This document shows, piece after piece, positions 1 through 64,000 of a stretch of DNA of 64,000 bases. This DNA comes from Methanoplanus sp. FWC-SCC4 (GTDB lineage: Archaea > Halobacteriota > Methanomicrobia > Methanomicrobiales > Methanomicrobiaceae): NCBI RefSeq assembly GCF_032878975.1, contig NZ_CP043875.1:1046370-1110369 (forward strand). Reading direction: 5' to 3'. A model generated the notes under the pieces. That model was not told the origin of the DNA and did no database searches. It saw only the letters and a list, made by a program, of their open reading frames with translations. Made by a program: the position numbers and the translations under genes. How positions within the stretch are numbered: the first letter of the stretch is position 1; every line of letters begins with the position of its first letter.

Positions 1-1
1 C

Positions 2-436
2 AATGAGATGATTGATGTTGACGAATTCTTCAAAGTCATCAATATTATGGCGGATGATCTTAAAAACAAAGGTTCTCTTAATAAATATCTGACTCTTGCC
101 GAAGGACTCAAAGGTTTCCATTCATCCGTAAAAAAGAGCGGATCAGGTAAAACAGGTCAGTTCTGGAAGATGCTCTACCAGGCACTGTTAAAGCAGGACT
201 TCCAGGCATTAAAGGAATTCCACTGGAATGCACTTTTTATCGGAACAATGCACTTCATGGACAATTATAATTATGATGTTGAGAGAGTGCAGCGCTGTTG
301 CATTCATTATGCAACCCCTGATGGCAAACTCATTCCATTTTGCACATATAATTCTGGACCTGTTTACAGGGAAAATGTCTGGAAGAAATTTGCAAAACCA
401 ATGGACAAACAAGACGAACTTGCTGATATAAATTAA
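2..436 (+). CDS. C-terminal part of a radical SAM protein, tetraether lipid synthase (Tes)-like
   Basis: The reading frame is open to the left edge, so the gene begins outside the window; an internal ATG lies at position 8. The visible 140-odd residues lack the CxxxCxxC cluster motif expected upstream. The tail carries a motif around HYATPDGKLIPFCTYN, which I associate with the C-terminus of the archaeal radical SAM family (COG1964) that includes the GDGT/MA-GDGT tetraether synthase Tes. Such an enzyme would join the phytanyl chains of archaeol lipids at the membrane. The assignment rests on family memory of this C-terminal motif, so another COG1964 member is possible. Confidence 0.5.
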   Translation, partial: NEMIDVDEFFKVINIMADDLKNKGSLNKYLTLAEGLKGFHSSVKKSGSGKTGQFWKMLYQALLKQDFQALKEFHWNALFIGTMHFMDNYNYDVERVQRCCIHYATPDGKLIPFCTYNSGPVYRENVWKKFAKPMDKQDELADIN

Positions 437-438
437 TC

Positions 439-447
439 TTTTTTTTT
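439..447 (+). terminator. T-rich terminator after the radical SAM gene
   Basis: A run of nine T follows the TAA stop directly, which is the usual archaeal intrinsic termination signal. The next gene starts only nine bases later, so it needs read-through or a promoter inside the upstream gene. Confidence 0.4.
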
Positions 448-456
448 CGTGATATC

Positions 457-1251
457 ATGATAAGAATCATAAAAAAACCAACCGATACGCCTGATGACAA
501 TTCGACAGTTATGGTCGCTGATGCACTAAAAGAAAAAAAAGCCGAATTTTCATATCTCAATATTGATGATATTGATCCCTTCTCTGACGAAATTGAAAAC
601 GATATAATCTGGGTTTGTGGAATTAAACAGGACGGTATCCAGTTTGAAATAATAAATGCCCTAAATATTAACAATAAAGTTGTAAACTCACCTGATTCAA
701 TTGCGACATGTGCAAGCAAGGCCCAGACCAGTGCAAGACTTATCAAAGCAGGTGTTCCGACTCCTGAAACAATTTTTACAAATTCTAAAGACAGGATCAG
801 GGAATTTATTGATATCCATAAAAAAGCTGTATATAAACCGGTTTACGGATATGACGGCAATGGAATTTATCCATTCTCATCAGTTGAGGAAATAAAGGAA
901 ATTCCGCCATATTATATACAGGAGTTTGTCGAAAACAACTGTGATTACAGGGTATTTGTCATAGACGGAGAGGCAGCCGGCGCAATTAAAAGAAGTTCGG
1001 ACTCTTTTGCGCATAATATCCATCAGGGAGGAACTGGTGTTCCTGTAATTGATATTCCTGATGAAATGGCAGATGTTGCATCAAAAGCCGCACATGCAAT
1101 AAACATTGATTATTGCGGAGTTGATCTTCTCCCGGTAAATGACTCATATACCGTTTTGGAAGTTAACGGAACGCCAAACTGGCATTGCATGGGCGTGCCC
1201 ATACCTGAATATCTGGCAGAATATCTGATAAGAACAGAAAAAGATTATTAA
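457..1251 (+). CDS. mptN: RimK-family ATP-grasp ligase, probable tetrahydromethanopterin:L-glutamate ligase
   Basis: A 264-residue ATP-grasp protein. Visible elements are the ATP-binding Lys127 region, the glycine-rich loop GYDGNGI (131-137), the QEFV strand (155-158), and the Mg-binding tail GVDLL (221) with EVNGTPNW (235-242). In methanogens this short RimK relative is usually MptN, which adds glutamate to tetrahydromethanopterin to give tetrahydrosarcinapterin. Substrate cannot be read from sequence, and CofF-like coenzyme F420 glutamate ligases belong to the same superfamily. The gene lies 20 bases behind a probable lipid gene on the same strand. Confidence 0.65.
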   Translation: MIRIIKKPTDTPDDNSTVMVADALKEKKAEFSYLNIDDIDPFSDEIENDIIWVCGIKQDGIQFEIINALNINNKVVNSPDSIATCASKAQTSARLIKAGVPTPETIFTNSKDRIREFIDIHKKAVYKPVYGYDGNGIYPFSSVEEIKEIPPYYIQEFVENNCDYRVFVIDGEAAGAIKRSSDSFAHNIHQGGTGVPVIDIPDEMADVASKAAHAINIDYCGVDLLPVNDSYTVLEVNGTPNWHCMGVPIPEYLAEYLIRTEKDY

Positions 1252-1256
1252 TATTT

Positions 1257-1562
1257 TTAAAATTTATTACTTGGATCTTCGTCGATCTCTTTTTCGGTTT
1301 TTAAAGCCAGTTCATGCATTCTGTCCGCAATTCTCTTTGATGCGGAAGGCTCTACATCCTTCATGGCTTTTGCAATATCTTCACCAAGAACAAATATTGC
1401 ATGCTTGTGCTCCATTTTGCTTTTGTGTACCTGATTCGGTTTTATATTCAGGTCTTCATATTCTACAAACGATATCCCTGAGTTTTCCTGTTCAAAACTC
1501 TCCTTGATTGAGTACATAAACTGATGAAGGGCAATTAGTTCTTCTTTGTGCACAAGTTTCAC
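1257..1562 (-). CDS. UPF0058 family protein
   Basis: A 101-residue soluble, helical, charged protein typical of the archaeal UPF0058 family, with the N-terminal MKLVHKEELIALHQFMYSIK block and a central KSKMEHKHAIFVLG block. The function of the family is not established. It converges on the MptN-like gene with only five bases between the stops. Confidence 0.8.
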   Translation of the reverse strand: MKLVHKEELIALHQFMYSIKESFEQENSGISFVEYEDLNIKPNQVHKSKMEHKHAIFVLGEDIAKAMKDVEPSASKRIADRMHELALKTEKEIDEDPSNKF

Positions 1563-1795
1563 TTCCAGATAATTGTTTTAAAAAGTTGATTAAAATATTA
1601 TTTCTCAATACAGTTTAAGGTATCTTATGAAAAGATTAAGAAAAACGAATCTATATTTACAATTTGTATGTAAAACATATGATATTATACAGTCTGCATA
1701 TATTCAAAATATTCAGCAAATTTCCATAATATAATGTCTTCCCCGGGGTTGACTGCAAGGTCGTATTTTAAAAAAAGGACAATATTTTCCAAACC

Positions 1796-2626
1796 ATGGA
1801 CGTTGAAATGATTTCAATAGGAAAATTTTCAGAGATTACAAGACTGTCAAAAAAAGCCCTGTACTGCTATGAAAAAAAAGGTCTTCTTGTGCCTGTAAAA
1901 AAGGATATCTGTTCTGGTTACAGGTATTACAATTCTGAACAGATTGAAAATGCAATCTGGATTGGTTCGCTGATAAATCTTGGATTTTCTCTGGACCAAA
2001 TCAGCCTTATTCTCTCAGAAAATGATAAAAACAGTCCTTTAGTAAGAAAACTGTTTCAGGAATGCCTTACAAGAACAAACAATGAAATCAGACGACTTGA
2101 AATGGTGAGAAGGATTCTTTCATCAAAAAATCCTTTTGAGGAGCTGTTTAAAATGGAGCTTTTGAACTGGAAAATAAAAGAAGTGCCGGCAAACCGTGTC
2201 ATTAGCATAAATGGTGAGGGCATATACAACGAAATCGTATCTGAACTTATAGGAAAACTATGTGAAGAAATTTCCATTCAGGAAAAACAAAACTCACAGA
2301 TGAAGGTTTCAGGACCTGTAATGGTTATCTACACAGGAGACTGTGACGATATGAAAGGAACAATGGAGGCTGCAATACCTGTTACAGGTACTTTTAAAAT
2401 CAAAAATTCTTCAATTAGATTTAAAAACCTTCCTGCTGCAAAAGTATTGTCAGTAATTCATAAAGGTCCGTATATGAATCTTGGAATGGCACATAAAAAA
2501 ATATTTGACTACTGCCAGGAAAACAATCTTGAACTGTCAGGATTAGGACGTGAGCTTTACCTGAATAATCCACATGAAACTTCGGAGGAAGACCTTATGA
2601 CTGAAATTCAATATTCAATTCAATAA
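1796..2626 (+). CDS. MerR-family regulator with GyrI-like effector domain
   Basis: Residues 5-35 form a MerR winged helix (SIGKFSEITRLSKKALYCYEKKGLL). Residues 80-110 give the dimerisation coiled coil, and residues 118-276 form a GyrI/BmrR-type small-molecule domain with the closing motif around RELYLNNPHETSEEDLMTEIQ. This architecture matches multidrug-sensing activators such as BltR/BmrR. A second ATG at 1808 could also serve as start. The family is mainly bacterial, so ancient transfer is likely. No efflux gene adjoins it, so the target is unknown; the region before it contains CCCCGGGG but no convincing spacer-type promoter. Confidence 0.85.
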   Translation: MDVEMISIGKFSEITRLSKKALYCYEKKGLLVPVKKDICSGYRYYNSEQIENAIWIGSLINLGFSLDQISLILSENDKNSPLVRKLFQECLTRTNNEIRRLEMVRRILSSKNPFEELFKMELLNWKIKEVPANRVISINGEGIYNEIVSELIGKLCEEISIQEKQNSQMKVSGPVMVIYTGDCDDMKGTMEAAIPVTGTFKIKNSSIRFKNLPAAKVLSVIHKGPYMNLGMAHKKIFDYCQENNLELSGLGRELYLNNPHETSEEDLMTEIQYSIQ

Positions 2627-2732
2627 AAAATTTTTAATTTGAACTTTTTTTTAACCAGACAGGGAAGGAATAAACAAATAAAAGAAATTTTAAAACTGAA
2701 TAGATAAACAAAATGACCAGGGAGATTTTAAA

Positions 2733-2900
2733 GTGTCAATGCCGCGTTACCTTAAACTTACTCAGGAAGAGTTTGATAAAATCATAAATGATTCAAGATG
2801 TACCCTGGCCCATAAAATGGTCATTGCAGGCAGAATCGAAAGAGGAGAATGGGAAATTATTGAGACCGAAAGAAAACCTGAAGAAAGCAAAAATGAGTAA
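2733..2900 (+). CDS. small conserved-looking protein, 55 aa
   Basis: A short gene starting at GTG 2733, eight bases after an AGGGAG ribosome-binding site; ATG 2739 is the alternative. It encodes a charged helical protein beginning MPRYLKLTQEEFDKII from the inner ATG and ending in PEESKNE. Codon use resembles the neighbours and it fills the gap before the parvulin gene. I do not recognise a family. Confidence 0.6.
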   Translation: MSMPRYLKLTQEEFDKIINDSRCTLAHKMVIAGRIERGEWEIIETERKPEESKNE

Positions 2901-2950
2901 TATTCCGGTTTCCCAAAAGAATTATTAAAATTCCGGTCTTATTCATAACA

Positions 2951-3232
2951 ATGGCAAAAAAAGTAAATGCATCACACATACTTGTAAAAAGTGAAGCAGA
3001 AGCAAAAGAAATTCTTGAAAAAATCAAAGCAGGGGATAACTTTGAGAACCTTGCAAAGAAAACATCAAACTGCCCTTCAGGTAAAAAAGGTGGCGGCCTT
3101 GGATGGTTTGGCAAGGGTATGATGGTAAAGGAATTTGAAGATGCATGCTTTAATGCAAAAGAAGGGGACATCTTAGGCCCTGTAAAAACACAATTCGGAT
3201 ACCACATAATAAAAGTTAATGAAACAAAATAA
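2951..3232 (+). CDS. parvulin-type peptidyl-prolyl cis-trans isomerase
   Basis: A stand-alone 93-residue parvulin (PpiC/SurA rotamase fold) with no signal peptide, so it is cytoplasmic. Diagnostic parts are ASHILVKSEAEA near the N-terminus, FENLAKKTSNCPS, the GGGLGWFGKGMMVKEFE core and the final FGYHIIKVNE. It isomerises Xaa-Pro bonds as a folding helper. The length equals the minimal single-domain parvulins such as E. coli PpiC. Confidence 0.95.
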   Translation: MAKKVNASHILVKSEAEAKEILEKIKAGDNFENLAKKTSNCPSGKKGGGLGWFGKGMMVKEFEDACFNAKEGDILGPVKTQFGYHIIKVNETK

Positions 3233-3239
3233 TTTTTTT
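3233..3239 (+). terminator. T-run after the parvulin gene
   Basis: Seven T directly follow the TAA stop in the short space shared with the convergent cooS-like gene. Confidence 0.35.
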
Positions 3240-3279
3240 GGATTTTCCGGTATTAAAAATAAAAAATGAACTGGAATAT

Positions 3280-5184
3280 TTATATTCCAAGCTTTTTACG
3301 GTTCTTTTCGATGTGTGAAAGAATATTTTCCGCCGCTTTAACTGCATCAGTTTCAACGTCCAAAAGACCGCCTGTTACATTTACACAATCTTCGGTTAGA
3401 AGTTTTAGAAGATTTGGTGCGCCTGTTACAAACGGCACAGGATTTACATAAGTATAAAGTCCATAGGCAAGAGCAAAAATTGCATCAATTGTTGCTTTTT
3501 GTTCCATATATTCAGGTGCGGCAGCTGCAACCGGAAGATCAGATATCGGGGCTCCTCCAAGGGCATCAGAAACTGCTTTTATTAAATCCGCACATCTTCC
3601 GGTATCAGTACATGTACCAAAACTTAACACAGGCGGTACTGATAATGCTGTGCAGATTTCTTTTAATCCATCTCCGGCAAGGTCACGTGCTTTTGGAGAG
3701 CAAAGCCCTGCAACCTGCATTCCCGCATTCCCGCAGCCCATTGAAAGAACAAGCAGATCTCTTTTTATAAGCTCTTTTGCAACTGCCACCGAATGAATAT
3801 CCTGACCGTTGTCCCTGAGCGAAGTGCATGAAACAAGTCCCACAACACCACGGATTTTTCCTGCAACAATTGCATCAAGTAAAGGCTGAAGCGACCCGCC
3901 CAGTGCATCAAGAATGCTCTCAGGCGAAAATCCGACAATTGCTTCACTAACAGGGAGTCCTGTGATCGGCTTTACTGAGGCTTTTCTTGTTTTAAAATTG
4001 GAAATTCCTAATTTTATGAGTTCTTCCGCCTGCTCTTCTGCTTTTTCCGGAATATAATTTATTCTGTCAGTAATTCCTTCAAAGGCAACAAGATCGGATA
4101 CAGGAACCAGTCTGAATTTGAATTTTTCGGCATATATGGGATCTACCGGAAGAGAACAGTTCATATCGGCAACAAAAACATCCACGGCACCGGTAGCCAA
4201 TACGGCCTCCTGCATAATCCAGTTGCCTGTATAGCCGTATAAGACATCATCCATATTCCAGCGCTGAATCATCTCCTGTCCGGTTTCTATGTTGGCAATA
4301 ATTCTAAGACCCTTTGCACCCGCTTCTTTAGCCTTATCCTGCCATTCCTTTTTCCTCGCAGCCTCCACAAGTGCAAACCCAAGGAACGGCTCATGCCCGT
4401 TTGGAAGTATGTTGACATATTCAGAATCAAGCACCCCAAGATCAACCCTCATCGAATGAGGCCTTGGAATGTTGAACATTATATCCTGAAGATACTCACA
4501 GACAATCTGACTCTGGTATGCCATTGCTATTGAGATTCTCATTGCCTTTAAGGCAAGACTGGTATAATACCCGTCAACATTTGTAAGACATGAACCGGTT
4601 GCATTCATTAATTCCGCATGAATACCGCCAGGGAGAATTCCAAGTTTTTTCCACTGCAAAAGCCTGTCTTTTGGAGCAAGCCGTTTTACGATCTCACTGG
4701 GCTCTGTTGCAGGAAGATTAAAATCCTCTGTTATCATTTTGCAGAGTCTTATTGCAACGTCATTGTCATCGCCCATTGAATCAATGCCAAGCCTCTCTGC
4801 AAAATCTCTTAATTTTTCAGGCTCTGCAATTTTAAAAGGTGTTTTGCCATGTGCAGTTTCCCTTAATGTTGAAACGGTTTTATCAGCATGGTAATGATAT
4901 GTTGCAGCACCCATTATGTTTCTTAGAAGCATTGTCCTCATAGCGAGACCATCTGCTGTAATACCGCAGACTCCTCTTTTATCTATAGAAGAGTCTGCAC
5001 GACACGGGCCGTTTGAACAGAAATCGCATCTGACTCCATCCATACAAAAAGAGCATCTTTTATCCGGATCATCCCCAAAACCCTGGGCGGCATAGCGATC
5101 CCAGACATTTGTAATGCCATCTTCTTTTAATTTTCTGTAAACGGTTTTTACAGAATCATGATATGAAATCCTGTTATCTTCCAT
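3280..5184 (-). CDS. CooS-family Ni,Fe CODH homologue with altered C-cluster site
   Basis: A full-length 634-residue CooS fold. Cys44-x2-Cys47 looks like the two-cysteine D-cluster seen in Desulfovibrio CODH; Cys53, Cys56, Cys61 and Cys73 fit the B-cluster. C-cluster ligands His264, Cys343, Cys453, Cys484 and Cys525 and the acid-base Lys563 are in place, but the position of the Fe ligand Cys295 (CODH-II numbering) is Glu300, in IETGQE instead of CCTGNE. Carboxydothermus CooS-V, which also lacks one canonical ligand cysteine, carries an Fe/S/O hybrid cluster, does not oxidise CO and slowly turns over hydroxylamine. No cooC or cooF lies nearby. Start supported by GGGGGGAT eight bases upstream. 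Confidence 0.9.
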   Translation of the reverse strand: MEDNRISYHDSVKTVYRKLKEDGITNVWDRYAAQGFGDDPDKRCSFCMDGVRCDFCSNGPCRADSSIDKRGVCGITADGLAMRTMLLRNIMGAATYHYHADKTVSTLRETAHGKTPFKIAEPEKLRDFAERLGIDSMGDDNDVAIRLCKMITEDFNLPATEPSEIVKRLAPKDRLLQWKKLGILPGGIHAELMNATGSCLTNVDGYYTSLALKAMRISIAMAYQSQIVCEYLQDIMFNIPRPHSMRVDLGVLDSEYVNILPNGHEPFLGFALVEAARKKEWQDKAKEAGAKGLRIIANIETGQEMIQRWNMDDVLYGYTGNWIMQEAVLATGAVDVFVADMNCSLPVDPIYAEKFKFRLVPVSDLVAFEGITDRINYIPEKAEEQAEELIKLGISNFKTRKASVKPITGLPVSEAIVGFSPESILDALGGSLQPLLDAIVAGKIRGVVGLVSCTSLRDNGQDIHSVAVAKELIKRDLLVLSMGCGNAGMQVAGLCSPKARDLAGDGLKEICTALSVPPVLSFGTCTDTGRCADLIKAVSDALGGAPISDLPVAAAAPEYMEQKATIDAIFALAYGLYTYVNPVPFVTGAPNLLKLLTEDCVNVTGGLLDVETDAVKAAENILSHIEKNRKKLGI

Positions 5185-5264
5185 TTATTTATCCCCCCAA
5201 AAGTCCCTGACCTGAAACTAAAAATGCCGGTTTGCATAAATCATAGAGGACATTTAGTTATGGC

Positions 5265-5298
5265 GGTAGTATTACCTTTAGGATAATAAAATTATCCT
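5265..5298. promoter_or_regulatory. paired dyads upstream of the cooS-like gene
   Basis: The 281-base region before the cooS-like start holds GGTA-GTAT-TACC (5265-5276) and, three bases on, the perfect palindrome AGGATAAT-AAA-ATTATCCT (5280-5298). They lie 80-115 bases before the ATG, a position suited to operators. No regulator is assigned. Confidence 0.4.
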
Positions 5299-5464
5299 GA
5301 TGGAAAAATATCCAGCAAAGAGGATTAAAAAACATTTTTTAAACTAACTTTTTTAGGTTCTGCCTCGTGAAAACAAGAGCTTCCATTTTCATGTAAAACA
5401 GTTTTATGGATGGATTATTCATATATTCTTATTAAAAATTACAAAATGGTTTAAAAAAAGATTA

Positions 5465-5719
5465 TTATTCGTTAATAAACTTTTGAAGTTCACTGAGCAT
5501 GTAATCCTGAATTTCAATTGCATTTTCTTTTGTGCATCTGAAAGCCAGAAGGTTTCTGACATCTCCGTCCATATTTGCAAACTTTAAAGCTCTTGGGCGG
5601 TCGACAATCTCTGTATCAAATTTTTCAGATATCTCAATAATTAATTTTTTAGGAACACCCGGGGGGATGATGACATCATAATATTTTGTCTCTGTATTTT
5701 CTTCCATTAGAGTTTTCAC
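5465..5719 (-). CDS. 84-aa methanogen protein, possibly DUF2102
   Basis: A small acidic protein containing YYDVIIPPGVPKKLIIEISEKF and a mixed alpha/beta C-terminal half. It starts five bases after marker protein 14 ends, on the same strand, so the two are surely co-transcribed. I tentatively connect it with DUF2102, a small methanogen family, but that identification is from memory of size and context only. No catalytic motif is visible; a partner or assembly role beside marker 14 is an inference. Confidence 0.75.
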   Translation of the reverse strand: MKTLMEENTETKYYDVIIPPGVPKKLIIEISEKFDTEIVDRPRALKFANMDGDVRNLLAFRCTKENAIEIQDYMLSELQKFINE

Positions 5720-5724
5720 CTGAT

Positions 5725-7215
5725 TTATTTTCCAATTTTAATACGTCTGTTCATTATACACGGACCGTTTCTCACGCCACCGATTGGATCTTTTGGTTTA
5801 CCCATGGAATTCATACATCTTCCCATCAGGGCAGCACCACGTGCAAGTCCGTCATCAACAAACAGCACATGCTTGTATGGATCATCATAAATTCCCCTTT
5901 CTGTGATGCCCTCCATGATAATCTCAGGTTTGCGTCCGGATATTGCCGCACGGCCTGTGAATCCCAGAGATGAATTCGGCGGTACAAGTTTGTTCTCAAT
6001 TGCAACATCGATCAGTCTTAGTGCCATTCTGGCACAGACATGATCTATGACCTCATTAAGAGTTCCCGTGCCGTATTTGTTATATATTTCTGCTCCAATT
6101 GCTTTTAAATTGTCTGCACCATCAAAGTTAACTCCGCAGTCACATCCTATCATTGCAATTCCCGACTGAATTGCAAGATCCGCACAAACAGGAACACGAC
6201 CAAAACGATCACGATCCGGCGGGACAATTCTTATATCAATAAGTTCATGAATCTGATCTTCATATTCTTTTGATACTTTTGTCTTCTTTCTGGAAAGATT
6301 GCTTTTGATACTTTTATCGCCAAAGAGATCAAGGGCAGTGCCTGTTTTGTCCTTTACCTGACCTGTACCTCTGACAAGTGCATCCGGAATCGCACCTGCA
6401 AGTCCGCAGAAGTTTCCAATTGTTTTTGCAAACGGCCATTCACAGTCATGCCCAACATCACTTGTAATACGGCCGTCAAGAGTTGTTCCGAAATCTATTG
6501 AAATACAGGGGTTTCTAAAATCAACTTCTGTCCATTTTGCACCCTCTTTAATGCCGGCCATAGCAAGTTCTCCTTCCATCTCATTTGCAACCATCTCGAC
6601 ACCGGATGATCCGATAGGAGGCGAAACTCCTGCAACAGTGCCACAGAATGTAAGCCTGTCTGCAAAACTGAATTCTCTAAGCTTTGGAGGAAGATTGTCT
6701 ATACCCATCGGCGGAGTCATCTTCTTTGGAGGCACTCCGGCTGCAAGACATCCGTTTGCAAGGGCAATTACAAAATCACCGACCTGATCAGGAGAGTCCA
6801 TTGCAGCAACAACACCTGTGCTTCTGACTACAAAATCAAGATCGTCTATTATTGAAAGATTTGCTTCTTTGTGACATTTGATTAAAGTGTCTTTTACAAG
6901 CTCTGTTACGGATTCTCTTGTAATAGATGTTCCCACAAGAGTTTCTCCAAAAATCTCCTCACCGGGCTTTGGAGGGCGAACATCACGACTCATACTGACA
7001 GTTTTGTTTATGATATAAGTCCGTCCTGTTTCAAGGTTAGTACCGGTCAGAATGCATTTGGTGGTTGTGTTTCCCATCTCAACAGAAGCTACTATGAAAT
7101 AGGGTTTATTCTTATATTCAGGAACAAGCATCCCTGCACCCTGCCCCATCACAGGAGGCGGAGGGCTTTCAACGATTTGAGGAAGTTTCTTCCTGAAGGT
7201 GAAAAAAGCACACAT
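5725..7215 (-). CDS. methanogenesis marker protein 14 (DUF2114)
   Basis: A 496-residue protein of the family found only in methanogens and relatives. It has an ASKHA-type phosphate loop SVEMGNTTTKCIL (about residues 47-59), a second strand ISIDFGTTLDGRITSD and a third loop VDDGLARGAALMG near the C-terminus, so an ATP-binding activase or kinase-like fold is expected. Its reaction is unproven. It heads a minus-strand set with the 84-aa protein and the cooS-like gene. The exact start is uncertain because a proline-rich stretch precedes the conserved core. Confidence 0.85.
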   Translation of the reverse strand: MCAFFTFRKKLPQIVESPPPPVMGQGAGMLVPEYKNKPYFIVASVEMGNTTTKCILTGTNLETGRTYIINKTVSMSRDVRPPKPGEEIFGETLVGTSITRESVTELVKDTLIKCHKEANLSIIDDLDFVVRSTGVVAAMDSPDQVGDFVIALANGCLAAGVPPKKMTPPMGIDNLPPKLREFSFADRLTFCGTVAGVSPPIGSSGVEMVANEMEGELAMAGIKEGAKWTEVDFRNPCISIDFGTTLDGRITSDVGHDCEWPFAKTIGNFCGLAGAIPDALVRGTGQVKDKTGTALDLFGDKSIKSNLSRKKTKVSKEYEDQIHELIDIRIVPPDRDRFGRVPVCADLAIQSGIAMIGCDCGVNFDGADNLKAIGAEIYNKYGTGTLNEVIDHVCARMALRLIDVAIENKLVPPNSSLGFTGRAAISGRKPEIIMEGITERGIYDDPYKHVLFVDDGLARGAALMGRCMNSMGKPKDPIGGVRNGPCIMNRRIKIGK

Positions 7216-7379
7216 GGTAATAGTCGATTCTCTTTGTTTATGATTAAACTTTTCTTTTTTTGACTGTTATAAAAATAAGGCTGTTTAACACAGGGCGGTT
7301 ATCAAACAGAAACAGACCAGATTATTTTAAAAAAATGTCCCATAGATTTATATGGTGATATGTAAATTCATCAATTGTT

Positions 7380-8864
7380 ATGCCAAAATATCAGGATGTG
7401 GATCTAAAGGAGATCGCATGGAACACAATGATAAAATATGGCTTTGAACCCGATTTTTCAAAAAAAGTTCTGAAAGAAATAAAAGGCATTAAACCTGATT
7501 TTTCAGACATTCCCCCTGATGTCATGGATTTGCGGAATCTTCTCTGGTCATCCATTGACAACTTCGACTCCATGGATCTTGACCAGATTGAATACTGCAG
7601 GAGAAATAATGACGGAAGCATTCATGTAAAAGTTGCAATCGCAGATGTGGATTATTACGTTCCAAAAAATTCATACGCCGATCAGCATGCCGCATACAAT
7701 GGTACATCCGTTTATACAGGAGCTGTAACATTTACAATGCTTCCTGATAAGCTTTCAAAAGGAATAACATCACTTCTTCCGGATCAGGACAGACTTGCAG
7801 TTGTAATTGAATATGATGTTCAAAAATCCGGAAAAGTTCATTATGGTACAATATACAGAGCCATCGTTTCAAATAAGGCCAAACTGATCTACGAAGAAAT
7901 CGGAGACTGGCTTTTTGGCAACACACCTGTTCCGGAAAGTGTTTCAAAAATTCCCGGATTAAAAGAACAGCTGCTGCTGCAAAATGAAACTGCAAAAATT
8001 CTTAAAAAATACCGTGTCAAAAAAGGAGCACTCCTTTTTGAAACTATTGAAGCAGAGCCAGTTATTGAGAATGGAAAAGTAAAGGAGCTTGCAATCCAAC
8101 AGCAAAATCCCGCACGTTCCATTATAGAAGAGTTAATGGTGGCGGCAAACGGCACAATGGCGGTTTTCCTTGGAAATGCAGGACTTCCAATAATTGAAAG
8201 GGTTGTAAGGATTCCTAAAAACTGGGACGGGATTGTCTTAACAGCAGCAAATCACGGAGAAAAACTCCCTGACACACCTAATTCAAAAAAACTTTCTGAA
8301 TTCTTAATTCGAAGTAAAGAGGCAGATCCTGAACGTTTTCCTGATCTTTCACTGACAATCATAAAACTCATGGGCCCCGGTGAATATGTGGCACTAAAAC
8401 CGGATAAAACGCCTATTGGTCATTTTGCACTTGCAGTCTCTGATTACACGCATTCAACCGCCCCCAACAGGCGATATGCAGACCTTATAATACAAAGGCT
8501 TCTTAAATCAGCTCTTAAAAATGGAAAACACGCATATAAATATTATGAACTTGAGGAAAAAGCAGACTGGCTCACTGACAGAGATGCTCTGTCCAAGAAA
8601 GTTGAAAGGTTTATGCAAAAAGCAGCAGCAGGAGTGCTGTTACAGGACAGAATTGGAGAGTTATTTGATGCAATCGTAACTGGTGCATCTGATAAGGGAA
8701 CTTATGTCCGTCTAAAAGAAATTCCTGTGGAGGGAAGAGTCATGAAAGGAGAAAAGGGTCTTATGGTAGGGGAAAAAATCCGTGTGAAACTTTTAATGAC
8801 TGATCCCTATAAAGGATACATAGATTTTGAATTCACCGGAAAAATAAGAGAACCTGACAGGTAA
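7380..8864 (+). CDS. RNase II/R family exoribonuclease (RNB domain)
   Basis: A 494-residue protein with an RNB domain. The metal-binding cluster SIDNFDSMDLDQIEY (residues 58-72) supplies Asp60, Asp63, Asp66 and Asp68; the DLDQ ending is typical of the shorter RNB branch rather than the DxDD of E. coli RNase R. The block DYTHSTAPNRRYADLIIQR around residue 360 is the second RNB signature. A short S1/OB-like C-terminus follows (about 430-490), and N-terminal cold-shock domains are absent. It should degrade RNA 3' to 5' in the cytoplasm. Confidence 0.9.
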   Translation: MPKYQDVDLKEIAWNTMIKYGFEPDFSKKVLKEIKGIKPDFSDIPPDVMDLRNLLWSSIDNFDSMDLDQIEYCRRNNDGSIHVKVAIADVDYYVPKNSYADQHAAYNGTSVYTGAVTFTMLPDKLSKGITSLLPDQDRLAVVIEYDVQKSGKVHYGTIYRAIVSNKAKLIYEEIGDWLFGNTPVPESVSKIPGLKEQLLLQNETAKILKKYRVKKGALLFETIEAEPVIENGKVKELAIQQQNPARSIIEELMVAANGTMAVFLGNAGLPIIERVVRIPKNWDGIVLTAANHGEKLPDTPNSKKLSEFLIRSKEADPERFPDLSLTIIKLMGPGEYVALKPDKTPIGHFALAVSDYTHSTAPNRRYADLIIQRLLKSALKNGKHAYKYYELEEKADWLTDRDALSKKVERFMQKAAAGVLLQDRIGELFDAIVTGASDKGTYVRLKEIPVEGRVMKGEKGLMVGEKIRVKLLMTDPYKGYIDFEFTGKIREPDR

Positions 8865-9033
8865 TCAAAAAATTCAGGATTCATAAATAATTAAATCACT
8901 GATCTATAAAATAAAAAAGTATCTTCAATAATATACTATAATTTTCAAATTTGTCATTTTAATTTTTGATCATTTATCAAATCAGGATTGACCCGTATGG
9001 CTTTTATTAAAGGAAAAATAATAAGATAATCTG

Positions 9034-9315
9034 ATGAACCCGTTCAAAACCGGAAAGGAATTTGAAAAAGACAGGATTCGGTCAACAACTCCTCCGGAAA
9101 TTAAGGATGTCATTCTAAAACATGTCAATTATTTTGATCAGCCTGTAACGGTTACAAGCACACTTATGGCACTAAACAGGCACGGCCTGAATCCGACACG
9201 GGCGTTAATCAAAAAACGTCTTGATGAACTGGCAGAATCAGGATATGTAAAGGTCAGAAAAAACGGAAATATTTCTGAATATACTCCTCTCCAAAAAAAA
9301 CATGATCATAAATAA
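9034..9315 (+). CDS. small winged-helix-like protein
   Basis: A 93-residue basic protein. Residues 20-80 read as a winged helix: PPEIKDVILKHVNYF, then NRHGLNPTRALIKKRLDEL as a recognition-like helix, then the wing GYVKVRKNGNISEY. It probably binds DNA, but I do not know the family. It stands alone between the RNB exonuclease and a convergent lipoprotein gene. Confidence 0.7.
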   Translation: MNPFKTGKEFEKDRIRSTTPPEIKDVILKHVNYFDQPVTVTSTLMALNRHGLNPTRALIKKRLDELAESGYVKVRKNGNISEYTPLQKKHDHK

Positions 9316-9381
9316 TTTTTACCGGATTTTAAAAAAGGACATTTATTTAAAAGCAAAAACCGGAATAAAAAGGACATTCAC

Positions 9382-10515
9382 TCAGTTGGATATACCTGAA
9401 TTTTTTATGTTTTCAAAAACACCTTTCCGGTCATATTTATGATCAATGATGTAATTGTAGAGTTTTATGTAATTATTATGTTGAGCTATCAGTTTTTCTA
9501 TCTCATCAAAAGTGGAATTGTAAACCCTGATTTTTTCATTATAAGATGAAACAAGGGCATTATATTCATTTATTTTCCCGCCGGCCTTTAGGCGGCTCAT
9601 TTTGTCATCCAGTAAAGAGATTTCTTCATACAAACTCTCAGACTTAATCTTTTTGGAATCTATTAGTGATTCAGACTCAGATACTTTTTCCTCAATTTTA
9701 TTCAGAGCCGAATAAATATAGCTGACTTCATCACAGCTTTCATATCCATACGTTCCGTTTCCAACCTTTATGACATAAGGGACTGATTCAAGCGGTTTGT
9801 CCCCGTCGAGTTTTTCTGTCGGCCAGCTGACATAGTTAACATCAGTAACCTCAACAAAGGCATATTCAGTATCCATATATCCGCAATCTGTGGATTTTAT
9901 ACCAACCGCCATGTGCTCTTCTTCTTCAAATTCAAAAAGAACCACATCATATCCTTCCCTGAAAAGAATTCCTGATGCAAATATTGCCTTGTCATCACAG
10001 TCCCCGGAATTTTCATAAACCATTTCAACCGGAAATTTTGGCTCTGTTCTTATCTCATTGGTATGATAGGGAATTGACTGGACATATGTGAATATCAGTT
10101 CGGCATATTCATCAGAGTCAAGATTCATCTCTTCGCGAATATTGCGAAGTTCACCAATTACCGATGTATAAAGGGGATTAAGCTGCGGGTCATTTACAAA
10201 GGAATTATAATATTCGTCAGACCAGGAGTTCCCCGGCAATTGCTCCTCATAAAAATAAGCATATTTGTCCGAACTATAAGCGCTCAGATAAACTTTTTTG
10301 TCAACAGGTATTGTTATCGTAATTTTTGAATCCTGAAACAAAAAAGAATTTGTGACAGATATATATTCTGAAGGCCCCGAATCAACAGGAATTGATGGAT
10401 ATTCCGGCGACAAATCTGCAAAAATTCCATTAATACAGCCTGCGGTCAGGAATGCAGCTATAAAGCAGATAACTGCAATTATCCAAAATCCTTTTTTAAG
10501 AGACATTTTCAACAA
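9382..10515 (-). CDS. lipoprotein with transglutaminase-like domain and coiled-coil tail
   Basis: The N-terminus is a membrane signal ending in the lipobox AFLTAGC, so the protein is anchored outside the cell by a lipid. The middle contains NSGDCDDKAIFASGILFREGYDV, matching the transglutaminase/cysteine-protease fold around its active-site Cys, with a later His in EEEHMAVGIK. Residues from about 260 form a long charged coiled coil. The substrate is unknown. An internal ATG at 10506 would also give a complete signal peptide. It is divergent from the protease gene with 29 bases between the starts. Confidence 0.75.
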   Translation of the reverse strand: MLKMSLKKGFWIIAVICFIAAFLTAGCINGIFADLSPEYPSIPVDSGPSEYISVTNSFLFQDSKITITIPVDKKVYLSAYSSDKYAYFYEEQLPGNSWSDEYYNSFVNDPQLNPLYTSVIGELRNIREEMNLDSDEYAELIFTYVQSIPYHTNEIRTEPKFPVEMVYENSGDCDDKAIFASGILFREGYDVVLFEFEEEEHMAVGIKSTDCGYMDTEYAFVEVTDVNYVSWPTEKLDGDKPLESVPYVIKVGNGTYGYESCDEVSYIYSALNKIEEKVSESESLIDSKKIKSESLYEEISLLDDKMSRLKAGGKINEYNALVSSYNEKIRVYNSTFDEIEKLIAQHNNYIKLYNYIIDHKYDRKGVFENIKNSGISN

Positions 10516-10544
10516 TTCTTTTAATCATTTGCTAATAAAGATTT

Positions 10545-10994
10545 ATGCCGGATATGAATATTTTAATGGGTGTGGGCAATACACTACGAAATGATGACGG
10601 TGCAGGAATATATCTTGCAGAGAATTTCTCCAAAAACGGATGGATATCACTAGTCTGCGGTACAACACCTGAAAATTTCACCGGCATTGTAAGACGTGAA
10701 AATACGAAGATTCTTGTTATTGTGGATGCAGCAGACATGGGTCTTTCACCCGGAGAATTCAGAATAATACCTGAAGATATGATAGAATATACCGGGTTTG
10801 ACACTCATATAATGGATCTTAAAAATCTTATAAATTTTTTAAGGGATATAACCAAAGAGATAATTCTTGTTGGAATACAGCCAAAGGACATTGACTTTGG
10901 TGAATGCATAAGTCCTGAAGTAATGACAGGGATTAAACTACTGACCAAAGCATTATATACAGATCCACACAACATTCAAAAAACCAGAATCTGA
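10545..10994 (+). CDS. [NiFe]-hydrogenase maturation protease, HycI/FrhD type
   Basis: A 149-residue endopeptidase of the HycI/HyaD fold. GVGNTLRNDDGAG (residues 9-21) carries the nickel-binding Asp, VDAADMGLSPGEF matches the second loop, and FDTHIMDLKNL supplies the conserved His. It would remove the C-terminal extension of a hydrogenase large subunit after Ni insertion. No hydrogenase gene is in the window, so the client (for example Frh or Ech) lies elsewhere. An ATG at 10554 is an equally good start. Confidence 0.85.
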   Translation: MPDMNILMGVGNTLRNDDGAGIYLAENFSKNGWISLVCGTTPENFTGIVRRENTKILVIVDAADMGLSPGEFRIIPEDMIEYTGFDTHIMDLKNLINFLRDITKEIILVGIQPKDIDFGECISPEVMTGIKLLTKALYTDPHNIQKTRI

Positions 10995-11083
10995 TTTTTG
11001 ATTAATGATTTTTCAGGTTAAGATAAAAATCCGGATGAAATCTTTTTAAAGAAGACTCCATATCAGCCAAAAAGAGAATAAAT

Positions 11084-11362
11084 ATGAGTAAAAAACAGCT
11101 TCACTGCCCAAATTGTGATTCAGACGACATTTACCCTGTATTGGGTTTTTATACAGGCAATATTTACAAATGCAAAAACTGCGGTTATCAGGGTGCTTTT
11201 GTAATAGAGCACAGCAGTGATGCAGACAGTGAATTCAAAAAAGCCGCTTTGATGAATAAAGCTCCATCCAAAATCAGATTAAATATAAATTTCTGGTTAA
11301 AGGCATTCGTGGTAATATTTATTTTGTTTCTTATAATATCGCTCATAATCATTTATATCTGA
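11084..11362 (+). CDS. zinc-ribbon protein with C-terminal membrane anchor
   Basis: Ninety-two residues. The N-terminal ribbon has two CPNC-like knuckles (CPNCDSDD near residue 8 and CKNCGYQG near 33). A single hydrophobic helix from about residue 68 to the end anchors it to the membrane with the ribbon inside. No function is known to me. It converges with the TauE gene three bases further on. Confidence 0.75.
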   Translation: MSKKQLHCPNCDSDDIYPVLGFYTGNIYKCKNCGYQGAFVIEHSSDADSEFKKAALMNKAPSKIRLNINFWLKAFVVIFILFLIISLIIIYI

Positions 11363-11365
11363 AAT

Positions 11366-12208
11366 TCATGTGATTAACATCTGAAGTCCGGTAATTATCA
11401 GTAAAGCGGCAAATATAATTCTCACATAACTTTCATCTGTTCTTTTGGAGATTTCTGTACCTGCATGTGCCATGGGAACTGAAACGGCAACCAGAATCAG
11501 AAATAAAAATAAAGAAATGTATCCTATTGAAATGAAAGGCAGATCAAAGGATACTTTCGAACCAAACAGAATATAAGGTATCAGTGCGCCTGCTGATGAA
11601 AACAGAATGAAACCTGAAGAAGTTCCCACCGCTTTTTTTGGAGGAAAGTTACAGAACAAAATCAATACAGGCACCATTACAAGCCCGCCCCCGAGCCCCA
11701 GAAGTCCGCATAAAACGCCAATAAAAAATCCTATACCCATAAAAATAAACGGGTTTTTCATCATCTCCCGTTCAACCGGTTTTTTTGATTTATATACCAT
11801 ACGACCAGCGGTAGAAAACAAAAGAACAGAAAAAATCAACTTCAATACGGCACCGTCAACCGATGTTGCAATAACACCTCCGAAAATACCTCCAAAAAAA
11901 CCGGTAACCCCTAGGAAAAACGCTGCCTTCCACAACACTGATTTTTGTCCTGAATGGCCTATTGCACTTGCAACAGATGTGGGGAAAACAACCGCCAGGC
12001 TTGTTGCAAATGCAATTCTTATTGAGATGGTGTCATCAATGCCATAAATATTTGAAAGAACCCAGTATTGTGCCGGCACCAGTATAAATGCTCCTCCAAA
12101 GCCAAGCATTCCTGATGCAAGGCCTGCAACAATACCTGTCAGCAGCAAGATCACTATTGACAGGAAAAAAGGTTCCATAATTATTTTTTCAGATTGCTGT
12201 TTTTCCAA
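11366..12208 (-). CDS. TauE/SafE family membrane exporter
   Basis: A 280-residue protein with about eight membrane helices and the duplicated glycine-rich motif of the family: GLASGMLGFGGAFILVP in the first half and GLLGLGGGLVMVPVL in the second. Members export sulfite, sulfoacetate or other small anions. Given the DUF169 and YeeE/YedE genes 3-5 kb further on, a sulfur-anion substrate is reasonable but unproven. Confidence 0.9.
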   Translation of the reverse strand: MEKQQSEKIIMEPFFLSIVILLLTGIVAGLASGMLGFGGAFILVPAQYWVLSNIYGIDDTISIRIAFATSLAVVFPTSVASAIGHSGQKSVLWKAAFFLGVTGFFGGIFGGVIATSVDGAVLKLIFSVLLFSTAGRMVYKSKKPVEREMMKNPFIFMGIGFFIGVLCGLLGLGGGLVMVPVLILFCNFPPKKAVGTSSGFILFSSAGALIPYILFGSKVSFDLPFISIGYISLFLFLILVAVSVPMAHAGTEISKRTDESYVRIIFAALLIITGLQMLIT

Positions 12209-12348
12209 AATAAAGTTTGGGATTCAAATTTTAGATAATTAAAAAAAATTATTATTAAAAATCATTTTAATCAGGGGGGTGATGTCAGGTATTATATCAA
12301 AAAGTTCGTAAAAAAGTATATGTCACATAATGATATTTTAGAAAACCT

Positions 12349-12600
12349 ATGAGAACAAGTCATAAACTGCTGTTAAGATTTTTTTATGACAAAAATTTTG
12401 ATTTTTCAAAAGTCCTTGTAGGATATATTGACAGAGGCACACCAGGTGATATTTCATATGCCTCAGGAGATGAAATCTGCAACCTTGATAGTAACTATTT
12501 TGAAGTCATATCAAAAAACACAACCAAGCCAATTCCCTATCACCGTCTTTTAATAATTTCATATGGGGGAATAATAATCTGGGAGAGAGAAGTCCCCTAA
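12349..12600 (+). CDS. DUF504 / MJ1316-domain protein (UPF0248)
   Basis: An 83-residue stand-alone domain with the conserved core VGYIDRGTPGDISY and the closing IPYHRLLIISYGGIIIWER. This fold, named after MJ1316, is linked to recognition of RNA cyclic-phosphate ends and is fused to RNA repair enzymes in other organisms. That role here is inference. It starts divergently from the TauE gene. Confidence 0.8.
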   Translation: MRTSHKLLLRFFYDKNFDFSKVLVGYIDRGTPGDISYASGDEICNLDSNYFEVISKNTTKPIPYHRLLIISYGGIIIWEREVP

Positions 12601-12613
12601 TTTCAAAAAATAA

Positions 12614-12910
12614 TTATTTCCAGATATTATAGAAAATGTACATAATCAAAATTAAATGGAGTGCCAGAAAAAAGGGCACAGATATAAAACGGGGTTTGGA
12701 TGTTTTATGCCTGAATAATTTCATCGCGGCATATGCCCCGAAGGGAGCAAATAAAGAATATGTCAGTAATTTTCTCTCAGAAGTCCTCCACATATTCTTT
12801 TTTGCCTTCCTTTTATCATTTGCAAAAACCAAAAACACAAAGAAATTTGTCAATAAGTAAATTGCGAGGACATATGCGATTAAATCAAAATTTTCAGGAA
12901 ACATTTTCAA
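12614..12910 (-). CDS. DUF1294 membrane protein
   Basis: Ninety-eight residues with three hydrophobic helices and the DUF1294 signature: FANDKRKAKKNMWRTSE in a loop followed by SLFAPFGAYAAMKLFRHKT. The function of DUF1294 is unknown. It lies between the MJ1316-domain gene, with which it converges, and serS. Confidence 0.85.
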   Translation of the reverse strand: MKMFPENFDLIAYVLAIYLLTNFFVFLVFANDKRKAKKNMWRTSERKLLTYSLFAPFGAYAAMKLFRHKTSKPRFISVPFFLALHLILIMYIFYNIWK

Positions 12911-12960
12911 TACCCGATGTATTTTAAAAATAAAAAAATGGAATTTTTAAACCGGAATAA

Positions 12961-14238
12961 TCAGAGAGTTTCCTGGTTATTCATATATGGCCTTAGTGCC
13001 TTTGGAATCTCAACAGTTCCGTCTTCAAGCTGATTATTTTCAAGAATGGCACGAATTGCCCTTGATGTGGCAATAGCTGTGCTGTTTAATGTGTGGACAT
13101 ATTGTTTTGACTTGAAATCACTTTTATCACGCACTTTAATATTGAGTCTTACAGCCTGATAGGATGTACAGTTGGAGCATGAAACCAGTTCACGATACAT
13201 ATTCTCGCGGGGCATCCAAACTTCAATATCATATTTGCTTGCGGCAACAGTGCCTATATCCCCGGTACATATTGAAACCACATGGTAGGGAAGTTCAAGC
13301 TTCTGGAAAATATCTTCTGCATTTGAGAGGAGATCAGTATAAAGATTCCAGGAATCTTCCGGTTTGCAAAAGATAAACTGTTCAATTTTATGGAACTGAT
13401 GGACACGGAAAAGACCCCTTGTGTCAAGCCCGTGTGCACCAATCTCACGCCTGAAACACGGACTGATACCTGCAAACTTCAAAGGAAGATCTTTTTCCTC
13501 AAAAATTTCATCCTTAAACATTGCAGCCATCGGATGTTCGCTTGTTGCAATAAGGAACTCATCCTCGCCGTCAATTTTGTACATGACCTTTTCAAAATCA
13601 GAAAGATCTGTAACACCTTCATATGCCGCACGGTTCATCATGTAAGGAGGCGTTATCGGAGTATAGCCCTTCTTAACCAGAAGATCCATTGCAAAGCGCT
13701 GAAGCGCCATATCCAGAAGAACCAGATTTCCTTTAAGGAAATAAAATCCTGCACCTGAAATCTTTGCCGCACGCTCAAAATCCGCCCATTCATTTTCAAC
13801 TGCAAGCTGACCATGATTTTTAAGTTCAAAAGAAGGAACTTTTGCCTCTCCCCATCTTTTTACTTCAACATTTTCCGAATCATCTTTACCGACCGGAACA
13901 CTCTCATGAAGAACATTTGGAAGGCGCATAAGGTAAAAATTTAGTTTCTCCTTTATTTCATCAAGGCCCTTTTCCATTTCCTTAATCTGTTTTGGAACAT
14001 TTGAAGCCTCTTTAAATAATTCTGTTGCGTCTCCGCCTGCTTTTTTGATATCGTTTATTTCGCGTGCAATTACATTTCTTCTGTTTCTAAGCTGGTTAAT
14101 CTCAACCTGCATATCACGGCTTTTTTTATCGATTTCAAGCAGATCATCAATCCATCCCAGTTTTTCCTGATCATTTCTTTTTGTAAGATCCGCCCGAACG
14201 ATATCCGGATTTGCGCGAATAAAATTTAATTCAAGCAT
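12961..14238 (-). CDS. serS: seryl-tRNA synthetase, common (bacterial) type
   Basis: A 425-residue class II synthetase. Residues 25-100 are the antiparallel coiled-coil arm that grips the long variable arm of tRNA-Ser. Motif 2 appears as CFRREIGAHGLDTRGLFRVHQF and motif 3 as TAIATSRAIRAILENNQ. This is the standard SerRS rather than the unusual SerRS of Methanosarcina and Methanococcus. The gene is monocistronic and followed by a 341-base non-coding stretch on its 5' side. Confidence 0.97.
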   Translation of the reverse strand: MLELNFIRANPDIVRADLTKRNDQEKLGWIDDLLEIDKKSRDMQVEINQLRNRRNVIAREINDIKKAGGDATELFKEASNVPKQIKEMEKGLDEIKEKLNFYLMRLPNVLHESVPVGKDDSENVEVKRWGEAKVPSFELKNHGQLAVENEWADFERAAKISGAGFYFLKGNLVLLDMALQRFAMDLLVKKGYTPITPPYMMNRAAYEGVTDLSDFEKVMYKIDGEDEFLIATSEHPMAAMFKDEIFEEKDLPLKFAGISPCFRREIGAHGLDTRGLFRVHQFHKIEQFIFCKPEDSWNLYTDLLSNAEDIFQKLELPYHVVSICTGDIGTVAASKYDIEVWMPRENMYRELVSCSNCTSYQAVRLNIKVRDKSDFKSKQYVHTLNSTAIATSRAIRAILENNQLEDGTVEIPKALRPYMNNQETL

Positions 14239-14578
14239 TTATGTTCCACACCTAATGATTTATCTCTATATTAATTCCAAAACAATTCTTATTTGCTTTG
14301 CTATTAATTTTTTATAGATTTCTAAAAACCCGTTATTAATGTATGATTTTAAATTAATTATATCATTAGGCCTGTTAAAAATAAACACAGTTGCGGGCTG
14401 TATAATACGCTTCAAAAATAACCGGATATATAAACAGATACAAAATTTATTGACAGATATCTATATATCAAAATTTTTCAGGCATATAACTTACTGGTTA
14501 TAATGTTTAATGAGAAGTATTTCAATCATTTATCTTTTCTTTTGCTTTTCTTATACCTGATAAAGAGGAGATGTATCA
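14239..14578. other. non-coding gap between serS and the 88-aa gene
   Basis: A 340-base A+T-rich divergent region. It holds the serS promoter on the left and, just before the right-hand gene, the ribosome-binding site GAGGAGATG. No RNA gene or repeat is recognisable. Confidence 0.6.
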
Positions 14579-14845
14579 ATGACGGCAGATGATATTGTTG
14601 AAATCAGTTACTCAAATCCTGACGGTAGTGTTTTGACAAATACATACAAAGGGAGTTATGCATTCCTCAAATTATACAGGAGTCTTGACTTATCATTAAG
14701 ACAAAAACTGTCATCAGGCAAAATTAATGTTTTACTAAATGGAAAACCTGTAAATTACAGCAATATTAAAACCCGTGCGGCAGCTGAATATAAATTATGC
14801 AGACAGACTTCATGGGTCAAAAGCAGGGGAATAATCACTGCCTGA
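14579..14845 (+). CDS. hypothetical 88-aa protein
   Basis: A basic soluble protein starting six bases after a strong GAGGAG ribosome-binding site. It opens with a beta-rich stretch (DIVEISYSNPDGSVLTNTYK) and continues with two helices. I do not recognise it, and no motif points to function. It faces the DUF169 gene tail to tail. Confidence 0.65.
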   Translation: MTADDIVEISYSNPDGSVLTNTYKGSYAFLKLYRSLDLSLRQKLSSGKINVLLNGKPVNYSNIKTRAAAEYKLCRQTSWVKSRGIITA

Positions 14846-14901
14846 CGATATATCTAAAAAAACCTGATAATATCTTAAAAAAATTCAAAAAATTATTTTA
14901 A

Positions 14902-15639
14902 TTATTTTTTAAGTTTTGAACCGGCAGCGCCTGTCACAACAGGGATGGCATCGGTAATCTCTTCAAGAAGTTCAGCCGGAATACCCATGACCATTAAATC
15001 GTCATCAATTCCTGAAAACTTTCTTGAACCGTCACATCCAAGAGAGATATTCGGTTTTCCTGTAATGTAAGGCTGTGCACATGCATCTGCACATACGGAC
15101 TGAATGCCTGAAAACTCAGACTGGATTCTGCCGCCAAGCTTGTATAAAATTGCCTGTGCAAACTTCAACAAAACAACAGGCTGTGCAACAATTACTACAA
15201 CATGCGGATCAAACGGTGTCTTTTCAAGAGGAGCATATACTGTTGCATATGTCGCAGGCTCGGTTGATGCGGTTTTGTGAACGTAAGGGACACTCTGGAT
15301 TGTTCTCATACATGCAGCCCATGATTCATATTTACCAAGTTTATAGTAAAATTCCCCTGTCTGTAGTGAAGGCGTTATTTCCTTTAAGCCAAGTGCCCAT
15401 CCACCGCCTGCACATGCATGCTTTCCAGCGGTTGCATAGAATATTTTTCCATCCTTTCCTGCACTTGCAACCATCTGACAGTGCCTTACTGTATCTTCAA
15501 CTTCAGGGACGCCTTCAGGTAATCCCTCGGCGGATTTTGCAAATTTAACTGCAACAGGAGACTGTGACAGGTTTAGGGTCTCCACAAGAATTTGTGAAAT
15601 TTTTTCATAATCCGGTTTATTTTTCATTTCATCTATCAT
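14902..15639 (-). CDS. DUF169 family protein
   Basis: A 245-residue protein with the DUF169 hallmarks: SPVAVKFAKSAEGLP near the N-terminus and conserved cysteines in RHCQMV, GKHACAGGGWALGL, CMRTIQ and SVCADACAQPY. The cysteine pattern suggests a metal or redox centre, but no activity is established. It lies just downstream of the two YeeE/YedE genes on the same strand and may be the last gene of their operon, which would connect it to sulfur or metal handling. Confidence 0.85.
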   Translation of the reverse strand: MIDEMKNKPDYEKISQILVETLNLSQSPVAVKFAKSAEGLPEGVPEVEDTVRHCQMVASAGKDGKIFYATAGKHACAGGGWALGLKEITPSLQTGEFYYKLGKYESWAACMRTIQSVPYVHKTASTEPATYATVYAPLEKTPFDPHVVVIVAQPVVLLKFAQAILYKLGGRIQSEFSGIQSVCADACAQPYITGKPNISLGCDGSRKFSGIDDDLMVMGIPAELLEEITDAIPVVTGAAGSKLKK

Positions 15640-15688
15640 TTATAATCAACTCCAAATCTAATTTTAACTAATTTATCATTTTCCTTCT

Positions 15689-16246
15689 TTACAATCCCAG
15701 ATACTCAAGAAGATAGAGGAATCCGGCTCCCAATATCAGAGAAATTACGATAATATATGATGGTTTTATGCCAAGCATATCGGGTATCGTGTCGTACTGT
15801 ATCATTTTGCATTTCAGTACTCCTCCGCTGATCTTTGGATATAACATGGCAAATAGGCCAGTACCGAGCATAATTCCGATAAAGCCTCCAAAGAGTGCAT
15901 CCATATATCCCTGGCCGACAGCGCCCGCAACAGTACCGGGACAGAGTCCTAAAACTGCAAAACCAACACCAAATATCAGCCCTCCGACAACCGCTGTTCC
16001 AAGAGAACCTCTTGCAATGTGAAGTTTTGCATATCCATAGTGTTTAAGGATATATACACCGGGCATCCCTACAAGAACGGCTGTTGCAATTAATTTAACA
16101 ACAGTAAAATCCTGAAGAAGAAGCTGCCTGATTATTACATCGTAATTGGTCACCCCGGCTTTTTGGATGAGAAAACCAAATACAATACCCATTAACAGAC
16201 CAATAGCAAGCTGTGCGGATCTGTTCTTATGAAGAGTGGTAAGCAT
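15689..16246 (-). CDS. YeeE/YedE family transporter subunit (second half)
   Basis: A 185-residue membrane protein with about five helices carrying the family motif GVGFAVLGLCPGTVAGAVGQG (conserved Cys in CPGT). In TsuA/YeeE the two motifs, GCxxGHGxSG and GxCPGT, sit in one chain and line a thiosulfate path; here they are on two chains. Its ATG follows the TAG of the partner gene without a gap, so translation is coupled. Thiosulfate or a related sulfur species is the probable substrate. Confidence 0.85.
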   Translation of the reverse strand: MLTTLHKNRSAQLAIGLLMGIVFGFLIQKAGVTNYDVIIRQLLLQDFTVVKLIATAVLVGMPGVYILKHYGYAKLHIARGSLGTAVVGGLIFGVGFAVLGLCPGTVAGAVGQGYMDALFGGFIGIMLGTGLFAMLYPKISGGVLKCKMIQYDTIPDMLGIKPSYIIVISLILGAGFLYLLEYLGL

Positions 16247-16765
16247 CTAAAGCACCCCGTAAATTATCAGAGCTGTTCCTATAGCGCCTGCAAACATACA
16301 TGCAGCAGTAACTATACTTGTTACAGAAAGCTGTGTTGTTCCTGAAATTCCATGACCACTTGTACAGCCGCCTGCCCAACGGGCACCAAATCCCATAAGC
16401 ACTCCTCCGATTATTGCTATAATCAGCCTGAGTAATGGATCATCACCAAATTTCTGTGCAAACATATCAGGAACCCAGATTATCTCAAATACACCCGAAA
16501 GCATTGATGATATGAACGCACCTATGACAATACCTGCAACAAGCATCCACTGCCAGTCAATTTTTGGTGCAAATTTCAGATAATACGGATTTTTTTCATC
16601 ACACTCACCTTTGAAGCACTTTCTAAAAAGCCCGAATGTTCTGAAATATGATGTGGAACATCCTATGGGTTTGTCAGAAAGCAAAAAGGCAAGCCAGCTG
16701 AGAATTCCAATTCCGGCCCCCGCAACATAAGGAGACCATGTGACTTCAGTCAATATTTCAAGCAT
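16247..16765 (-). CDS. YeeE/YedE family transporter subunit (first half)
   Basis: A 172-residue membrane protein with about five helices. It has the other YeeE/YedE signature, WAGGCTSGHGISGTTQLS, plus CSTSYFRTFGLF near residue 35. Together with the 185-aa protein it should form one sulfur-compound channel. It is the promoter-proximal gene of the unit, and its promoter faces the ArsR gene across a region with two matching dyads, so repression by that regulator is likely. Confidence 0.85.
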   Translation of the reverse strand: MLEILTEVTWSPYVAGAGIGILSWLAFLLSDKPIGCSTSYFRTFGLFRKCFKGECDEKNPYYLKFAPKIDWQWMLVAGIVIGAFISSMLSGVFEIIWVPDMFAQKFGDDPLLRLIIAIIGGVLMGFGARWAGGCTSGHGISGTTQLSVTSIVTAACMFAGAIGTALIIYGVL

Positions 16766-16794
16766 TTATACCTCCTAGCCTGACCATCCACCAC

Positions 16795-16811
16795 ATATTA
16801 TATAAATATAT
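16795..16811 (-). promoter_or_regulatory. candidate TATA element of the YeeE/YedE unit
   Basis: An A+T-rich block (read on the minus strand as TATATTTATATAATATG-like) lies about 30-45 bases upstream of the transporter ATG and next to the first dyad. It fits an archaeal TATA box by position and composition. Confidence 0.4.
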
Positions 16812-16824
16812 GTGATAATATGAC

Positions 16825-16846
16825 CATTTCAAGATTGTTTGAAATG
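16825..16846. promoter_or_regulatory. ArsR operator candidate 1
   Basis: A perfect inverted repeat CATTTCAA-N6-TTGAAATG in the intergenic region between the divergent YeeE/YedE and ArsR genes. The same arm sequence recurs at 16878-16897, which is how I recognise it as an operator. Confidence 0.7.
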
Positions 16847-16877
16847 ATATTGATACCAATACCTATTAAATGTTGTG

Positions 16878-16897
16878 ATTTCAAATATTGTTGAAAT
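16878..16897. promoter_or_regulatory. ArsR operator candidate 2
   Basis: ATTTCAA-N6-TTGAAAT, the second copy of the dyad, with 53 bases between the starts of the two sites. It overlaps the first codons if ArsR starts at GTG 16875 and ends on the ATG at 16896, which favours the latter as the true start. Confidence 0.7.
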
Positions 16898-17288
16898 GAG
16901 TTCTTATGAAAAATGTCCATTGCCGGATGATATCCCGGAAGTTATTGCGTTGGAGATTGAGAAAAGAGGGGGAATAAAAGGACTAAAAAATTGTCTTCCG
17001 GAGGATGAATGCGCCAAAACGCAAAGTAAAATGCACAAAGCATGTACTGATCCGGTACGTCTTAAAATATTATCACTGTTAAAAGGCGGCCCCCTGTGCG
17101 TTTGCGCAATAAAGGAAGTCCTTGAACTTGCAGATTCAAAACTCTCATACCACTTAAACGTCTTAAAGGATGCAGGACTTATTGAAGGATATCAGCAGTA
17201 CAGATGGGTTATATACAAACTTACAGAACAGGGAGAAATATGGATGGGGTGTGTCTGCCAAAGCAGAAATCTTATGGATTCAATTTGA
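16896..17288 (+). CDS. ArsR-family transcriptional repressor
   Basis: A winged-helix repressor of about 130 residues. LKILSLLKGGPLCVCAIKEVLELADSKLSYHLNVLKDAGLI is cut here into its landmarks: the CVC motif of the ArsR alpha-3 metal site, then the DSKLSYHLNVLKD recognition helix. Extra cysteines occur at the N-terminus (EKCPLP, NCLPEDEC, HKAC) and C-terminus (GCVCQS), so thiol, persulfide or metal sensing is plausible. I prefer ATG 16896 over the GTG at 16875 because the operator dyad covers the latter. It probably represses itself and the divergent sulfur transporter. Confidence 0.85.
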   Translation: MSSYEKCPLPDDIPEVIALEIEKRGGIKGLKNCLPEDECAKTQSKMHKACTDPVRLKILSLLKGGPLCVCAIKEVLELADSKLSYHLNVLKDAGLIEGYQQYRWVIYKLTEQGEIWMGCVCQSRNLMDSI

Positions 17289-17367
17289 GAACAAAAACTC
17301 CGTCAGAGTTGCCATTCACTCAGATATATTATTTATTCTCAAACCAAAAATAAATCAGGAATAAAAT

Positions 17368-18114
17368 ATGAATGTGCCATTAAAATTTGTAAATCATAAA
17401 ATTGAGGAAAACGCCCTGCACCTTACATATGATCCAATCGAAAAAAAAGGAAATATAATCTACAATCTATCTCTCATCAATACAGAAGATCTTGAATTTG
17501 CGATAAAAACTTTTAAGGAGGCATATTCCGCAGGCCTGTGTGTAAGTGACAGAATACTGATTGCAAAAGAAGGGGATAAATTAGAAAATTTTGTCATTCC
17601 CAAAGGTAAAACCGGAATATGCACCATATGCAGTCTTGTCCTTGACTCATTGTTATACCAAAGAGGCGTCCCGCTAAATCCAATCGGAGGAGGGCTTGTT
17701 GAAGTGGAAAATCTTGTACCAAGAAGATTTACTGCCATGATACAGTATGAGTACACAACAATTGATCCGATTACAGTCATGATCTCACAGGGCAACACCT
17801 CTGTTATGAATGTCATAAAGACAGGAAGCGGTACAATAACCGGAAACATAAGGGAATGCCATATGGAATCAGAATCTGCGGTTTTTGATGTCCTGGATGT
17901 CCTCAATGAAGCCGGATTCGTTGGTGTACTGGATGTAGGAGTTCCAAATACTCCGTTACTGGGAGTTCCTGTAACACCCAATTATATCGGAATATCAATG
18001 ATTGGCGGAACAAATCCGATCGCGGGTTTCAAAGAAACGGGAAGATGGGCGGAAATTCAGTCAATGAAAGGACTAATGGACATTTCATCTTTTGAATATC
18101 TTGAAAACTACTAA
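17368..18114 (+). CDS. NrpRII-like nitrogen regulator, effector domain only
   Basis: A 248-residue protein made of one NrpR (DUF128) domain without a DNA-binding helix-turn-helix. It shares with the convergent NrpR the pattern from GNIIYNLSL, through TGICTICSLVLD and GGGLVEVEN, to GMSMIGGTNPIAG-like endings. In Methanosarcina, NrpRII (no HTH) works with NrpRI to sense 2-oxoglutarate and repress nitrogen genes. The same split is expected here. Confidence 0.85.
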   Translation: MNVPLKFVNHKIEENALHLTYDPIEKKGNIIYNLSLINTEDLEFAIKTFKEAYSAGLCVSDRILIAKEGDKLENFVIPKGKTGICTICSLVLDSLLYQRGVPLNPIGGGLVEVENLVPRRFTAMIQYEYTTIDPITVMISQGNTSVMNVIKTGSGTITGNIRECHMESESAVFDVLDVLNEAGFVGVLDVGVPNTPLLGVPVTPNYIGISMIGGTNPIAGFKETGRWAEIQSMKGLMDISSFEYLENY

Positions 18115-18132
18115 AAAAATTTAAAAAATAAA

Positions 18133-19086
18133 TCAGGGGAGATCAAATACGGAATATGGAATATTTCCTGCTCCAATCTCAGTTTTTATCGAATAACCTT
18201 TCTCATAAGCGTTGCCTATAAGATTCATTCCGCTGTATGAAACAATTGATGTCCTGTATGGATCAGGCCTTACATTTAACACACCGGTTCCCATAGTAAC
18301 CGGAAACTTAAATCCCATTTCCCTCATCTTTGATGCAATAACCTCAACAGAATCCTTCGCAGCGTCAGGAACCTCACGTACATTCGCAAGGACTGTTCCG
18401 TTGCCGGTTTTAGCTGCCTTTCCAATAGATGTCAATCCTGCATTAATGAACAAAAGAAGAGGATCCACTGTTGTGCCCCTATAACCAATCAAATCATGAA
18501 ATCCCAGAGGTTTTGAATTATTAAGTCCGACTATCCCTCCAAAAGCCATTTTTACAGGAATGCCTTTTCTTTGAAGAACACCGTCCATTGTAATACTGCA
18601 AACCGTCATAAAACCTGAATGTCCTGCAGGCACACGGGGATCATTATCAACTATTTTATAAGATGAGAAAAAGGCAAGACCAGCATCAATTACCTCATCA
18701 AAAGCCTTTGAAACAAGCTCAACCTGATCATACGGAACATATGAGAGATTGTAGGCAACATTACCGGTACCAGTTTCCGGATTAAATGTGCTTTTAAATG
18801 CAAGTTTCTCAAGTTTTGATATTATAAACCCTATCCTCTCGTCTACAAGAGCACGTTCAGTTTCAGATATTCCGGCAGTAGTTAAAACACGACCTCTGTT
18901 TCCAACCTTCCGGGTAAATCCCATATCATCAAGATAACTAAGATAATACTGAACAGCCCTGTCCGTTAATGTAAACCCGTGTTCAGCCATTAACTCTGAA
19001 AGACGCTTTGCACCGAGAGGTTCCTGATATTCCTTTAAGAGCCTTAATATTTCTATACATTTCCTCTCTGATCTGACAAAACTCAT
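18133..19086 (-). CDS. nrpR: NrpR transcriptional repressor of nitrogen assimilation (NrpRI type)
   Basis: A 317-residue protein: an N-terminal winged helix (about 1-62, RKCIEILRLLKEY to AVQYYLSYLDDMGF) followed by a single NrpR domain (about 85-317). The family binds GGAA-N6-TTCC operators and releases DNA when 2-oxoglutarate is high. It converges with the HTH-less NrpRII-like gene, 18 bases apart, and lies next to glnA. A perfect operator of this type is seen before the ammonium transporter gene at 63.6 kb. Confidence 0.93.
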   Translation of the reverse strand: MSFVRSERKCIEILRLLKEYQEPLGAKRLSELMAEHGFTLTDRAVQYYLSYLDDMGFTRKVGNRGRVLTTAGISETERALVDERIGFIISKLEKLAFKSTFNPETGTGNVAYNLSYVPYDQVELVSKAFDEVIDAGLAFFSSYKIVDNDPRVPAGHSGFMTVCSITMDGVLQRKGIPVKMAFGGIVGLNNSKPLGFHDLIGYRGTTVDPLLLFINAGLTSIGKAAKTGNGTVLANVREVPDAAKDSVEVIASKMREMGFKFPVTMGTGVLNVRPDPYRTSIVSYSGMNLIGNAYEKGYSIKTEIGAGNIPYSVFDLP

Positions 19087-19204
19087 TTTATTAACACCCC
19101 TCCTTCATACAGCAGCATATTACTGTTTATTCACAACCGCTGTAATCCAGGGCTGAATAACTATTATTACGTTATATAAAAGAAGTGTTTAATAACTTGT
19201 GATT

Positions 19205-19220
19205 AAAAAAAAATTTTTTT
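19205..19220 (-). terminator. A9T7 tract downstream of glnA
   Basis: Nine A then seven T lie about 110 bases past the glnA stop; on the minus strand this ends in a nine-T run, fitting transcription termination before nrpR. Confidence 0.35.
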
Positions 19221-19326
19221 AGACATTTTTGTTAGGACTGTCTGTTATATTTATTCTGTATCTTTATTTTTATGTCATTGATTGTGGATTGGATGTTGAC
19301 AGTTATGGCAAATTACCATTTCTTTA

Positions 19327-20649
19327 TCAGTATCTTGCAAGGTATTGCTCTACTTCCCATGGATGAACCGCAGTTCTGAATGAATCCCATTCAAGTTTGG
19401 CAATATTGTTCATTCCTTCAACAATGTGAGGGCCAAGAGCTTTGCAGATGAGTTCGTCTTCAATGAAATGTTTATTTGCCGTTATAAGATCACATGGAAG
19501 TGTTTCAATATGTGACTTTGTTCTTTCATCTTCAGACATTGCAAATATATTTTTGGCTGCACCGGCAGGCGGCTGCATCTCCTTCTTTATACCTTCAATC
19601 CCTGCTGCAAGAATTGCCGCAAATGTCAGATACGGATTACAGGTTGGATCAGGGCTTCTTAATTCAATACGGGTTGATTTACCACGTGGTGCAGGAACAC
19701 GCACTAATGCAGTCCTGTTTGATGCACTCCATGCAATGTAAACCGGAGCCTCATATCCGGGTACAAGCCTCTTATAGGAGTTAACTGTAGGATTTGCAAC
19801 CCTGGTTATGCTTTTTGAATGGTTTAGAACACCTGCAATAAAATGCATTGAAGTATCTGAAAGCTGTAACGGAGCTTCCGGGTCAAAGAATGCATTCTCT
19901 CCTTCTTTGAAGAGCGAACAGTTGACATGCATACCGTTTCCGTTAATACCGTACACAGGTTTTGCCATGAATGTTGCATGAAGGCCGTTCATTAAAGCAA
20001 TTGTCTTTGTTACAAACCTGAATGTTACAACATTATCTGCTGTTTTTAATGCATCACCATACTTGAAATCAATCTCATGCTGACTCTCTGCCACCTCATG
20101 GTGTGATGCCTCAACATCAAAGCCCATATCGGTAAGCGCAAGTACGATATCACGACGGACATCTTCCGCAAGGTCTGTGGGTGCAAGATCAAAATATCCT
20201 CCATGGTCTTTGAACTCTATGCTTGGTTCACCGTTTACCATTTTAAAGAGGAAAAACTCACACTCTGGCCCGGTATTGAAAGAGAAACCCATCTCCGCCG
20301 CCTCTGCAAGTGTTTTTTTCAGGACATAACGTGGATCGCCTTCAAACGGCTTCCCGTTAGGCAGATAAACATCACATATGAAACGTGCAACCCTCGCTTC
20401 CTTAGGTCTCCAGGGGAGCAGGGCATAAGTATCCATGTCCGGCTTTAAAACCATGTCAGACTCTTCAATACGGGCAAAACCCTCAATCGATGATCCATCG
20501 AATGAGATTCCATCAGTAAGAGCTTTTTCTGCCTGTTTTACAGGGATAGCGACATTTTTTATCTGCCCCTGTATGTCTGAAAACTGAAGGCGGATAAATT
20601 TGACATTGTCACCCTCAATTTTCTCAAGCATCTTCGCAACTTCTGTCAT
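19327..20649 (-). CDS. glnA: glutamine synthetase type I
   Basis: About 440 residues with all GSI landmarks: QFSDIQGQIKN near the N-terminus, the SFDGSSIEGF loop, GPECEFFLF and [12 protein letters not shown] metal-site strands, [12 protein letters not shown], the ATP loop ASNRTALVRVPAPRGKSTRIE (two halves), and the end AVHPWEVEQYLARY. It makes glutamine from glutamate, ammonia and ATP. The conserved start is MTEVAKMLEK at 20649; a codon at 20670 would add seven residues. A TATA-like block lies about 70 bases upstream. A decayed paralogue is at 62.4-63.5 kb, so this is the functional copy. No GGAA-N6-TTCC is visible at its promoter. Confidence 0.97.
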   Translation of the reverse strand: MTEVAKMLEKIEGDNVKFIRLQFSDIQGQIKNVAIPVKQAEKALTDGISFDGSSIEGFARIEESDMVLKPDMDTYALLPWRPKEARVARFICDVYLPNGKPFEGDPRYVLKKTLAEAAEMGFSFNTGPECEFFLFKMVNGEPSIEFKDHGGYFDLAPTDLAEDVRRDIVLALTDMGFDVEASHHEVAESQHEIDFKYGDALKTADNVVTFRFVTKTIALMNGLHATFMAKPVYGINGNGMHVNCSLFKEGENAFFDPEAPLQLSDTSMHFIAGVLNHSKSITRVANPTVNSYKRLVPGYEAPVYIAWSASNRTALVRVPAPRGKSTRIELRSPDPTCNPYLTFAAILAAGIEGIKKEMQPPAGAAKNIFAMSEDERTKSHIETLPCDLITANKHFIEDELICKALGPHIVEGMNNIAKLEWDSFRTAVHPWEVEQYLARY

Positions 20650-20810
20650 AATCATAAGTTGAAAAATCACATATTTATAGATCGCCCTGACACATCTTTA
20701 GTAATTACATATTTTATATAGCAATATATAGAAAACTGAAATTTAAGAAAAATCATTTAAAACAATAATCAGAGATATTATTTAAAAATAAAAGCTTAGT
20801 ATTATTTTTT

Positions 20811-21827
20811 TTATTTTAGAGGTTCATCATTCATAACAATATAATTTATTGAAATATCGGAGATCACACTGGCATATTCACCAATTCTTTTAAGATGCCC
20901 GATTATATATGCAATTGAAACTATGCCCAATCTTCCTATATCAAAAAGCTCCTGACTTGCATCATTGCACTTATTGCCAAATAATTTGGCTTTATTTATT
21001 GTTTCAGTCGTCTTTTTCAGGTCATTGTTAAAAAAGGCTTCAATTGACGAATCAAGAATTTCAATGGCTTCAGAGGACAGGCTTTGAATAGTATCAAGAG
21101 CCCGCTTTTCAATCGAAACAAAAAGAAGTGACTGAACATTCTCTGCAATACTTTCCACCTGGTCCCCCGCTCTTTCAAGAACTCTTGAAGCCTGAAGATA
21201 GTGAAGTGCCTTGTCCACATCCATCCCCATTTCTCCGGAAAGAGATATATTTCTCAATAAAAGATTATACTGGCGGGATATCAGCCAGTACAACCTGTTG
21301 ACATCTTTTTCACGGGACATAACATCATCCGCAAGATCAGTATCCCTTGTTTTGAGTGCAAACATGGAATCACCAAGCATCCCCTCTATTATCACCTTCA
21401 TACGTGAGATAACATTTTCAAAAGGCATCTCTCCGGGATTTAACAGATCTTTAATAATTATTGTCGTCTCTGTTTCTTCAGAAACTTCCTGGCCAATGGA
21501 TGACTGTATGAACATCCTGACGGCCCTATGTGCATATGATGGCAGTCTGCCATGTGAAGTTATCCGGATAGTATTGTATCCCGTAACATACGCACCAATC
21601 AGCAGCCGATATAATGTTTCATGATCATTAACGCCTTTAAGATCGAATTCCTTAATTCTCTCAACAATTTTTCCGGTAATTTTGGGAGTTACCGTAAGAG
21701 AGCCGTCGGGCTGAATAATAAGCCCCAGAGGATCGTTTTTCTTTATATTTGAATTCCTTATCCATTCTTTTGGAAGGGACACAATATAAGACGAACCCCC
21801 TGTTATCTGAACTTTCCTGACTTCCAT
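20811..21827 (-). CDS. PhoU-domain regulator with AbrB-type N-terminus
   Basis: A 338-residue protein. Residues 2-47 form a swapped-hairpin AbrB/SpoVT DNA-binding domain (VRKVQITGGSSYIVSLPKEW), and the remainder is helical with two PhoU-like repeats containing RVLERAGDQVESIAEN and HLKRIGEYASVISDI, whose acidic residues bind metal in PhoU. This archaeal architecture is linked to control of phosphate uptake. No pst genes are adjacent, so the target is open. Confidence 0.85.
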   Translation of the reverse strand: MEVRKVQITGGSSYIVSLPKEWIRNSNIKKNDPLGLIIQPDGSLTVTPKITGKIVERIKEFDLKGVNDHETLYRLLIGAYVTGYNTIRITSHGRLPSYAHRAVRMFIQSSIGQEVSEETETTIIIKDLLNPGEMPFENVISRMKVIIEGMLGDSMFALKTRDTDLADDVMSREKDVNRLYWLISRQYNLLLRNISLSGEMGMDVDKALHYLQASRVLERAGDQVESIAENVQSLLFVSIEKRALDTIQSLSSEAIEILDSSIEAFFNNDLKKTTETINKAKLFGNKCNDASQELFDIGRLGIVSIAYIIGHLKRIGEYASVISDISINYIVMNDEPLK

Positions 21828-22135
21828 TTTAATCTTTCAGCCCCTGAATAAAACTATATAATCATAAATTTAAGTTTTCAAACAAATTAAAACTATTTAG
21901 CAATTATATAATTTTCAGGACAAATATATATCTGAGTCGTTCTCAAAATATTTCACAAAACAGTTTTTTGAGATCTGCAATGACATATATCAAAATTGAA
22001 TTAAAAAAGACAGGCATTTATTCATTATTTACATTGATCACAATCTATAGAGATAAAACAAAAAAGATGTTCAATTATTTTCCTGATAATAAAAAGTCAG
22101 AAAAAATATTATTCCTGTTGATTTTTATATTCAAA
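21828..22135. other. non-coding gap between phoU-like gene and cca
   Basis: About 310 A+T-rich bases containing the phoU-like promoter and the 3' end of the cca unit. No RNA gene or repeat is visible. Confidence 0.6.
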
Positions 22136-23521
22136 TCATGTCTGAAAATTCAGACTTTCTGTCTGTTTCATCATCCTTTCAATAAGAGGGGATTTTTTCA
22201 TAACAAAATCTCCCAGGAAATCAGAAAATTCCTTACTCCAGCATTCTTCATCCTTATAGATATTCATCTCATTTTCAATTGATTTTCGGACATGCTTGCC
22301 AAGACCCGAAGACAATATTTCACCGGACAATAAAATGCTGTAAACATCAGGATATTTCCTCTCGATTTCCACATAATATCGCTCATTTTCAATATAAGGG
22401 CCTGCAAATGTATTTCCGATATGTTTTTTCAGAAATTTATCCGAATTTTCTGCATTCCAAACCGGAGGTCCCTCACGTTTTTCAACATTGGGAAGTTGAT
22501 CAACAAGAAGCTCATATAATATCATACAGTTCTCCTCCTTCATAGAACAGTCAAACCTGTTTACAACAAAACCGTTCCTCTCAAGAAGTCCGTTTATACC
22601 TATGGCACTCCTTCTAAGTTGCGGAACAACAATATCAGGAATAAGACCCGGCGTTTTAAAAACAACCGCATAAAAAGAAGAGCCCCTGTCCTCTATCATA
22701 GTTTTAAAGTCCTCTGATGAAATTTCTTTTGAAACAGGAGCCTCAAAATATATCTCCGAAGGATTTTTCAAATAACCTCTTGCAAATTCGGCAAACTCAC
22801 ACATTCTCGTTGCTGAAAGTGAAGCTGCAACATTTCTGCATGGATCAACGGGATCAATCACTACAAGAGGCTCAGTTAACTCTTTGGCCTGATGTTTTTC
22901 GATATCAATTACAATTCCCGGCCGCCATTTTGAAGCTTCCTCTAAAAGTTCAGTAAAACCACCATAGTAACAGATCAAAAGTTCACACAGATAGCCTGCA
23001 AAGCCTTCTGTCATCTGATCAGATCCGTAAACACCACAGGCTTTTGAAAACTGTTTGAGTAAAAGTACATCATCAGTATGCCCTGAGATCTTCTCTTTTA
23101 TATAGCGGGTATGAAAAGGCGTCCTGTCAACAGCGCTCTTTATCATAGACGCGCTTTCAACAGCATAACATGGCACCAGATCTATATCAAATCCGCGGAT
23201 ATTGGCATTAATATAGGGGTGCTCAGCATATTTTTCAACAAAAACTCCGGAAAATGTTTTTGAAATCTGTCTTGCAAGACCAAGGCCCTTCTCTTCAAGC
23301 TCCTCTCTGGAAACTTCAGGAGAAAACAGCATGAAAATATCAAGATCCTTATCTCCCGAAACCCAGGTATCACGTGCAACAGAGCCAACAACCATCCCTG
23401 TTGCAATGCCACTCTTATTGACTTCACAAATGATCTCATCGGCAACAGCCCGGATTATCATTCTTTCCTCTTCAGAAGGCCTGATACTCCGGAGAACTGT
23501 ATTTTCACATGACAAACGCAT
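22136..23521 (-). CDS. cca: CCA-adding tRNA nucleotidyltransferase, archaeal class I
   Basis: A 461-residue enzyme with the nucleotidyltransferase signature GSVARDTWVSGDKDLDIFM (about residues 46-64), giving the GS and DxD metal ligands, and a third acidic strand FDIDLVPCYAV. DPVDPCRNVAASLS and a C-terminal RNA-binding part follow. It repairs or adds the CCA end of tRNAs. Its ATG overlaps the stop of thpR by one base (TAATG), so both are translated from one message. Confidence 0.95.
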   Translation of the reverse strand: MRLSCENTVLRSIRPSEEERMIIRAVADEIICEVNKSGIATGMVVGSVARDTWVSGDKDLDIFMLFSPEVSREELEEKGLGLARQISKTFSGVFVEKYAEHPYINANIRGFDIDLVPCYAVESASMIKSAVDRTPFHTRYIKEKISGHTDDVLLLKQFSKACGVYGSDQMTEGFAGYLCELLICYYGGFTELLEEASKWRPGIVIDIEKHQAKELTEPLVVIDPVDPCRNVAASLSATRMCEFAEFARGYLKNPSEIYFEAPVSKEISSEDFKTMIEDRGSSFYAVVFKTPGLIPDIVVPQLRRSAIGINGLLERNGFVVNRFDCSMKEENCMILYELLVDQLPNVEKREGPPVWNAENSDKFLKKHIGNTFAGPYIENERYYVEIERKYPDVYSILLSGEILSSGLGKHVRKSIENEMNIYKDEECWSKEFSDFLGDFVMKKSPLIERMMKQTESLNFQT

Positions 23522-24060
23522 TAAAAAGAAACCTCCATTATATCCTCATATACCGGCCCGTCCGGCAGAAGAGTACTTTTTTTAAGTTTAAACCCTGAAA
23601 CTTCAAATTCTCCAAAATCTTCACTGGAAAATTTCTCAACAATTGGCAATAATGAAGGGTCAAACCTTTTTATTCTTGCAATTGTTGCATGAATTTTAAA
23701 TTTTCTTTTTTCTACCGGAACTCCAAGCGGAGATAAACGGTTTTCTATATTATCATTCAGAGATGACATTTCCCCGCCATCATATCCATCAATCCATACA
23801 ACGCGGGGCACCTTTGTGGAATTTAAAGAAACTCCTTTTAAGCGGAGTGTGAATCTGTCAAATTCAACATTTTTTAATTCCTCTTTGACTCTGTCAAGTC
23901 CGGAACTATCCACCTCTCCTATGAACTTGAGAGTAATATGACTCATAGCGGAATTAACAAAGTTCATTTTTGCCCTGCTGACCTTAAGCTCTTCCTGTAT
24001 TGAAGACATCTTTTCCCTGACGTCTTCTGGAAGTTCAATTGCGACAAAAACCCTTACCAT
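23521..24060 (-). CDS. thpR: RNA 2',3'-cyclic phosphodiesterase
   Basis: A 179-residue 2H-phosphoesterase. Two HxT motifs are seen, SHITLKFIG (about 45) and IHATIARIK (about 127), and the N-terminus VRVFVAIELPEDVR is characteristic of the LigT/ThpR family. It opens 2',3'-cyclic phosphate ends, a tRNA processing or repair reaction. Coupling with the CCA-adding enzyme is common in archaea and fits a tRNA-end maintenance operon. Confidence 0.95.
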   Translation of the reverse strand: MVRVFVAIELPEDVREKMSSIQEELKVSRAKMNFVNSAMSHITLKFIGEVDSSGLDRVKEELKNVEFDRFTLRLKGVSLNSTKVPRVVWIDGYDGGEMSSLNDNIENRLSPLGVPVEKRKFKIHATIARIKRFDPSLLPIVEKFSSEDFGEFEVSGFKLKKSTLLPDGPVYEDIMEVSF

Positions 24061-24235
24061 TATTTTTATTTATTGTTCCCAGACCTAAATGAACTAACCT
24101 GAAAAAAAACATCCACGCAATTTCTATTACATATATTGATTATGATATGGATTTTCTCAGACTGGTTATGAAACGATAGAGTTTTTATTTTCCAGCAACA
24201 ACTATCATATAATCACCAATTGGGGGATCTTTTTA

Positions 24236-24505
24236 GTGTCCGATAATTTGAAAATAGTTGTATATTCTCTTGAAAACTGCCCGAACTGCGAATTGCTTAA
24301 AAGTTTTCTGAAACAAAACGGCTTTGAATATCAGGAACTTGATCTCGCTGATCCGGCAAATATGACAGAACTAAGATTAAACAATGTATTTGTAAGGGAG
24401 GCCCCGGTCTTACAGGTGGAAGACAAATTCCTTGTATCTGCTGATCTCTTTTCAGGCGGAGCAGTAATCACAGATAATGTTCTTCCATTATGTAAAGGTG
24501 AATAA
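24236..24505 (+). CDS. NrdH/glutaredoxin-like redoxin
   Basis: An 89-residue thioredoxin-fold protein with the redox motif CPNC (residues 15-18), the cis-Pro in EAPVLQV, and a C-terminal GGAVIT-like helix start. GTG is the start, supported by GGGGGAT nine bases upstream. It lies three bases before nrdD, which points to a role as electron donor for the class III ribonucleotide reductase, as shown for Methanosarcina barkeri NrdH. Confidence 0.85.
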   Translation: MSDNLKIVVYSLENCPNCELLKSFLKQNGFEYQELDLADPANMTELRLNNVFVREAPVLQVEDKFLVSADLFSGGAVITDNVLPLCKGE

Positions 24506-24508
24506 CCT

Positions 24509-26713
24509 ATGCAAAGGGAACCAAACAAACAATCCCTACAGCAGACATTAGACGGCTTTGCAGTACCCTCTCTTCCAAAGGTACGCACTTCCCGCGGTCT
24601 CATCCTTGAATGGGACAGGGAAAGAATAATACAGCAGTTATTAACAGAAACAAAACTTGTCGAGGAATTTTACGGCGGAAAAACCATAGATGTGGAAACT
24701 GCCAGGGAAATTGCTTTCAATGTCGAGCAGAAAATTCAAAACCTTGGTTTGAAATTTCTTTCCGGACCCTTAATCAGGGAAATTACAAATATAACCCTGA
24801 TTGAGCACGATCTAATCCCATACCGTAATGTGAGTACGAGAGTGGGAACTCCTGTTTATGATGCTCATTTAATCGATGTAGGGAGAGGATTTGAAGCAAA
24901 GGATAATGCAAATCTTCAGGAAAATGCCGAAACATCCCACAAAAAGAAGGCCGACAAAATAAGCAAAGAACAGTATCTCCTTGAACTCCCTCCCGAACTT
25001 GCGGATTTTCATCTCTCCGGAGATATGCATATTCATGATCTTGAGTATTTCGGAACACGCCCCTTTTGTCAGGACTGGGATTTAAGATATTTCTTCTATT
25101 ACGGCCTGATGCCTGACGGAAACGGAACAAAGGCCTCTGTTGCAGGGCCTGCAAAACGTGCGGAAGTAGCAGTACTTCATGCAGTAAAAGCCTTAGGCAG
25201 TGCCCAGACCAATTTTGCCGGCGGGCAGGGATACTATAACTTCCTGACATTCCTTGCACCTTATTTTGAAGGGCTTGATTATGAAAGCATAAAACAGCTC
25301 ATGCAGATGTTCGTGTATGAGATGACACAGATGATGGTTGCACGCGGCGGCCAGGTAGTCTTCTCATCAGTACAGCTATCTCCGGGAGTTCCGACACTCT
25401 GGAAAGACAAACCATGCGTCTATAAAGGAAAAGTCTGGAACGGAGTCCAGGCACCTGAGAGAACATACAGTGAATTTGAAAGAGAAGTCCGTCTGCTGTT
25501 CAAGGCACTTATGGAAGTCATGCTGGAAGGGGACTACTGGGGAAAGCCATTCAACTTCCCAAAACCCGAAATCAGCATAGAACCTGACTTCATGGAAGAA
25601 AATGAGAATTTCAACAGGGAAAATCCTGATCTGCCCACATATCATGATCTCTATCTGATGACATTCGAGCTTGCCTCCAAGTTTGGAACTCCTTATTATG
25701 ACAACCAGATTCCTGCCTACAGGGGAGCCGGAGAAGGCATCTCATGTTATCAGTGCTGTGCATACCAGTTTTCATCCCTTGCAAACGAGGATGCATCTTT
25801 TGATGACAAGATGTATTTCAAAGACGGAAAGCACTTTTCCATGGGATCATGGCAGGTAATTTCAGTAAACTGCCCGCGTGCCGCATATAAGGCAGAGGGC
25901 AGCAATGAACGCCTCTTCGCCGAACTAAAAAAGCTGATGGATGTTGCAACGGAAGTCTTTAAGATCAAAAGAAGATGGATGGAAAATATCCGGGCCAAAG
26001 GCAGAATGCCGTTTGCAATGCAAAGACCAAAAGATCCAAACGATCCTAACGGAGAAGCAAGAGGGCCTGTTGCAGTCGATCTTGAAGGTCTTGTGTACAC
26101 AATCGGTGTTGTCGGCGTAAATGAGATGGTCCAGCACCACACAGGTTTCCAGATTCATGAAAGCCGTGAAGCGTTTGCACTTGCTGTCAGGGCAATGACT
26201 GAAATGGAGATGTATGCAAAGGAAATTTCCATTAAGCACAATATGACACTCGCACTTGCAAGAACGCCTGCTGAAACAACCGGTCAGCGTTTCAATGTTG
26301 CAGATCTCCTTGACAAAAGATTTACAGAATATGCAAAAAAGGTTACAAAAGGAGATCTCGATACCGCACTTGAAAAACTCGGAACATCATTTGATCTTCC
26401 AATATACTATACAAACGGTATTCACGTAACACCCGGTGCAGACGTCCCACTTACAAAAAGAATGGAAATTGAACATATATTCTTCCCGATTGTTGACGGA
26501 GGAAATATCTTTCATATATGGCTTGGTGAAGCAAGGCCTGATCCACGCGGACTTATGGACATGGCAATGAACCTGTGTAAAAATACGCAGATAGGTTATT
26601 TTGCATTTACAAGGGATCTGACAGTGTCCCTAAAACAGTTCACAGAATACAAACCTGACAAAAAATCTGCGGAGTCGGCATTATCACCTGTCGACCGCGG
26701 AATTCGTGTCTGA
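24509..26713 (+). CDS. nrdD: class III (anaerobic) ribonucleotide reductase, without visible glycyl-radical tail
   Basis: A 734-residue protein: an ATP-cone-like N-terminus (about 25-110), then the ten-stranded barrel with SGDMHIHDLEY, FAGGQGYYNFLTFLAPYF, GTPYYDNQIPAYRG, SCYQCCAYQFSS and GSWQVISVNCPRAAY. It would reduce ribonucleoside triphosphates. After KNTQIGYFAFTRDLTV the usual four-cysteine zinc finger and the R-(V/I/T)-x-G-Y radical site are missing; the chain ends in SPVDRGIRV. No frame continues into such a motif. No nrdG activase gene is adjacent. Family assignment is secure; catalytic competence is not. Confidence 0.9.
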   Translation: MQREPNKQSLQQTLDGFAVPSLPKVRTSRGLILEWDRERIIQQLLTETKLVEEFYGGKTIDVETAREIAFNVEQKIQNLGLKFLSGPLIREITNITLIEHDLIPYRNVSTRVGTPVYDAHLIDVGRGFEAKDNANLQENAETSHKKKADKISKEQYLLELPPELADFHLSGDMHIHDLEYFGTRPFCQDWDLRYFFYYGLMPDGNGTKASVAGPAKRAEVAVLHAVKALGSAQTNFAGGQGYYNFLTFLAPYFEGLDYESIKQLMQMFVYEMTQMMVARGGQVVFSSVQLSPGVPTLWKDKPCVYKGKVWNGVQAPERTYSEFEREVRLLFKALMEVMLEGDYWGKPFNFPKPEISIEPDFMEENENFNRENPDLPTYHDLYLMTFELASKFGTPYYDNQIPAYRGAGEGISCYQCCAYQFSSLANEDASFDDKMYFKDGKHFSMGSWQVISVNCPRAAYKAEGSNERLFAELKKLMDVATEVFKIKRRWMENIRAKGRMPFAMQRPKDPNDPNGEARGPVAVDLEGLVYTIGVVGVNEMVQHHTGFQIHESREAFALAVRAMTEMEMYAKEISIKHNMTLALARTPAETTGQRFNVADLLDKRFTEYAKKVTKGDLDTALEKLGTSFDLPIYYTNGIHVTPGADVPLTKRMEIEHIFFPIVDGGNIFHIWLGEARPDPRGLMDMAMNLCKNTQIGYFAFTRDLTVSLKQFTEYKPDKKSAESALSPVDRGIRV

Positions 26714-26763
26714 ATAAAAAATAATTTAATCTCTTTTCCCAGAATAAATTATTCTGAAGAATT

Positions 26764-27798
26764 ATGTTCAATATAGAGAAGCCGGTTCTTGCAATAGATA
26801 TCGGAAGAGGAACACAGGATATATTACTGTATGAACCGGGGCAGAATATTGAAAATTCAATAAAAATGGTTTTGCCTTCACCAAATGTTGTGGTTGGTAA
26901 AGAAATAAGAAATGCCGCATCAGCAAAAAAAAGTATTCATCTGACAGGATATACAATGGGAGGAGGGCAAAATGTTTTTGAGATATCAAAGGCCCTTCAA
27001 AACGGAATAAAAATTACCGCCACAAAAAAGGCTGCACTTACAATAAAAGACAATATTGACGCTGTAAAAGATAAGGGAATTTTGATTCTCGAAGATGAAC
27101 ACATCTCAACTGATACAAAAGTCATTAAGACAAGAGATTACATGAAAGATGAAATCCAGAATATCCTTTCTGCATTTTCAATCGATTATCCGGAAAACAT
27201 TGCCATTGCAGTTCAGGATCACGGGTTTTCAAAAGATGTTTCAAACAGGATTTTCAGATTCAGGTGCTTAAATGAGATGCTTGATAAAAATGACTGGCAA
27301 ATCTCCTCTCTTGCACAGGATCCACCACTTCCCTCAATGACAAGGATGCACTCAGTGCTTGAACAATGTCCCGGGGCACTCGTAACCGACACCGGCCCTG
27401 CTGCAATAATGGGTGCACTCTGTGATCCGGTTGTTTTAAAAATGGCCAAAAAAGGTCTGACCCTGGTAAACGCAGGCAACGGCCACACACTTGCATTTAC
27501 AATCAAAGGTACTGAAATCCTTGGCATTTTTGAACATCATACAGGCAGCCTCAGCCAAGAAAAAATGAATTATTATCTAAATAAACTAAGGACAGGAACA
27601 ATTACAAACGAAGAGGTTTTTGAAGACGGAGGACACGGTGCAAGTGTCAGAAAAAATCTTGACTCTGAATATATCGCGGTTACAGGGCCAAACCAAAATA
27701 AAATTCTGCCTGATGCCTATCATGCATCACCCTTTGGTGATATGATGCTTTCAGGATGTTTTGGACTTCTTAAAATATGGGATATTTCGCGCACATAA
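26764..27798 (+). CDS. DUF1786 protein, ASKHA-like
   Basis: A 344-residue protein with an N-terminal phosphate-loop-like strand VLAIDIGRGTQDILLYEP (residues 8-25), a second VTDTGPAAIMGALCDP and a third LVNAGNGHTLAFTI, as in actin-like ATPase folds. DUF1786 has sometimes been labelled pyruvate-formate-lyase activating enzyme, but there is no CxxxCxxC radical SAM motif, so that label is not supported. It follows nrdD by 50 bases on the same strand; whether it serves that enzyme is unknown. Confidence 0.8.
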   Translation: MFNIEKPVLAIDIGRGTQDILLYEPGQNIENSIKMVLPSPNVVVGKEIRNAASAKKSIHLTGYTMGGGQNVFEISKALQNGIKITATKKAALTIKDNIDAVKDKGILILEDEHISTDTKVIKTRDYMKDEIQNILSAFSIDYPENIAIAVQDHGFSKDVSNRIFRFRCLNEMLDKNDWQISSLAQDPPLPSMTRMHSVLEQCPGALVTDTGPAAIMGALCDPVVLKMAKKGLTLVNAGNGHTLAFTIKGTEILGIFEHHTGSLSQEKMNYYLNKLRTGTITNEEVFEDGGHGASVRKNLDSEYIAVTGPNQNKILPDAYHASPFGDMMLSGCFGLLKIWDISRT

Positions 27799-27969
27799 AT
27801 GAATCTAAGGATTTATTCAGCCAAATAACATATTCACACGGTTTATTGTGCGTTATATTGACTAATATCTCATCAAAATCAGTATATTATTAAAAAAATA
27901 CATTTTTTTCACTTTAATTTTTGTGAATGAAACAAAATCATATATATGAATCTGTAACCAAATTTTATT

Positions 27970-28857
27970 ATGCAAAAACAGGATCTCATGTTTTTTATTG
28001 GCGCGATTGCAATTGTAATGATCCTTGCCTTTGTCGTCAAACCAATAATTAGCGGAGAGAGTGTTTCAATTCTTCCGGAATCAAAAACAAAACCTGTTGT
28101 AAATATTCCCCTTCCCGAAGGAGCAACAACAAAACCATACAGTCCTGTTTCTTCATCAGTAATCGCAACTCCGACACCGGTCTGGGACGGAGCCGCAAAA
28201 GAAGTTCAGTTTGTCGATCCTTCCACATATAATCTTCAATGGGAAGGCACAGTAAAAGATTACGGTTCAAGAACACCCGGATATGAAAAACCTGATGAAA
28301 ACAAGATGGTGGTTTATGCTTCAATTAACGGCCAGTGGGACGCAACAACCCAGATAATAAATATTCCATTCCCATACTGGGAAACCGAGGTCAGCTTTGA
28401 AAGTATGGGTGATGTGGGAAGCACAGATATTACAATAACCGAAAATGAAGGCGGAACAGTTGAAGGAATTGTTGCAAGTGAAGCTGAAAGCCTGGGAGTT
28501 GCTGCCGAAAGCCAGTTTTATATTATCCCTTCCATAAACATCCAGGTTGTAAATGCGGACCAGCCAAACGGACTCATTTATATTCTGAATTCTTTAACAG
28601 AAGGCCCGCTTCCAAAGGAGATACAAAAAGAGGAAGCCAGTGCCAGTGAGGAATTTTTCAGATCAGAAGATGTTTTGGCAGAAGAGCAGACAACCATTGA
28701 AGGAGAGGTAATAAAAAGGGAAAACCTGAATGAATATTTATGGAAACATAAATATTATGAGGGTTCAGGCAATTATTACTTCATCATTCACCCAAACATG
28801 CTCAAATCTTATAAAATAGACATACTGGTGCCTGAGAAATTCATTCAGACCCAATAA
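27970..28857 (+). CDS. exported membrane-anchored protein, unknown
   Basis: A 295-residue protein. Residues 5-28 form one membrane helix (LMFFIGAIAIVMILAFVVKPI). The rest, beginning with a Pro/Thr-rich linker (about 50-75), is outside and predicted beta-rich, with WEGTVKDYGSRTPGYEKPDE and a C-terminal NYYFIIHPNMLKSYKIDILVPEK. I recognise no family. It has its own promoter region and stands alone. Confidence 0.75.
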   Translation: MQKQDLMFFIGAIAIVMILAFVVKPIISGESVSILPESKTKPVVNIPLPEGATTKPYSPVSSSVIATPTPVWDGAAKEVQFVDPSTYNLQWEGTVKDYGSRTPGYEKPDENKMVVYASINGQWDATTQIINIPFPYWETEVSFESMGDVGSTDITITENEGGTVEGIVASEAESLGVAAESQFYIIPSINIQVVNADQPNGLIYILNSLTEGPLPKEIQKEEASASEEFFRSEDVLAEEQTTIEGEVIKRENLNEYLWKHKYYEGSGNYYFIIHPNMLKSYKIDILVPEKFIQTQ

Positions 28858-29018
28858 TTTATTTTTCACTCATTATAACTAATATTAAAGGGAGATTTTT
28901 ATCTCCATTAATATTTTAATAAATTAAAAATATTTCAAAAGCAACAGAACTTAATCCTTTTTTGTAAACCAAAAATCTGATTTTTTTAAATCAAATACAA
29001 ACAGGATTTAAAAAAGAT

Positions 29019-29888
29019 TTAATATTTTTTTTCTGAAGACATCCGGTTGACTGCAATAAATTCACGGATGATTTTTGAAGCCACAGCCGCAGTCTGACCG
29101 GCATCTATCGGACAGACCTCCATATAATCAAAACCTGAAGCATATTTGCCAAGAACATCAACAACTTCCTTTATATCCAGAGGAGTCAGGCCAAAGGGTT
29201 CAGGTGTCCCAAGACCCGGAGTGAGGCAGCAGTCAATTGCATCAGCATCAATTGACAGATAACATTTCTTCCCTGAAATCCTCTCCTCAATTGTTTTTAA
29301 AACTGATGAGATACCAAGCCTCCGGACCTCATCGGATGTGTAAAGATGTATTCTCTCATCTTCTTTAGCAAGATCAAATTCATCCCTTGGACCACTTCTC
29401 CCGCCTATGATATAAATCTCGGACACGCCTGACTCAAGAACCCTTCTCGTTGCACAGGCATGATTATATGGTGTATCGCCATATTCATCCCTTAAATCAA
29501 GATGCGCATCACATACGATATAACAGTCAGGTTTTATCGCTCTTACCGCCCCGACAGTTGCCGAATGTTCACCGCCAAGCATTATCGGAAATTTTCCGTC
29601 CTCTAAAAAATCCCGAACTGCTGATTCAACCTCTGCAACCACCATTTCCGGAACAGAAGAAGGTTCAAGATCACCCATATCCTTTACAGGAATATCAGTC
29701 ATATCAAGATCAAATTCCGGAATATAAGTCTCAAAATTGTATGAAACCTCACGGATTGCTTTTGGTCCGTCTCTTGTTCCTGAAATATATGATGTTGTTC
29801 CATCATAAGGAATACCGAAAATCACATAATGGGCTTCTTCATAAGAAGAATCCGCATCAGCAAAAAAAGAACTTGAAAAATATTGCAT
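29019..29888 (-). CDS. speB: agmatinase/ureohydrolase
   Basis: A 289-residue arginase-fold enzyme with the binuclear Mn ligands in GGEHSATVG, CDAHLDLRDEYG (D-x-H-x-D), and SIDADAIDCCLTPGLGTPEP. Agmatinase makes putrescine and urea. It ends the transcript that begins with the eIF5A gene 27 bases upstream. In haloarchaea a SpeB-type enzyme has been implicated in finishing the deoxyhypusine modification of eIF5A from an agmatine adduct, so the pairing is meaningful. Confidence 0.93.
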   Translation of the reverse strand: MQYFSSSFFADADSSYEEAHYVIFGIPYDGTTSYISGTRDGPKAIREVSYNFETYIPEFDLDMTDIPVKDMGDLEPSSVPEMVVAEVESAVRDFLEDGKFPIMLGGEHSATVGAVRAIKPDCYIVCDAHLDLRDEYGDTPYNHACATRRVLESGVSEIYIIGGRSGPRDEFDLAKEDERIHLYTSDEVRRLGISSVLKTIEERISGKKCYLSIDADAIDCCLTPGLGTPEPFGLTPLDIKEVVDVLGKYASGFDYMEVCPIDAGQTAAVASKIIREFIAVNRMSSEKKY

Positions 29889-29915
29889 TTTATTTAATTT
29901 GATTTAATTTTGTAA

Positions 29916-30296
29916 TTAGTTATCGAGCTTTCTCTTGCCCATTGATGCAATGTAAGGAACTTCCGAACCTGCCTCAAGTTTTGATGCAACATCTTCTGGA
30001 AGTTCAAGTTCAAACATCTCAAAGTCCTTTACATCCATAAACTGTACTGTTGTTCCTGCAATTGAGATGACCTGTGCACTTCTGCGCTCTACGATAGGCA
30101 CATATGTTTTTGCTGTTACCGGCTGTACAATTGAACGTTTTACACCGTCAAAAATACCCATTACATCAATTCTTGATTTTGCAGCACCGTGTTTACCAGG
30201 TTTTGATGTTGCAATTCCAAGAATTTTGCAGGGTTCATCATCTACTACGACGTAACGTCCTTCTTTTAATTTTCCTATTTCAGTCTGTTCTTTCAT
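29916..30296 (-). CDS. eif5A: translation initiation factor 5A
   Basis: About 126 residues with the hypusination loop SKPGKHGAAKSR; the Lys in GKHGAAK is the modified residue. An SH3-like N-domain and an OB-fold C-domain ending in ASMGKRKLDN follow. The conserved start MKEQTEIGKLKEG maps to 30296; an in-frame ATG at 30326 would add ten unlikely residues. It helps ribosomes through stalling sequences. It is co-directional with the agmatinase gene. Confidence 0.96.
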   Translation of the reverse strand: MKEQTEIGKLKEGRYVVVDDEPCKILGIATSKPGKHGAAKSRIDVMGIFDGVKRSIVQPVTAKTYVPIVERRSAQVISIAGTTVQFMDVKDFEMFELELPEDVASKLEAGSEVPYIASMGKRKLDN

Positions 30297-30377
30297 AATG
30301 ATCAAACTCAACTTACTATATCGCAATCAACTTAAATAAATTCAACGAAAACACATGGTTTAGACAGGTGTTGATCC

Positions 30378-31154
30378 ATGGATTTTAAAAAATTTTGTGA
30401 CGGGATCGCAAAAGAAGTCAGTGATACAATAAATCCTCTCATAGGCACAAAAGAAGCCGCCAAAATAGTAATGATGGGTGCCGACGGCACACCCACAAAA
30501 AAAATTGATAAACTCGCAGAGGATATCGTTATAAATTATCTTTTGGAAACAGCTTTTTGCAAAACACTTATTAGTGAAGAAGCAGGGTGTAGGGATATGG
30601 GAGGTCAGTCTGGAACAATATATCTTGATCCCCTTGACGGCACACATAATGCAGTTACCGGAAACCCGTTTTATGCCCTTTCAATTGCATACGCAGAGGA
30701 TAATATGATCAAAAAAGCATATGTAAACGATTTGGCACACAATGAATCATTTTATGCAGAGAAAGGAAAAGGGGCATTTTTCAATAAAAAGAAAGTAAAA
30801 ATATCCAATACCAGACTTTTGGAAAATTCAACAATAAGCATCTACGGCAAAAAATTTGAACCGGAAACAATTGTAAAAATTGGTGAAAAAATAAGAAGGT
30901 GGCGTCTTTACGGAGCATCAGCACTTGAGATATGCTATGTCGGGTGCGGACGCCTTGACGGGTTTGTCGACATCAGAAATACTCTCCGTGTAACCGATGC
31001 CGCGGCAGGAATATTATTCTGCAAAGAGGCGGGGGGCACAGTGACCGACAAAGACGGGTGTGAAATAAAATTTTCAAATGACGTCAGCCAGGGAAGATGT
31101 CTTGTGGCAACAAACGGACTCATTCACAAAAAAGTAATAGAATATCTCAGGTGA
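30378..31154 (+). CDS. inositol-monophosphatase-family phosphatase (FBPase IV / NADP phosphatase type)
   Basis: A 258-residue Li-sensitive phosphatase fold. Metal-site motifs are SEEAGCRD (about 66), YLDPLDGTHNAV (about 83) and RVTDAAAGILFCKEAGG near the C-terminus. Archaeal members act on fructose-1,6-bisphosphate and inositol phosphates, and the Methanocaldococcus homologue fused to NAD kinase is an NADP phosphatase. The NAD kinase gene follows 12 bases later, so a role in setting NADP level is likely. The gene is divergent from eIF5A. Confidence 0.9.
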   Translation: MDFKKFCDGIAKEVSDTINPLIGTKEAAKIVMMGADGTPTKKIDKLAEDIVINYLLETAFCKTLISEEAGCRDMGGQSGTIYLDPLDGTHNAVTGNPFYALSIAYAEDNMIKKAYVNDLAHNESFYAEKGKGAFFNKKKVKISNTRLLENSTISIYGKKFEPETIVKIGEKIRRWRLYGASALEICYVGCGRLDGFVDIRNTLRVTDAAAGILFCKEAGGTVTDKDGCEIKFSNDVSQGRCLVATNGLIHKKVIEYLR

Positions 31155-31166
31155 GGCAGAAAAAAT

Positions 31167-31985
31167 ATGAAATTTGCAATGGTCATAAGGCCGGATGACC
31201 CGGGTGCGCTTGAAATTGGAAAAAGAATATCATTATTTCTTAAAAACAGAGGTCATGAAATAGTCTATGAACTTGAAACCTCAAAAGCACTTAATTTAAA
31301 AGAAGGTGTTTCATTCAGCCGGCTTTCAGGCGATGTTGCGGTTGTTATCGGAGGAGACGGAACAGTACTTCATACCATAAGACAGCTTGAAAAACAGATA
31401 CCGCTGATAGGAATAAACAGGGGAAATGTAGGATTCCTGACAGATCTTGAACCGGATGAAGCAGAGGAATACCTTTTGAAAATTGAAAAAGGCAAATACA
31501 ATATTGAAAACAGAATGCGTCTCCATCTGCTTGTTGATGACGAATATGTTGGCGAAGCACTAAATGAGGCTGTAATAGTCACATCAAGGCCGGCAAAGAT
31601 CCTGCAGTTTACAATAAACATAGATTATGTTCCTGCAGAAAGATTCCGTGCCGATGGCGTACTTATAAGCACACCAACAGGGTCAACCGCTTATGCCATG
31701 AGTGCAGGAGGGCCGATTGTTGACCCATGGATTGACGGGTTCCTGCTTGTCCCTCTTGCACCATATTATCTGTCTTCAAGGCCGCACATAATAAGCGATA
31801 AAAGAAAACTGAGAGTTGAGCTTGACAGTACAAAACCTGCCGATCTTGTTCTCGATGGCCAGTATATAATGGAACTATATAACGGAAATGTGGTTACAAT
31901 TCAAAAATCCAGGGAACCTGCATTATTCATAAATGCAGGAAAAAATTTCTTTGCAAAGGTTGACAGCAAGCTAAAATCCCTTTAA
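31167..31985 (+). CDS. nadK: NAD kinase
   Basis: A 272-residue kinase with GGDGTVLHTIRQ (about 70-81), the NE/DA-type AEAV loop (GEALNEAVIVTSRPA) and the hallmark ISTPTGSTAYAMSAGGPIVDP. It phosphorylates NAD to NADP. Translation is coupled to the phosphatase gene, giving a kinase/phosphatase pair that is a single fused protein in Methanocaldococcus. Confidence 0.95.
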   Translation: MKFAMVIRPDDPGALEIGKRISLFLKNRGHEIVYELETSKALNLKEGVSFSRLSGDVAVVIGGDGTVLHTIRQLEKQIPLIGINRGNVGFLTDLEPDEAEEYLLKIEKGKYNIENRMRLHLLVDDEYVGEALNEAVIVTSRPAKILQFTINIDYVPAERFRADGVLISTPTGSTAYAMSAGGPIVDPWIDGFLLVPLAPYYLSSRPHIISDKRKLRVELDSTKPADLVLDGQYIMELYNGNVVTIQKSREPALFINAGKNFFAKVDSKLKSL

Positions 31986-32077
31986 ATCATATCCGTAAAT
32001 CATATTTTTCTGACTGAATTGTAAAAGACTTATCAACTTTTGAGTTCAAAACAAAACATACAGGTGATTTTTAGACG

Positions 32078-32578
32078 ATGCAGGTCTCTATGAAACTTGA
32101 GATTAAAGACTCTCCCGGCCAGCTGGTTGCAGCGTTAAAACCAATATCCGATGTGGGAGGCAATATAAAATCTGTTATCCATGAGCGTGATCCACTCTCG
32201 GAAAACGGAACTCTTGACGTCCAGATTTGGCTTGAACTTCCTGAAGGAAAGCTCAACTCATTAATAGAGACTCTAAAGGAAAACGATGTTTCTATTCTAA
32301 GAGTGGGTGAAGAAAGATTCATTATTCGAAAATCAGTGATAATAATCGGTCATCTGATGCATACCGACTTAAGCGACACTGTGGACAGGATTGACGGAAC
32401 AGGATATGCAGAAGTTGGTGAACTTTCAATGGTTATGCCTGCAATAAATGAACCGACATCTGCAAAAATGACAATAAAATCCGACAGTGTTCAGGATATA
32501 GACAGGGCAATGGCTATATTGCAGGAAGTGGCGGAACAAAAGGGCTTTTTAATAATCGAACCTCTGGAGGGCTTTTAA
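32078..32578 (+). CDS. ACT-domain amino-acid-binding regulator
   Basis: A 166-residue protein with an N-terminal ACT domain (SMKLEIKDSPGQLVAALKPI, about 1-70) and a second ACT-like half (about 85-160). It has no catalytic domain. It lies one base before homoserine dehydrogenase, so it most probably gives allosteric control by a downstream amino acid such as threonine or methionine. Confidence 0.88.
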   Translation: MQVSMKLEIKDSPGQLVAALKPISDVGGNIKSVIHERDPLSENGTLDVQIWLELPEGKLNSLIETLKENDVSILRVGEERFIIRKSVIIIGHLMHTDLSDTVDRIDGTGYAEVGELSMVMPAINEPTSAKMTIKSDSVQDIDRAMAILQEVAEQKGFLIIEPLEGF

Positions 32579-32579
32579 A

Positions 32580-33566
32580 ATGAAAATAGCAATATTAGGG
32601 TTTGGCTCGGTCGGAAGAGGTATTGCAAACATTGTTAACAGCAAAAATACGGGAATTATAATCACAGCAGTTGCGGATTCCAAAAGTGGTTTAATAGAAA
32701 ATAACGGAATAGATCTTGACGCTGTTTTGGAAAATAAAAAGAAAACAGGACTTTGCGGAAAAGAAAATATTACTCCGGACGAAATCATTGAAAATGCTGA
32801 TTATGACGTACTTGTCGAAGTAACACCTACTGATGCAACAACCGGTGAACCTGCGCTTGGTTATATTAAAAAAGCACTTGGAGCCGGTAAACATGTTGTA
32901 ACATCCAATAAAGGTCCGATTGCTCTTGAATACAAAGCTCTCAAAGAACTTGCAGATAAGAACGGATGTCTTTTAAAATATGAAGCAACAGTATGCGGAG
33001 CAATTCCTCTTATTCATTCTCTGCAGTACGGACTTGCAGGAAATGAAATCAAAAAGATATACGGGGTTTTCAACGGAACCTGCAATTATATCCTGACAAG
33101 AATGGCAGATGAAGGCCTCACATACAAACAGGCACTTCTTGAGGCAAGAGAACTCGGATATGCCGAAGCTGATCCAACCTATGATGTTAAAGGAATCGAT
33201 GCTGCAATAAAACTCGTGATTCTCGCAAACACAATTCTGGGATATGATAAGACTCTCCAGGATGTGGAAACAGAGGGTATCGACAGGCTGACATCAGAGG
33301 CACTTTTACTTGCCGCAGAAGATGATCTGACGATCAGGCTTATTGGTGAAATTGATGTTGGTAAAAAAATTTTACGGGTGTCACCCCGTGTTCTTCCCAA
33401 AAACCACACGCTTGTCGTCCAGGACACATTAAATGCAGTAACAGCGGAAACTGATCTTGCCGGAGATGTGACCTTTATTGGCAAAGGTGCAGGTTCAATT
33501 GAAACTGCAAGCGCAATTATTTCCGATCTGCTTTTTATAAGGGAGTGCAATGGCGGGCGTTCTTGA
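32580..33566 (+). CDS. hom: homoserine dehydrogenase
   Basis: A 328-residue enzyme with the Rossmann motif GFGSVGRGIANI (7-18), NKGPIALEY (about 112) and the signature GVFNGTCNYILTRM followed by DPTYDVKGIDAAIKL. It reduces aspartate semialdehyde to homoserine. It lacks a C-terminal ACT domain, which explains the separate ACT protein directly upstream. Its end overlaps the next gene by 17 bases. Confidence 0.95.
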   Translation: MKIAILGFGSVGRGIANIVNSKNTGIIITAVADSKSGLIENNGIDLDAVLENKKKTGLCGKENITPDEIIENADYDVLVEVTPTDATTGEPALGYIKKALGAGKHVVTSNKGPIALEYKALKELADKNGCLLKYEATVCGAIPLIHSLQYGLAGNEIKKIYGVFNGTCNYILTRMADEGLTYKQALLEARELGYAEADPTYDVKGIDAAIKLVILANTILGYDKTLQDVETEGIDRLTSEALLLAAEDDLTIRLIGEIDVGKKILRVSPRVLPKNHTLVVQDTLNAVTAETDLAGDVTFIGKGAGSIETASAIISDLLFIRECNGGRS

Positions 33567-34683
33567 AAAAAGACGTGAACTTTTAAGACATATGAGGGAT
33601 TTAACCCTCGAAAACGGCTTTTTTACAGTCAATGATATTGCAGGGCTTACAAATATTCCAAGGAGCACTGTTCAGGACTGGGTAAACAGACTTATTGAAG
33701 AAAAATGCGTTTTGACAAGAGAAGAAAAACGCGGACGTTTTCCTGCACGGTATATCACGACAAGTGCAATGCTTCAGACGGCTTGCAAAAGGATATTCAC
33801 TACTGTCGATGGTGAAAACATAGCAATTTTCCATGAATGCAGAAGCGGCGGATGTGCAGCATTTTGCAGACACCATCATTCAATTGCAGGCGGTATTCTG
33901 ACAAAGGCACATCGTGAAGGAACCCTTCTGATAGAATATGCAAAACTGAATGATAACGACAAAGAAAAAAAACCAAACCCTTCAATAGGTCTCTACCCGG
34001 CTTCAGCTGTGGGTGTTGTCGGTATAAAAAAATCAAAGGATAATATCATTCAGAAAATCCGCTGTATAGGAGGACCTGCATATTCCCTTACAGACATGAT
34101 GAAAATGGCTGAAGGTGTCTGTGATGTAACTCTTGAATATAACGGCAACCTCGTTGAAGGAGAAGTGGTTACGAGGGCACTTACACACCTGATTATAGGA
34201 ATCGATGATACTGATACCCAGGAAGGCGGTGCCACTTTTGCACTTGCACTTGGTCTTTTGCAATATCTTGGTAAATTAAACGGCGTAATTCCAATAGGGC
34301 ACAGGGTTGTTATGTTAAATCCCGACCTGAAAGAATGTACGGCAGGCAATTCATGCAGTTTCATAGAAATTGCCGTAAAACCTGAAGAAGTCCTGCACAT
34401 TAAAAATCTTGCAGTCAGATTTGTTGAGGACGAATCTTTATCAGAAAACTGGGGTATTGCCATCAAATGCGGCTTTAGCATATCCGGTTCTTTAAGAAAA
34501 TACGGCATGTCAGCCAGGAACAAAATAATAAACCTCGATCAGTCATTAAAGACAGCTGAGGAAAACAATTTATTCGTTGCCGGAAAGAAAGGCATAATCG
34601 GTGCTGTTGCCGCTGTTTCGTTTAGGGGACTTGCCAATGAAATCCTTTTGGATCCCTTAAAAACGCCTTTTGATGAACTATAA
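33550..34683 (+). CDS. HTH plus TiaS-like domain protein
   Basis: A 377-residue two-part protein. Residues 8-60 are a winged helix with LTNIPRSTVQDWVNRLIEEKCVL as recognition segment. A central part has the cysteine/histidine run CRSGGCAAFCRHHHS (about 97-111). From about residue 215 the block LTHLIIGIDDTDTQEGGATFAL resembles the tRNA-Ile agmatinylcytidine synthetase TiaS core (IGIDDTD). TiaS itself is longer and has no such HTH. Methanogenesis marker protein 11 is a possible relative. Regulation or an RNA-linked role is open. Confidence 0.75.
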   Translation: MAGVLEKRRELLRHMRDLTLENGFFTVNDIAGLTNIPRSTVQDWVNRLIEEKCVLTREEKRGRFPARYITTSAMLQTACKRIFTTVDGENIAIFHECRSGGCAAFCRHHHSIAGGILTKAHREGTLLIEYAKLNDNDKEKKPNPSIGLYPASAVGVVGIKKSKDNIIQKIRCIGGPAYSLTDMMKMAEGVCDVTLEYNGNLVEGEVVTRALTHLIIGIDDTDTQEGGATFALALGLLQYLGKLNGVIPIGHRVVMLNPDLKECTAGNSCSFIEIAVKPEEVLHIKNLAVRFVEDESLSENWGIAIKCGFSISGSLRKYGMSARNKIINLDQSLKTAEENNLFVAGKKGIIGAVAAVSFRGLANEILLDPLKTPFDEL

Positions 34684-34747
34684 AAATATATTCAATAAGA
34701 ATCACCTGAAATTCCTGCAAAATATCCAATAATATTGTGAGTATAAA

Positions 34748-36070
34748 ATGACAAAAAATGATGAATTAAAATTTTTTCCCGCATCTGCTTTTGATGTCTT
34801 CAATGTCTATTTTGACAGAATCTACGATCCGTCCATGTATATGCTTTTTGAATTTGATGACAAAATAGATGAAATATGTCTTGAAAATTCAGTTTTAAAG
34901 GCACTTGTGGCAAATCCATACCTTTCATCACGTTACGTTGAATACGATAACAAACCATACTGGGAAAAAATAGAGCCTGATAAATTAAAAGATGCATTTG
35001 AGATTATTTATACCGATAATGAAATTCAGATGCCTCTTTCATCTTTACCTCCATCCGTTGATGTTTATTCAGGACCTCAGGTGAAAGTCATTCTTTACAG
35101 AAAGGAAAATAAAAGTGATACAGTTTTAATCGGATGTCATCACGGTTTTGCAGATGCACACGGTTTAAAAGATTTATCTGAATTTATATTTTCAATATAT
35201 TCCAGGACTCTTGAAAACGCGGAATATATTCCTGAATATATGGGCTGGTATGACAAAGGAACAGGAAAACTGCTTGATAAATTTACAAAAGAAGATATTA
35301 AATGTGCAATTGAAGATGAAAAACCCTTTGTTGACAGATGGTTTTTCCCTTATAATTATCTAAACAAAGGGGGAGATAAAAGAATAAAATACAGGACGTT
35401 CACTCCCGAAAGATTAACTGCAGCAAAAAAATTCGGAAAGAAATACAATGCAACGATAAATGATGTAATTCTTGGTGCATTCTTTCTCGGTGTAATTAAA
35501 ATCAGAAATAATCCTTCTGACAATCAGGAAGAAAAAACAATCCTGACATCTGCTGACCTTAGAAGACATCTCAATAATACCCCGGGGTATTCAATGGAAA
35601 ACCTCTCTATTGCCTATGATGCGTCGGTCACCATAAATAAAGGGGCTAAATTAGAGGATATAATTGAAAGAATTGTATCCGTTACAGATTATCATAAGTC
35701 AAACAATCTGGGTCTTGGGTGTATATTGTTCTATGAAGAAATTTTTTCAGATGGTCTTTTTGGAGTAAGGAAATTTTTTGAAGAAATGGATAATAAATAT
35801 ACAAAAACAGGATACAAAAATCCTGTATTTTCAAATGTCGGAATTATAAATACAGACAACTATTTTTCTTCCATAACTGACAGCAATAAAATACCAACAA
35901 TAAAAAATGCTCTCTTTCTCCCGACAATCTGCTGGCCTCCGGGCTTTTTAATGACACTTTCAACATACAAAGATTCTATGACAATCATGACAGGTTATGA
36001 AGAGGGCCCGTATTCATCAGCCGTAATAGAAGAATTTCTTGATATCGTTGATGATTATATTCCAAAATGA
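34748..36070 (+). CDS. stand-alone condensation/acyltransferase-domain protein
   Basis: A 440-residue protein of the NRPS condensation / PapA / wax synthase superfamily. The active-site block reads GCHHGFADAHG (about residues 134-144), matching HHxxxD with the following Gly moved by two. Later NDVILGAFFLGVIK and PTICWPPGFLMTLSTYKDSMTIM fit the second lobe of the fold. It should transfer an acyl group to an alcohol, amine or carrier-bound acceptor. No carrier protein or adenylation gene is nearby, so substrate is unknown. Confidence 0.8.
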   Translation: MTKNDELKFFPASAFDVFNVYFDRIYDPSMYMLFEFDDKIDEICLENSVLKALVANPYLSSRYVEYDNKPYWEKIEPDKLKDAFEIIYTDNEIQMPLSSLPPSVDVYSGPQVKVILYRKENKSDTVLIGCHHGFADAHGLKDLSEFIFSIYSRTLENAEYIPEYMGWYDKGTGKLLDKFTKEDIKCAIEDEKPFVDRWFFPYNYLNKGGDKRIKYRTFTPERLTAAKKFGKKYNATINDVILGAFFLGVIKIRNNPSDNQEEKTILTSADLRRHLNNTPGYSMENLSIAYDASVTINKGAKLEDIIERIVSVTDYHKSNNLGLGCILFYEEIFSDGLFGVRKFFEEMDNKYTKTGYKNPVFSNVGIINTDNYFSSITDSNKIPTIKNALFLPTICWPPGFLMTLSTYKDSMTIMTGYEEGPYSSAVIEEFLDIVDDYIPK

Positions 36071-36162
36071 TCATTCCTGATCATAGCATAAACCCTGCTT
36101 TTAAACAATCTTTTTTTTGATAATAACAAATGTAAAATTATTATTAAACAGGCAATTAATAT

Positions 36163-36645
36163 ATGATACTTATGACTTCAGTAAATGAAAAAATAAAAGG
36201 ACTTTATAGCACTGATAAAGAATTACGTGCAAAAGCGATGCAGTCCCTTGTGGAATCAGGCACAACAGCTGTTTTGCCTTTAATGGATCTGATGAACGAT
36301 GAAAACTGGATTGTCAGATACAGAACAGTCGAAGCACTTGGTCTGATTGGAGACGAAAGGGCGGTAAACTCTCTTACAAAAATGCTGAATGATGAGAAAG
36401 ATCATGTAAGGTACATGGCTGCCAAAAGTCTTGGATTCTATAAAAAACCCGAATTGTCAATCTCGCTATTGCCACTTCTAAGAGATGAAAATGAATATGT
36501 AAGAAGAATTACCGCCGTATCGCTTGGAAATATAGGAATAAGCAAATCTGCAGCAGAAGCTTTGAAAAAAGCAGCAAAAACAGAAACTGATGAAAGGGCA
36601 AAGACTGAAATGCTCAATGCATTGTCAAAGACATCCATTGAATAA
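36163..36645 (+). CDS. HEAT-repeat (PBS-lyase-like) protein
   Basis: A 160-residue all-helical protein with about four HEAT units, for example NDENWIVRYRTVEALGLIGDERAV and NDEKDHVRYMAAKSLGFY-like repeats. Such short scaffolds mediate protein contacts. It precedes dnaK by about 270 bases on the same strand. No specific partner is known. Confidence 0.85.
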   Translation: MILMTSVNEKIKGLYSTDKELRAKAMQSLVESGTTAVLPLMDLMNDENWIVRYRTVEALGLIGDERAVNSLTKMLNDEKDHVRYMAAKSLGFYKKPELSISLLPLLRDENEYVRRITAVSLGNIGISKSAAEALKKAAKTETDERAKTEMLNALSKTSIE

Positions 36646-36821
36646 ACGTCAGCAATTGACCCTAAGAATATATATTTTTTTACAATTCCGGTAAATCTCT
36701 ATCTGTGAATATCTTTTTTACGTATGATCCAAAATTTCAGGCATGCATATTTTCTCTTATTTCTTTTTTATTAGAAAGTTTGAAATAAATGTAATGTTTG
36801 AATAAGCACTTGAAAACAATC

Positions 36822-36873
36822 ATTTCAGGTTAAAAAAATCTCCTGAAATTTCATGTATTGGTTCTCAAACCAA
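36822..36873. promoter_or_regulatory. two inverted repeats upstream of dnaK
   Basis: ATTTCAGG-N12-CCTGAAAT (36822-36849) and TTGGTT-CTCA-AACCAA (36858-36873) lie 35-100 bases before the dnaK start, beside an A+T-rich stretch (36888-36900). They are candidate sites for a heat-shock regulator. Confidence 0.45.
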
Positions 36874-36918
36874 AATTTTTGGGTTTGATTATTTAATTAA
36901 CCGGGGGGCGTGAAAAAA

Positions 36919-38790
36919 GTGGTTAAAGAAAAAATTATCGGAATAGATCTTGGAACATCAAACAGCCAGGCAGCAGTTTTACTTGGCGGAAAACCGACAA
37001 TCATCCCTTCAGCAGAAGGGGCAACGATAGCAGGCAAGATGTTTCCCTCTTATGTTGCATTTACAAAAGACGGAGAGCTTTTGGTAGGAGAGCCGGCAAA
37101 AAGACAGGCGGTCAGCAATCCTGAAGGAACTGTTATGGCTGCAAAACGGAAGATGGGGACAGACCATATCTACAAAATATTTGGAAAAGAATATACGCCA
37201 CAACAGATTTCAGCTTTTTTGCTTCAGAAAATTAAAAGAGATGCGGAAGAATTCTTAGGAGAAGAAGTAAAAAAAGCAGTCATTACAGTACCGGCATATT
37301 TTAACGACAATCAAAGAACTGCAACCAAAGATGCCGGTAAAATTGCAGGACTCGAAGTCGTAAGACTGGTGAATGAACCGACTGCAGCTTCGATGGCTTA
37401 CGGGCTGGAGAAGGGTGAAGAATATAAAATCATGGTTTTCGATTTTGGTGGCGGAACACTTGATGTAACAATTATGGAATTTGGAGGAGGCACATTTACA
37501 GTCCTTTCAACATCAGGAGATACGCATCTTGGCGGAACAGATATGGATGCCAGAATTGCGGACTGGATTTATGATGAATTTAAAAAACAGGAAGGAATTG
37601 ATCTTAAAAAAGACAAGATGGCTGAAAACAGGATCAAAGAAACAGCAGAAAAGGCAAAAATAGAGCTTTCAACAGTTCCTGAAACCGAAATAAATCTTCC
37701 TTATATCACAGGAGATCAGGGCGGACCAAAGCATCTGTATATGAAAATTACAAAATCAAAACTTGAAGAACTCGTAGACCCGACAATCAAAAGATGTATT
37801 CATCCAATAGAACAGACACTCAAAGATGCAGATCTTAAAAAAGAGGATATCCAAAAAATAATTCTTGTCGGCGGCCCGACCAGGATGCCTGTTGTAAGGA
37901 GATTCATTGAAGAAAAGTTAGGGAAAAAACCTGAAGGAACTGTCGATCCAATGGAATGTGTTGCAATTGGTGCAGCTATTCAGGGGGGCATACTGGGAGG
38001 TGAAATTACAGACCTGGTTCTTTTGGATGTAACACCGCTCACTCTTGGAATCGAAACTCTTGGAGGTGTGAGAACTTCTCTGATTGAAAGAAACACCACC
38101 ATTCCAACAAAAAACAGCCAGGTATTTACAACCGCCGATGATTTCCAGACCTCAGTCACAATTCATGTTCTTCAGGGGGAAAGACCAATGGCAAAGGATA
38201 ACGTGAGCCTCGGGCAGTTTAACCTGATAGGCCTTCCCACTGCTCCACGCGGCATCCCACAAATCGAAGTTGCTTTTGATATTGACGCTTCAGGCATCCT
38301 GAATGTTTCCGCAAAAGATCTTGGAACCGGCAAAGAACAGAAGATGACAATCACTGCTTCTACAAAACTTTCTGAAAGTTCTGTTCAAAATATGATCAAT
38401 GAAGCGGAAAAATATGAGGAAGAAGACAAAAAACGTAAAGAAGAGGCTGAACTTCGAAATTCTGCCAATTCACTTATATATACTGCTGAAAAGACAAAAT
38501 CCGAACTCTCAGAAAAACTATCAGATGAACTTAAAGAAAAGATAAACGCCGGAATCAATACATTATTGTCATCTCTTGAAGGAAAGGATGTCAGTTTGAT
38601 AAAAAGAGATACCGAAAACCTTCAAAAAATACTCTCAGAAGCGGGCTCTGCAATATATCAGGATGCCGCTCGGCAGCATTCACAGGAGCAGTACACAAAA
38701 GCGACATCTTCGGCAGGTTCATATGAGTCAGAAACCGGTGAAAAAGATGACCAGACCATAGTTGATGCGGATTTCAAGGTTGCAGATTAA
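36919..38790 (+). CDS. dnaK: chaperone DnaK (Hsp70)
   Basis: A complete Hsp70 of about 620 residues: [15 protein letters not shown] phosphate loop at the N-terminus, [32 protein letters not shown], the linker around [17 protein letters not shown], and the substrate domain with [24 protein letters not shown] prefer GTG 36919 because the ribosome-binding stretch GGGGGGCGTGA ends five bases before it; GTG 36910 would sit inside that stretch. dnaJ follows, but grpE is not in front as it usually is. Confidence 0.96.
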
Positions 38791-38806
38791 TTCTAAATAA
38801 AAAAAA

Positions 38807-39868
38807 ATGGACAAAAAAGATTATTATGAGACGCTTGGTATTGAAAGAAATGCAGGCCCTGAAGAGGTCAAAACCGCTTTCAGAAGGCTTGCAAGAAAAT
38901 ACCATCCCGATCTAAATCCTGATGACAAAGGAGCCGAGGAAAAATTCAAACAGATCAACGAGGCATATCAGGTTCTTTCAGATCCTCAGAAAAAAGCACA
39001 GTATGACCAGCTTGGCCATTCGGCATTCAGACCTGAGGATATCCCACGATATGAAACAGTTGATTATAAGGATTTATTCAGCGATTTTGGATTTGGAGAT
39101 ATTTTCAATGTTTTTTCCGGCTTTACAGGAAAACCGGGACGGGCCAAAACAATGCCCGGTGCAGATCTCAGATATGATCTTGAAATTTCACTTGAAGATG
39201 CCTTTTACGGTCTTAAAAGGGTCTTTGAAATTCCACATTATGATGAATGCAAAAACTGCAAAGGAACGGGTGCAGAACCCGGATATATAGTAAACTGCGA
39301 TGCATGTGGAGGAACCGGACAGATTCGTAATATAAAAAAAGATCAGTATCGCAGTTTCATCAATATTTCAGCATGCCCAAAATGCGGCGGCAGAGGACAG
39401 ATAATTAAAAAGACATGCGGAATATGCAAAGGAAACGGCAGAACAAAAACAACCAGAAAAATAGAAATTACAATTCCAAGGGGTATTAACAACGGGCAAT
39501 ATTTAAGAATTGCCGGAGAAGGGGAAAGCGGTTCTAAGGGAGGACCACCAGGGGATCTTTATGTTGTCGTATATGTCAGGAAAAACAGCTTTTTTGAAAG
39601 AAAAGGAGCTAACCTGATATCCGACAAAAAGATCACTCTTTTGGATGCACTTTTGGGAACAGAAATAAATGTTAAAACAATATCCGGAAAAGCACTGCTG
39701 AAAATACCTCCCGGAACACAAAGCCATATCAGATTCAGACTTCGCGGACAGGGTATGCCATATATGAATTCAGATAAACGTGGAGATCACTTTCTTGAAG
39801 TAATTGTTCAGATACCTGAAAGGCTTACAGATAATCAGAAAAAACTAATTAAAGAAGCACTTGGTTAA
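38807..39868 (+). CDS. dnaJ: chaperone DnaJ (Hsp40)
   Basis: A 353-residue type I DnaJ. Residues 4-70 are the J domain with the HPD tripeptide (RKYHPDLNP). The zinc region has four CxxCxGxG-type repeats (CKNCKGTG, CDACGGTG, CPKCGGRG, CGICKGNG) at about 145-210. The Gly/Phe linker is short. It stimulates DnaK ATPase. It starts 16 bases after dnaK, clearly one operon. Confidence 0.96.
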   Translation: MDKKDYYETLGIERNAGPEEVKTAFRRLARKYHPDLNPDDKGAEEKFKQINEAYQVLSDPQKKAQYDQLGHSAFRPEDIPRYETVDYKDLFSDFGFGDIFNVFSGFTGKPGRAKTMPGADLRYDLEISLEDAFYGLKRVFEIPHYDECKNCKGTGAEPGYIVNCDACGGTGQIRNIKKDQYRSFINISACPKCGGRGQIIKKTCGICKGNGRTKTTRKIEITIPRGINNGQYLRIAGEGESGSKGGPPGDLYVVVYVRKNSFFERKGANLISDKKITLLDALLGTEINVKTISGKALLKIPPGTQSHIRFRLRGQGMPYMNSDKRGDHFLEVIVQIPERLTDNQKKLIKEALG

Positions 39869-40018
39869 AAATAAACAAATCATAAAGAAATTAAAAAATA
39901 ATAAAATTTTTCAGGTTCTGTTTCAGGATAATGACAGTGCCATTTCCATTAAAAACAGTAATGAAGAAAAAGTCTTCACACCCGTTTTATGAGAAATCAC
40001 CGGATGCATAGATCAGTT

Positions 40019-40729
40019 TTATTTTAGAAAATCCTCCTGAAAAACACTTCCGTTAATCCATGTTGCCCCTGTCAACAGAGTACCATTCAGATCAGCTCCT
40101 TTCAATTTTGCACCTTTTAAATTGGCATTAATGAAATACGAAAGTGCAAAATTTGTATTGGAAAGATCAGCACCTTCAAGATCAGCACCGGTAAAATCCG
40201 ATCCCAGAAGAATGGAATCCTTAAGAACTGCATATTTTAAATCTGCAAATTTAAAATTCACAGAAGGAGAGTAAGAGTCAGTAATTATAACCCCCCTCAG
40301 ATTTGCATTTGAAAATTCCCCATCAATAATTCTCGTATTTTTCAACATAGCATTTTCAAGTGAAGCACCTGTAAAATCAACATATTCCATATAAGCCCCG
40401 TTAAGATTTGCATTACTTAAATCAGCAAATCTTAAATAGGCATGATTAAGGTTGGCTTTTTCAAGGTTTGCTGAATTCAGACTGACAGAGATAAGATATT
40501 TCCCTGAAAGCATTGCACCGGATAGATTTGCACATTTTAAATTTTTATCTGATATATCATCATAATCACAGCCGGGACAGACAACAGGTTCTGCCGGACA
40601 GCTGTCACCGAACAATACTCCTGATGATGATTTTACATTTTCGGACTGGTTTACACACCCTGAAGCCGTTAAAAGAATTACTACAGTTAATATAAACACA
40701 AACAAAGACATCTTTTTTTTAAGAGTCAT
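40019..40729 (-). CDS. pentapeptide-repeat lipoprotein
   Basis: About 236 residues. The start at 40729 has GGTGG six bases upstream and gives a signal peptide with lipobox LTASGC; an ATG at 40771 lacks such support. From about residue 75 the chain is a run of A(N/D)Lxx-type pentapeptides (SGAMLSGKYL, ANLEKANLNHA, ADLEGADLSN), which fold into a right-handed quadrilateral helix. It should be lipid-anchored on the outer face of the membrane. Function unknown. Confidence 0.85.
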   Translation of the reverse strand: MTLKKKMSLFVFILTVVILLTASGCVNQSENVKSSSGVLFGDSCPAEPVVCPGCDYDDISDKNLKCANLSGAMLSGKYLISVSLNSANLEKANLNHAYLRFADLSNANLNGAYMEYVDFTGASLENAMLKNTRIIDGEFSNANLRGVIITDSYSPSVNFKFADLKYAVLKDSILLGSDFTGADLEGADLSNTNFALSYFINANLKGAKLKGADLNGTLLTGATWINGSVFQEDFLK

Positions 40730-40960
40730 GACAATCCACCTAAAGAGTATCATTAATATTTCATACCTCATAATAGTGTCCGCGATAAATCATTTAGTTA
40801 GCACCAACAGAAGCCTCAAAGTATTAATTAAACTCAAATTATTTTATTATAAAACAGTAGATCAATTCTGAAATAATTAAGACAAACATATAGATATTAT
40901 TAATATCATTAAACTGTTCCGTCAATAGTATATTTCCGTATATATCAAAGGTGTTTTTTA

Positions 40961-42532
40961 ATGTCTTTTCGATTTGATACAAAATGGGGGGTTTTAATTG
41001 TTACATGTCTGGCTGTTTTTATAATGGTTATAGACACCACAATAATGAATGTGTCAATCTCTGCACTGGTAGAGGATTTGAATACAGACCTTACTGCCAT
41101 TCAGTTTACAATAGCGATTTATGCATTGATTATGGCTTCATTTATGCTATTTGGAAGTAAAATGCAGGATGTCATCGGAAGGAAGAAAACCTTCATGCTT
41201 GGTGTTGCATTTTATGGGGCAGGCACTTTTCTTGCATCAATGAGCTGGAATATAAAAATTCTTTTAATCGGATGGTCAATTTTAGAAGGTCTTGGTGCTG
41301 CATTTATGCTGCCTGCAACAGCCTCTTTTTTAACCGGAACATATGAAGGAAAGGACAGACTCTTTGCTTTTGGCTTATGGGGGGGTGTAGGTGCTGCAGG
41401 TGCTGCATTCGGACCAATAGTTGGAGGATTTTTAACCACATTTTACAGCTGGCGCTGGGCATTTCGGCTTGAACTTTTGGTTGTAATTACAATTATCATA
41501 TTTTCATATCTGTTAATTGAAATAAAACCGAAAATGAACTTTAAGGATATAGATATATTTGGAACAACACTCTCATTTGCAGGACTTTCACTCATTATAA
41601 TCGGTATTCTTTCAATAAAAAATTTCAATATGTGGAATATCATTCCGGTTTTAATAGGATTTGGTATGATTTTACTTGGCGGATTTTATTTATGGCAGAA
41701 AAAATTGAAAGAAGAAAACAGATATCCGCTTGTTGATATTGATCTGTTTAAAAACCGTACATTTAGTATAGGAAATATTGTCGGTATGATCCAAAATATT
41801 GTCATAGCCGGAGTTTTATTTATTATACCCGTATTTCTTCAATCAGTAACAGGAATAAATGCATTTTTAACCGGTGTTGCTTTGCTGCCATTATCCCTTT
41901 CAATTCTGTTTTTTTCAATATCAGCGAGCAAACTAACATCCATTACTTCACCAAAAAATCTTATAATGGCAGGTTTTTTGATAGCTCTCATAGGAACAGT
42001 TCTTTTAAGGGATGTCTTTAGTTTAAAGACTGTGATTGAAGATCTAATTTTTGGCTCCATAGTTTTCGGAATCGGAGTTGGTATTATCCTCTCACAACTT
42101 ACGAATCTTACACTTTCTTCTGCCTCAAAAGAACAGGAAAGTGATGCATCAGGGATACTTAATACAACAAGACAACTTGGAACATCAATTGGAACTGCAC
42201 TTATAGGAATTGTTCTATTCACTGCACTTTTTACCGGTCTTATATCAGGGATAGGATCTTTTGATATTTCTGGAGATATGACATCTGAAGAAATTGCAGA
42301 AGAACTTCAGGAATGGGCATATAAAATGCAGGAAACATCAGGTAAAAATGACATTTCATCTTCTCCGGAAATTGAAAAAATCCCTGATGAATTAAAAAAA
42401 GATGTTGAATTTATTGTTGACAACGCAATATCAAAGGCAATGAAATCGAGTTTTGATGCCATAGCAATCATATTATCATTAGGTTTTTTTGCAAGTTTAT
42501 TCATCCCGCAAAAAAAGAGAGTTAAACGGTAA
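40961..42532 (+). CDS. MFS drug/proton antiporter, DHA2 (EmrB/QacA) family
   Basis: A 523-residue transporter with about 14 membrane helices. Family motifs include IMVIDTTIMNVSISAL in helix 1, GSKMQDVIGRKKTFMLG for motif A, and GGVGAAGAAFGPIVGGFLTT for motif C of antiporters. A soluble segment of about 60 residues (Glu/Lys-rich) precedes the last helix. It probably exports hydrophobic toxic compounds. Monocistronic. Confidence 0.93.
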   Translation: MSFRFDTKWGVLIVTCLAVFIMVIDTTIMNVSISALVEDLNTDLTAIQFTIAIYALIMASFMLFGSKMQDVIGRKKTFMLGVAFYGAGTFLASMSWNIKILLIGWSILEGLGAAFMLPATASFLTGTYEGKDRLFAFGLWGGVGAAGAAFGPIVGGFLTTFYSWRWAFRLELLVVITIIIFSYLLIEIKPKMNFKDIDIFGTTLSFAGLSLIIIGILSIKNFNMWNIIPVLIGFGMILLGGFYLWQKKLKEENRYPLVDIDLFKNRTFSIGNIVGMIQNIVIAGVLFIIPVFLQSVTGINAFLTGVALLPLSLSILFFSISASKLTSITSPKNLIMAGFLIALIGTVLLRDVFSLKTVIEDLIFGSIVFGIGVGIILSQLTNLTLSSASKEQESDASGILNTTRQLGTSIGTALIGIVLFTALFTGLISGIGSFDISGDMTSEEIAEELQEWAYKMQETSGKNDISSSPEIEKIPDELKKDVEFIVDNAISKAMKSSFDAIAIILSLGFFASLFIPQKKRVKR

Positions 42533-42634
42533 ATTTCTTTTTTAATGACTCCGGGTATTACAAACCAATTCAGAATATCAGGTTATATCAGGGATTACCC
42601 ACGATGAATATTTTTTAAAACAGCATTATATCAA

Positions 42635-42669
42635 AAACCTGTGGAACCTGATTTGGTTCATACAGGTTT
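42635..42669. repeat. stem-loop between convergent MFS and fdhB1 genes
   Basis: AAACCTGT pairs with ACAGGTTT eight by eight, and inside it GAACC pairs with GGTTC, leaving a six-base loop. It lies 100 bases past the MFS stop and 120 bases past the fdhB1 stop on the other strand. Confidence 0.6.
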
Positions 42670-42673
42670 ATGC

Positions 42674-42695
42674 GAAAATTACATTCGTAATTTTC
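42674..42695. terminator. second perfect hairpin in the same gap
   Basis: GAAAATTAC-ATTC-GTAATTTTC is a nine-base-pair stem with a four-base loop, four bases after the first stem-loop. Bidirectional termination or RNA-end protection is plausible. Confidence 0.5.
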
Positions 42696-42788
42696 ATTAA
42701 ACGGCGTATGATATTGCATTTAGGCATATCGTTCATATATTAGAGATAATTTGCATTAGAATTTGAAAAAAATTAATTTATCTTTGAT

Positions 42789-44033
42789 TTACTCTTCCTG
42801 GAAGATATCAAAGATCTGATCTGAGCCTGTGTCACTAAGACGCTTGCGCTCTGTCGGTTCTTCGACAAGTGCAAGTAATGGGAGATCCATGTTAACACCA
42901 GGTTCATAGCCGAACATGTCCTGCATTTCAATCTGAATTGCATGCATGTAAAGTGCATTTGGAATATCCATTGCACAGAGTTCCTGACACTGACCACAGT
43001 TGATACATGAATCAGCAATGTGTGAATAGCGAATCAGGTGGAACATGAATGGTGGCGGAACCTGTCCTGGTGTTACAAGGTGTCCTTTCTTTGTGGAACA
43101 CTCTACACAGTAGCAGATTGGACAGTTCTCAATACACTGGTAACACTTGATACAGCGTGATGTTTCATCCATGATGAAATTCAGGCGCTCTTTTCCGGTT
43201 CCCATTTCGGCGAACTGTTTTGCACGAAGCTTGTCTGCAAGTTTAAGCATTGAGCCTTCGATCTTTGCGCGAATCTCAACACCCTTCGGGTTGGCTGCCT
43301 CTGTCTTAAGAGCACCGTTTGATTCTGCTTTTGCAACGAGGTCTACACCTTTGTCAGAGCAGACTTCAACAAATGTTGTATTGCCTGCTTTGTCTCCGAT
43401 AACTCCCCAGTTACCACATGCAATATCGCACTGGCGTGGAACCTTTGTCTTGCAGCGCTGACAGTTTGCACGGCGTCCATATCCTGCTTCTTCAAGCTCA
43501 TCAATGGAAATACCCTTGTGCTGTCCGTCTGCGGTCTCGACAATGAACTGACCCTTGTCAATTTCCTCTTTGACAACTGTGTCAGGATCAATCTCAAACA
43601 CTTCAGTGAGCATCTTTCTGCCGGTCATTGGTGCAACTGATCCACCACAGTTCAGACCGACCATGTAAATGTTGTCAAGGTTAAGCTGCTGTCTCTTTGC
43701 AAGTTCGTACATTGCCTTTGCGTCACATCCCTTAAGGGTGACTGCAATCTTCATATCTCTTGCACCATTGAGGAATTTCTTGATCATCTTTGGTGTAAGA
43801 AGTGTACCACAGTGAAGTGAACCTGCAGTTTCAGCTATTTCTTCAGGGTTTGTAATAAATACAGGACGTGCATCGTAGACATCGTATCCCTTTTTAACTG
43901 CCAAAACTGCATCTACAAGTCCTGTTTCAAGAGCACTCTTCAAGATGGCTGTAACTGCTCCACCGCATTCTCCTTTCTCAAGGATACCGGAATCACTGGC
44001 TGAAGCATATATTAAATCTCCTTTAGCTACCAT
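42789..44033 (-). CDS. fdhB: F420-dependent formate dehydrogenase beta subunit
   Basis: A 414-residue FrhB-family subunit: an F420/FAD-binding N-terminal half (GECGGAVTAILKSALETG, SLHCGTLL) and two ferredoxin-type clusters in CIKCYQCIENCPICYC and CINCGQCQELCAMDIP. It passes electrons from the molybdopterin subunit to coenzyme F420 or to heterodisulfide reductase. It starts two bases after fdhA1 ends. The paralogue at 48.9-50.1 kb is nearly the same length. Confidence 0.96.
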   Translation of the reverse strand: MVAKGDLIYASASDSGILEKGECGGAVTAILKSALETGLVDAVLAVKKGYDVYDARPVFITNPEEIAETAGSLHCGTLLTPKMIKKFLNGARDMKIAVTLKGCDAKAMYELAKRQQLNLDNIYMVGLNCGGSVAPMTGRKMLTEVFEIDPDTVVKEEIDKGQFIVETADGQHKGISIDELEEAGYGRRANCQRCKTKVPRQCDIACGNWGVIGDKAGNTTFVEVCSDKGVDLVAKAESNGALKTEAANPKGVEIRAKIEGSMLKLADKLRAKQFAEMGTGKERLNFIMDETSRCIKCYQCIENCPICYCVECSTKKGHLVTPGQVPPPFMFHLIRYSHIADSCINCGQCQELCAMDIPNALYMHAIQIEMQDMFGYEPGVNMDLPLLALVEEPTERKRLSDTGSDQIFDIFQEE

Positions 44034-44035
44034 TT

Positions 44036-46102
44036 TCAGGCCTCCTGTATTTTCTCAACCTTTACAGCACATGCCTTGTACTCCGGAATCTTTGAAACTG
44101 GATCAAGTGCATCGTTTGTAAGCATATTTGCTGCACACTCTTTAAAGTGGAATGGCATGAACATAACGCCCTTCATGATGTCGTCTGTGACCTTTGCAGG
44201 CACTTCAACTTCGCCACGGCGTGTTATTGCACGGATGATTTCCTTGTCTGCAATGCCAAGTTTTTCTGCATCTTCAGTGTTTATCTCAATCCAGCCTGTT
44301 GGAACTTCATGATCAAGTGTTTCTGAGTGTCTTGTCATTGTTCCTGTGTGCCAGTGCCAGATACAGCGGCCTGTTGTGAGTACAAATGGATATTCTTCAT
44401 CAGGAACTTCTGCAGGAGCCTTCCATTCAAGAGGTGTCAGAATTCCAAGTCCGTCCGGGGTTCCAAACTTCTGTGTGTGAAGGATCGGTGTTCCGGGGTG
44501 GTCTACTTCAGGGCATGGCCAGTGAAGTGCTTCCGGCTTATCAAGACGCTCATAGGTCATACCGTGGTATGATGGTGTGAGTGATGCCATTTCATTGAAT
44601 ACATCTTCTGATGTTTCCCATGTAAACTGGTCTGCATAGCCCATTGCTGCTGCAACTTCTGCAAGAATCTTCCAGTCAAGTTTTGACTGTCCTGGCGGGT
44701 CCTGTGCCTTTCTCCATTTCTGGACACGGCGTTCTGTGGATGTCTGTGTTCCGTCCTTTTCTGCATAACATGTTGCAGGAAGTACTACGTCAGCAAGTTC
44801 TGCTGTTTCTGTAAGGAAGATATCCTGAACAACCATGAACTCGACATTCTCAAGTGCATGCTTTGCATGGTTAAGATTTGGATCTGAGAGCATCGGGTTT
44901 TCACCCATGATGTATAATCCCTTAATTTCACCAGGTTTGTCAGCAAGAACATTGATAAGTGTTGTAACTTCGTATCCGTTTGCAGGCTCACAGATACCGT
45001 CAGGGAATCCCCATGCATCTGCGAATTTCTTGTGTGCTGCAGGGTCGATTACTTTCTGGTATCCTGTAAAGACAACAGGGAGTGCTCCCATATCACAGGC
45101 ACCCTGAACATTGTTCTGTCCACGAAGTGCGTTTACACCACAGCCTGGCCTTCCAAGGTAACCTGTAACCATCTGGAGGTTTGCAGTTGACTTTACATTG
45201 TCAACACCGACAGTGTGCTGTGTGATACCCATTGAGTAAAGAAGTGCTCCAGATCCTGCTTTTGCATACATCTCTGCTGCTTCTCTGAGCTGTGCTGCAG
45301 GAATGCCTGAAATCTTTTCTACATTCTCAGGTGAGTAGTCATCTTTCATTACAACTGCTTTGAGTTCTTCAAAGCCTGTTGTTCTGTTAGCAATGAACTC
45401 TTTGTCTTCCCAACCGTTCTTGATGATCTCGTGCATCATACAGTTGAGAATTGCTACATCTGAACCAGACTTAAACTGCATGTAAATGTCTGCCTGACGT
45501 GCAGTTGGTGTGTACCTTGGATCTGCATAGATAACCTTGGCGCCCTTCTTCTTTGCCATTGCAACACGGCGTCCGATAAGCGGGTGCTGTTCAAAGGTGT
45601 TACTTCCAATGATGAAGACGCACTTTGACTCTTCAATATCAGGAATTGAATTTGTCATTGCACCTGAACCGAACACAGCAGCAAGACCTGCAACTGTTGA
45701 AGAGTGGCAGAGACGTGCACAGTGATCAATGTGTGTTGTCTTAAAGACACCACGTGCAAGTTTCATCATTGCATAGTTGTCTTCATTTGAAGTACGTGCA
45801 GATGAAAGACATGCAATCTCAGAGGGCTTATATCCCTTGAATTTCTCTGCAATGAGTGCATACGCCTCATCCCATGTTGCTTCTACAAATTCATCCCCTT
45901 TCTTGATAAGAGGGGTTGTCAAGCGATCCTCGCTGTTTACAAATTCGTAAGCATATGTTCCTTTCGGGCATGTCTTACCTAAGTTAACAGGGGATCTCTG
46001 ATATGGTGCCGACCCTACAACTTTGCCGTCTTTGACAGCGAGGTTGAAGGTACATCCTGTTCCACAATATGGACAGGTTGTCTGAACGAATTTTAAGTCC
46101 AT
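44036..46102 (-). CDS. fdhA: F420-dependent formate dehydrogenase alpha subunit (catalytic)
   Basis: A full 688-residue molybdopterin oxidoreductase. Cys10, Cys13, Cys17 and Cys45 hold the [4Fe-4S] cluster. Cys132-His133 in HCARLCHSSTVAG is the Mo/W ligand and proton acceptor, with Cys in place of selenocysteine. GITQHTVGVDNVKSTANLQ and GQNNVQGACDMG are pterin-guanine dinucleotide contacts. It oxidises formate to CO2 in the cytoplasm and is the active copy of the two alpha subunits in this window. Confidence 0.97.
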   Translation of the reverse strand: MDLKFVQTTCPYCGTGCTFNLAVKDGKVVGSAPYQRSPVNLGKTCPKGTYAYEFVNSEDRLTTPLIKKGDEFVEATWDEAYALIAEKFKGYKPSEIACLSSARTSNEDNYAMMKLARGVFKTTHIDHCARLCHSSTVAGLAAVFGSGAMTNSIPDIEESKCVFIIGSNTFEQHPLIGRRVAMAKKKGAKVIYADPRYTPTARQADIYMQFKSGSDVAILNCMMHEIIKNGWEDKEFIANRTTGFEELKAVVMKDDYSPENVEKISGIPAAQLREAAEMYAKAGSGALLYSMGITQHTVGVDNVKSTANLQMVTGYLGRPGCGVNALRGQNNVQGACDMGALPVVFTGYQKVIDPAAHKKFADAWGFPDGICEPANGYEVTTLINVLADKPGEIKGLYIMGENPMLSDPNLNHAKHALENVEFMVVQDIFLTETAELADVVLPATCYAEKDGTQTSTERRVQKWRKAQDPPGQSKLDWKILAEVAAAMGYADQFTWETSEDVFNEMASLTPSYHGMTYERLDKPEALHWPCPEVDHPGTPILHTQKFGTPDGLGILTPLEWKAPAEVPDEEYPFVLTTGRCIWHWHTGTMTRHSETLDHEVPTGWIEINTEDAEKLGIADKEIIRAITRRGEVEVPAKVTDDIMKGVMFMPFHFKECAANMLTNDALDPVSKIPEYKACAVKVEKIQEA

Positions 46103-46365
46103 AACTATACCTCTATTAATTCAAATTTTGGATTTTGTCTTTATTTAAGCATTGTGATTTTTAAGAGAGAAAATACCAAAAAAAAGAATTATGCATTGAC
46201 TAAAGTAAAAATTGACCAACATATGTAATTTTTAACAAAAGAGTTAAATTCAATATAAATAGTTAATTAAAAACTAAATTAAAAAAACAAAAATAAAAAT
46301 ATTTGATCAAAGCGCATTAAAATTTCATTTCCAAATCGGAATTATTTTTAAAAAGATGGGAATAT

Positions 46366-46710
46366 TTAGTTTATAAATTTCTTTTCAAGCCGGTAGGCAA
46401 TGGCAAATATTGTCACGGCATAAAGTATCTGCATTGTTAAACCAATAGAAAATTCACTCCAGGGATTAAAAATCAAAATTGCATACATCGGAGCAATTAT
46501 TGAAACAATATCTTTTTTTGGTATCGTATATGCAATAAACCCGAGAACAAAAGATGCAACAACACAGCCTGCAACTCCCGCATAACCTAAAATTTCATTG
46601 CCCCCAAATAACATTCCGATAATTATACCGGCAAACGCGATGAAAGGACCAATAAGCCACTTATTTTTACTGAGGATAGAATAAAATCCGGATTTTTCCA
46701 TTAAAATCAC
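46366..46710 (-). CDS. small membrane protein, 114 aa
   Basis: Four hydrophobic helices (starting LIGPFIAFAGIIIGMLFG, then a second GYAGVAGCVVASFVLGFIAY) with short loops. It has no recognisable motif. It lies between fdhC and fdhA1 on the same strand, but about 260 bases separate it from fdhA1, so a place in the formate operon is uncertain. Confidence 0.7.
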   Translation of the reverse strand: MILMEKSGFYSILSKNKWLIGPFIAFAGIIIGMLFGGNEILGYAGVAGCVVASFVLGFIAYTIPKKDIVSIIAPMYAILIFNPWSEFSIGLTMQILYAVTIFAIAYRLEKKFIN

Positions 46711-46811
46711 CTGTTTTATTACATTATAAAATTTCTTAAAACAGATAAATTAATTTTTAAATCACATAAATTGCAGATTCCTGTTTAACAAAGTTAAACA
46801 GTTCTTTAAAA

Positions 46812-47327
46812 TTACTTTTTTTGATCGGATTTCCGATCCAGTTTCCTGATTATTACAGCATTTATAACGGGATCTCCCACAAATATATATCTCTTTATTA
46901 TCTGCCCGTAGACTTCCACCACATCATCCTTATCTGCATCTTCAATCGGCGTTGTAAACATCTTTACAGATATTTCACCCGATTTATCAGCTACAAGATA
47001 CTGTGGCCTGTTGAGCGACTTAAAGAGAACTCTTTCCACAACACCCTCAATTCTTACAATATTGCCAATCATTGAAGAGTTGATGTTCTTTATTCGTGTA
47101 TCCTTTGCTTCACTTTCGTATATAGGAATTAAACCTGCATACTGATCCTGGCTCATATAATTCAGCATTAGAGGAATCAAAAGCATAAGAACCAATAACA
47201 CTATTCCCAACAGGAAAAACGAAAGATCTCCGGTTGATACAAAGTAGGAAATCAGGAATAATGCAAGCATTCCGACAACAAATATATTTATTATCGAAAT
47301 TCTTACATTTCTGTTTTTAATCTTCAT
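46812..47327 (-). CDS. membrane protein with OB-fold-like tail
   Basis: A 171-residue protein with two membrane helices at residues 10-60 and a soluble beta-rich domain from about 85 onward. MIGNIVRIEGVVERVLFKSLNRPQ to VVEVYGQIIKRYIFVGDPV resembles an OB fold of the NfeD or tRNA-anticodon type. The function is unknown. It lies 35 bases downstream of fdhC on the same strand and could be read with it. Confidence 0.7.
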   Translation of the reverse strand: MKIKNRNVRISIINIFVVGMLALFLISYFVSTGDLSFFLLGIVLLVLMLLIPLMLNYMSQDQYAGLIPIYESEAKDTRIKNINSSMIGNIVRIEGVVERVLFKSLNRPQYLVADKSGEISVKMFTTPIEDADKDDVVEVYGQIIKRYIFVGDPVINAVIIRKLDRKSDQKK

Positions 47328-47362
47328 TTTAAAATCATCAAAAAAAATTTTTTACTGGGATT

Positions 47363-48232
47363 TTACTGGGATGCTTCAATATCCTTCTTGAAGGAATAGT
47401 AGTAAAGCACACCAACAAAGATCATTCCACCAACGATGTTACCAATTGTGACAACGATGATGTTGTTTGTCCACATTGATACCCAGCCAAGGTTTGCAAG
47501 CTTAGGTCCTACTGCTGCAATCTGATCTGCTGAAAGGAATGGAGCGGTCAGAATACCTGCAGGGATAAAGAACATGTTTGCAACACAGTGCTCAAATCCT
47601 GTGGCAACGAAAGCCATGATTGGGAACCAGATACCAAAGATCTTACCAACTGCGTCATCTGCACAAATTCCGAGAAGAATTGCAAGGTTAACGAGCCAGT
47701 TACAACAGATAGCCTTGAGGAAACATGACCATGTTGCTGCGAGTCCGATATAACTGGTCTTTCCTGCTGCGATCTTGACTGCTGTCAGACCGAATGCAGT
47801 TACTGTTGCTGTACCGGTTGCAGACCATGATGTGTATGGACCAAATGCAACGAAGTATGCAAATACAAGTGAACCAATGAGGTTTCCTATATATACCCAA
47901 ACCCAGAGGTTAAGGACAGATGCCCAGCTTGTTTTATGAATGAATGCTGCCATTGGAGCAAACATTGCGTCTCCGGTGAACAGTTCTGCACCGGTCATTA
48001 CGATGATAATAAGTCCAACAGGGAACACTGCACCAAGAACAAACTTACCCAGACCAGCTCCAAGGAAAGTTGATACGCCTGTTGAACAGACTGTTGCAAG
48101 TGCTGCACCCATTGCAATATATGCTCCTGCCATAAATCCTCTGAGGAGCATGTTCCATGCCGGAAGTGCACATTTGCCCTTACCAGCAGTTCCAACTTTT
48201 GCAATTATTGTTGCAGGTGGATGAAATACCAT
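47363..48232 (-). CDS. fdhC: formate/nitrite transporter family channel FdhC
   Basis: A 289-residue protein with six membrane helices, of the FNT family. Landmarks are GAYIAMGAALATVC, the GAELFTGDAM half-helix and NWLVNLAILLGICADDAVGKIFGIW. It imports formate for the two flanking formate dehydrogenase gene pairs. GGAGAGG lies about ten bases before the ATG. A non-coding stretch of about 630 bases precedes it. Confidence 0.95.
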   Translation of the reverse strand: MVFHPPATIIAKVGTAGKGKCALPAWNMLLRGFMAGAYIAMGAALATVCSTGVSTFLGAGLGKFVLGAVFPVGLIIIVMTGAELFTGDAMFAPMAAFIHKTSWASVLNLWVWVYIGNLIGSLVFAYFVAFGPYTSWSATGTATVTAFGLTAVKIAAGKTSYIGLAATWSCFLKAICCNWLVNLAILLGICADDAVGKIFGIWFPIMAFVATGFEHCVANMFFIPAGILTAPFLSADQIAAVGPKLANLGWVSMWTNNIIVVTIGNIVGGMIFVGVLYYYSFKKDIEASQ

Positions 48233-48863
48233 TTTTATAACCTCTCCAATATTTTAGTTCTAATAACAAACCACCTATACATTATAGGCAATTTAAAATC
48301 ACTAATTAGTAGTATTAAAGAGTTATTATCCAATTCAGAAAAAAGAGAATTTTTTAACAGATATATCAAAAAATCAGAGTCCTCCAATGAAACATAGATA
48401 TTAACTTTTTGCAAGTGTTAACTTATAGCAATTACCCGTCGAAATAGCCACGCAAAAAATATTTCTCAAATACCCATAAAAACTGACACCTGCCACAATT
48501 ACAGACAATTACATCATAATTGATGATATAAAAGATATTTTCACACTTTTTTTAAAAACAGACCCCGTTTTAGAGGAATTGACTTCCAAAATTAGTCATT
48601 ATTAAACATGTAATTTATTATAAATTCTTTCTTAAAAATAAAGATTTTTCAGAATATAATATGAATGAACTATAAAGAATCATAATTTTCACAAAATTAT
48701 TATTACAACCAGGTTCTCAAAACTGAAAATTGAGATGTGCAATTTGTTTAATTAGTCTGGAAATATTTGAGAGATTACTAAATTGCTTAACATAATCCTA
48801 ACACAGAGAATAATCAAATTTAAAAAAAAGTTCAAAAAATTATAGATAATATTTGCATCTTAA
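48233..48863. other. 630-base non-coding region upstream of fdhC
   Basis: An A+T-rich region between fdhB2 and fdhC with no credible gene on either strand. It contains scattered short dyads such as ATCAT-AATTG-ATGAT near 48510 and must hold the fdhC promoter. It is the longest gene-free stretch of the window apart from the glnA remnant. Confidence 0.6.
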
Positions 48864-50099
48864 TTATTGAAATATATCAAAGATCTGATCATCACCGGTG
48901 TCTGAGAGGCGTCTTCGTTCGTTTGGTTCCTCAACAAGTGACAGGAGAGGCAGGTCCATATTGACTCCCGGCACATATCCGAACATATTTTCCATCTCAA
49001 GCTGAAGAGCGTGCATATATAAGGCATTTGGAATATCCATGGCGCAAAGTTCCTGACACTGACCACAATTCACGCAGGAATCTGCAACATGGGAATAACG
49101 GATTAGATGGAACATGAATGGCGGCGTTACATCTCCGGATTCCACAAGGTACGGCTTTTTGGTTGAGCACTCAACACAATAACATATTGGACAATTATCA
49201 ATACACTGATAACATTTGATACAGCGGGATGTCTGATTCATAATATATTTAAGACGATCCTGCCCATCACCAAGTTTTTCAAACTGCTCTTTACGACATC
49301 TGTCTCCCAGTTTAAGCATCGCATTTTCAACTTTCTTACGTATTTCAAGACCAGGACCTTTTGCTGTTTCTGCCTCAATTGTATTTCCGGTTGCTTTTTC
49401 AACAAGCAGAGCTCCTTTATCAGAACAAACTTCCACAAATGTTGCTTTTCCGGCCTTGTCACCGATTACGCCCCAGTTTCCACATGCAAGATCACACTGA
49501 CGCGGAACCTTTGTTTTACAGCGCTGACAGTTAAGACGACGCCCGTATCCCTCTTCTTCAAGTTCGTCTATCTTGATTCCCCTGTGTTCTCCGTCTTTTG
49601 TTATAACAATGAACTGACCTTTGTCAATCTCCTCTTTTACAATATCATCAGGATTAAGTCCAAATTTCTCCTCAATCATAACCCTTGCATCAACAGGACT
49701 TACTGAACCCCCGCAATTTAATCCAATAGAAATGATATTATCAAGATTGATCTGCTGTCTTTTTGCAAGCTCATAGAGTGCCTTTGCATCACAGCCTTTC
49801 ATTGTGACTGCGATTTTCATATCGTTTGCACCGTTGAGATATTTTTTGATGATTTTTGGAATGAGAAGTGTACCGCAGTGAAGTGAACCTGCACATTCAG
49901 AAATTTTTTCAGGTTCTGTAATTAAAACAGGCCGGGCATCATAGAGATCAACACCTTTTTTGACTGCAAGTACTGCATCAACCATACCGCTTTCAAGTGC
50001 ATATTTTAAAAGTGATGTAACCGCACCGCCACATTCTCCTCTCTTCAGATCTTCCGGGTCTTTTGCCCATGCCAGCAGCATATCGCCTTTTGCAACCAT
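48864..50099 (-). CDS. formate dehydrogenase beta subunit paralogue (FdhB2)
   Basis: A 411-residue FrhB/FdhB protein, collinear with FdhB1 throughout: GECGGAVTSLLKYALESG, the SLHCGTLL region, CIKCYQCIDNCPICYC and CVNCGQCQELCAMDIP are all kept. The F420/FAD site and both [4Fe-4S] clusters therefore look intact. It starts four bases after the degenerate alpha paralogue fdhA2 ends, so the two are one operon and probably one complex. Confidence 0.93.
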   Translation of the reverse strand: MVAKGDMLLAWAKDPEDLKRGECGGAVTSLLKYALESGMVDAVLAVKKGVDLYDARPVLITEPEKISECAGSLHCGTLLIPKIIKKYLNGANDMKIAVTMKGCDAKALYELAKRQQINLDNIISIGLNCGGSVSPVDARVMIEEKFGLNPDDIVKEEIDKGQFIVITKDGEHRGIKIDELEEEGYGRRLNCQRCKTKVPRQCDLACGNWGVIGDKAGKATFVEVCSDKGALLVEKATGNTIEAETAKGPGLEIRKKVENAMLKLGDRCRKEQFEKLGDGQDRLKYIMNQTSRCIKCYQCIDNCPICYCVECSTKKPYLVESGDVTPPFMFHLIRYSHVADSCVNCGQCQELCAMDIPNALYMHALQLEMENMFGYVPGVNMDLPLLSLVEEPNERRRLSDTGDDQIFDIFQ

Positions 50100-50103
50100 T
50101 TTT

Positions 50104-51672
50104 CTAGACCTCCCTCTCTATTTTTGCAGCTCTTGCCCTTTTTTTCCCTGTAAGCATACAGATACACTCGTTACCGATGCACATTGTCGGAACGAAAATT
50201 ATTCCTTTTTCAACTTCATCTGTAATTTTCACAGGTGCTTTTATCTCACCAATTTCCGTAATTACCCTCACAGATGCTCCTTTCAATAAATCAAGCTCTT
50301 TTGCATCCTCAGTGTTTATTTTAACAAACATTCCCGGAACTTCACGCAACAGGGATTGACAATTTTCAGAAAGTGTACCAACACCTCCAAAGCCATGCCA
50401 TGCTGTAGGCCCGGTTACAAGAACATATGGATATTCTTCTGTTGCAGAAACCAAAGCCGGTGCAGATTCATCAGCAATAACAGATTCTCCTGCAGGAGTC
50501 TGATAACCGTCCTTTGAAATCTCTTCATAAGTAATTCCCGGGCATATTTCACCAAAGATTGCCTGAGAAGTTTCATATCCAAAATCCTGACCAAGTTTTA
50601 ATGCGACTTCACAGACAATCTGCCAGTTTGCCTTTACGTTTTCAGATGGCTCCTGAGCTTTTCTTAAAAGCTGAATACGGCGCTCTGCATTGGTGAAAGT
50701 GCCATCAACTTCAGCAAATACTGCCGCAGGCAATACAACATCAGCTGTTTTTGCAGTGCCTGTCATGAACGAATCCTGAACTACAACAAATCCTGCATCA
50801 ATAGGGCCCAGATCTTCTCCCATCACATAATATGCCTTTATTGAATCGCTGTCAATTACTTCTGAAAAACTTTTTTCAGCAGCACCAAGATCAATTGCAC
50901 CACGTCCGTTAGACTGTGCGGGCAGTGCACAGAAAACGCCCCCTTTCTCCTCTGCAAGTTTTGATGCGGCTTTTGCAACTGCTGCCTCCGATGAAGACAT
51001 TCCGACCGGATAAAGCACCACAATATTTTCCCCTTCAACAAACTTTGCAGCGTCACTTATTGCCTCAATTTCAGCACCAGGTGCAGATTTGACAAACTCA
51101 GTTGCCATTACTGCCATGGGGCTTTCATATGAGTCAATTGCGATAACTTTTGCTCCTTTGTCAATCGCATTCCCAATCCTTCGTGCGATTAACGGATGTG
51201 ATTCAGCAATATTACCCACCGCAACTATGCAGTCTGCCTTTGCAATGCCTGCAATGCTTCCGGCGGATGCATTTACCCCAAATGCTGCCATGCTTGTAAA
51301 ATTTTCTGTTTTAAAAACTTCCTTTGCAAGTCTGCCGAGAACGAATATGTCTTCATTAGTTGCATTTGCCGAAGAAATCACTGCAATATCATTTCCTGAA
51401 AAATCCCTGCACCTGTCTGCTATGATACCAAGAGCCTCTTCCCAGGTAGCTTCGACAAGCTCTCCGTCCCTTTTTACAAGAGGAGTTTTCAGCCTGCCTT
51501 CGCTGTTTACAAGTTCATATGCAAAATGACCTTTCTGACATGTCTTGCCGTCACAGACAACTGAACGCTGAAAAGGTGCTGCCCCTACAACCCTGCCATC
51601 CCTGACAACAAGGTTGAAAGAACATCCTGTCGCGCAGAAAGGACATACTGTTGTTACATATTTCAATTCCAT
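50104..51672 (-). CDS. FdhA paralogue without catalytic Cys-His (FdhA2)
   Basis: A 522-residue relative of FdhA, 166 residues shorter than FdhA1. Cys10, Cys13, Cys17 and Cys45 of the [4Fe-4S] site remain. In an ungapped alignment of the first 140 residues, FdhA1 Cys132-His133 becomes Gly132-Val133. The pterin regions shrink: the GITQHTVGVDNVKS stretch is gone and only NGRGAIDLGA survives. The C-terminal domain persists with INTEDAKELDLLKGASVRV. It cannot ligate Mo/W in the usual way, so a structural or electron-relay role, like NuoG in complex I, is more likely than formate oxidation. Confidence 0.9.
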   Translation of the reverse strand: MELKYVTTVCPFCATGCSFNLVVRDGRVVGAAPFQRSVVCDGKTCQKGHFAYELVNSEGRLKTPLVKRDGELVEATWEEALGIIADRCRDFSGNDIAVISSANATNEDIFVLGRLAKEVFKTENFTSMAAFGVNASAGSIAGIAKADCIVAVGNIAESHPLIARRIGNAIDKGAKVIAIDSYESPMAVMATEFVKSAPGAEIEAISDAAKFVEGENIVVLYPVGMSSSEAAVAKAASKLAEEKGGVFCALPAQSNGRGAIDLGAAEKSFSEVIDSDSIKAYYVMGEDLGPIDAGFVVVQDSFMTGTAKTADVVLPAAVFAEVDGTFTNAERRIQLLRKAQEPSENVKANWQIVCEVALKLGQDFGYETSQAIFGEICPGITYEEISKDGYQTPAGESVIADESAPALVSATEEYPYVLVTGPTAWHGFGGVGTLSENCQSLLREVPGMFVKINTEDAKELDLLKGASVRVITEIGEIKAPVKITDEVEKGIIFVPTMCIGNECICMLTGKKRARAAKIEREV

Positions 51673-51790
51673 GAATTTACCTCTGTCAAAAAAATTAGAT
51701 GAAGTATTATTTAAGAATCTTGTTTGGAAAGCCTAAACATGCTCAAAAACAGTGGAATTTATCTACAAAGAGAACGAATTACTATTTAAC

Positions 51791-52327
51791 ATGAAAAAAG
51801 TGATCATTCCACCGATGTTGAGCGAACTAATTCAAAGTGGAATAATGGATATACAGGACACCACTTTTGACAGAGCTGAAAGGTGTCCGGAATGTGGAGG
51901 GGCACTTGCCGGTCATGACATAAAGAGAAAAAAATTTGCAACAGTCCTGGAAGATGGAAATCCTAAAGAGGTCTGCGTCAATGTTAAAAGATTCAGATGC
52001 AGGGAATGCGGCAAACTCGTATATGCAAAATCACCATTCTATTCAGGCATAAGAACGGGAACACCAATTGTTGATTTCTGCATAGCAAACAAAAACAGAC
52101 ACCCGGCAAACCACATATCCAAAATATTAAAAAATATGAGTATTTTTGTGAATCCGGGAAGCGTAAGAAATTATGAAAGAAGTGACATCCCCAGTCCGCA
52201 ATCGGTTGAATTCTTCGGAATTAATTTTCCCATATCACTTCTAAATCTCTCAGGGACAGGTATCCCTGATTCAGATCAGACCAAAAGTATGCTTATGATG
52301 CAGATGATCATGCAGAAAAGAAGATAA
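51791..52327 (+). CDS. zinc-ribbon protein, unknown
   Basis: About 178 residues from ATG 51791; GTG 51752 would add 13. Two zinc knuckles are seen, CPECGG and CRECGK, spaced by about 45 residues, in a fold like the N-terminal ribbon of transposases. The rest is helical with a Met-rich end (LMMQMIMQKRR). No transposase catalytic part follows. It is divergent from fdhA2 with a short shared promoter region, so a regulatory role there is possible but unsupported. Confidence 0.7.
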   Translation: MKKVIIPPMLSELIQSGIMDIQDTTFDRAERCPECGGALAGHDIKRKKFATVLEDGNPKEVCVNVKRFRCRECGKLVYAKSPFYSGIRTGTPIVDFCIANKNRHPANHISKILKNMSIFVNPGSVRNYERSDIPSPQSVEFFGINFPISLLNLSGTGIPDSDQTKSMLMMQMIMQKRR

Positions 52328-52344
52328 GATTTTTTAAAAAAATT

Positions 52345-52563
52345 TCAATTACCTTTTGCAATAAGGGCCTCTCCGTCATAAGGACAGTACAGTTCATCGC
52401 CGGAAGTTGCCCATCCGCATAAAGGACAATATTTTATTTTCTTTGGTTTTCCAAGCAGAGGGATCACCGGAATAAACAAAAACATAAAGAAAAAGGGCAG
52501 GCCTAAGAAGTAAAATACGACAGTAAGACCAATAGATCCTGCAAATAAAACAAGACTTAGCAT
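52345..52563 (-). CDS. small membrane protein with zinc ribbon
   Basis: Seventy-two residues: two hydrophobic segments (LSLVLFAGSIGLTVVFYFLG and FFFMFLFIPVIPLL) then a ribbon with CPLCGWATSGDELYCPYDGEAL. It overlaps the end of mfnF by seven bases. No function known. Confidence 0.75.
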   Translation of the reverse strand: MLSLVLFAGSIGLTVVFYFLGLPFFFMFLFIPVIPLLGKPKKIKYCPLCGWATSGDELYCPYDGEALIAKGN

Positions 52564-53492
52564 CTCTCTTTTCGTTCTGCCACCTCACGTACGGCATATG
52601 CAGGCATAGCATCGGAATATACACCCATCTCCTTTGATAGATCTCTGCAGTTGAATATTTCCGAAATGATATGTGATCCGATTCCGGCAGCAACAACAGA
52701 AGAAGCACCGGTTTCTTCCATAACACGCTCCACCTGCCGCTTTATCTGATATTTCTGCTCGTCATAAAATGCCTGTGCAATTGAAAGTGCTCCTTTCTCC
52801 CCTATTTCACTCAAATCAGAGCAGACGACTCTTGAAAGCCTCTGAAGACACTCCCCATATGATGTACCCGTCCCGTCAGCAGTCGGTGTTGAATAATCAT
52901 CCTCACTAATGTTTCCAAGAACAAGGTGAACATCTGCACTCTGTGCAAAATATTCACTGCTTACGAGAGTTTCAAATCCGTTAACAATTGCACTTCGTAA
53001 AACCGCAGGCACAGTTGTCCTTAATGTACCTGTATAAACCATATATCCTTTTCTCAGGCGATCCAGGTCTGTTAAACCTTTTAATGAATCAAAAGAATTC
53101 AATGGAATAATATCGGTCGTTGTGCTCCCCATATCAACAAAAACAGCATCAGGATAATCTTCCTGCAAAAAATCAGCTGAAGCTAGCCAGTTAGCCGCCG
53201 CAAGAAGTGCTGTAGGATCTTCATGGAAACAACCGTCCATACCATAGAACACTGAATCAGGAATACCTGCCTTTACAGAATCCACAATAAAACGAATACC
53301 CTCTTCTTTATTTTTAAAACCGTCAGCCAGTTCACCACTCATTACAACTGCCGCTTTTTTATGGGAATAGGGTCTTAAAATCTCTGTCAGGGGAGAATCC
53401 TGCCACATAGGACAGTAGTGAATAACAACGGAATCACCATCAACAATTTTTAAATTCGCACCGCCCACATCAACACCGATTATATCACTCAA
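52557..53492 (-). CDS. mfnF: probable MfnF, hydantoinase-A-like enzyme of methanofuran biosynthesis
   Basis: A 311-residue ASKHA-fold protein: IIGVDVGGANLKIVDG at the N-terminus, VFVDMGSTTTDIIPLN (about 138-153) and VVAAGIGSHIISEI near the end. This matches the family long called H4MPT-linked C1-transfer protein, in which MfnF joins the furan and tyramine parts of methanofuran. It overlaps mfnD by eight bases. The pairing with a tyramine-glutamate ligase candidate supports the assignment. Confidence 0.75.
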   Translation of the reverse strand: MSDIIGVDVGGANLKIVDGDSVVIHYCPMWQDSPLTEILRPYSHKKAAVVMSGELADGFKNKEEGIRFIVDSVKAGIPDSVFYGMDGCFHEDPTALLAAANWLASADFLQEDYPDAVFVDMGSTTTDIIPLNSFDSLKGLTDLDRLRKGYMVYTGTLRTTVPAVLRSAIVNGFETLVSSEYFAQSADVHLVLGNISEDDYSTPTADGTGTSYGECLQRLSRVVCSDLSEIGEKGALSIAQAFYDEQKYQIKRQVERVMEETGASSVVAAGIGSHIISEIFNCRDLSKEMGVYSDAMPAYAVREVAERKERC

Positions 53493-54372
53493 GTCTTGTC
53501 ACCTCACCTTTGGGATTAAATGAAACCCTGCCGTTGAGATGAACCCCGTCAGGAATATTCCCCTTTGAAGACTCTACTAAAATATCCGCAATCTCTTCTT
53601 CCATCACTTCACAAATTCCCACAAGACTTGTTGTCGGACGGGAATTTACGTCAACCACATAAATCCGGTCAGCAACCACAACATCAATCCCCGTATATCC
53701 CTGACAGCCAAGAACATTCATCACCTTAATTGCGGTTTCTATAATTTCAGCTTCCCTTGGATGTGACACAGGAGTTTCACCGCCGCCATAACGGAATTTA
53801 TTGTCATCCATTTTAATGTACTGGCGATTTAGTGATAGAACCAAAGGCGGTTTTCCACTAAAAGAGCGACAGACATCCCCTGTCACTCTGCTGCCAACAA
53901 GACTTACACTCAGATGTTCCCCCTCAATATACTCCTGACCAAATTCACCATCACCGGCCTCATCAAAGGTAAGCCTCATATTGAGACCGTCAACTCCATT
54001 GATTCTTTTTACAAGCCGGTAACCTTCTGAAACTTCTTTTGGGACAGCTATGCCATGAGCCGATAGTATTGAACCGGTATGCTTTTTATTCGAGCATATT
54101 GCAATATTGAGACTTCCACAACCAATATTCCGGGTATTGTCCTCGACGATTTTAGTAAATCTTCCCAGTATGTCATCAGGAGCAATTACAAGACCAACAT
54201 CACATTCAGGCGCGAGGCGACGAATCTCATCAGCAAAATCTCCTTTTTCCGGAGACAAAACTTCATACCCGCAATTTTCAAAACTTCTGGTAAGAACGCG
54301 AAGCATTGCTGCACCCTCAGGTGCAAGTTCAGGATCATTGAATACAGCATATTCGGCAATAAGTGCCTTCAT
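53485..54372 (-). CDS. mfnD: probable MfnD, tyramine--L-glutamate ligase (ATP-grasp)
   Basis: A 295-residue ATP-grasp protein with EFGQEYIEGEHLSVSLVG (about 150), GCQGYTGIDVVVAD (about 230) and the Mg-binding VVDVNSRPTTSLVGI. Family members attach glutamate to tyramine in methanofuran synthesis. It heads the unit mfnD-mfnF-small membrane protein on the minus strand. Substrate is inferred from family and neighbour. Confidence 0.75.
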   Translation of the reverse strand: MKALIAEYAVFNDPELAPEGAAMLRVLTRSFENCGYEVLSPEKGDFADEIRRLAPECDVGLVIAPDDILGRFTKIVEDNTRNIGCGSLNIAICSNKKHTGSILSAHGIAVPKEVSEGYRLVKRINGVDGLNMRLTFDEAGDGEFGQEYIEGEHLSVSLVGSRVTGDVCRSFSGKPPLVLSLNRQYIKMDDNKFRYGGGETPVSHPREAEIIETAIKVMNVLGCQGYTGIDVVVADRIYVVDVNSRPTTSLVGICEVMEEEIADILVESSKGNIPDGVHLNGRVSFNPKGEVTRLE

Positions 54373-54453
54373 TGATATTTATTTGTACTTCGATAACAAA
54401 TGAGGGTGACGATTAAAACTAAAAAAATGAGTGATAAAATATTTTGATCGCAT

Positions 54454-55668
54454 CTACATTTTCTTTGTATCTTCAATTGCCTTTTCAAGCTTTTTTTCCA
54501 TGTTTTCCGCGATATTATCATCATTTTCCACAGAAGAATCACAAACATCAACATCTTTTTTGGATCTAAGGGATTCTATCTTTGATCTCATCCACCGAAC
54601 TTCACGCTCACGGTTTTTGTTAAGGCCATAATAATATCCAAAAGCAAAACTCACAACTGTAAGAATAACCGACAATAAACCCATTACCGCGCAGATAATC
54701 CCTACATCAGAAAAATTAACAGGGCTTTTACCGGATTGGTCAGATACCAGAATATCAGGAGATGCCCTCTCTTCATATTCAATATTATTTAGAGAGACCG
54801 TCATTTCAGGCACAGGGGTGCTTTGAATTATTTCCTTCAACGCCGGATTTTCAAAAGATCTATTGTAAAAATTGTTTTTTTCATCAAATTCATCAATCAT
54901 ATTTTTTGAATCAACAAAAACCTCTATTAATGAATTTTCACCGGAATAAGGAACATTCAAAGGTTCAAATATTGTAAGACTTTCTTTAGCGGGCAAAAAT
55001 CCGGATTTGCTGTTATTGACAATTACAACGTCATCTACTGATATGGAAGATATGACGACTCCTGAATCGACATCCCCGTTATTTTTTATAGTATAGGAAA
55101 TCTTTTCAATAGTGCCCATATCACCATCATAATAGATTTTCAGGTCATCAACCAAAAGATCAGGTCTGGGTGGTGCACTGCTTAATACATTTATTTCTGC
55201 TGCCTCCCATACATCAGGATTTTTAAATTTTGAAATTTTGTGTTTGTTTACAACAGTATATGAAGGGATAATCTTCCATACACCCGGTTTGTCAAAAGAC
55301 AGAGTCTCGGTGACTCCGATATAATCACCGGGATTAATTGTACTTCCAACATAATGAGCTGTGGATTTCACTTTGTTTCCTTCAGGGTCTATTAGATCAA
55401 AATACAAACCACCAGGCTGATCAATAATTAAAGAATATTCTGATTCTGAGTCATATCCAAGCATGTAAGTTGCAGTAAGCGGATCATCTTCATAAATTTC
55501 GGTTCCCTCTCCTGTTACCATAAAATTTTCCAGAATTAATCCTTCTTCGGAAGAAACAGGATTTTCCTGTGCAAAATATATAACAGAAGCCGAAACATTT
55601 GAAGCAAAAAACAAAAAAATCAGCAGTATTGCTATTAATATCGAATGAAAGAATTTTCTATAACGCAT
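54454..55668 (-). CDS. surface protein with CARDB domain and C-terminal membrane anchor
   Basis: A 404-residue exported protein. Residues 8-28 are a signal sequence ending in NVSAS. A CARDB-type Ig-like domain lies at about 175-285 (RPDLLVDDLKIYYDG to IDEFDEKNNFYNRS). One membrane helix is at about 318-345, followed by an intracellular charged coiled coil of some 55 residues. It is probably a cell-envelope protein with a cytoplasmic contact. No enzymatic motif is visible. Confidence 0.8.
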   Translation of the reverse strand: MRYRKFFHSILIAILLIFLFFASNVSASVIYFAQENPVSSEEGLILENFMVTGEGTEIYEDDPLTATYMLGYDSESEYSLIIDQPGGLYFDLIDPEGNKVKSTAHYVGSTINPGDYIGVTETLSFDKPGVWKIIPSYTVVNKHKISKFKNPDVWEAAEINVLSSAPPRPDLLVDDLKIYYDGDMGTIEKISYTIKNNGDVDSGVVISSISVDDVVIVNNSKSGFLPAKESLTIFEPLNVPYSGENSLIEVFVDSKNMIDEFDEKNNFYNRSFENPALKEIIQSTPVPEMTVSLNNIEYEERASPDILVSDQSGKSPVNFSDVGIICAVMGLLSVILTVVSFAFGYYYGLNKNREREVRWMRSKIESLRSKKDVDVCDSSVENDDNIAENMEKKLEKAIEDTKKM

Positions 55669-55818
55669 TGATGCTACACCGTTCTGTTGTTTTTGTTTAT
55701 AAGCAAATGTTATTATAGTTGCCTGATTTTATTTTGTGCACCCTTAATTATTAAGGAATCAGAGATAAAATTATTCAGAATACTTATCGGAATAAATTTT
55801 AAATAAAACGGTGTAAAA

Positions 55819-56601
55819 ATGAAACCAAAAATTCTTCTCACAAATGATGATGGTGTAACATCAGAAGGGATATGGGCAGCTTACGATGCCCTCAGCACTT
55901 TTGCAGATGTGACAGTAGTTGCACCTTCAACTCAGCAGAGTGCTGTCGGCCGCTCTATTTCAATTTTTGAACCAATAAGAGCAGGAAAAGTTTATATAAA
56001 TGACACAGAAGCCTATTCAGTAGGCGGCAAACCGACGGATTCTGTCATTATCGGCCTTTATGCCCTTAAACTCAAACCGGATCTTGTGGTTTCAGGAATT
56101 AATATCGGAGAGAACCTCTCTTTTGAATCAATTATGACCTCAGGCACTATTGGTGCAGCACTTGAAGCGGCAAATCACGGGATACCTTCAGTAGCACTTT
56201 CACTTCAGGTCGAAGATCAGGGAGAAAAATTTGATGATCCCGGATATTCAAAACTTGATTTCGGGGATGCAAAAATAGCAACGGCAGATATCTGCAAAAA
56301 ACTTCTGCTTAACGGTTTCCCGGAAAAAACAGATGTTGTCAATGTTAATTTCCCAAAAAGATACACAGGAAAATACGAGATAACCAATCTCGCAGAAAAA
56401 CTCTTTGAAACAGGTGTTGAAAAACGTCTTGATCCACGTGGTAGACCTTATTTCTGGATTAACGGACCATTATTGGAAGACGCACCAAAAGGAACTGATG
56501 TTCATGCGATCTCAAAAGGGAATATTTCAATTACACCAATTACACTGGATTCAACAGCATATTCAGGACTTGATGGAATTAAATCAGTTCTCGAACTCTA
56601 A
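55819..56601 (+). CDS. surE: 5'/3'-nucleotidase SurE
   Basis: A 260-residue phosphatase with the metal-site motif ILLTNDDGVTSEGIWA (5-20), APSTQQSAVGRSIS, and VSGINIGENLS with MTSGTIGAALEA. It hydrolyses nucleoside monophosphates and helps recycle nucleotides. Length is normal for the family. It is divergent from the CARDB gene. Confidence 0.95.
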   Translation: MKPKILLTNDDGVTSEGIWAAYDALSTFADVTVVAPSTQQSAVGRSISIFEPIRAGKVYINDTEAYSVGGKPTDSVIIGLYALKLKPDLVVSGINIGENLSFESIMTSGTIGAALEAANHGIPSVALSLQVEDQGEKFDDPGYSKLDFGDAKIATADICKKLLLNGFPEKTDVVNVNFPKRYTGKYEITNLAEKLFETGVEKRLDPRGRPYFWINGPLLEDAPKGTDVHAISKGNISITPITLDSTAYSGLDGIKSVLEL

Positions 56602-56908
56602 TTAAAGGTCTCAATAAAACATAATATTTATTATTTTAAATAAAATCTTTTATTTTCAAATTCAATTTTGATTTCATATTTTTAAAAAAATCCTGTTTTA
56701 CATGTTTTGAATACCAAAACATCCCATATCAGTTTCAAACATCAGTATTATTAGAGAAATAACCATTCCACCATATTTTTTCTCTGCCAGACACATATGC
56801 CCAACATATCATTTAAGCATTCCAAGGGATATAATGCCGGGAGGTTGAGATTTTCACTAAGAGACAATTCCTGACTTTTGAAAATTCTCATCCGGGGGGA
56901 TTAAAATT
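56602..56908. other. 307-base leader and spacer before the PEF-CTERM gene
   Basis: A+T-rich for 220 bases, then a G-rich block and a long hairpin immediately before the gene (separate entry). No other gene or repeat is visible. Confidence 0.6.
56846..56890 (+). promoter_or_regulatory. leader hairpin before the PEF-CTERM gene
   Basis: TGAGATTTTCA (56846-56856) pairs with TGAAAATTCTCA (56879-56890) apart from one bulged base, with a 22-base loop. CCGG copies flank both sides. The ribosome-binding GGGGGGAT follows at once, so the hairpin could tune translation. Confidence 0.45.
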
Positions 56909-57838
56909 ATGAAACAAATTAAAACAATTTTACTTGTCGCAATTATATTGATGCTTATTGTGCCAAATGCATCAGGAGCAGGTTTTGATAAATGTTCCGG
57001 AGCACTTACAGGGAATTCTGTATATGCACGTTCGTCAATGCATTATTCCATTGCACCGGATTCTCCGCAAATGATGAGTTCAGGACTTCTAAGCGGACTG
57101 AATGTACTTGTACTGGGGACAAACCCTTATGCAATGTATGAATCCCAGAGAATTACAGGTTTGGGAGCCGATGTAACATACATAGTTCAGCCACCAAAAA
57201 TTAAGAGCCTTACTCTTAATGATCTGGAAAATTACGACGTAATATATATCGCATCAAACTGGGGAGTTGTAAGAAGATCGCTTGAAGAAATATCATCGCA
57301 TTTGAAATCATATGTAAACAACGGCGGCGGACTTGTTGTTGGGCAATATAACTCTCGCAATACTCCTTACACACCCGATTTTGTACCATATGAATACACA
57401 ATTTCTGACACATATTTTCCGACTCAATGCGGAAAAATAATTGTCAGCCCGACACACTATATCTCATCAGGCCTTAATTCAGATGATATGCCGGATGTAT
57501 ATGACAGAGTGCCACTGTCATCACTCAGTACGCAATACAATATCATTGCTAAACATGTTTCTGAAGAAATTCTGTCAGTTGCAACAGCATGCTATGGGGA
57601 GGGAAGAATTGTTCTGGAAAACAGCCTCTGGACCGGGAGAGGAACTGTCTGTAACGATGATTCTGACATAATAATTGAAAGAATATTTTACTGGGCATCC
57701 CGTGGCCAGTGTAACGGTAATACAGAAATCCCGGGCCAGGTTCCGGTACCTGAATTCCCATCAATGATAATACCTGCAATCAGTATAATCGGTTTGACAG
57801 GTTTTGTTATTTTTATTCGAAAAAAGGGTAATTATTGA
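56909..57838 (+). CDS. secreted PEF-CTERM protein with glutamine-amidotransferase-like fold
   Basis: A 309-residue protein with a signal peptide ending at ASGAG and a PEF-CTERM sorting signal: VPVPEFPSMIIPA, a hydrophobic helix and RKKGNY at the end. This tail is a target of archaeosortase, which would attach the protein to lipid at the surface. The body from about residue 60 has a GATase1-like alpha/beta pattern (GLNVLVLGTNPYAMYESQRI; NGGGLVVGQYN) but I see no nucleophile elbow. Surface role, substrate unknown. Confidence 0.8.
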   Translation: MKQIKTILLVAIILMLIVPNASGAGFDKCSGALTGNSVYARSSMHYSIAPDSPQMMSSGLLSGLNVLVLGTNPYAMYESQRITGLGADVTYIVQPPKIKSLTLNDLENYDVIYIASNWGVVRRSLEEISSHLKSYVNNGGGLVVGQYNSRNTPYTPDFVPYEYTISDTYFPTQCGKIIVSPTHYISSGLNSDDMPDVYDRVPLSSLSTQYNIIAKHVSEEILSVATACYGEGRIVLENSLWTGRGTVCNDDSDIIIERIFYWASRGQCNGNTEIPGQVPVPEFPSMIIPAISIIGLTGFVIFIRKKGNY

Positions 57839-57856
57839 AAACTTTTAGTTTACTTT

Positions 57857-58873
57857 TTATCCCCTTTTTGCCTTTTTTTCAGCAAGTCTTTCAATAGGAC
57901 CTAAATCGACATCGTCACTTAAAACAAGATTTCCGGAATTAACAGCACTTGTCAAAAATCCCTTCCCTTCCTCAGTCCTGACAACAATGGTTGTATATCC
58001 TTCAGGACTTCCGATTGCACCAGCTGAGATATCAGAATCAACCGCCGTTAAATCTGTGCACGACAGACAGCCCTTTCTTATGCAGCCTTCAAGATCTTTA
58101 AGGGAAATATCATTCTTTGTTCCGTCAGTTAAAGTTACCTCAAGCCTGCCTTTAACATCCAGTCTTTCAATCTCCCAGGCCTCTATTCCAAACTCATTTT
58201 TGAGTTTTCCTTCAACAAGACTTTCATAATCAAAAGTCTCTGTACAGAATAGACCAAATATAAGCCTGATTGATTTTCCAAAGGGCTTTAAGAGATCATT
58301 GTCGCTCTCTTTCATAAGCCTCAAAGCAGAAACTGCACAGGGAGTTCCGATAACAGCTATATTTGCATATTTTTTCTTGAAAACAGCTTCCTTTAATGCA
58401 AAAAGAGTAGGTATCCACCAGTTGTAGCGGCTTCCCGCACTATAAATCATAGCCTCTTTTGATGTTATTACAACTGATTTTGGTTTATGATTCCACTTGT
58501 CCTCGGAAACAGTTACAACAGCATCAATAAATCCTTTATCAAGTGCATTAGACAAAATGGCAGTAACCGCTCCTCCGCTTTGTTTACCTGATACTTCATA
58601 TGCGGATTTTGCAGCTTTTATTTCAAGGAAATCACCCATCATACTTCCTTTAATATTGGCAGAATCAGTTCTCGGACAAACTGAATAACATGCACCACAG
58701 GGCACATTATCATTCAAATCCTTACAATACCCGGTATTTACAGGATGTGACTTATCATTGTCCAAAAATACTATTGCATCTGCAGGACAGACTGCAACAC
58801 ATGCACCACATCCTGAACAATTATCCCTGTCCCAGACCTCTTTTTTTAATTTCTCAAAATTAATTCCTGACAT
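57857..58873 (-). CDS. F420-hydrogenase-beta-like subunit of glutamate synthase operon
   Basis: A 338-residue FrhB-family protein. The N-terminus carries two [4Fe-4S] motifs, CSGCGACVAVCPADAI and CGACYSVCPRT, and the rest fits FrhB with GKQSGGAVTAILSNALDKG and AVIGTPCAVSALRLM. The family binds FAD and coenzyme F420. It is the last gene of the split glutamate synthase operon, nine bases after the GXGXG subunit, so it probably brings electrons from F420H2 in place of the usual NADPH or ferredoxin subunit. Confidence 0.88.
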   Translation of the reverse strand: MSGINFEKLKKEVWDRDNCSGCGACVAVCPADAIVFLDNDKSHPVNTGYCKDLNDNVPCGACYSVCPRTDSANIKGSMMGDFLEIKAAKSAYEVSGKQSGGAVTAILSNALDKGFIDAVVTVSEDKWNHKPKSVVITSKEAMIYSAGSRYNWWIPTLFALKEAVFKKKYANIAVIGTPCAVSALRLMKESDNDLLKPFGKSIRLIFGLFCTETFDYESLVEGKLKNEFGIEAWEIERLDVKGRLEVTLTDGTKNDISLKDLEGCIRKGCLSCTDLTAVDSDISAGAIGSPEGYTTIVVRTEEGKGFLTSAVNSGNLVLSDDVDLGPIERLAEKKAKRG

Positions 58874-58882
58874 AATCCAAAA

Positions 58883-59629
58883 TCACTCCCAGCAGTATTT
58901 GTTTGCAAAAGGCCTTGCACTTGCAGGAACAATCTTTGTAAATCCTGATTTTAGAATTTCATCAGAATCAAAACCAAAGTAATCAGCAAATTTTTCGATA
59001 TAAATTCTGATTGTTTTTAAATCATCCATATCTGCCTGCTCCTTCTTCGCACCAATGCCCAACAAATTTTCATCCACATCCCCCCTGACAAAGATCATTC
59101 CACCATGAATTCCGCTTCCAATTCCTCTTTCGTTAACAGCAAAATCCTGATTCATACCCAGCACTATCAAAATACCACCGGCCATATATTCACCAAGAAA
59201 TGCTTTTGCCTGACCTCCGACAACCAGAACTGGCCTTTTTTCGTGGTAAGCTTTCATGTGAATACCACCGCGGTATCCTATATCGTCACGGACATAAACC
59301 TCTCCGCCCCTCATGCTGTGAGCAGTGGCATCGCCGGAACTTCCATGAATTACCAAAACACCTGCATCCATGGTATTCCCGGGCGCATGATCACAGTTAC
59401 CGTAAACTGTAACATGAGGACCGCTCATGAACATTGCAATATCCCCTCCGGGGACACCTTTAACTTTTATCTCGACATCATCGCCGCGAAGGCCATTACC
59501 GATAAATCTCTGGCCGAGAACATTTTCAATAATTATTTCCTTTGCACCATCATTCACAGCCTCACGTATTTTTTTGTTTAGAGGTGTGTAATGCATATCT
59601 TTGGCATCAATTGTAATTGTATCAGGCAT
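58883..59629 (-). CDS. glutamate synthase GXGXG-domain subunit
   Basis: A 248-residue right-handed beta-helix, equal to the C-terminal domain of bacterial GltB. Glycine periodicity is obvious in NTMDAGVLVIHGSSGD, RGGEVYVRDDIGYRGG and GIHGGMIFVRGDVDE. In bacterial enzymes this part is structural and holds the ammonia tunnel geometry. It lies six bases after the FMN subunit. Confidence 0.92.
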   Translation of the reverse strand: MPDTITIDAKDMHYTPLNKKIREAVNDGAKEIIIENVLGQRFIGNGLRGDDVEIKVKGVPGGDIAMFMSGPHVTVYGNCDHAPGNTMDAGVLVIHGSSGDATAHSMRGGEVYVRDDIGYRGGIHMKAYHEKRPVLVVGGQAKAFLGEYMAGGILIVLGMNQDFAVNERGIGSGIHGGMIFVRGDVDENLLGIGAKKEQADMDDLKTIRIYIEKFADYFGFDSDEILKSGFTKIVPASARPFANKYCWE

Positions 59630-59635
59630 TGTGTA

Positions 59636-61147
59636 TCAGGCCCCTATCATTTTTACATCGAGTACTTCCATTATCCCCTCATCGAGAAGGTATCCACGGA
59701 GCCTGTCACGATTCCCGCGAAGACTCTCAATTGAATTGATTCCGGCAGCTCCCATAAGTTCGGCAAGTTCAAGAGTCCAGCCGTTTATCAGATTTTCAAC
59801 ATTTTGTGCAGCCTCATCTGTATTAATCCGGCTGACAAGTTCAGGACGCTGGGTTGCAATTCCCCACGGACAAAGACCACGGTAACATGAACCACAAACC
59901 CTGCAGCCCATTGCAATAAGTGCTGCAGTACCTATGTAGACTGCATCCGCACCAAGGGCAATCGCCTTTGTTACATCAGCACTATCTCTCAGGCCGCCGC
60001 TTGCAATAATCGAGACCTCATTACGAATACCCTGCTCACGAAGCTTATCATCAACTGCTGCAATAGCTGCTTCAACAGGAATACCCACATGATCACGGAA
60101 AACACGGGGTGCGGCTCCTGTTCCACCCCTAAAGCCGTCAATAACAACAGCATCAGCAGAAGACTTTGCAATTCCTGCCGCAATAGCCGCAACATTATGA
60201 ACAGCCGCAATCTTTACAAAGACCGGTTTTTTCCACTCTGTTGCTTCCTTTAAACTCCTGACAAGCTGGGCAAGATCCTCAATACTGTATATATCATGAT
60301 GAGGTGCAGGACTGATAGCATCACTATGAAGCGGTATCATCCTTGTCTTTGAAACATCCTCGGCAACCTTTTCACCCGGCAGGTGTCCACCAATTCCGGG
60401 TTTTGCGCCCTGTCCAATCTTTATTTCTATTGCAGCCCCGCGTTCGAGATAGTTGATGTCAACTCCAAAACGACCGGATGCAATTTGAACTATCATATTA
60501 TTCTGGTATGGATAGAGATCCTTGTGAAGACCTCCTTCTCCCGTACCCATGAAAGTTCCAACCTTATTAACCGCTTTAGCCATAGCAAGCTGTGCATTCA
60601 GGGAAATTGCACCATAACTCATGTGACCAATCATTACAGGGGTTTCAAGCTTCAGATTTGGTGCAATCTTTGTTTTTAATTCATAGTCCCCTTCTTTCAC
60701 AGTGTTAATTTCAATTTTACGGGGCTTTTTGCCAATGTACGTCCTGAGTTCCATCGGTTCCCTTAAAGGATCAATGCTTGGATTAGTAACCTGACATGCA
60801 TCAAGAACAAGTCTGTCAAAGATTACAGGGTAATCCTTTGCATTGCCCATTCCGGAAAGAATAATTCTTCCGGAATTTGCCTGGTTGTATATTGCTTCCC
60901 TTGCCTCTCTTGTCCATAAAGGATGAGATCTGTAATCATTGGGTTTTTCTTCCAGGGTTATGGCATCACGGGGACACATTGCAATACATCTGTGGCATGC
61001 TGTGCACTTACGAAAATCAGGAACTATCTTCTGCCCTTCACGTCTGAAAACTCCATAAGAACAATTTTCAATACATCTTTCACAGAGCATGCAAAGATCC
61101 TGATCAATTTTTATCCTGTATTTTACAGGTGTGCTTCCGATTGTCAT
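59636..61147 (-). CDS. gltB: glutamate synthase FMN-barrel subunit with N-terminal ferredoxin domain
   Basis: A 503-residue protein. Residues 10-65 contain two [4Fe-4S] motifs (CMLCERCIENCSYG, CTACHRCIAMCPRD), absent from the bacterial large subunit. The barrel follows with MIGHMSYGAISLNAQLAMA, GTGEGGLHKDLYP and GRFGVDINYLE, then VIDGFRGGTGAAPRVF, and the [3Fe-4S] motif around GSCYRGLCPWGIATQ. It combines 2-oxoglutarate and ammonia to glutamate. The ferredoxin part probably receives electrons from the FrhB-like subunit. Confidence 0.94.
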   Translation of the reverse strand: MTIGSTPVKYRIKIDQDLCMLCERCIENCSYGVFRREGQKIVPDFRKCTACHRCIAMCPRDAITLEEKPNDYRSHPLWTREAREAIYNQANSGRIILSGMGNAKDYPVIFDRLVLDACQVTNPSIDPLREPMELRTYIGKKPRKIEINTVKEGDYELKTKIAPNLKLETPVMIGHMSYGAISLNAQLAMAKAVNKVGTFMGTGEGGLHKDLYPYQNNMIVQIASGRFGVDINYLERGAAIEIKIGQGAKPGIGGHLPGEKVAEDVSKTRMIPLHSDAISPAPHHDIYSIEDLAQLVRSLKEATEWKKPVFVKIAAVHNVAAIAAGIAKSSADAVVIDGFRGGTGAAPRVFRDHVGIPVEAAIAAVDDKLREQGIRNEVSIIASGGLRDSADVTKAIALGADAVYIGTAALIAMGCRVCGSCYRGLCPWGIATQRPELVSRINTDEAAQNVENLINGWTLELAELMGAAGINSIESLRGNRDRLRGYLLDEGIMEVLDVKMIGA

Positions 61148-62190
61148 TTATTGAACCTCCCGATAACAGGTTCCCCTGCAGAAGGCATCCAAACACGGTC
61201 AAGATTATTTTCCATCCTTCTGATTGCAGCCTCTTCACTCGAGATGTAAAGACGATCACCGGCTTCTGCTGCAACCAGCGGTCTTAACTTGATTCTGTCT
61301 GTAAAACCAATTATTCCTTCAGCATTTGCAATAACAATTGCAAACGGACCATTCATCAGGGCAGGACCATAAGCCATCCTGAGTGCAGTGTACAATTCTT
61401 TCTTATCATCAGACATCTTGTCAATCTCATCCCAGAAAGGAGGTGCAAGTGCCTTTACAGTAAGATCTTCGGGAAGTCCGTGTTTCCTTCCAAGGAGGTC
61501 CGCGAGATATGCAACAACCTCAGTATCGGTTTCCATTGTGCATTTATAATCAAAACTCTCAATATAACGCCGGTTTGTTCCATAGGAGGTTATCTCCCCG
61601 TTGTGAATTACACTCCAGTCCAGAAGGTTAAACGGATGTGCACCGCCCCACCATCCGGAGGTATTGGTAGGATACCTGTTATGTGCGAGCCAGATATAAC
61701 CCTCATAATCTTCAATTCTGTAAAAGTTAGCGACATCTTCAGGCCATCCGGATGCTTTGAATATGCCAATGTTCTTTCCGGAGGAGAAAACCAAAGCACC
61801 GTCTATTTCAGTATTGATCTTATTAACAATGTGAATTATCGAATCTTCTTCAGTAGAACCTGAAAAAAACGAACCATCCGGTTTGAAGAAATATCTCCAT
61901 GGAGTGTGGTCCTTTTTAAGCCTCTCCTGGTCATATGTCGGGATTTCTTCATCATATTCCACTTTGCCCCATTTTTCCAACAGATCCTCTACTGCGGCTT
62001 TTGGTTCAGCCAGATCATCATAGAAAATATGGAGTGCATAATAATCTGCATATTCGGGATATACGCCATATACAGCATATCCTGCACCCTCACCACTGCC
62101 TCTTTCATCCATTAAAGAAAGCGCATTTTTAATCGACTCACCGTTCATCTTATTTCGGGAGCGATCGATTACACTAATAATTCCACACAT
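61144..62190 (-). CDS. glutamate synthase amidotransferase (class II) subunit
   Basis: About 348 residues. The true start must be 62190, giving MCGIISVIDRS with the catalytic Cys2; an upstream ATG at 62199 would bury it. HNRYPTNTSGWWGGAHPF and HNGEITSYGTNRRYIE are Ntn glutamine-binding motifs. It releases ammonia from glutamine for the FMN subunit, and its stop overlaps that gene by four bases (ATGA). It is the first gene of the operon. Confidence 0.93.
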   Translation of the reverse strand: MCGIISVIDRSRNKMNGESIKNALSLMDERGSGEGAGYAVYGVYPEYADYYALHIFYDDLAEPKAAVEDLLEKWGKVEYDEEIPTYDQERLKKDHTPWRYFFKPDGSFFSGSTEEDSIIHIVNKINTEIDGALVFSSGKNIGIFKASGWPEDVANFYRIEDYEGYIWLAHNRYPTNTSGWWGGAHPFNLLDWSVIHNGEITSYGTNRRYIESFDYKCTMETDTEVVAYLADLLGRKHGLPEDLTVKALAPPFWDEIDKMSDDKKELYTALRMAYGPALMNGPFAIVIANAEGIIGFTDRIKLRPLVAAEAGDRLYISSEEAAIRRMENNLDRVWMPSAGEPVIGRFNK

Positions 62191-62357
62191 TATTAACACA
62201 AACCTTGATATTACGAAAATAAAAATTATTTGTAATTCCCTTTGTACGTTATTAATTATCTATATAGTTATCATATATAGTACTATGTAGAAAATCTTTT
62301 CCACCAAAGATCCCGCAGTCCCGATAATTAAAATGCAAAAAATAAAATTCATAGTTA

Positions 62358-63537
62358 ATGACTAAAAATGACATTTCGCCAATTTTAAAAGAAATAGAAA
62401 ATGACGGAGTTAAATTTGTCCGCCTTTAGTTTTCAGACATACAGGGGCAGCCAAAAAATGTTACAATACCAGTAAAACAGGCAGAAAAAGCATTAAAAAA
62501 CATTATTTCATTTGACTGATACTCAATAAAAGATTTGCGAGAATTGAGGAATCAGAAATGGTCCTAAAGCCGGATCCCGCAACATATACAGTCATACAAT
62601 AACGCATCAAAAGATGCCACCGCCGCAAGATTCATCTGAGATGTCTGCATGCCTGACGGAAGTTCTTTTAAAGGCGATCCATTAATATATTCTAAAAAAA
62701 TCACCTGAAGATGCGGCAAAGAATTGTTTCACATTTAATACAGGATAGGAACCTGAATTTTTCCTGTTTAAAATAATTAATGACGAGCCAGGTATTGAAT
62801 TTAAAGGATCACGGCGGATACTTTGATCCCGCACCAACAGAACATGCGGAAGATGTTAGACGCGACATTATCCTTGCCCTGACCAAAATTTGTTGGCATT
62901 GAAACCCTCACCACGAAGTCGCAGAAAGCCAGCATGAAATTGATTTCAAATATGGTGATGCATTGCGTACTGCCGACAATGTGGTTACATTCAAATTTGC
63001 AACCAAAACAATTGCACATATAAACAATCTTCATGCGACATTCATGGGAAAACCGATTTACGGCATATGTGGAAAACGGCATGCATGTCAACTGTTCACT
63101 TTTTAAAGACGGTAAATATTCATTTTATAGCCCTGATGAAAAACTACAGCTTTCAGATACAGCACTTATCAGAGTTTTGTCACCAGGAGGAAACAGTACA
63201 AGAGTATAACTGAGCCGGATCCAACATGCGATCCTTATCTGACATTTGCTGCTATCATTGCAGCAGGAATGGAAAGGAGTACGAAAAAATAATTGAACTC
63301 CGACAGGCTGTGATCTGAATATTTTTGAGATGACACCCGGAGAAAATCAGCAGGCAAAGACACCCTCCCAGGAGACCTGTACAGCGCCAACAAGTACTTT
63401 TAGAGGGTCCGCTGTTATGCAAAACCCAGGGAAAACATGTTACTAAAGGATTGGACAATATTTAAAGGATAGAATGGGAATCCTACGAAACTGCGGTTCA
63501 CCCGTGGGAAATAAACCAACAAATTACAAAATATTAA
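62358..63537 (+). pseudogene. decayed glutamine synthetase gene
   Basis: Reading across frames recovers a GSI: KFVRL-stop-FSDIQGQPKN, [88 protein letters not shown] and a final AVHPWEI-like end. Several in-frame stops and frameshifts are present, plus loss of roughly 65 codons between LSDTA and the ATP loop GGNSTR. It is clearly related to the intact glnA at 19.3-20.6 kb and sits between glt genes and amtB, a natural place for a nitrogen-regulated copy. Confidence 0.92.
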
Positions 63538-63562
63538 TTTTTAAAATTTTTTTATTAGATAC

Positions 63563-63571
63563 TTTTAAATA
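63563..63571 (+). promoter_or_regulatory. TATA box of the ammonium transporter gene
   Basis: TTTTAAATA lies 93 bases before the ATG and four bases before the NrpR-type dyad, the arrangement expected for a repressible archaeal promoter. Confidence 0.55.
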
Positions 63572-63575
63572 CGGT

Positions 63576-63589
63576 GGAAGATAACTTCC
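63576..63589. promoter_or_regulatory. NrpR operator
   Basis: GGAA-GATAAC-TTCC is a perfect match to the NrpR consensus GGAA-N6-TTCC, and it lies just after the TATA box of an ammonium transporter gene. NrpRI and NrpRII-like genes are in this window. Confidence 0.85.
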
Positions 63590-63655
63590 TTCTATCACTT
63601 CGATGATCAACTTTAATATTTTTAAAGTGATTACAGGAGTGGAGTTGGATAAGCT

Positions 63656-64000
63656 ATGATTAACAGTGGAGATACCGCATTTATCATCATCTGTACAGCA
63701 ATGGTAATGCTGATGACACCTGCTGTCGGGCTGTTCTACGGAGGAATGGTTCGAAAAAAGAGCATCATCTCAATGATTGCAATAGCATTCATCGCATTTG
63801 CCATAGTCTGTATACAATGGGTATTATTTGGATACTCGCTTGCATTTGGAACCGATATAGGCGGATTCATAGGAGGGCTGGATTATGTCGGCCTTTCGGG
63901 AGTTGGACTTGACGGAGACGGGATACCGGACATCCTGTTCATGGTCTTCCAGATGGTCTTTGCAGGACTTACGCTTGCAATATTGACATCAGGATTTGCA
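63656..64000 (+). CDS. amtB: ammonium transporter (Amt family), N-terminal part
   Basis: The first 115 residues are present; the gene runs off the window. MINSGDTAFIIICTAMV is the first helix, TPAVGLFYGGMVRKKSI is the Amt signature, and CIQWVLFGYSLAFG follows. It conducts ammonium under nitrogen limitation. AGGAG lies about 18 bases before the ATG, with GGAG nearer. Control by NrpR is supported by the operator upstream. A PII (glnK) gene would be expected after it. Confidence 0.95.
   Translation, partial: MINSGDTAFIIICTAMVMLMTPAVGLFYGGMVRKKSIISMIAIAFIAFAIVCIQWVLFGYSLAFGTDIGGFIGGLDYVGLSGVGLDGDGIPDILFMVFQMVFAGLTLAILTSGFA

Follow-up and report, generated by a model that had tools for sequence, protein, structure and literature searches.

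A CooS-V/D-1-type gene in Methanoplanus sp. FWC-SCC4 and the gene partners its relatives share with HCP

A gene within a 64,000-nucleotide stretch of the Methanoplanus sp. FWC-SCC4 genome (hereafter, the window) belongs, on sequence grounds, to the known CooS-V/structural group D-1 of the prismane–CODH family. Relatives in this group share operon partners with HCP and often are the only CODH-type protein of their genome, two observations that are new here. The shared partners support a reductase function like that of HCP, probably under nitrosative or redox stress, and the added context supports a hybrid-cluster group that is linked to the HCP pathway and is itself independent of CO metabolism. 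For the explanation as a whole, that of a D-1 hybrid-cluster enzyme with an HCP-like stress role, we estimate a probability of about 0.65. The gene represents no new kind, as CooS-V/D-1 proteins are already published, Methanosarcina included: a D-1 protein in Methanosarcina acetivorans was treated by Inoue et al. (PMC6344411), and archaeal members were noted in the cluster holding CooS-V by Jeoung et al. 2022 (PMC9311411). For clade D, a survey from 2026 saw no clear pattern among neighbouring genes and proposed an auxiliary role in support of active CODHs (PMC13056359); the HCP-shared partners and the genomes that hold a D-1 gene alone offer a testable alternative to that role.

Family membership and active-site residues

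The highest-scoring PDB match of the window protein is CooS-V of Carboxydothermus hydrogenoformans (PDB code: 7B7Q; E 1.2e-200, 51% identity), followed by a true CODH at E 1.4e-123. The alignment with CooS-V is gap-free around every ligand, and the region of the first C-cluster Cys reads IETGQE in the window protein, IESGQE in CooS-V and CCTGNE in true CODHs. Structural group D-1, for which the criteria were taken from Inoue et al. 2019 (PMC6344411), is characterized by Glu in place of the first C-cluster Cys with the rest of the ligands kept, by Tyr for the acid-base His, and by a retained Lys; a D-cluster of type III and, two positions ahead of the Lys, a Glu that matches Glu494 of HCP are further marks of the group (PMC6344411). 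All of these are present in the window protein, namely E300, the ligands H264, C343, C453, C484 and C525, Y96, K563 and E561 (equivalent to Glu556 of CooS-V and Glu494 of HCP), together with the C-X2-C-X5-C pattern of the type III D-cluster as C44-X2-C47-X5-C53. Features of canonical CooS are missing, with Glu300 found at the position of Cys295, Tyr96 at that of His93, and no adjacent CooC, which is a common, not strictly defining, feature. The canonical paralogue in the same genome has Cys, Ser and His at the equivalents of positions 300, 561 and 96. Coordinates are given in Table 1.

Glu300, the remaining cluster ligands, Tyr96, Glu561, Lys563 and the D-cluster motif are invariant in 109 archaeal and bacterial relatives, and I299 is almost so; Tyr occupies the acid-base His site in CooS-V as well as in all 109. 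A sequencing error at position 300 was rejected given the invariance of Glu in every orthologue, and a degenerate pseudogene was likewise rejected given the conservation. There is no intervening Cys between residues 229 and 343, and thus no neighbouring Cys able to replace Cys295. A preliminary description of this DNA had listed a CODH scaffold with His264, Cys343, Cys453, Cys484, Cys525 and Lys563, which the alignment reproduces exactly to the residue, and Glu300 within IETGQE in place of Cys295 within CCTGNE, which holds in 109 of 109 relatives. The nearby cluster-binding Cys that it had named as a point to check does not occur, and an alignment and a tree of the kind it had proposed place Glu at the 295 equivalent and group the protein with CooS-V.

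The window protein scores 733.5 bits against TIGR01702 (NCBIfam; cut-off 478), which confers the title 'anaerobic carbon-monoxide dehydrogenase catalytic subunit', just as had been anticipated from the usual annotation. Scores of 24.9 bits for TIGR01703 (HCP) and 42.5 bits for the CdhA model fall below the respective cut-offs of 360.8 and 781. An AlphaFold (AF2) model, built from an alignment of 40 relatives with a mean pLDDT of 84, is closest to CooS-V (PDB codes: 7B7Q and 7B9A, ranks 1–2 of the fold search), with a TM-score of 0.95 compared to at most 0.92 for true CODH structures. In a tree with D-1, CooS-V included, as the sole group of clade D, alongside same-order canonical CooS and two solved CODHs, a 100/100 branch separates the window protein, together with CooS-V, from canonical CooS; CooS-V forms a long outer branch to a dense cluster of ~70%-identical proteins from archaea and bacteria, the window protein among them. 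The identity, fold, residues and branch, along with the genome context described below, uphold the earlier designation as a CooS-V-type, non-CODH protein.

The window protein agrees with CooS-V in its scaffold, in the full set of hybrid-cluster ligands with the equivalents of Glu295 and Glu556, in the Tyr at the His93 position and in the type III D-cluster, but the identity amounts to just 51% and the window protein is known here from sequence and model. The active-site residue set reported for D-1 equals that of HCP, a comparison taken from Inoue et al. (PMC6344411), and the cupin, 4Fe-4S (N1) and zinc-ribbon genes that accompany D-1 relatives are partners of HCP (TIGR01703) as well; the window protein nevertheless differs from HCP in its sub-threshold family score, in a CODH-like N-terminal domain with a D-cluster, and in that the genome encodes a separate HCP. 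Canonical CooS of the same genome has in common with the window protein the CODH fold, the B cluster, five of the six C-cluster ligands and the Lys, but retains CCTGNE and the acid-base His, is directly followed by CooC and has no HCP-type partners. A distant homologue, CdhA from the ACDS complex of archaea, is absent from the window genome.

Table 1. Features of the D-1 gene and its upstream region (window coordinates).
Feature	Position	Strand	Remarks
CooS-V/D-1-type prismane-CODH-family gene	3280..5184	-	634 aa, ATG start, intact ORF
Glu561-Gln-Lys563	3496..3504	-	extra hybrid-cluster Glu and CODH acid-base Lys
Cys525, cluster ligand (= Cys521 of CooS-V)	3610..3612	-	alignment
Cys484, cluster ligand (= Cys480 of CooS-V)	3733..3735	-	alignment
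Cys453, cluster ligand (= Cys449 of CooS-V)	3826..3828	-	alignment
Cys343, cluster ligand (= Cys338 of CooS-V); conserved Asn342 before	4156..4158	-	alignment
IETGQE motif, residues 299-304	4273..4290	-	Glu300 in place of Fe-ligating Cys295 of CODH-II
His264, cluster ligand (= His259 of CooS-V)	4393..4395	-	alignment
Tyr96 at position of CODH acid-base His93	4897..4899	-	alignment
B-cluster Cys53, Cys56, Cys61, Cys73	4966..5028	-	invariant in alignment
Cys44-X2-Cys47, type III subunit-bridging D-cluster motif	5044..5055	-	alignment; type per PMC6344411
Perfect inverted repeat AGGATAAT-N3-ATTATCCT, 8-bp arms	5280..5298		~95-114 bp upstream of start codon

Gene neighbours and occurrence of D-1 genes

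Neighbouring genes were called by codon usage, which recovers short genes downstream where GC content is high. In several genera the gene after D-1, in many cases overlapping it by 4 bp, encodes a small cupin of ~110 amino acids, and next comes F2, a protein of ~90 amino acids that contains a CxxCGG motif and matches no Pfam family. Elsewhere in the order, other genomes have this cupin–F2 pair directly after HCP. Order-wide, among the cupins listed, one is encoded on the same strand no more than 1 kb downstream of at least 31 of 110 HCP genes, versus none of 77 canonical CooS genes (Fisher p 1e-8); at a distance of up to 5 kb, the figures are at least 22 of 46 for D-1 and at least 1 of 77 for canonical CooS. 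D-1 loci of other phyla most often have as neighbours a 4Fe-4S protein of ~280 amino acids (N1), cupins, an Rrf2 regulator and a zinc ribbon. Of these, N1, the cupins and the zinc ribbon flank HCP genes too.

Four partner families (cupin, F2, N1 and N23) were counted on the same strand up to a distance of 1.5 kb. In the order they occur at 16 of 28 D-1, 7 of 21 HCP and none of 21 canonical CooS loci, and outside it at 36 of 75 D-1 and 6 of 10 HCP loci; as the families were picked for recurrence near D-1 or the cupin, the D-1 enrichment arises partly by construction, and a fairer comparison comes from the counts for HCP and canonical CooS. These counts include many MAGs with short flanks, the outside-order HCP sample numbers 10, and the canonical CooS controls are all from the same order. 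CooC lies within 1.5 kb at 13 of 21 canonical CooS loci in the order versus 0 of 28 D-1 loci. At the named loci, cupins account for 16 of 149 adjacent genes versus 7 of 573 others (p = 6e-11), and N1 for 19 of 284 genes within two places versus 4 of 438 farther away (p 3e-5); these p-values and the one given above are optimistic, since the loci are related by descent and the partner families were found from D-1 or cupin neighbours.

NO and nitrite stress induce HCP, which in clostridia and deltaproteobacteria is encoded in operons with the ferredoxin-like FrdX (PMC1274295). In Desulfovibrio desulfuricans the cupin gene Ddes_1828 and the adjoining hcp gene Ddes_1829 are strongly co-induced by NO, the cupin gene ranking with those whose induction is strongest (PMC5701242). 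N1 may be FrdX, and the D-1-linked cupin may be of the same family as Ddes_1828; in the literature searched, no cupin link is reported for CooS-V-type genes. The shared partners, taken with the NO induction of HCP and the cupin, point the role of D-1 toward the job of HCP. Evidence against an HCP-like role comes from HxlR, the usual regulator gene by HCP in the order, which is near just 3 of 108 D-1 loci. As a separate observation, an HCP–cupin(–F2) order with a divergent HxlR gene is present at several loci of Methanomicrobiales (L117, L119, L120 and L128), with no mention in the literature searched.

A scan over species genomes returned at least 559 confirmed relatives. The best 80 of these are ~70% identical to the window protein and come mostly from MAGs, the archaeal ones belonging to Methanosarcinaceae, Methanofastidiosa, ANME-1, Archaeoglobus, Bathyarchaeota, Thermoplasmata and Asgard archaea, and the bacterial ones to WOR-3, Chloroflexota, Actinomycetota and deltaproteobacteria. 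On plasmids, the search found nothing but CooS at 29–30% identity. With respect to INDEPENDENCE from CODH, the D-1 gene was found in 46 of 199 genomes of the same order (fragments counted), of which 19 also have canonical CooS and 6 have CdhA. Neither is present in 25 of the 46; 17 of those 25 genomes are at least 95% complete, and four of the 17 are single contigs (G015, G033, G040 and G096). The occurrence of D-1 without any other CODH runs counter to the claim in the literature that genes of this type are found only alongside another CODH. The TIGR01702 annotation overstates CO metabolism, in that the sole 'CODH' gene of these 25 genomes is very probably none.

No CooC homologue was found at E 1e-8 in the D-1-only genomes G022, G046, G052 and G068, while the same search gave 49–100% identical CooC in genomes with canonical CooS; other D-1-only genomes have weaker matches (26–39%), which may be other P-loop proteins. 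Co-occurrence with HCP is mixed, at 33 of 46 D-1 genomes in the order versus 8 of 50 sampled D-1 genomes elsewhere.

Predicted cluster, proposed reaction and alternative explanations

CooS-V contains an Fe/S/O hybrid cluster and no Ni, with a persulfide on Cys521, and catalyses neither CO oxidation nor CO2 reduction; hydroxylamine reduction is very slow (kcat 0.13 per s) and NO reductase activity does not rise above background (PMC9311411). Its potentials lie ~300 mV under those of HCP, from which its authors derive a different physiological role (PMC9311411). These activities and potentials weigh against an HCP-like role for D-1. The C295A and C295E variants of CODH-II, as they are cited in the same paper, are Ni-deficient and unable to oxidise CO (PMC9311411). 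The D-1 residues, the CooS-V data and the C295E variant together make the view that the window protein is not a CODH and probably has no nickel well founded by homology. By analogy with CooS-V, it very probably holds a nickel-free iron–sulfur–oxygen cluster, and its hybrid-cluster, non-CODH identity is put forward here with high confidence. The same homology implies that the substrate may be other than CO and that nickel may be unneeded, as the preliminary description had proposed.

In the proposed mechanism, a homodimeric CooS-V/D-1-type enzyme would retain the scaffold of CODH along with Fe-S clusters B and D, with a nickel-free 4Fe-3S-nO hybrid cluster replacing the Ni-Fe C-cluster at the active site. 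Glu300 and Glu561 would act as cluster ligands and, judging from CooS-V, Cys525 would bear a persulfide in the oxidised cluster. The enzyme would not interconvert CO and CO2. Low-potential electrons would come in via the D and B clusters, and the reduced, open cluster would take up a small N-O (or similarly oxidised) molecule and reduce it, passing to the closed oxidised state. The small cupin, FrdX-like 4Fe-4S and CxxCGG proteins encoded beside the gene in relatives would work together with it. HCP-like reductive detoxification under nitrosative or redox stress would be the most likely physiological role, and for the window protein we favour such a role slightly over its absence. It can be suggested more tentatively, at somewhat less than even odds, that D-1 constitutes a second, independently evolved hybrid-cluster line that uses the accessory module of HCP, also in anaerobes without any CODH, in which case many 'CO dehydrogenase' genes would be part of a nitrosative/redox-stress system.

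A hybrid-cluster reductase could conceivably act on a natural substrate other than a nitrogen oxide, for instance at low potential on oxidised sulfur, peroxide or oxyanion species, or serve as an electron-buffering redox switch. That the hosts are mainly sediment anaerobes fits this possibility, which we consider rather unlikely; the HCP-shared gene partners and the NO-induced cupin–hcp pair of D. desulfuricans point instead to the HCP pathway, but the substrate of HCP itself is also debated, so that this counterpoint is weak.

It is improbable that the protein binds Ni without Cys295 and acts as a true CO dehydrogenase of low activity or auxiliary function, or as a CO/redox sensor working for such an enzyme. 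The CODH scaffold and TIGR01702 match, the retention of Lys563 and five of the six ligands, and the presence of CooC and canonical CooS in the window genome would suit such a protein, as would the auxiliary role proposed for clade D (PMC13056359) and M. acetivorans genetics, which PMC6344411 cites as suggesting involvement of the D-1 protein in CO oxidation. Cys295 and His93 are, however, both substituted in 109 of 109 relatives, CooS-V has neither Ni nor CO activity, CooC is absent within 1.5 kb of all 28 D-1 loci of the order, and four D-1-only genomes have no CooC homologue at E 1e-8; 25 of the 46 D-1 genomes have neither CdhA nor canonical CooS and hence no CODH that could be assisted. A vestigial CODH that has drifted since losing a nickel ligand would agree with a lone gene that has no conserved neighbour in the window, but is scarcely credible: proteins from Asgard archaea, WOR-3, Chloroflexota and Actinomycetota are ~70% identical, the checked cluster and active-site positions are invariant (I299 nearly so), and no listed match of the order has an internal stop.

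The window locus and genome

The window genome is complete (2.31 Mb) and has three prismane-family genes, encoding the D-1 protein, a canonical CooS and HCP. The canonical CooS (G000:C1:1341952-1343784) has CCTGNE and the acid-base His and is 36% identical to the window protein. CooC follows 7 bp downstream, and the pair (G000:C1:1341079-1343784) lies 0.29 Mb from the D-1 gene. The earlier claim that no CooC is near stands for the 64-kb window, where no CooC-like gene was found, but not for the genome, in view of this copy. CdhA and CdhC were not found in the window genome; the presence of canonical CooS with CooC and of HCP without either of them is new here, and represents a bacterial-type canonical CooS and CooC in a methanogen.

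At the window locus (L063) there is no HCP-type partner beside the D-1 gene, which stands alone, a point against the HCP-like role. The cupin–F2 pair of this genome is at 1.85 Mb, 0.8 Mb from the D-1 gene. There (L112 3615-6182; G000:C1 ~1.8466-1.8492 Mb) cupin and F2 are followed by two tandem membrane proteins of the same family, of 258 and 263 amino acids, and membrane proteins of this kind are also seen beside cupin–F2 pairs in other genera.

The palindrome upstream of the D-1 gene is the sole perfect copy in the genome, with a chance of ~7% in shuffled upstream DNA, and was not seen upstream of orthologues; as a shared operator it was dropped on account of the single copy and its absence from orthologues. 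Also upstream, on the same strand, is a gene for a DUF2114 protein (window 5725-7215, minus strand), with a gene of 84 amino acids (5465-5719) between it and the D-1 gene. Two ORFs at 57857-61147 (minus strand; 338 and 503 amino acids) show weak N1 similarity and are probably unrelated ferredoxin-domain proteins. The HCP gene of the window genome has a divergent HxlR regulator gene alongside. At L002 (upstream of 1492), the interval separating HCP from the divergent HxlR gene has repeated AGTATC/GATACT boxes, a likely operator.
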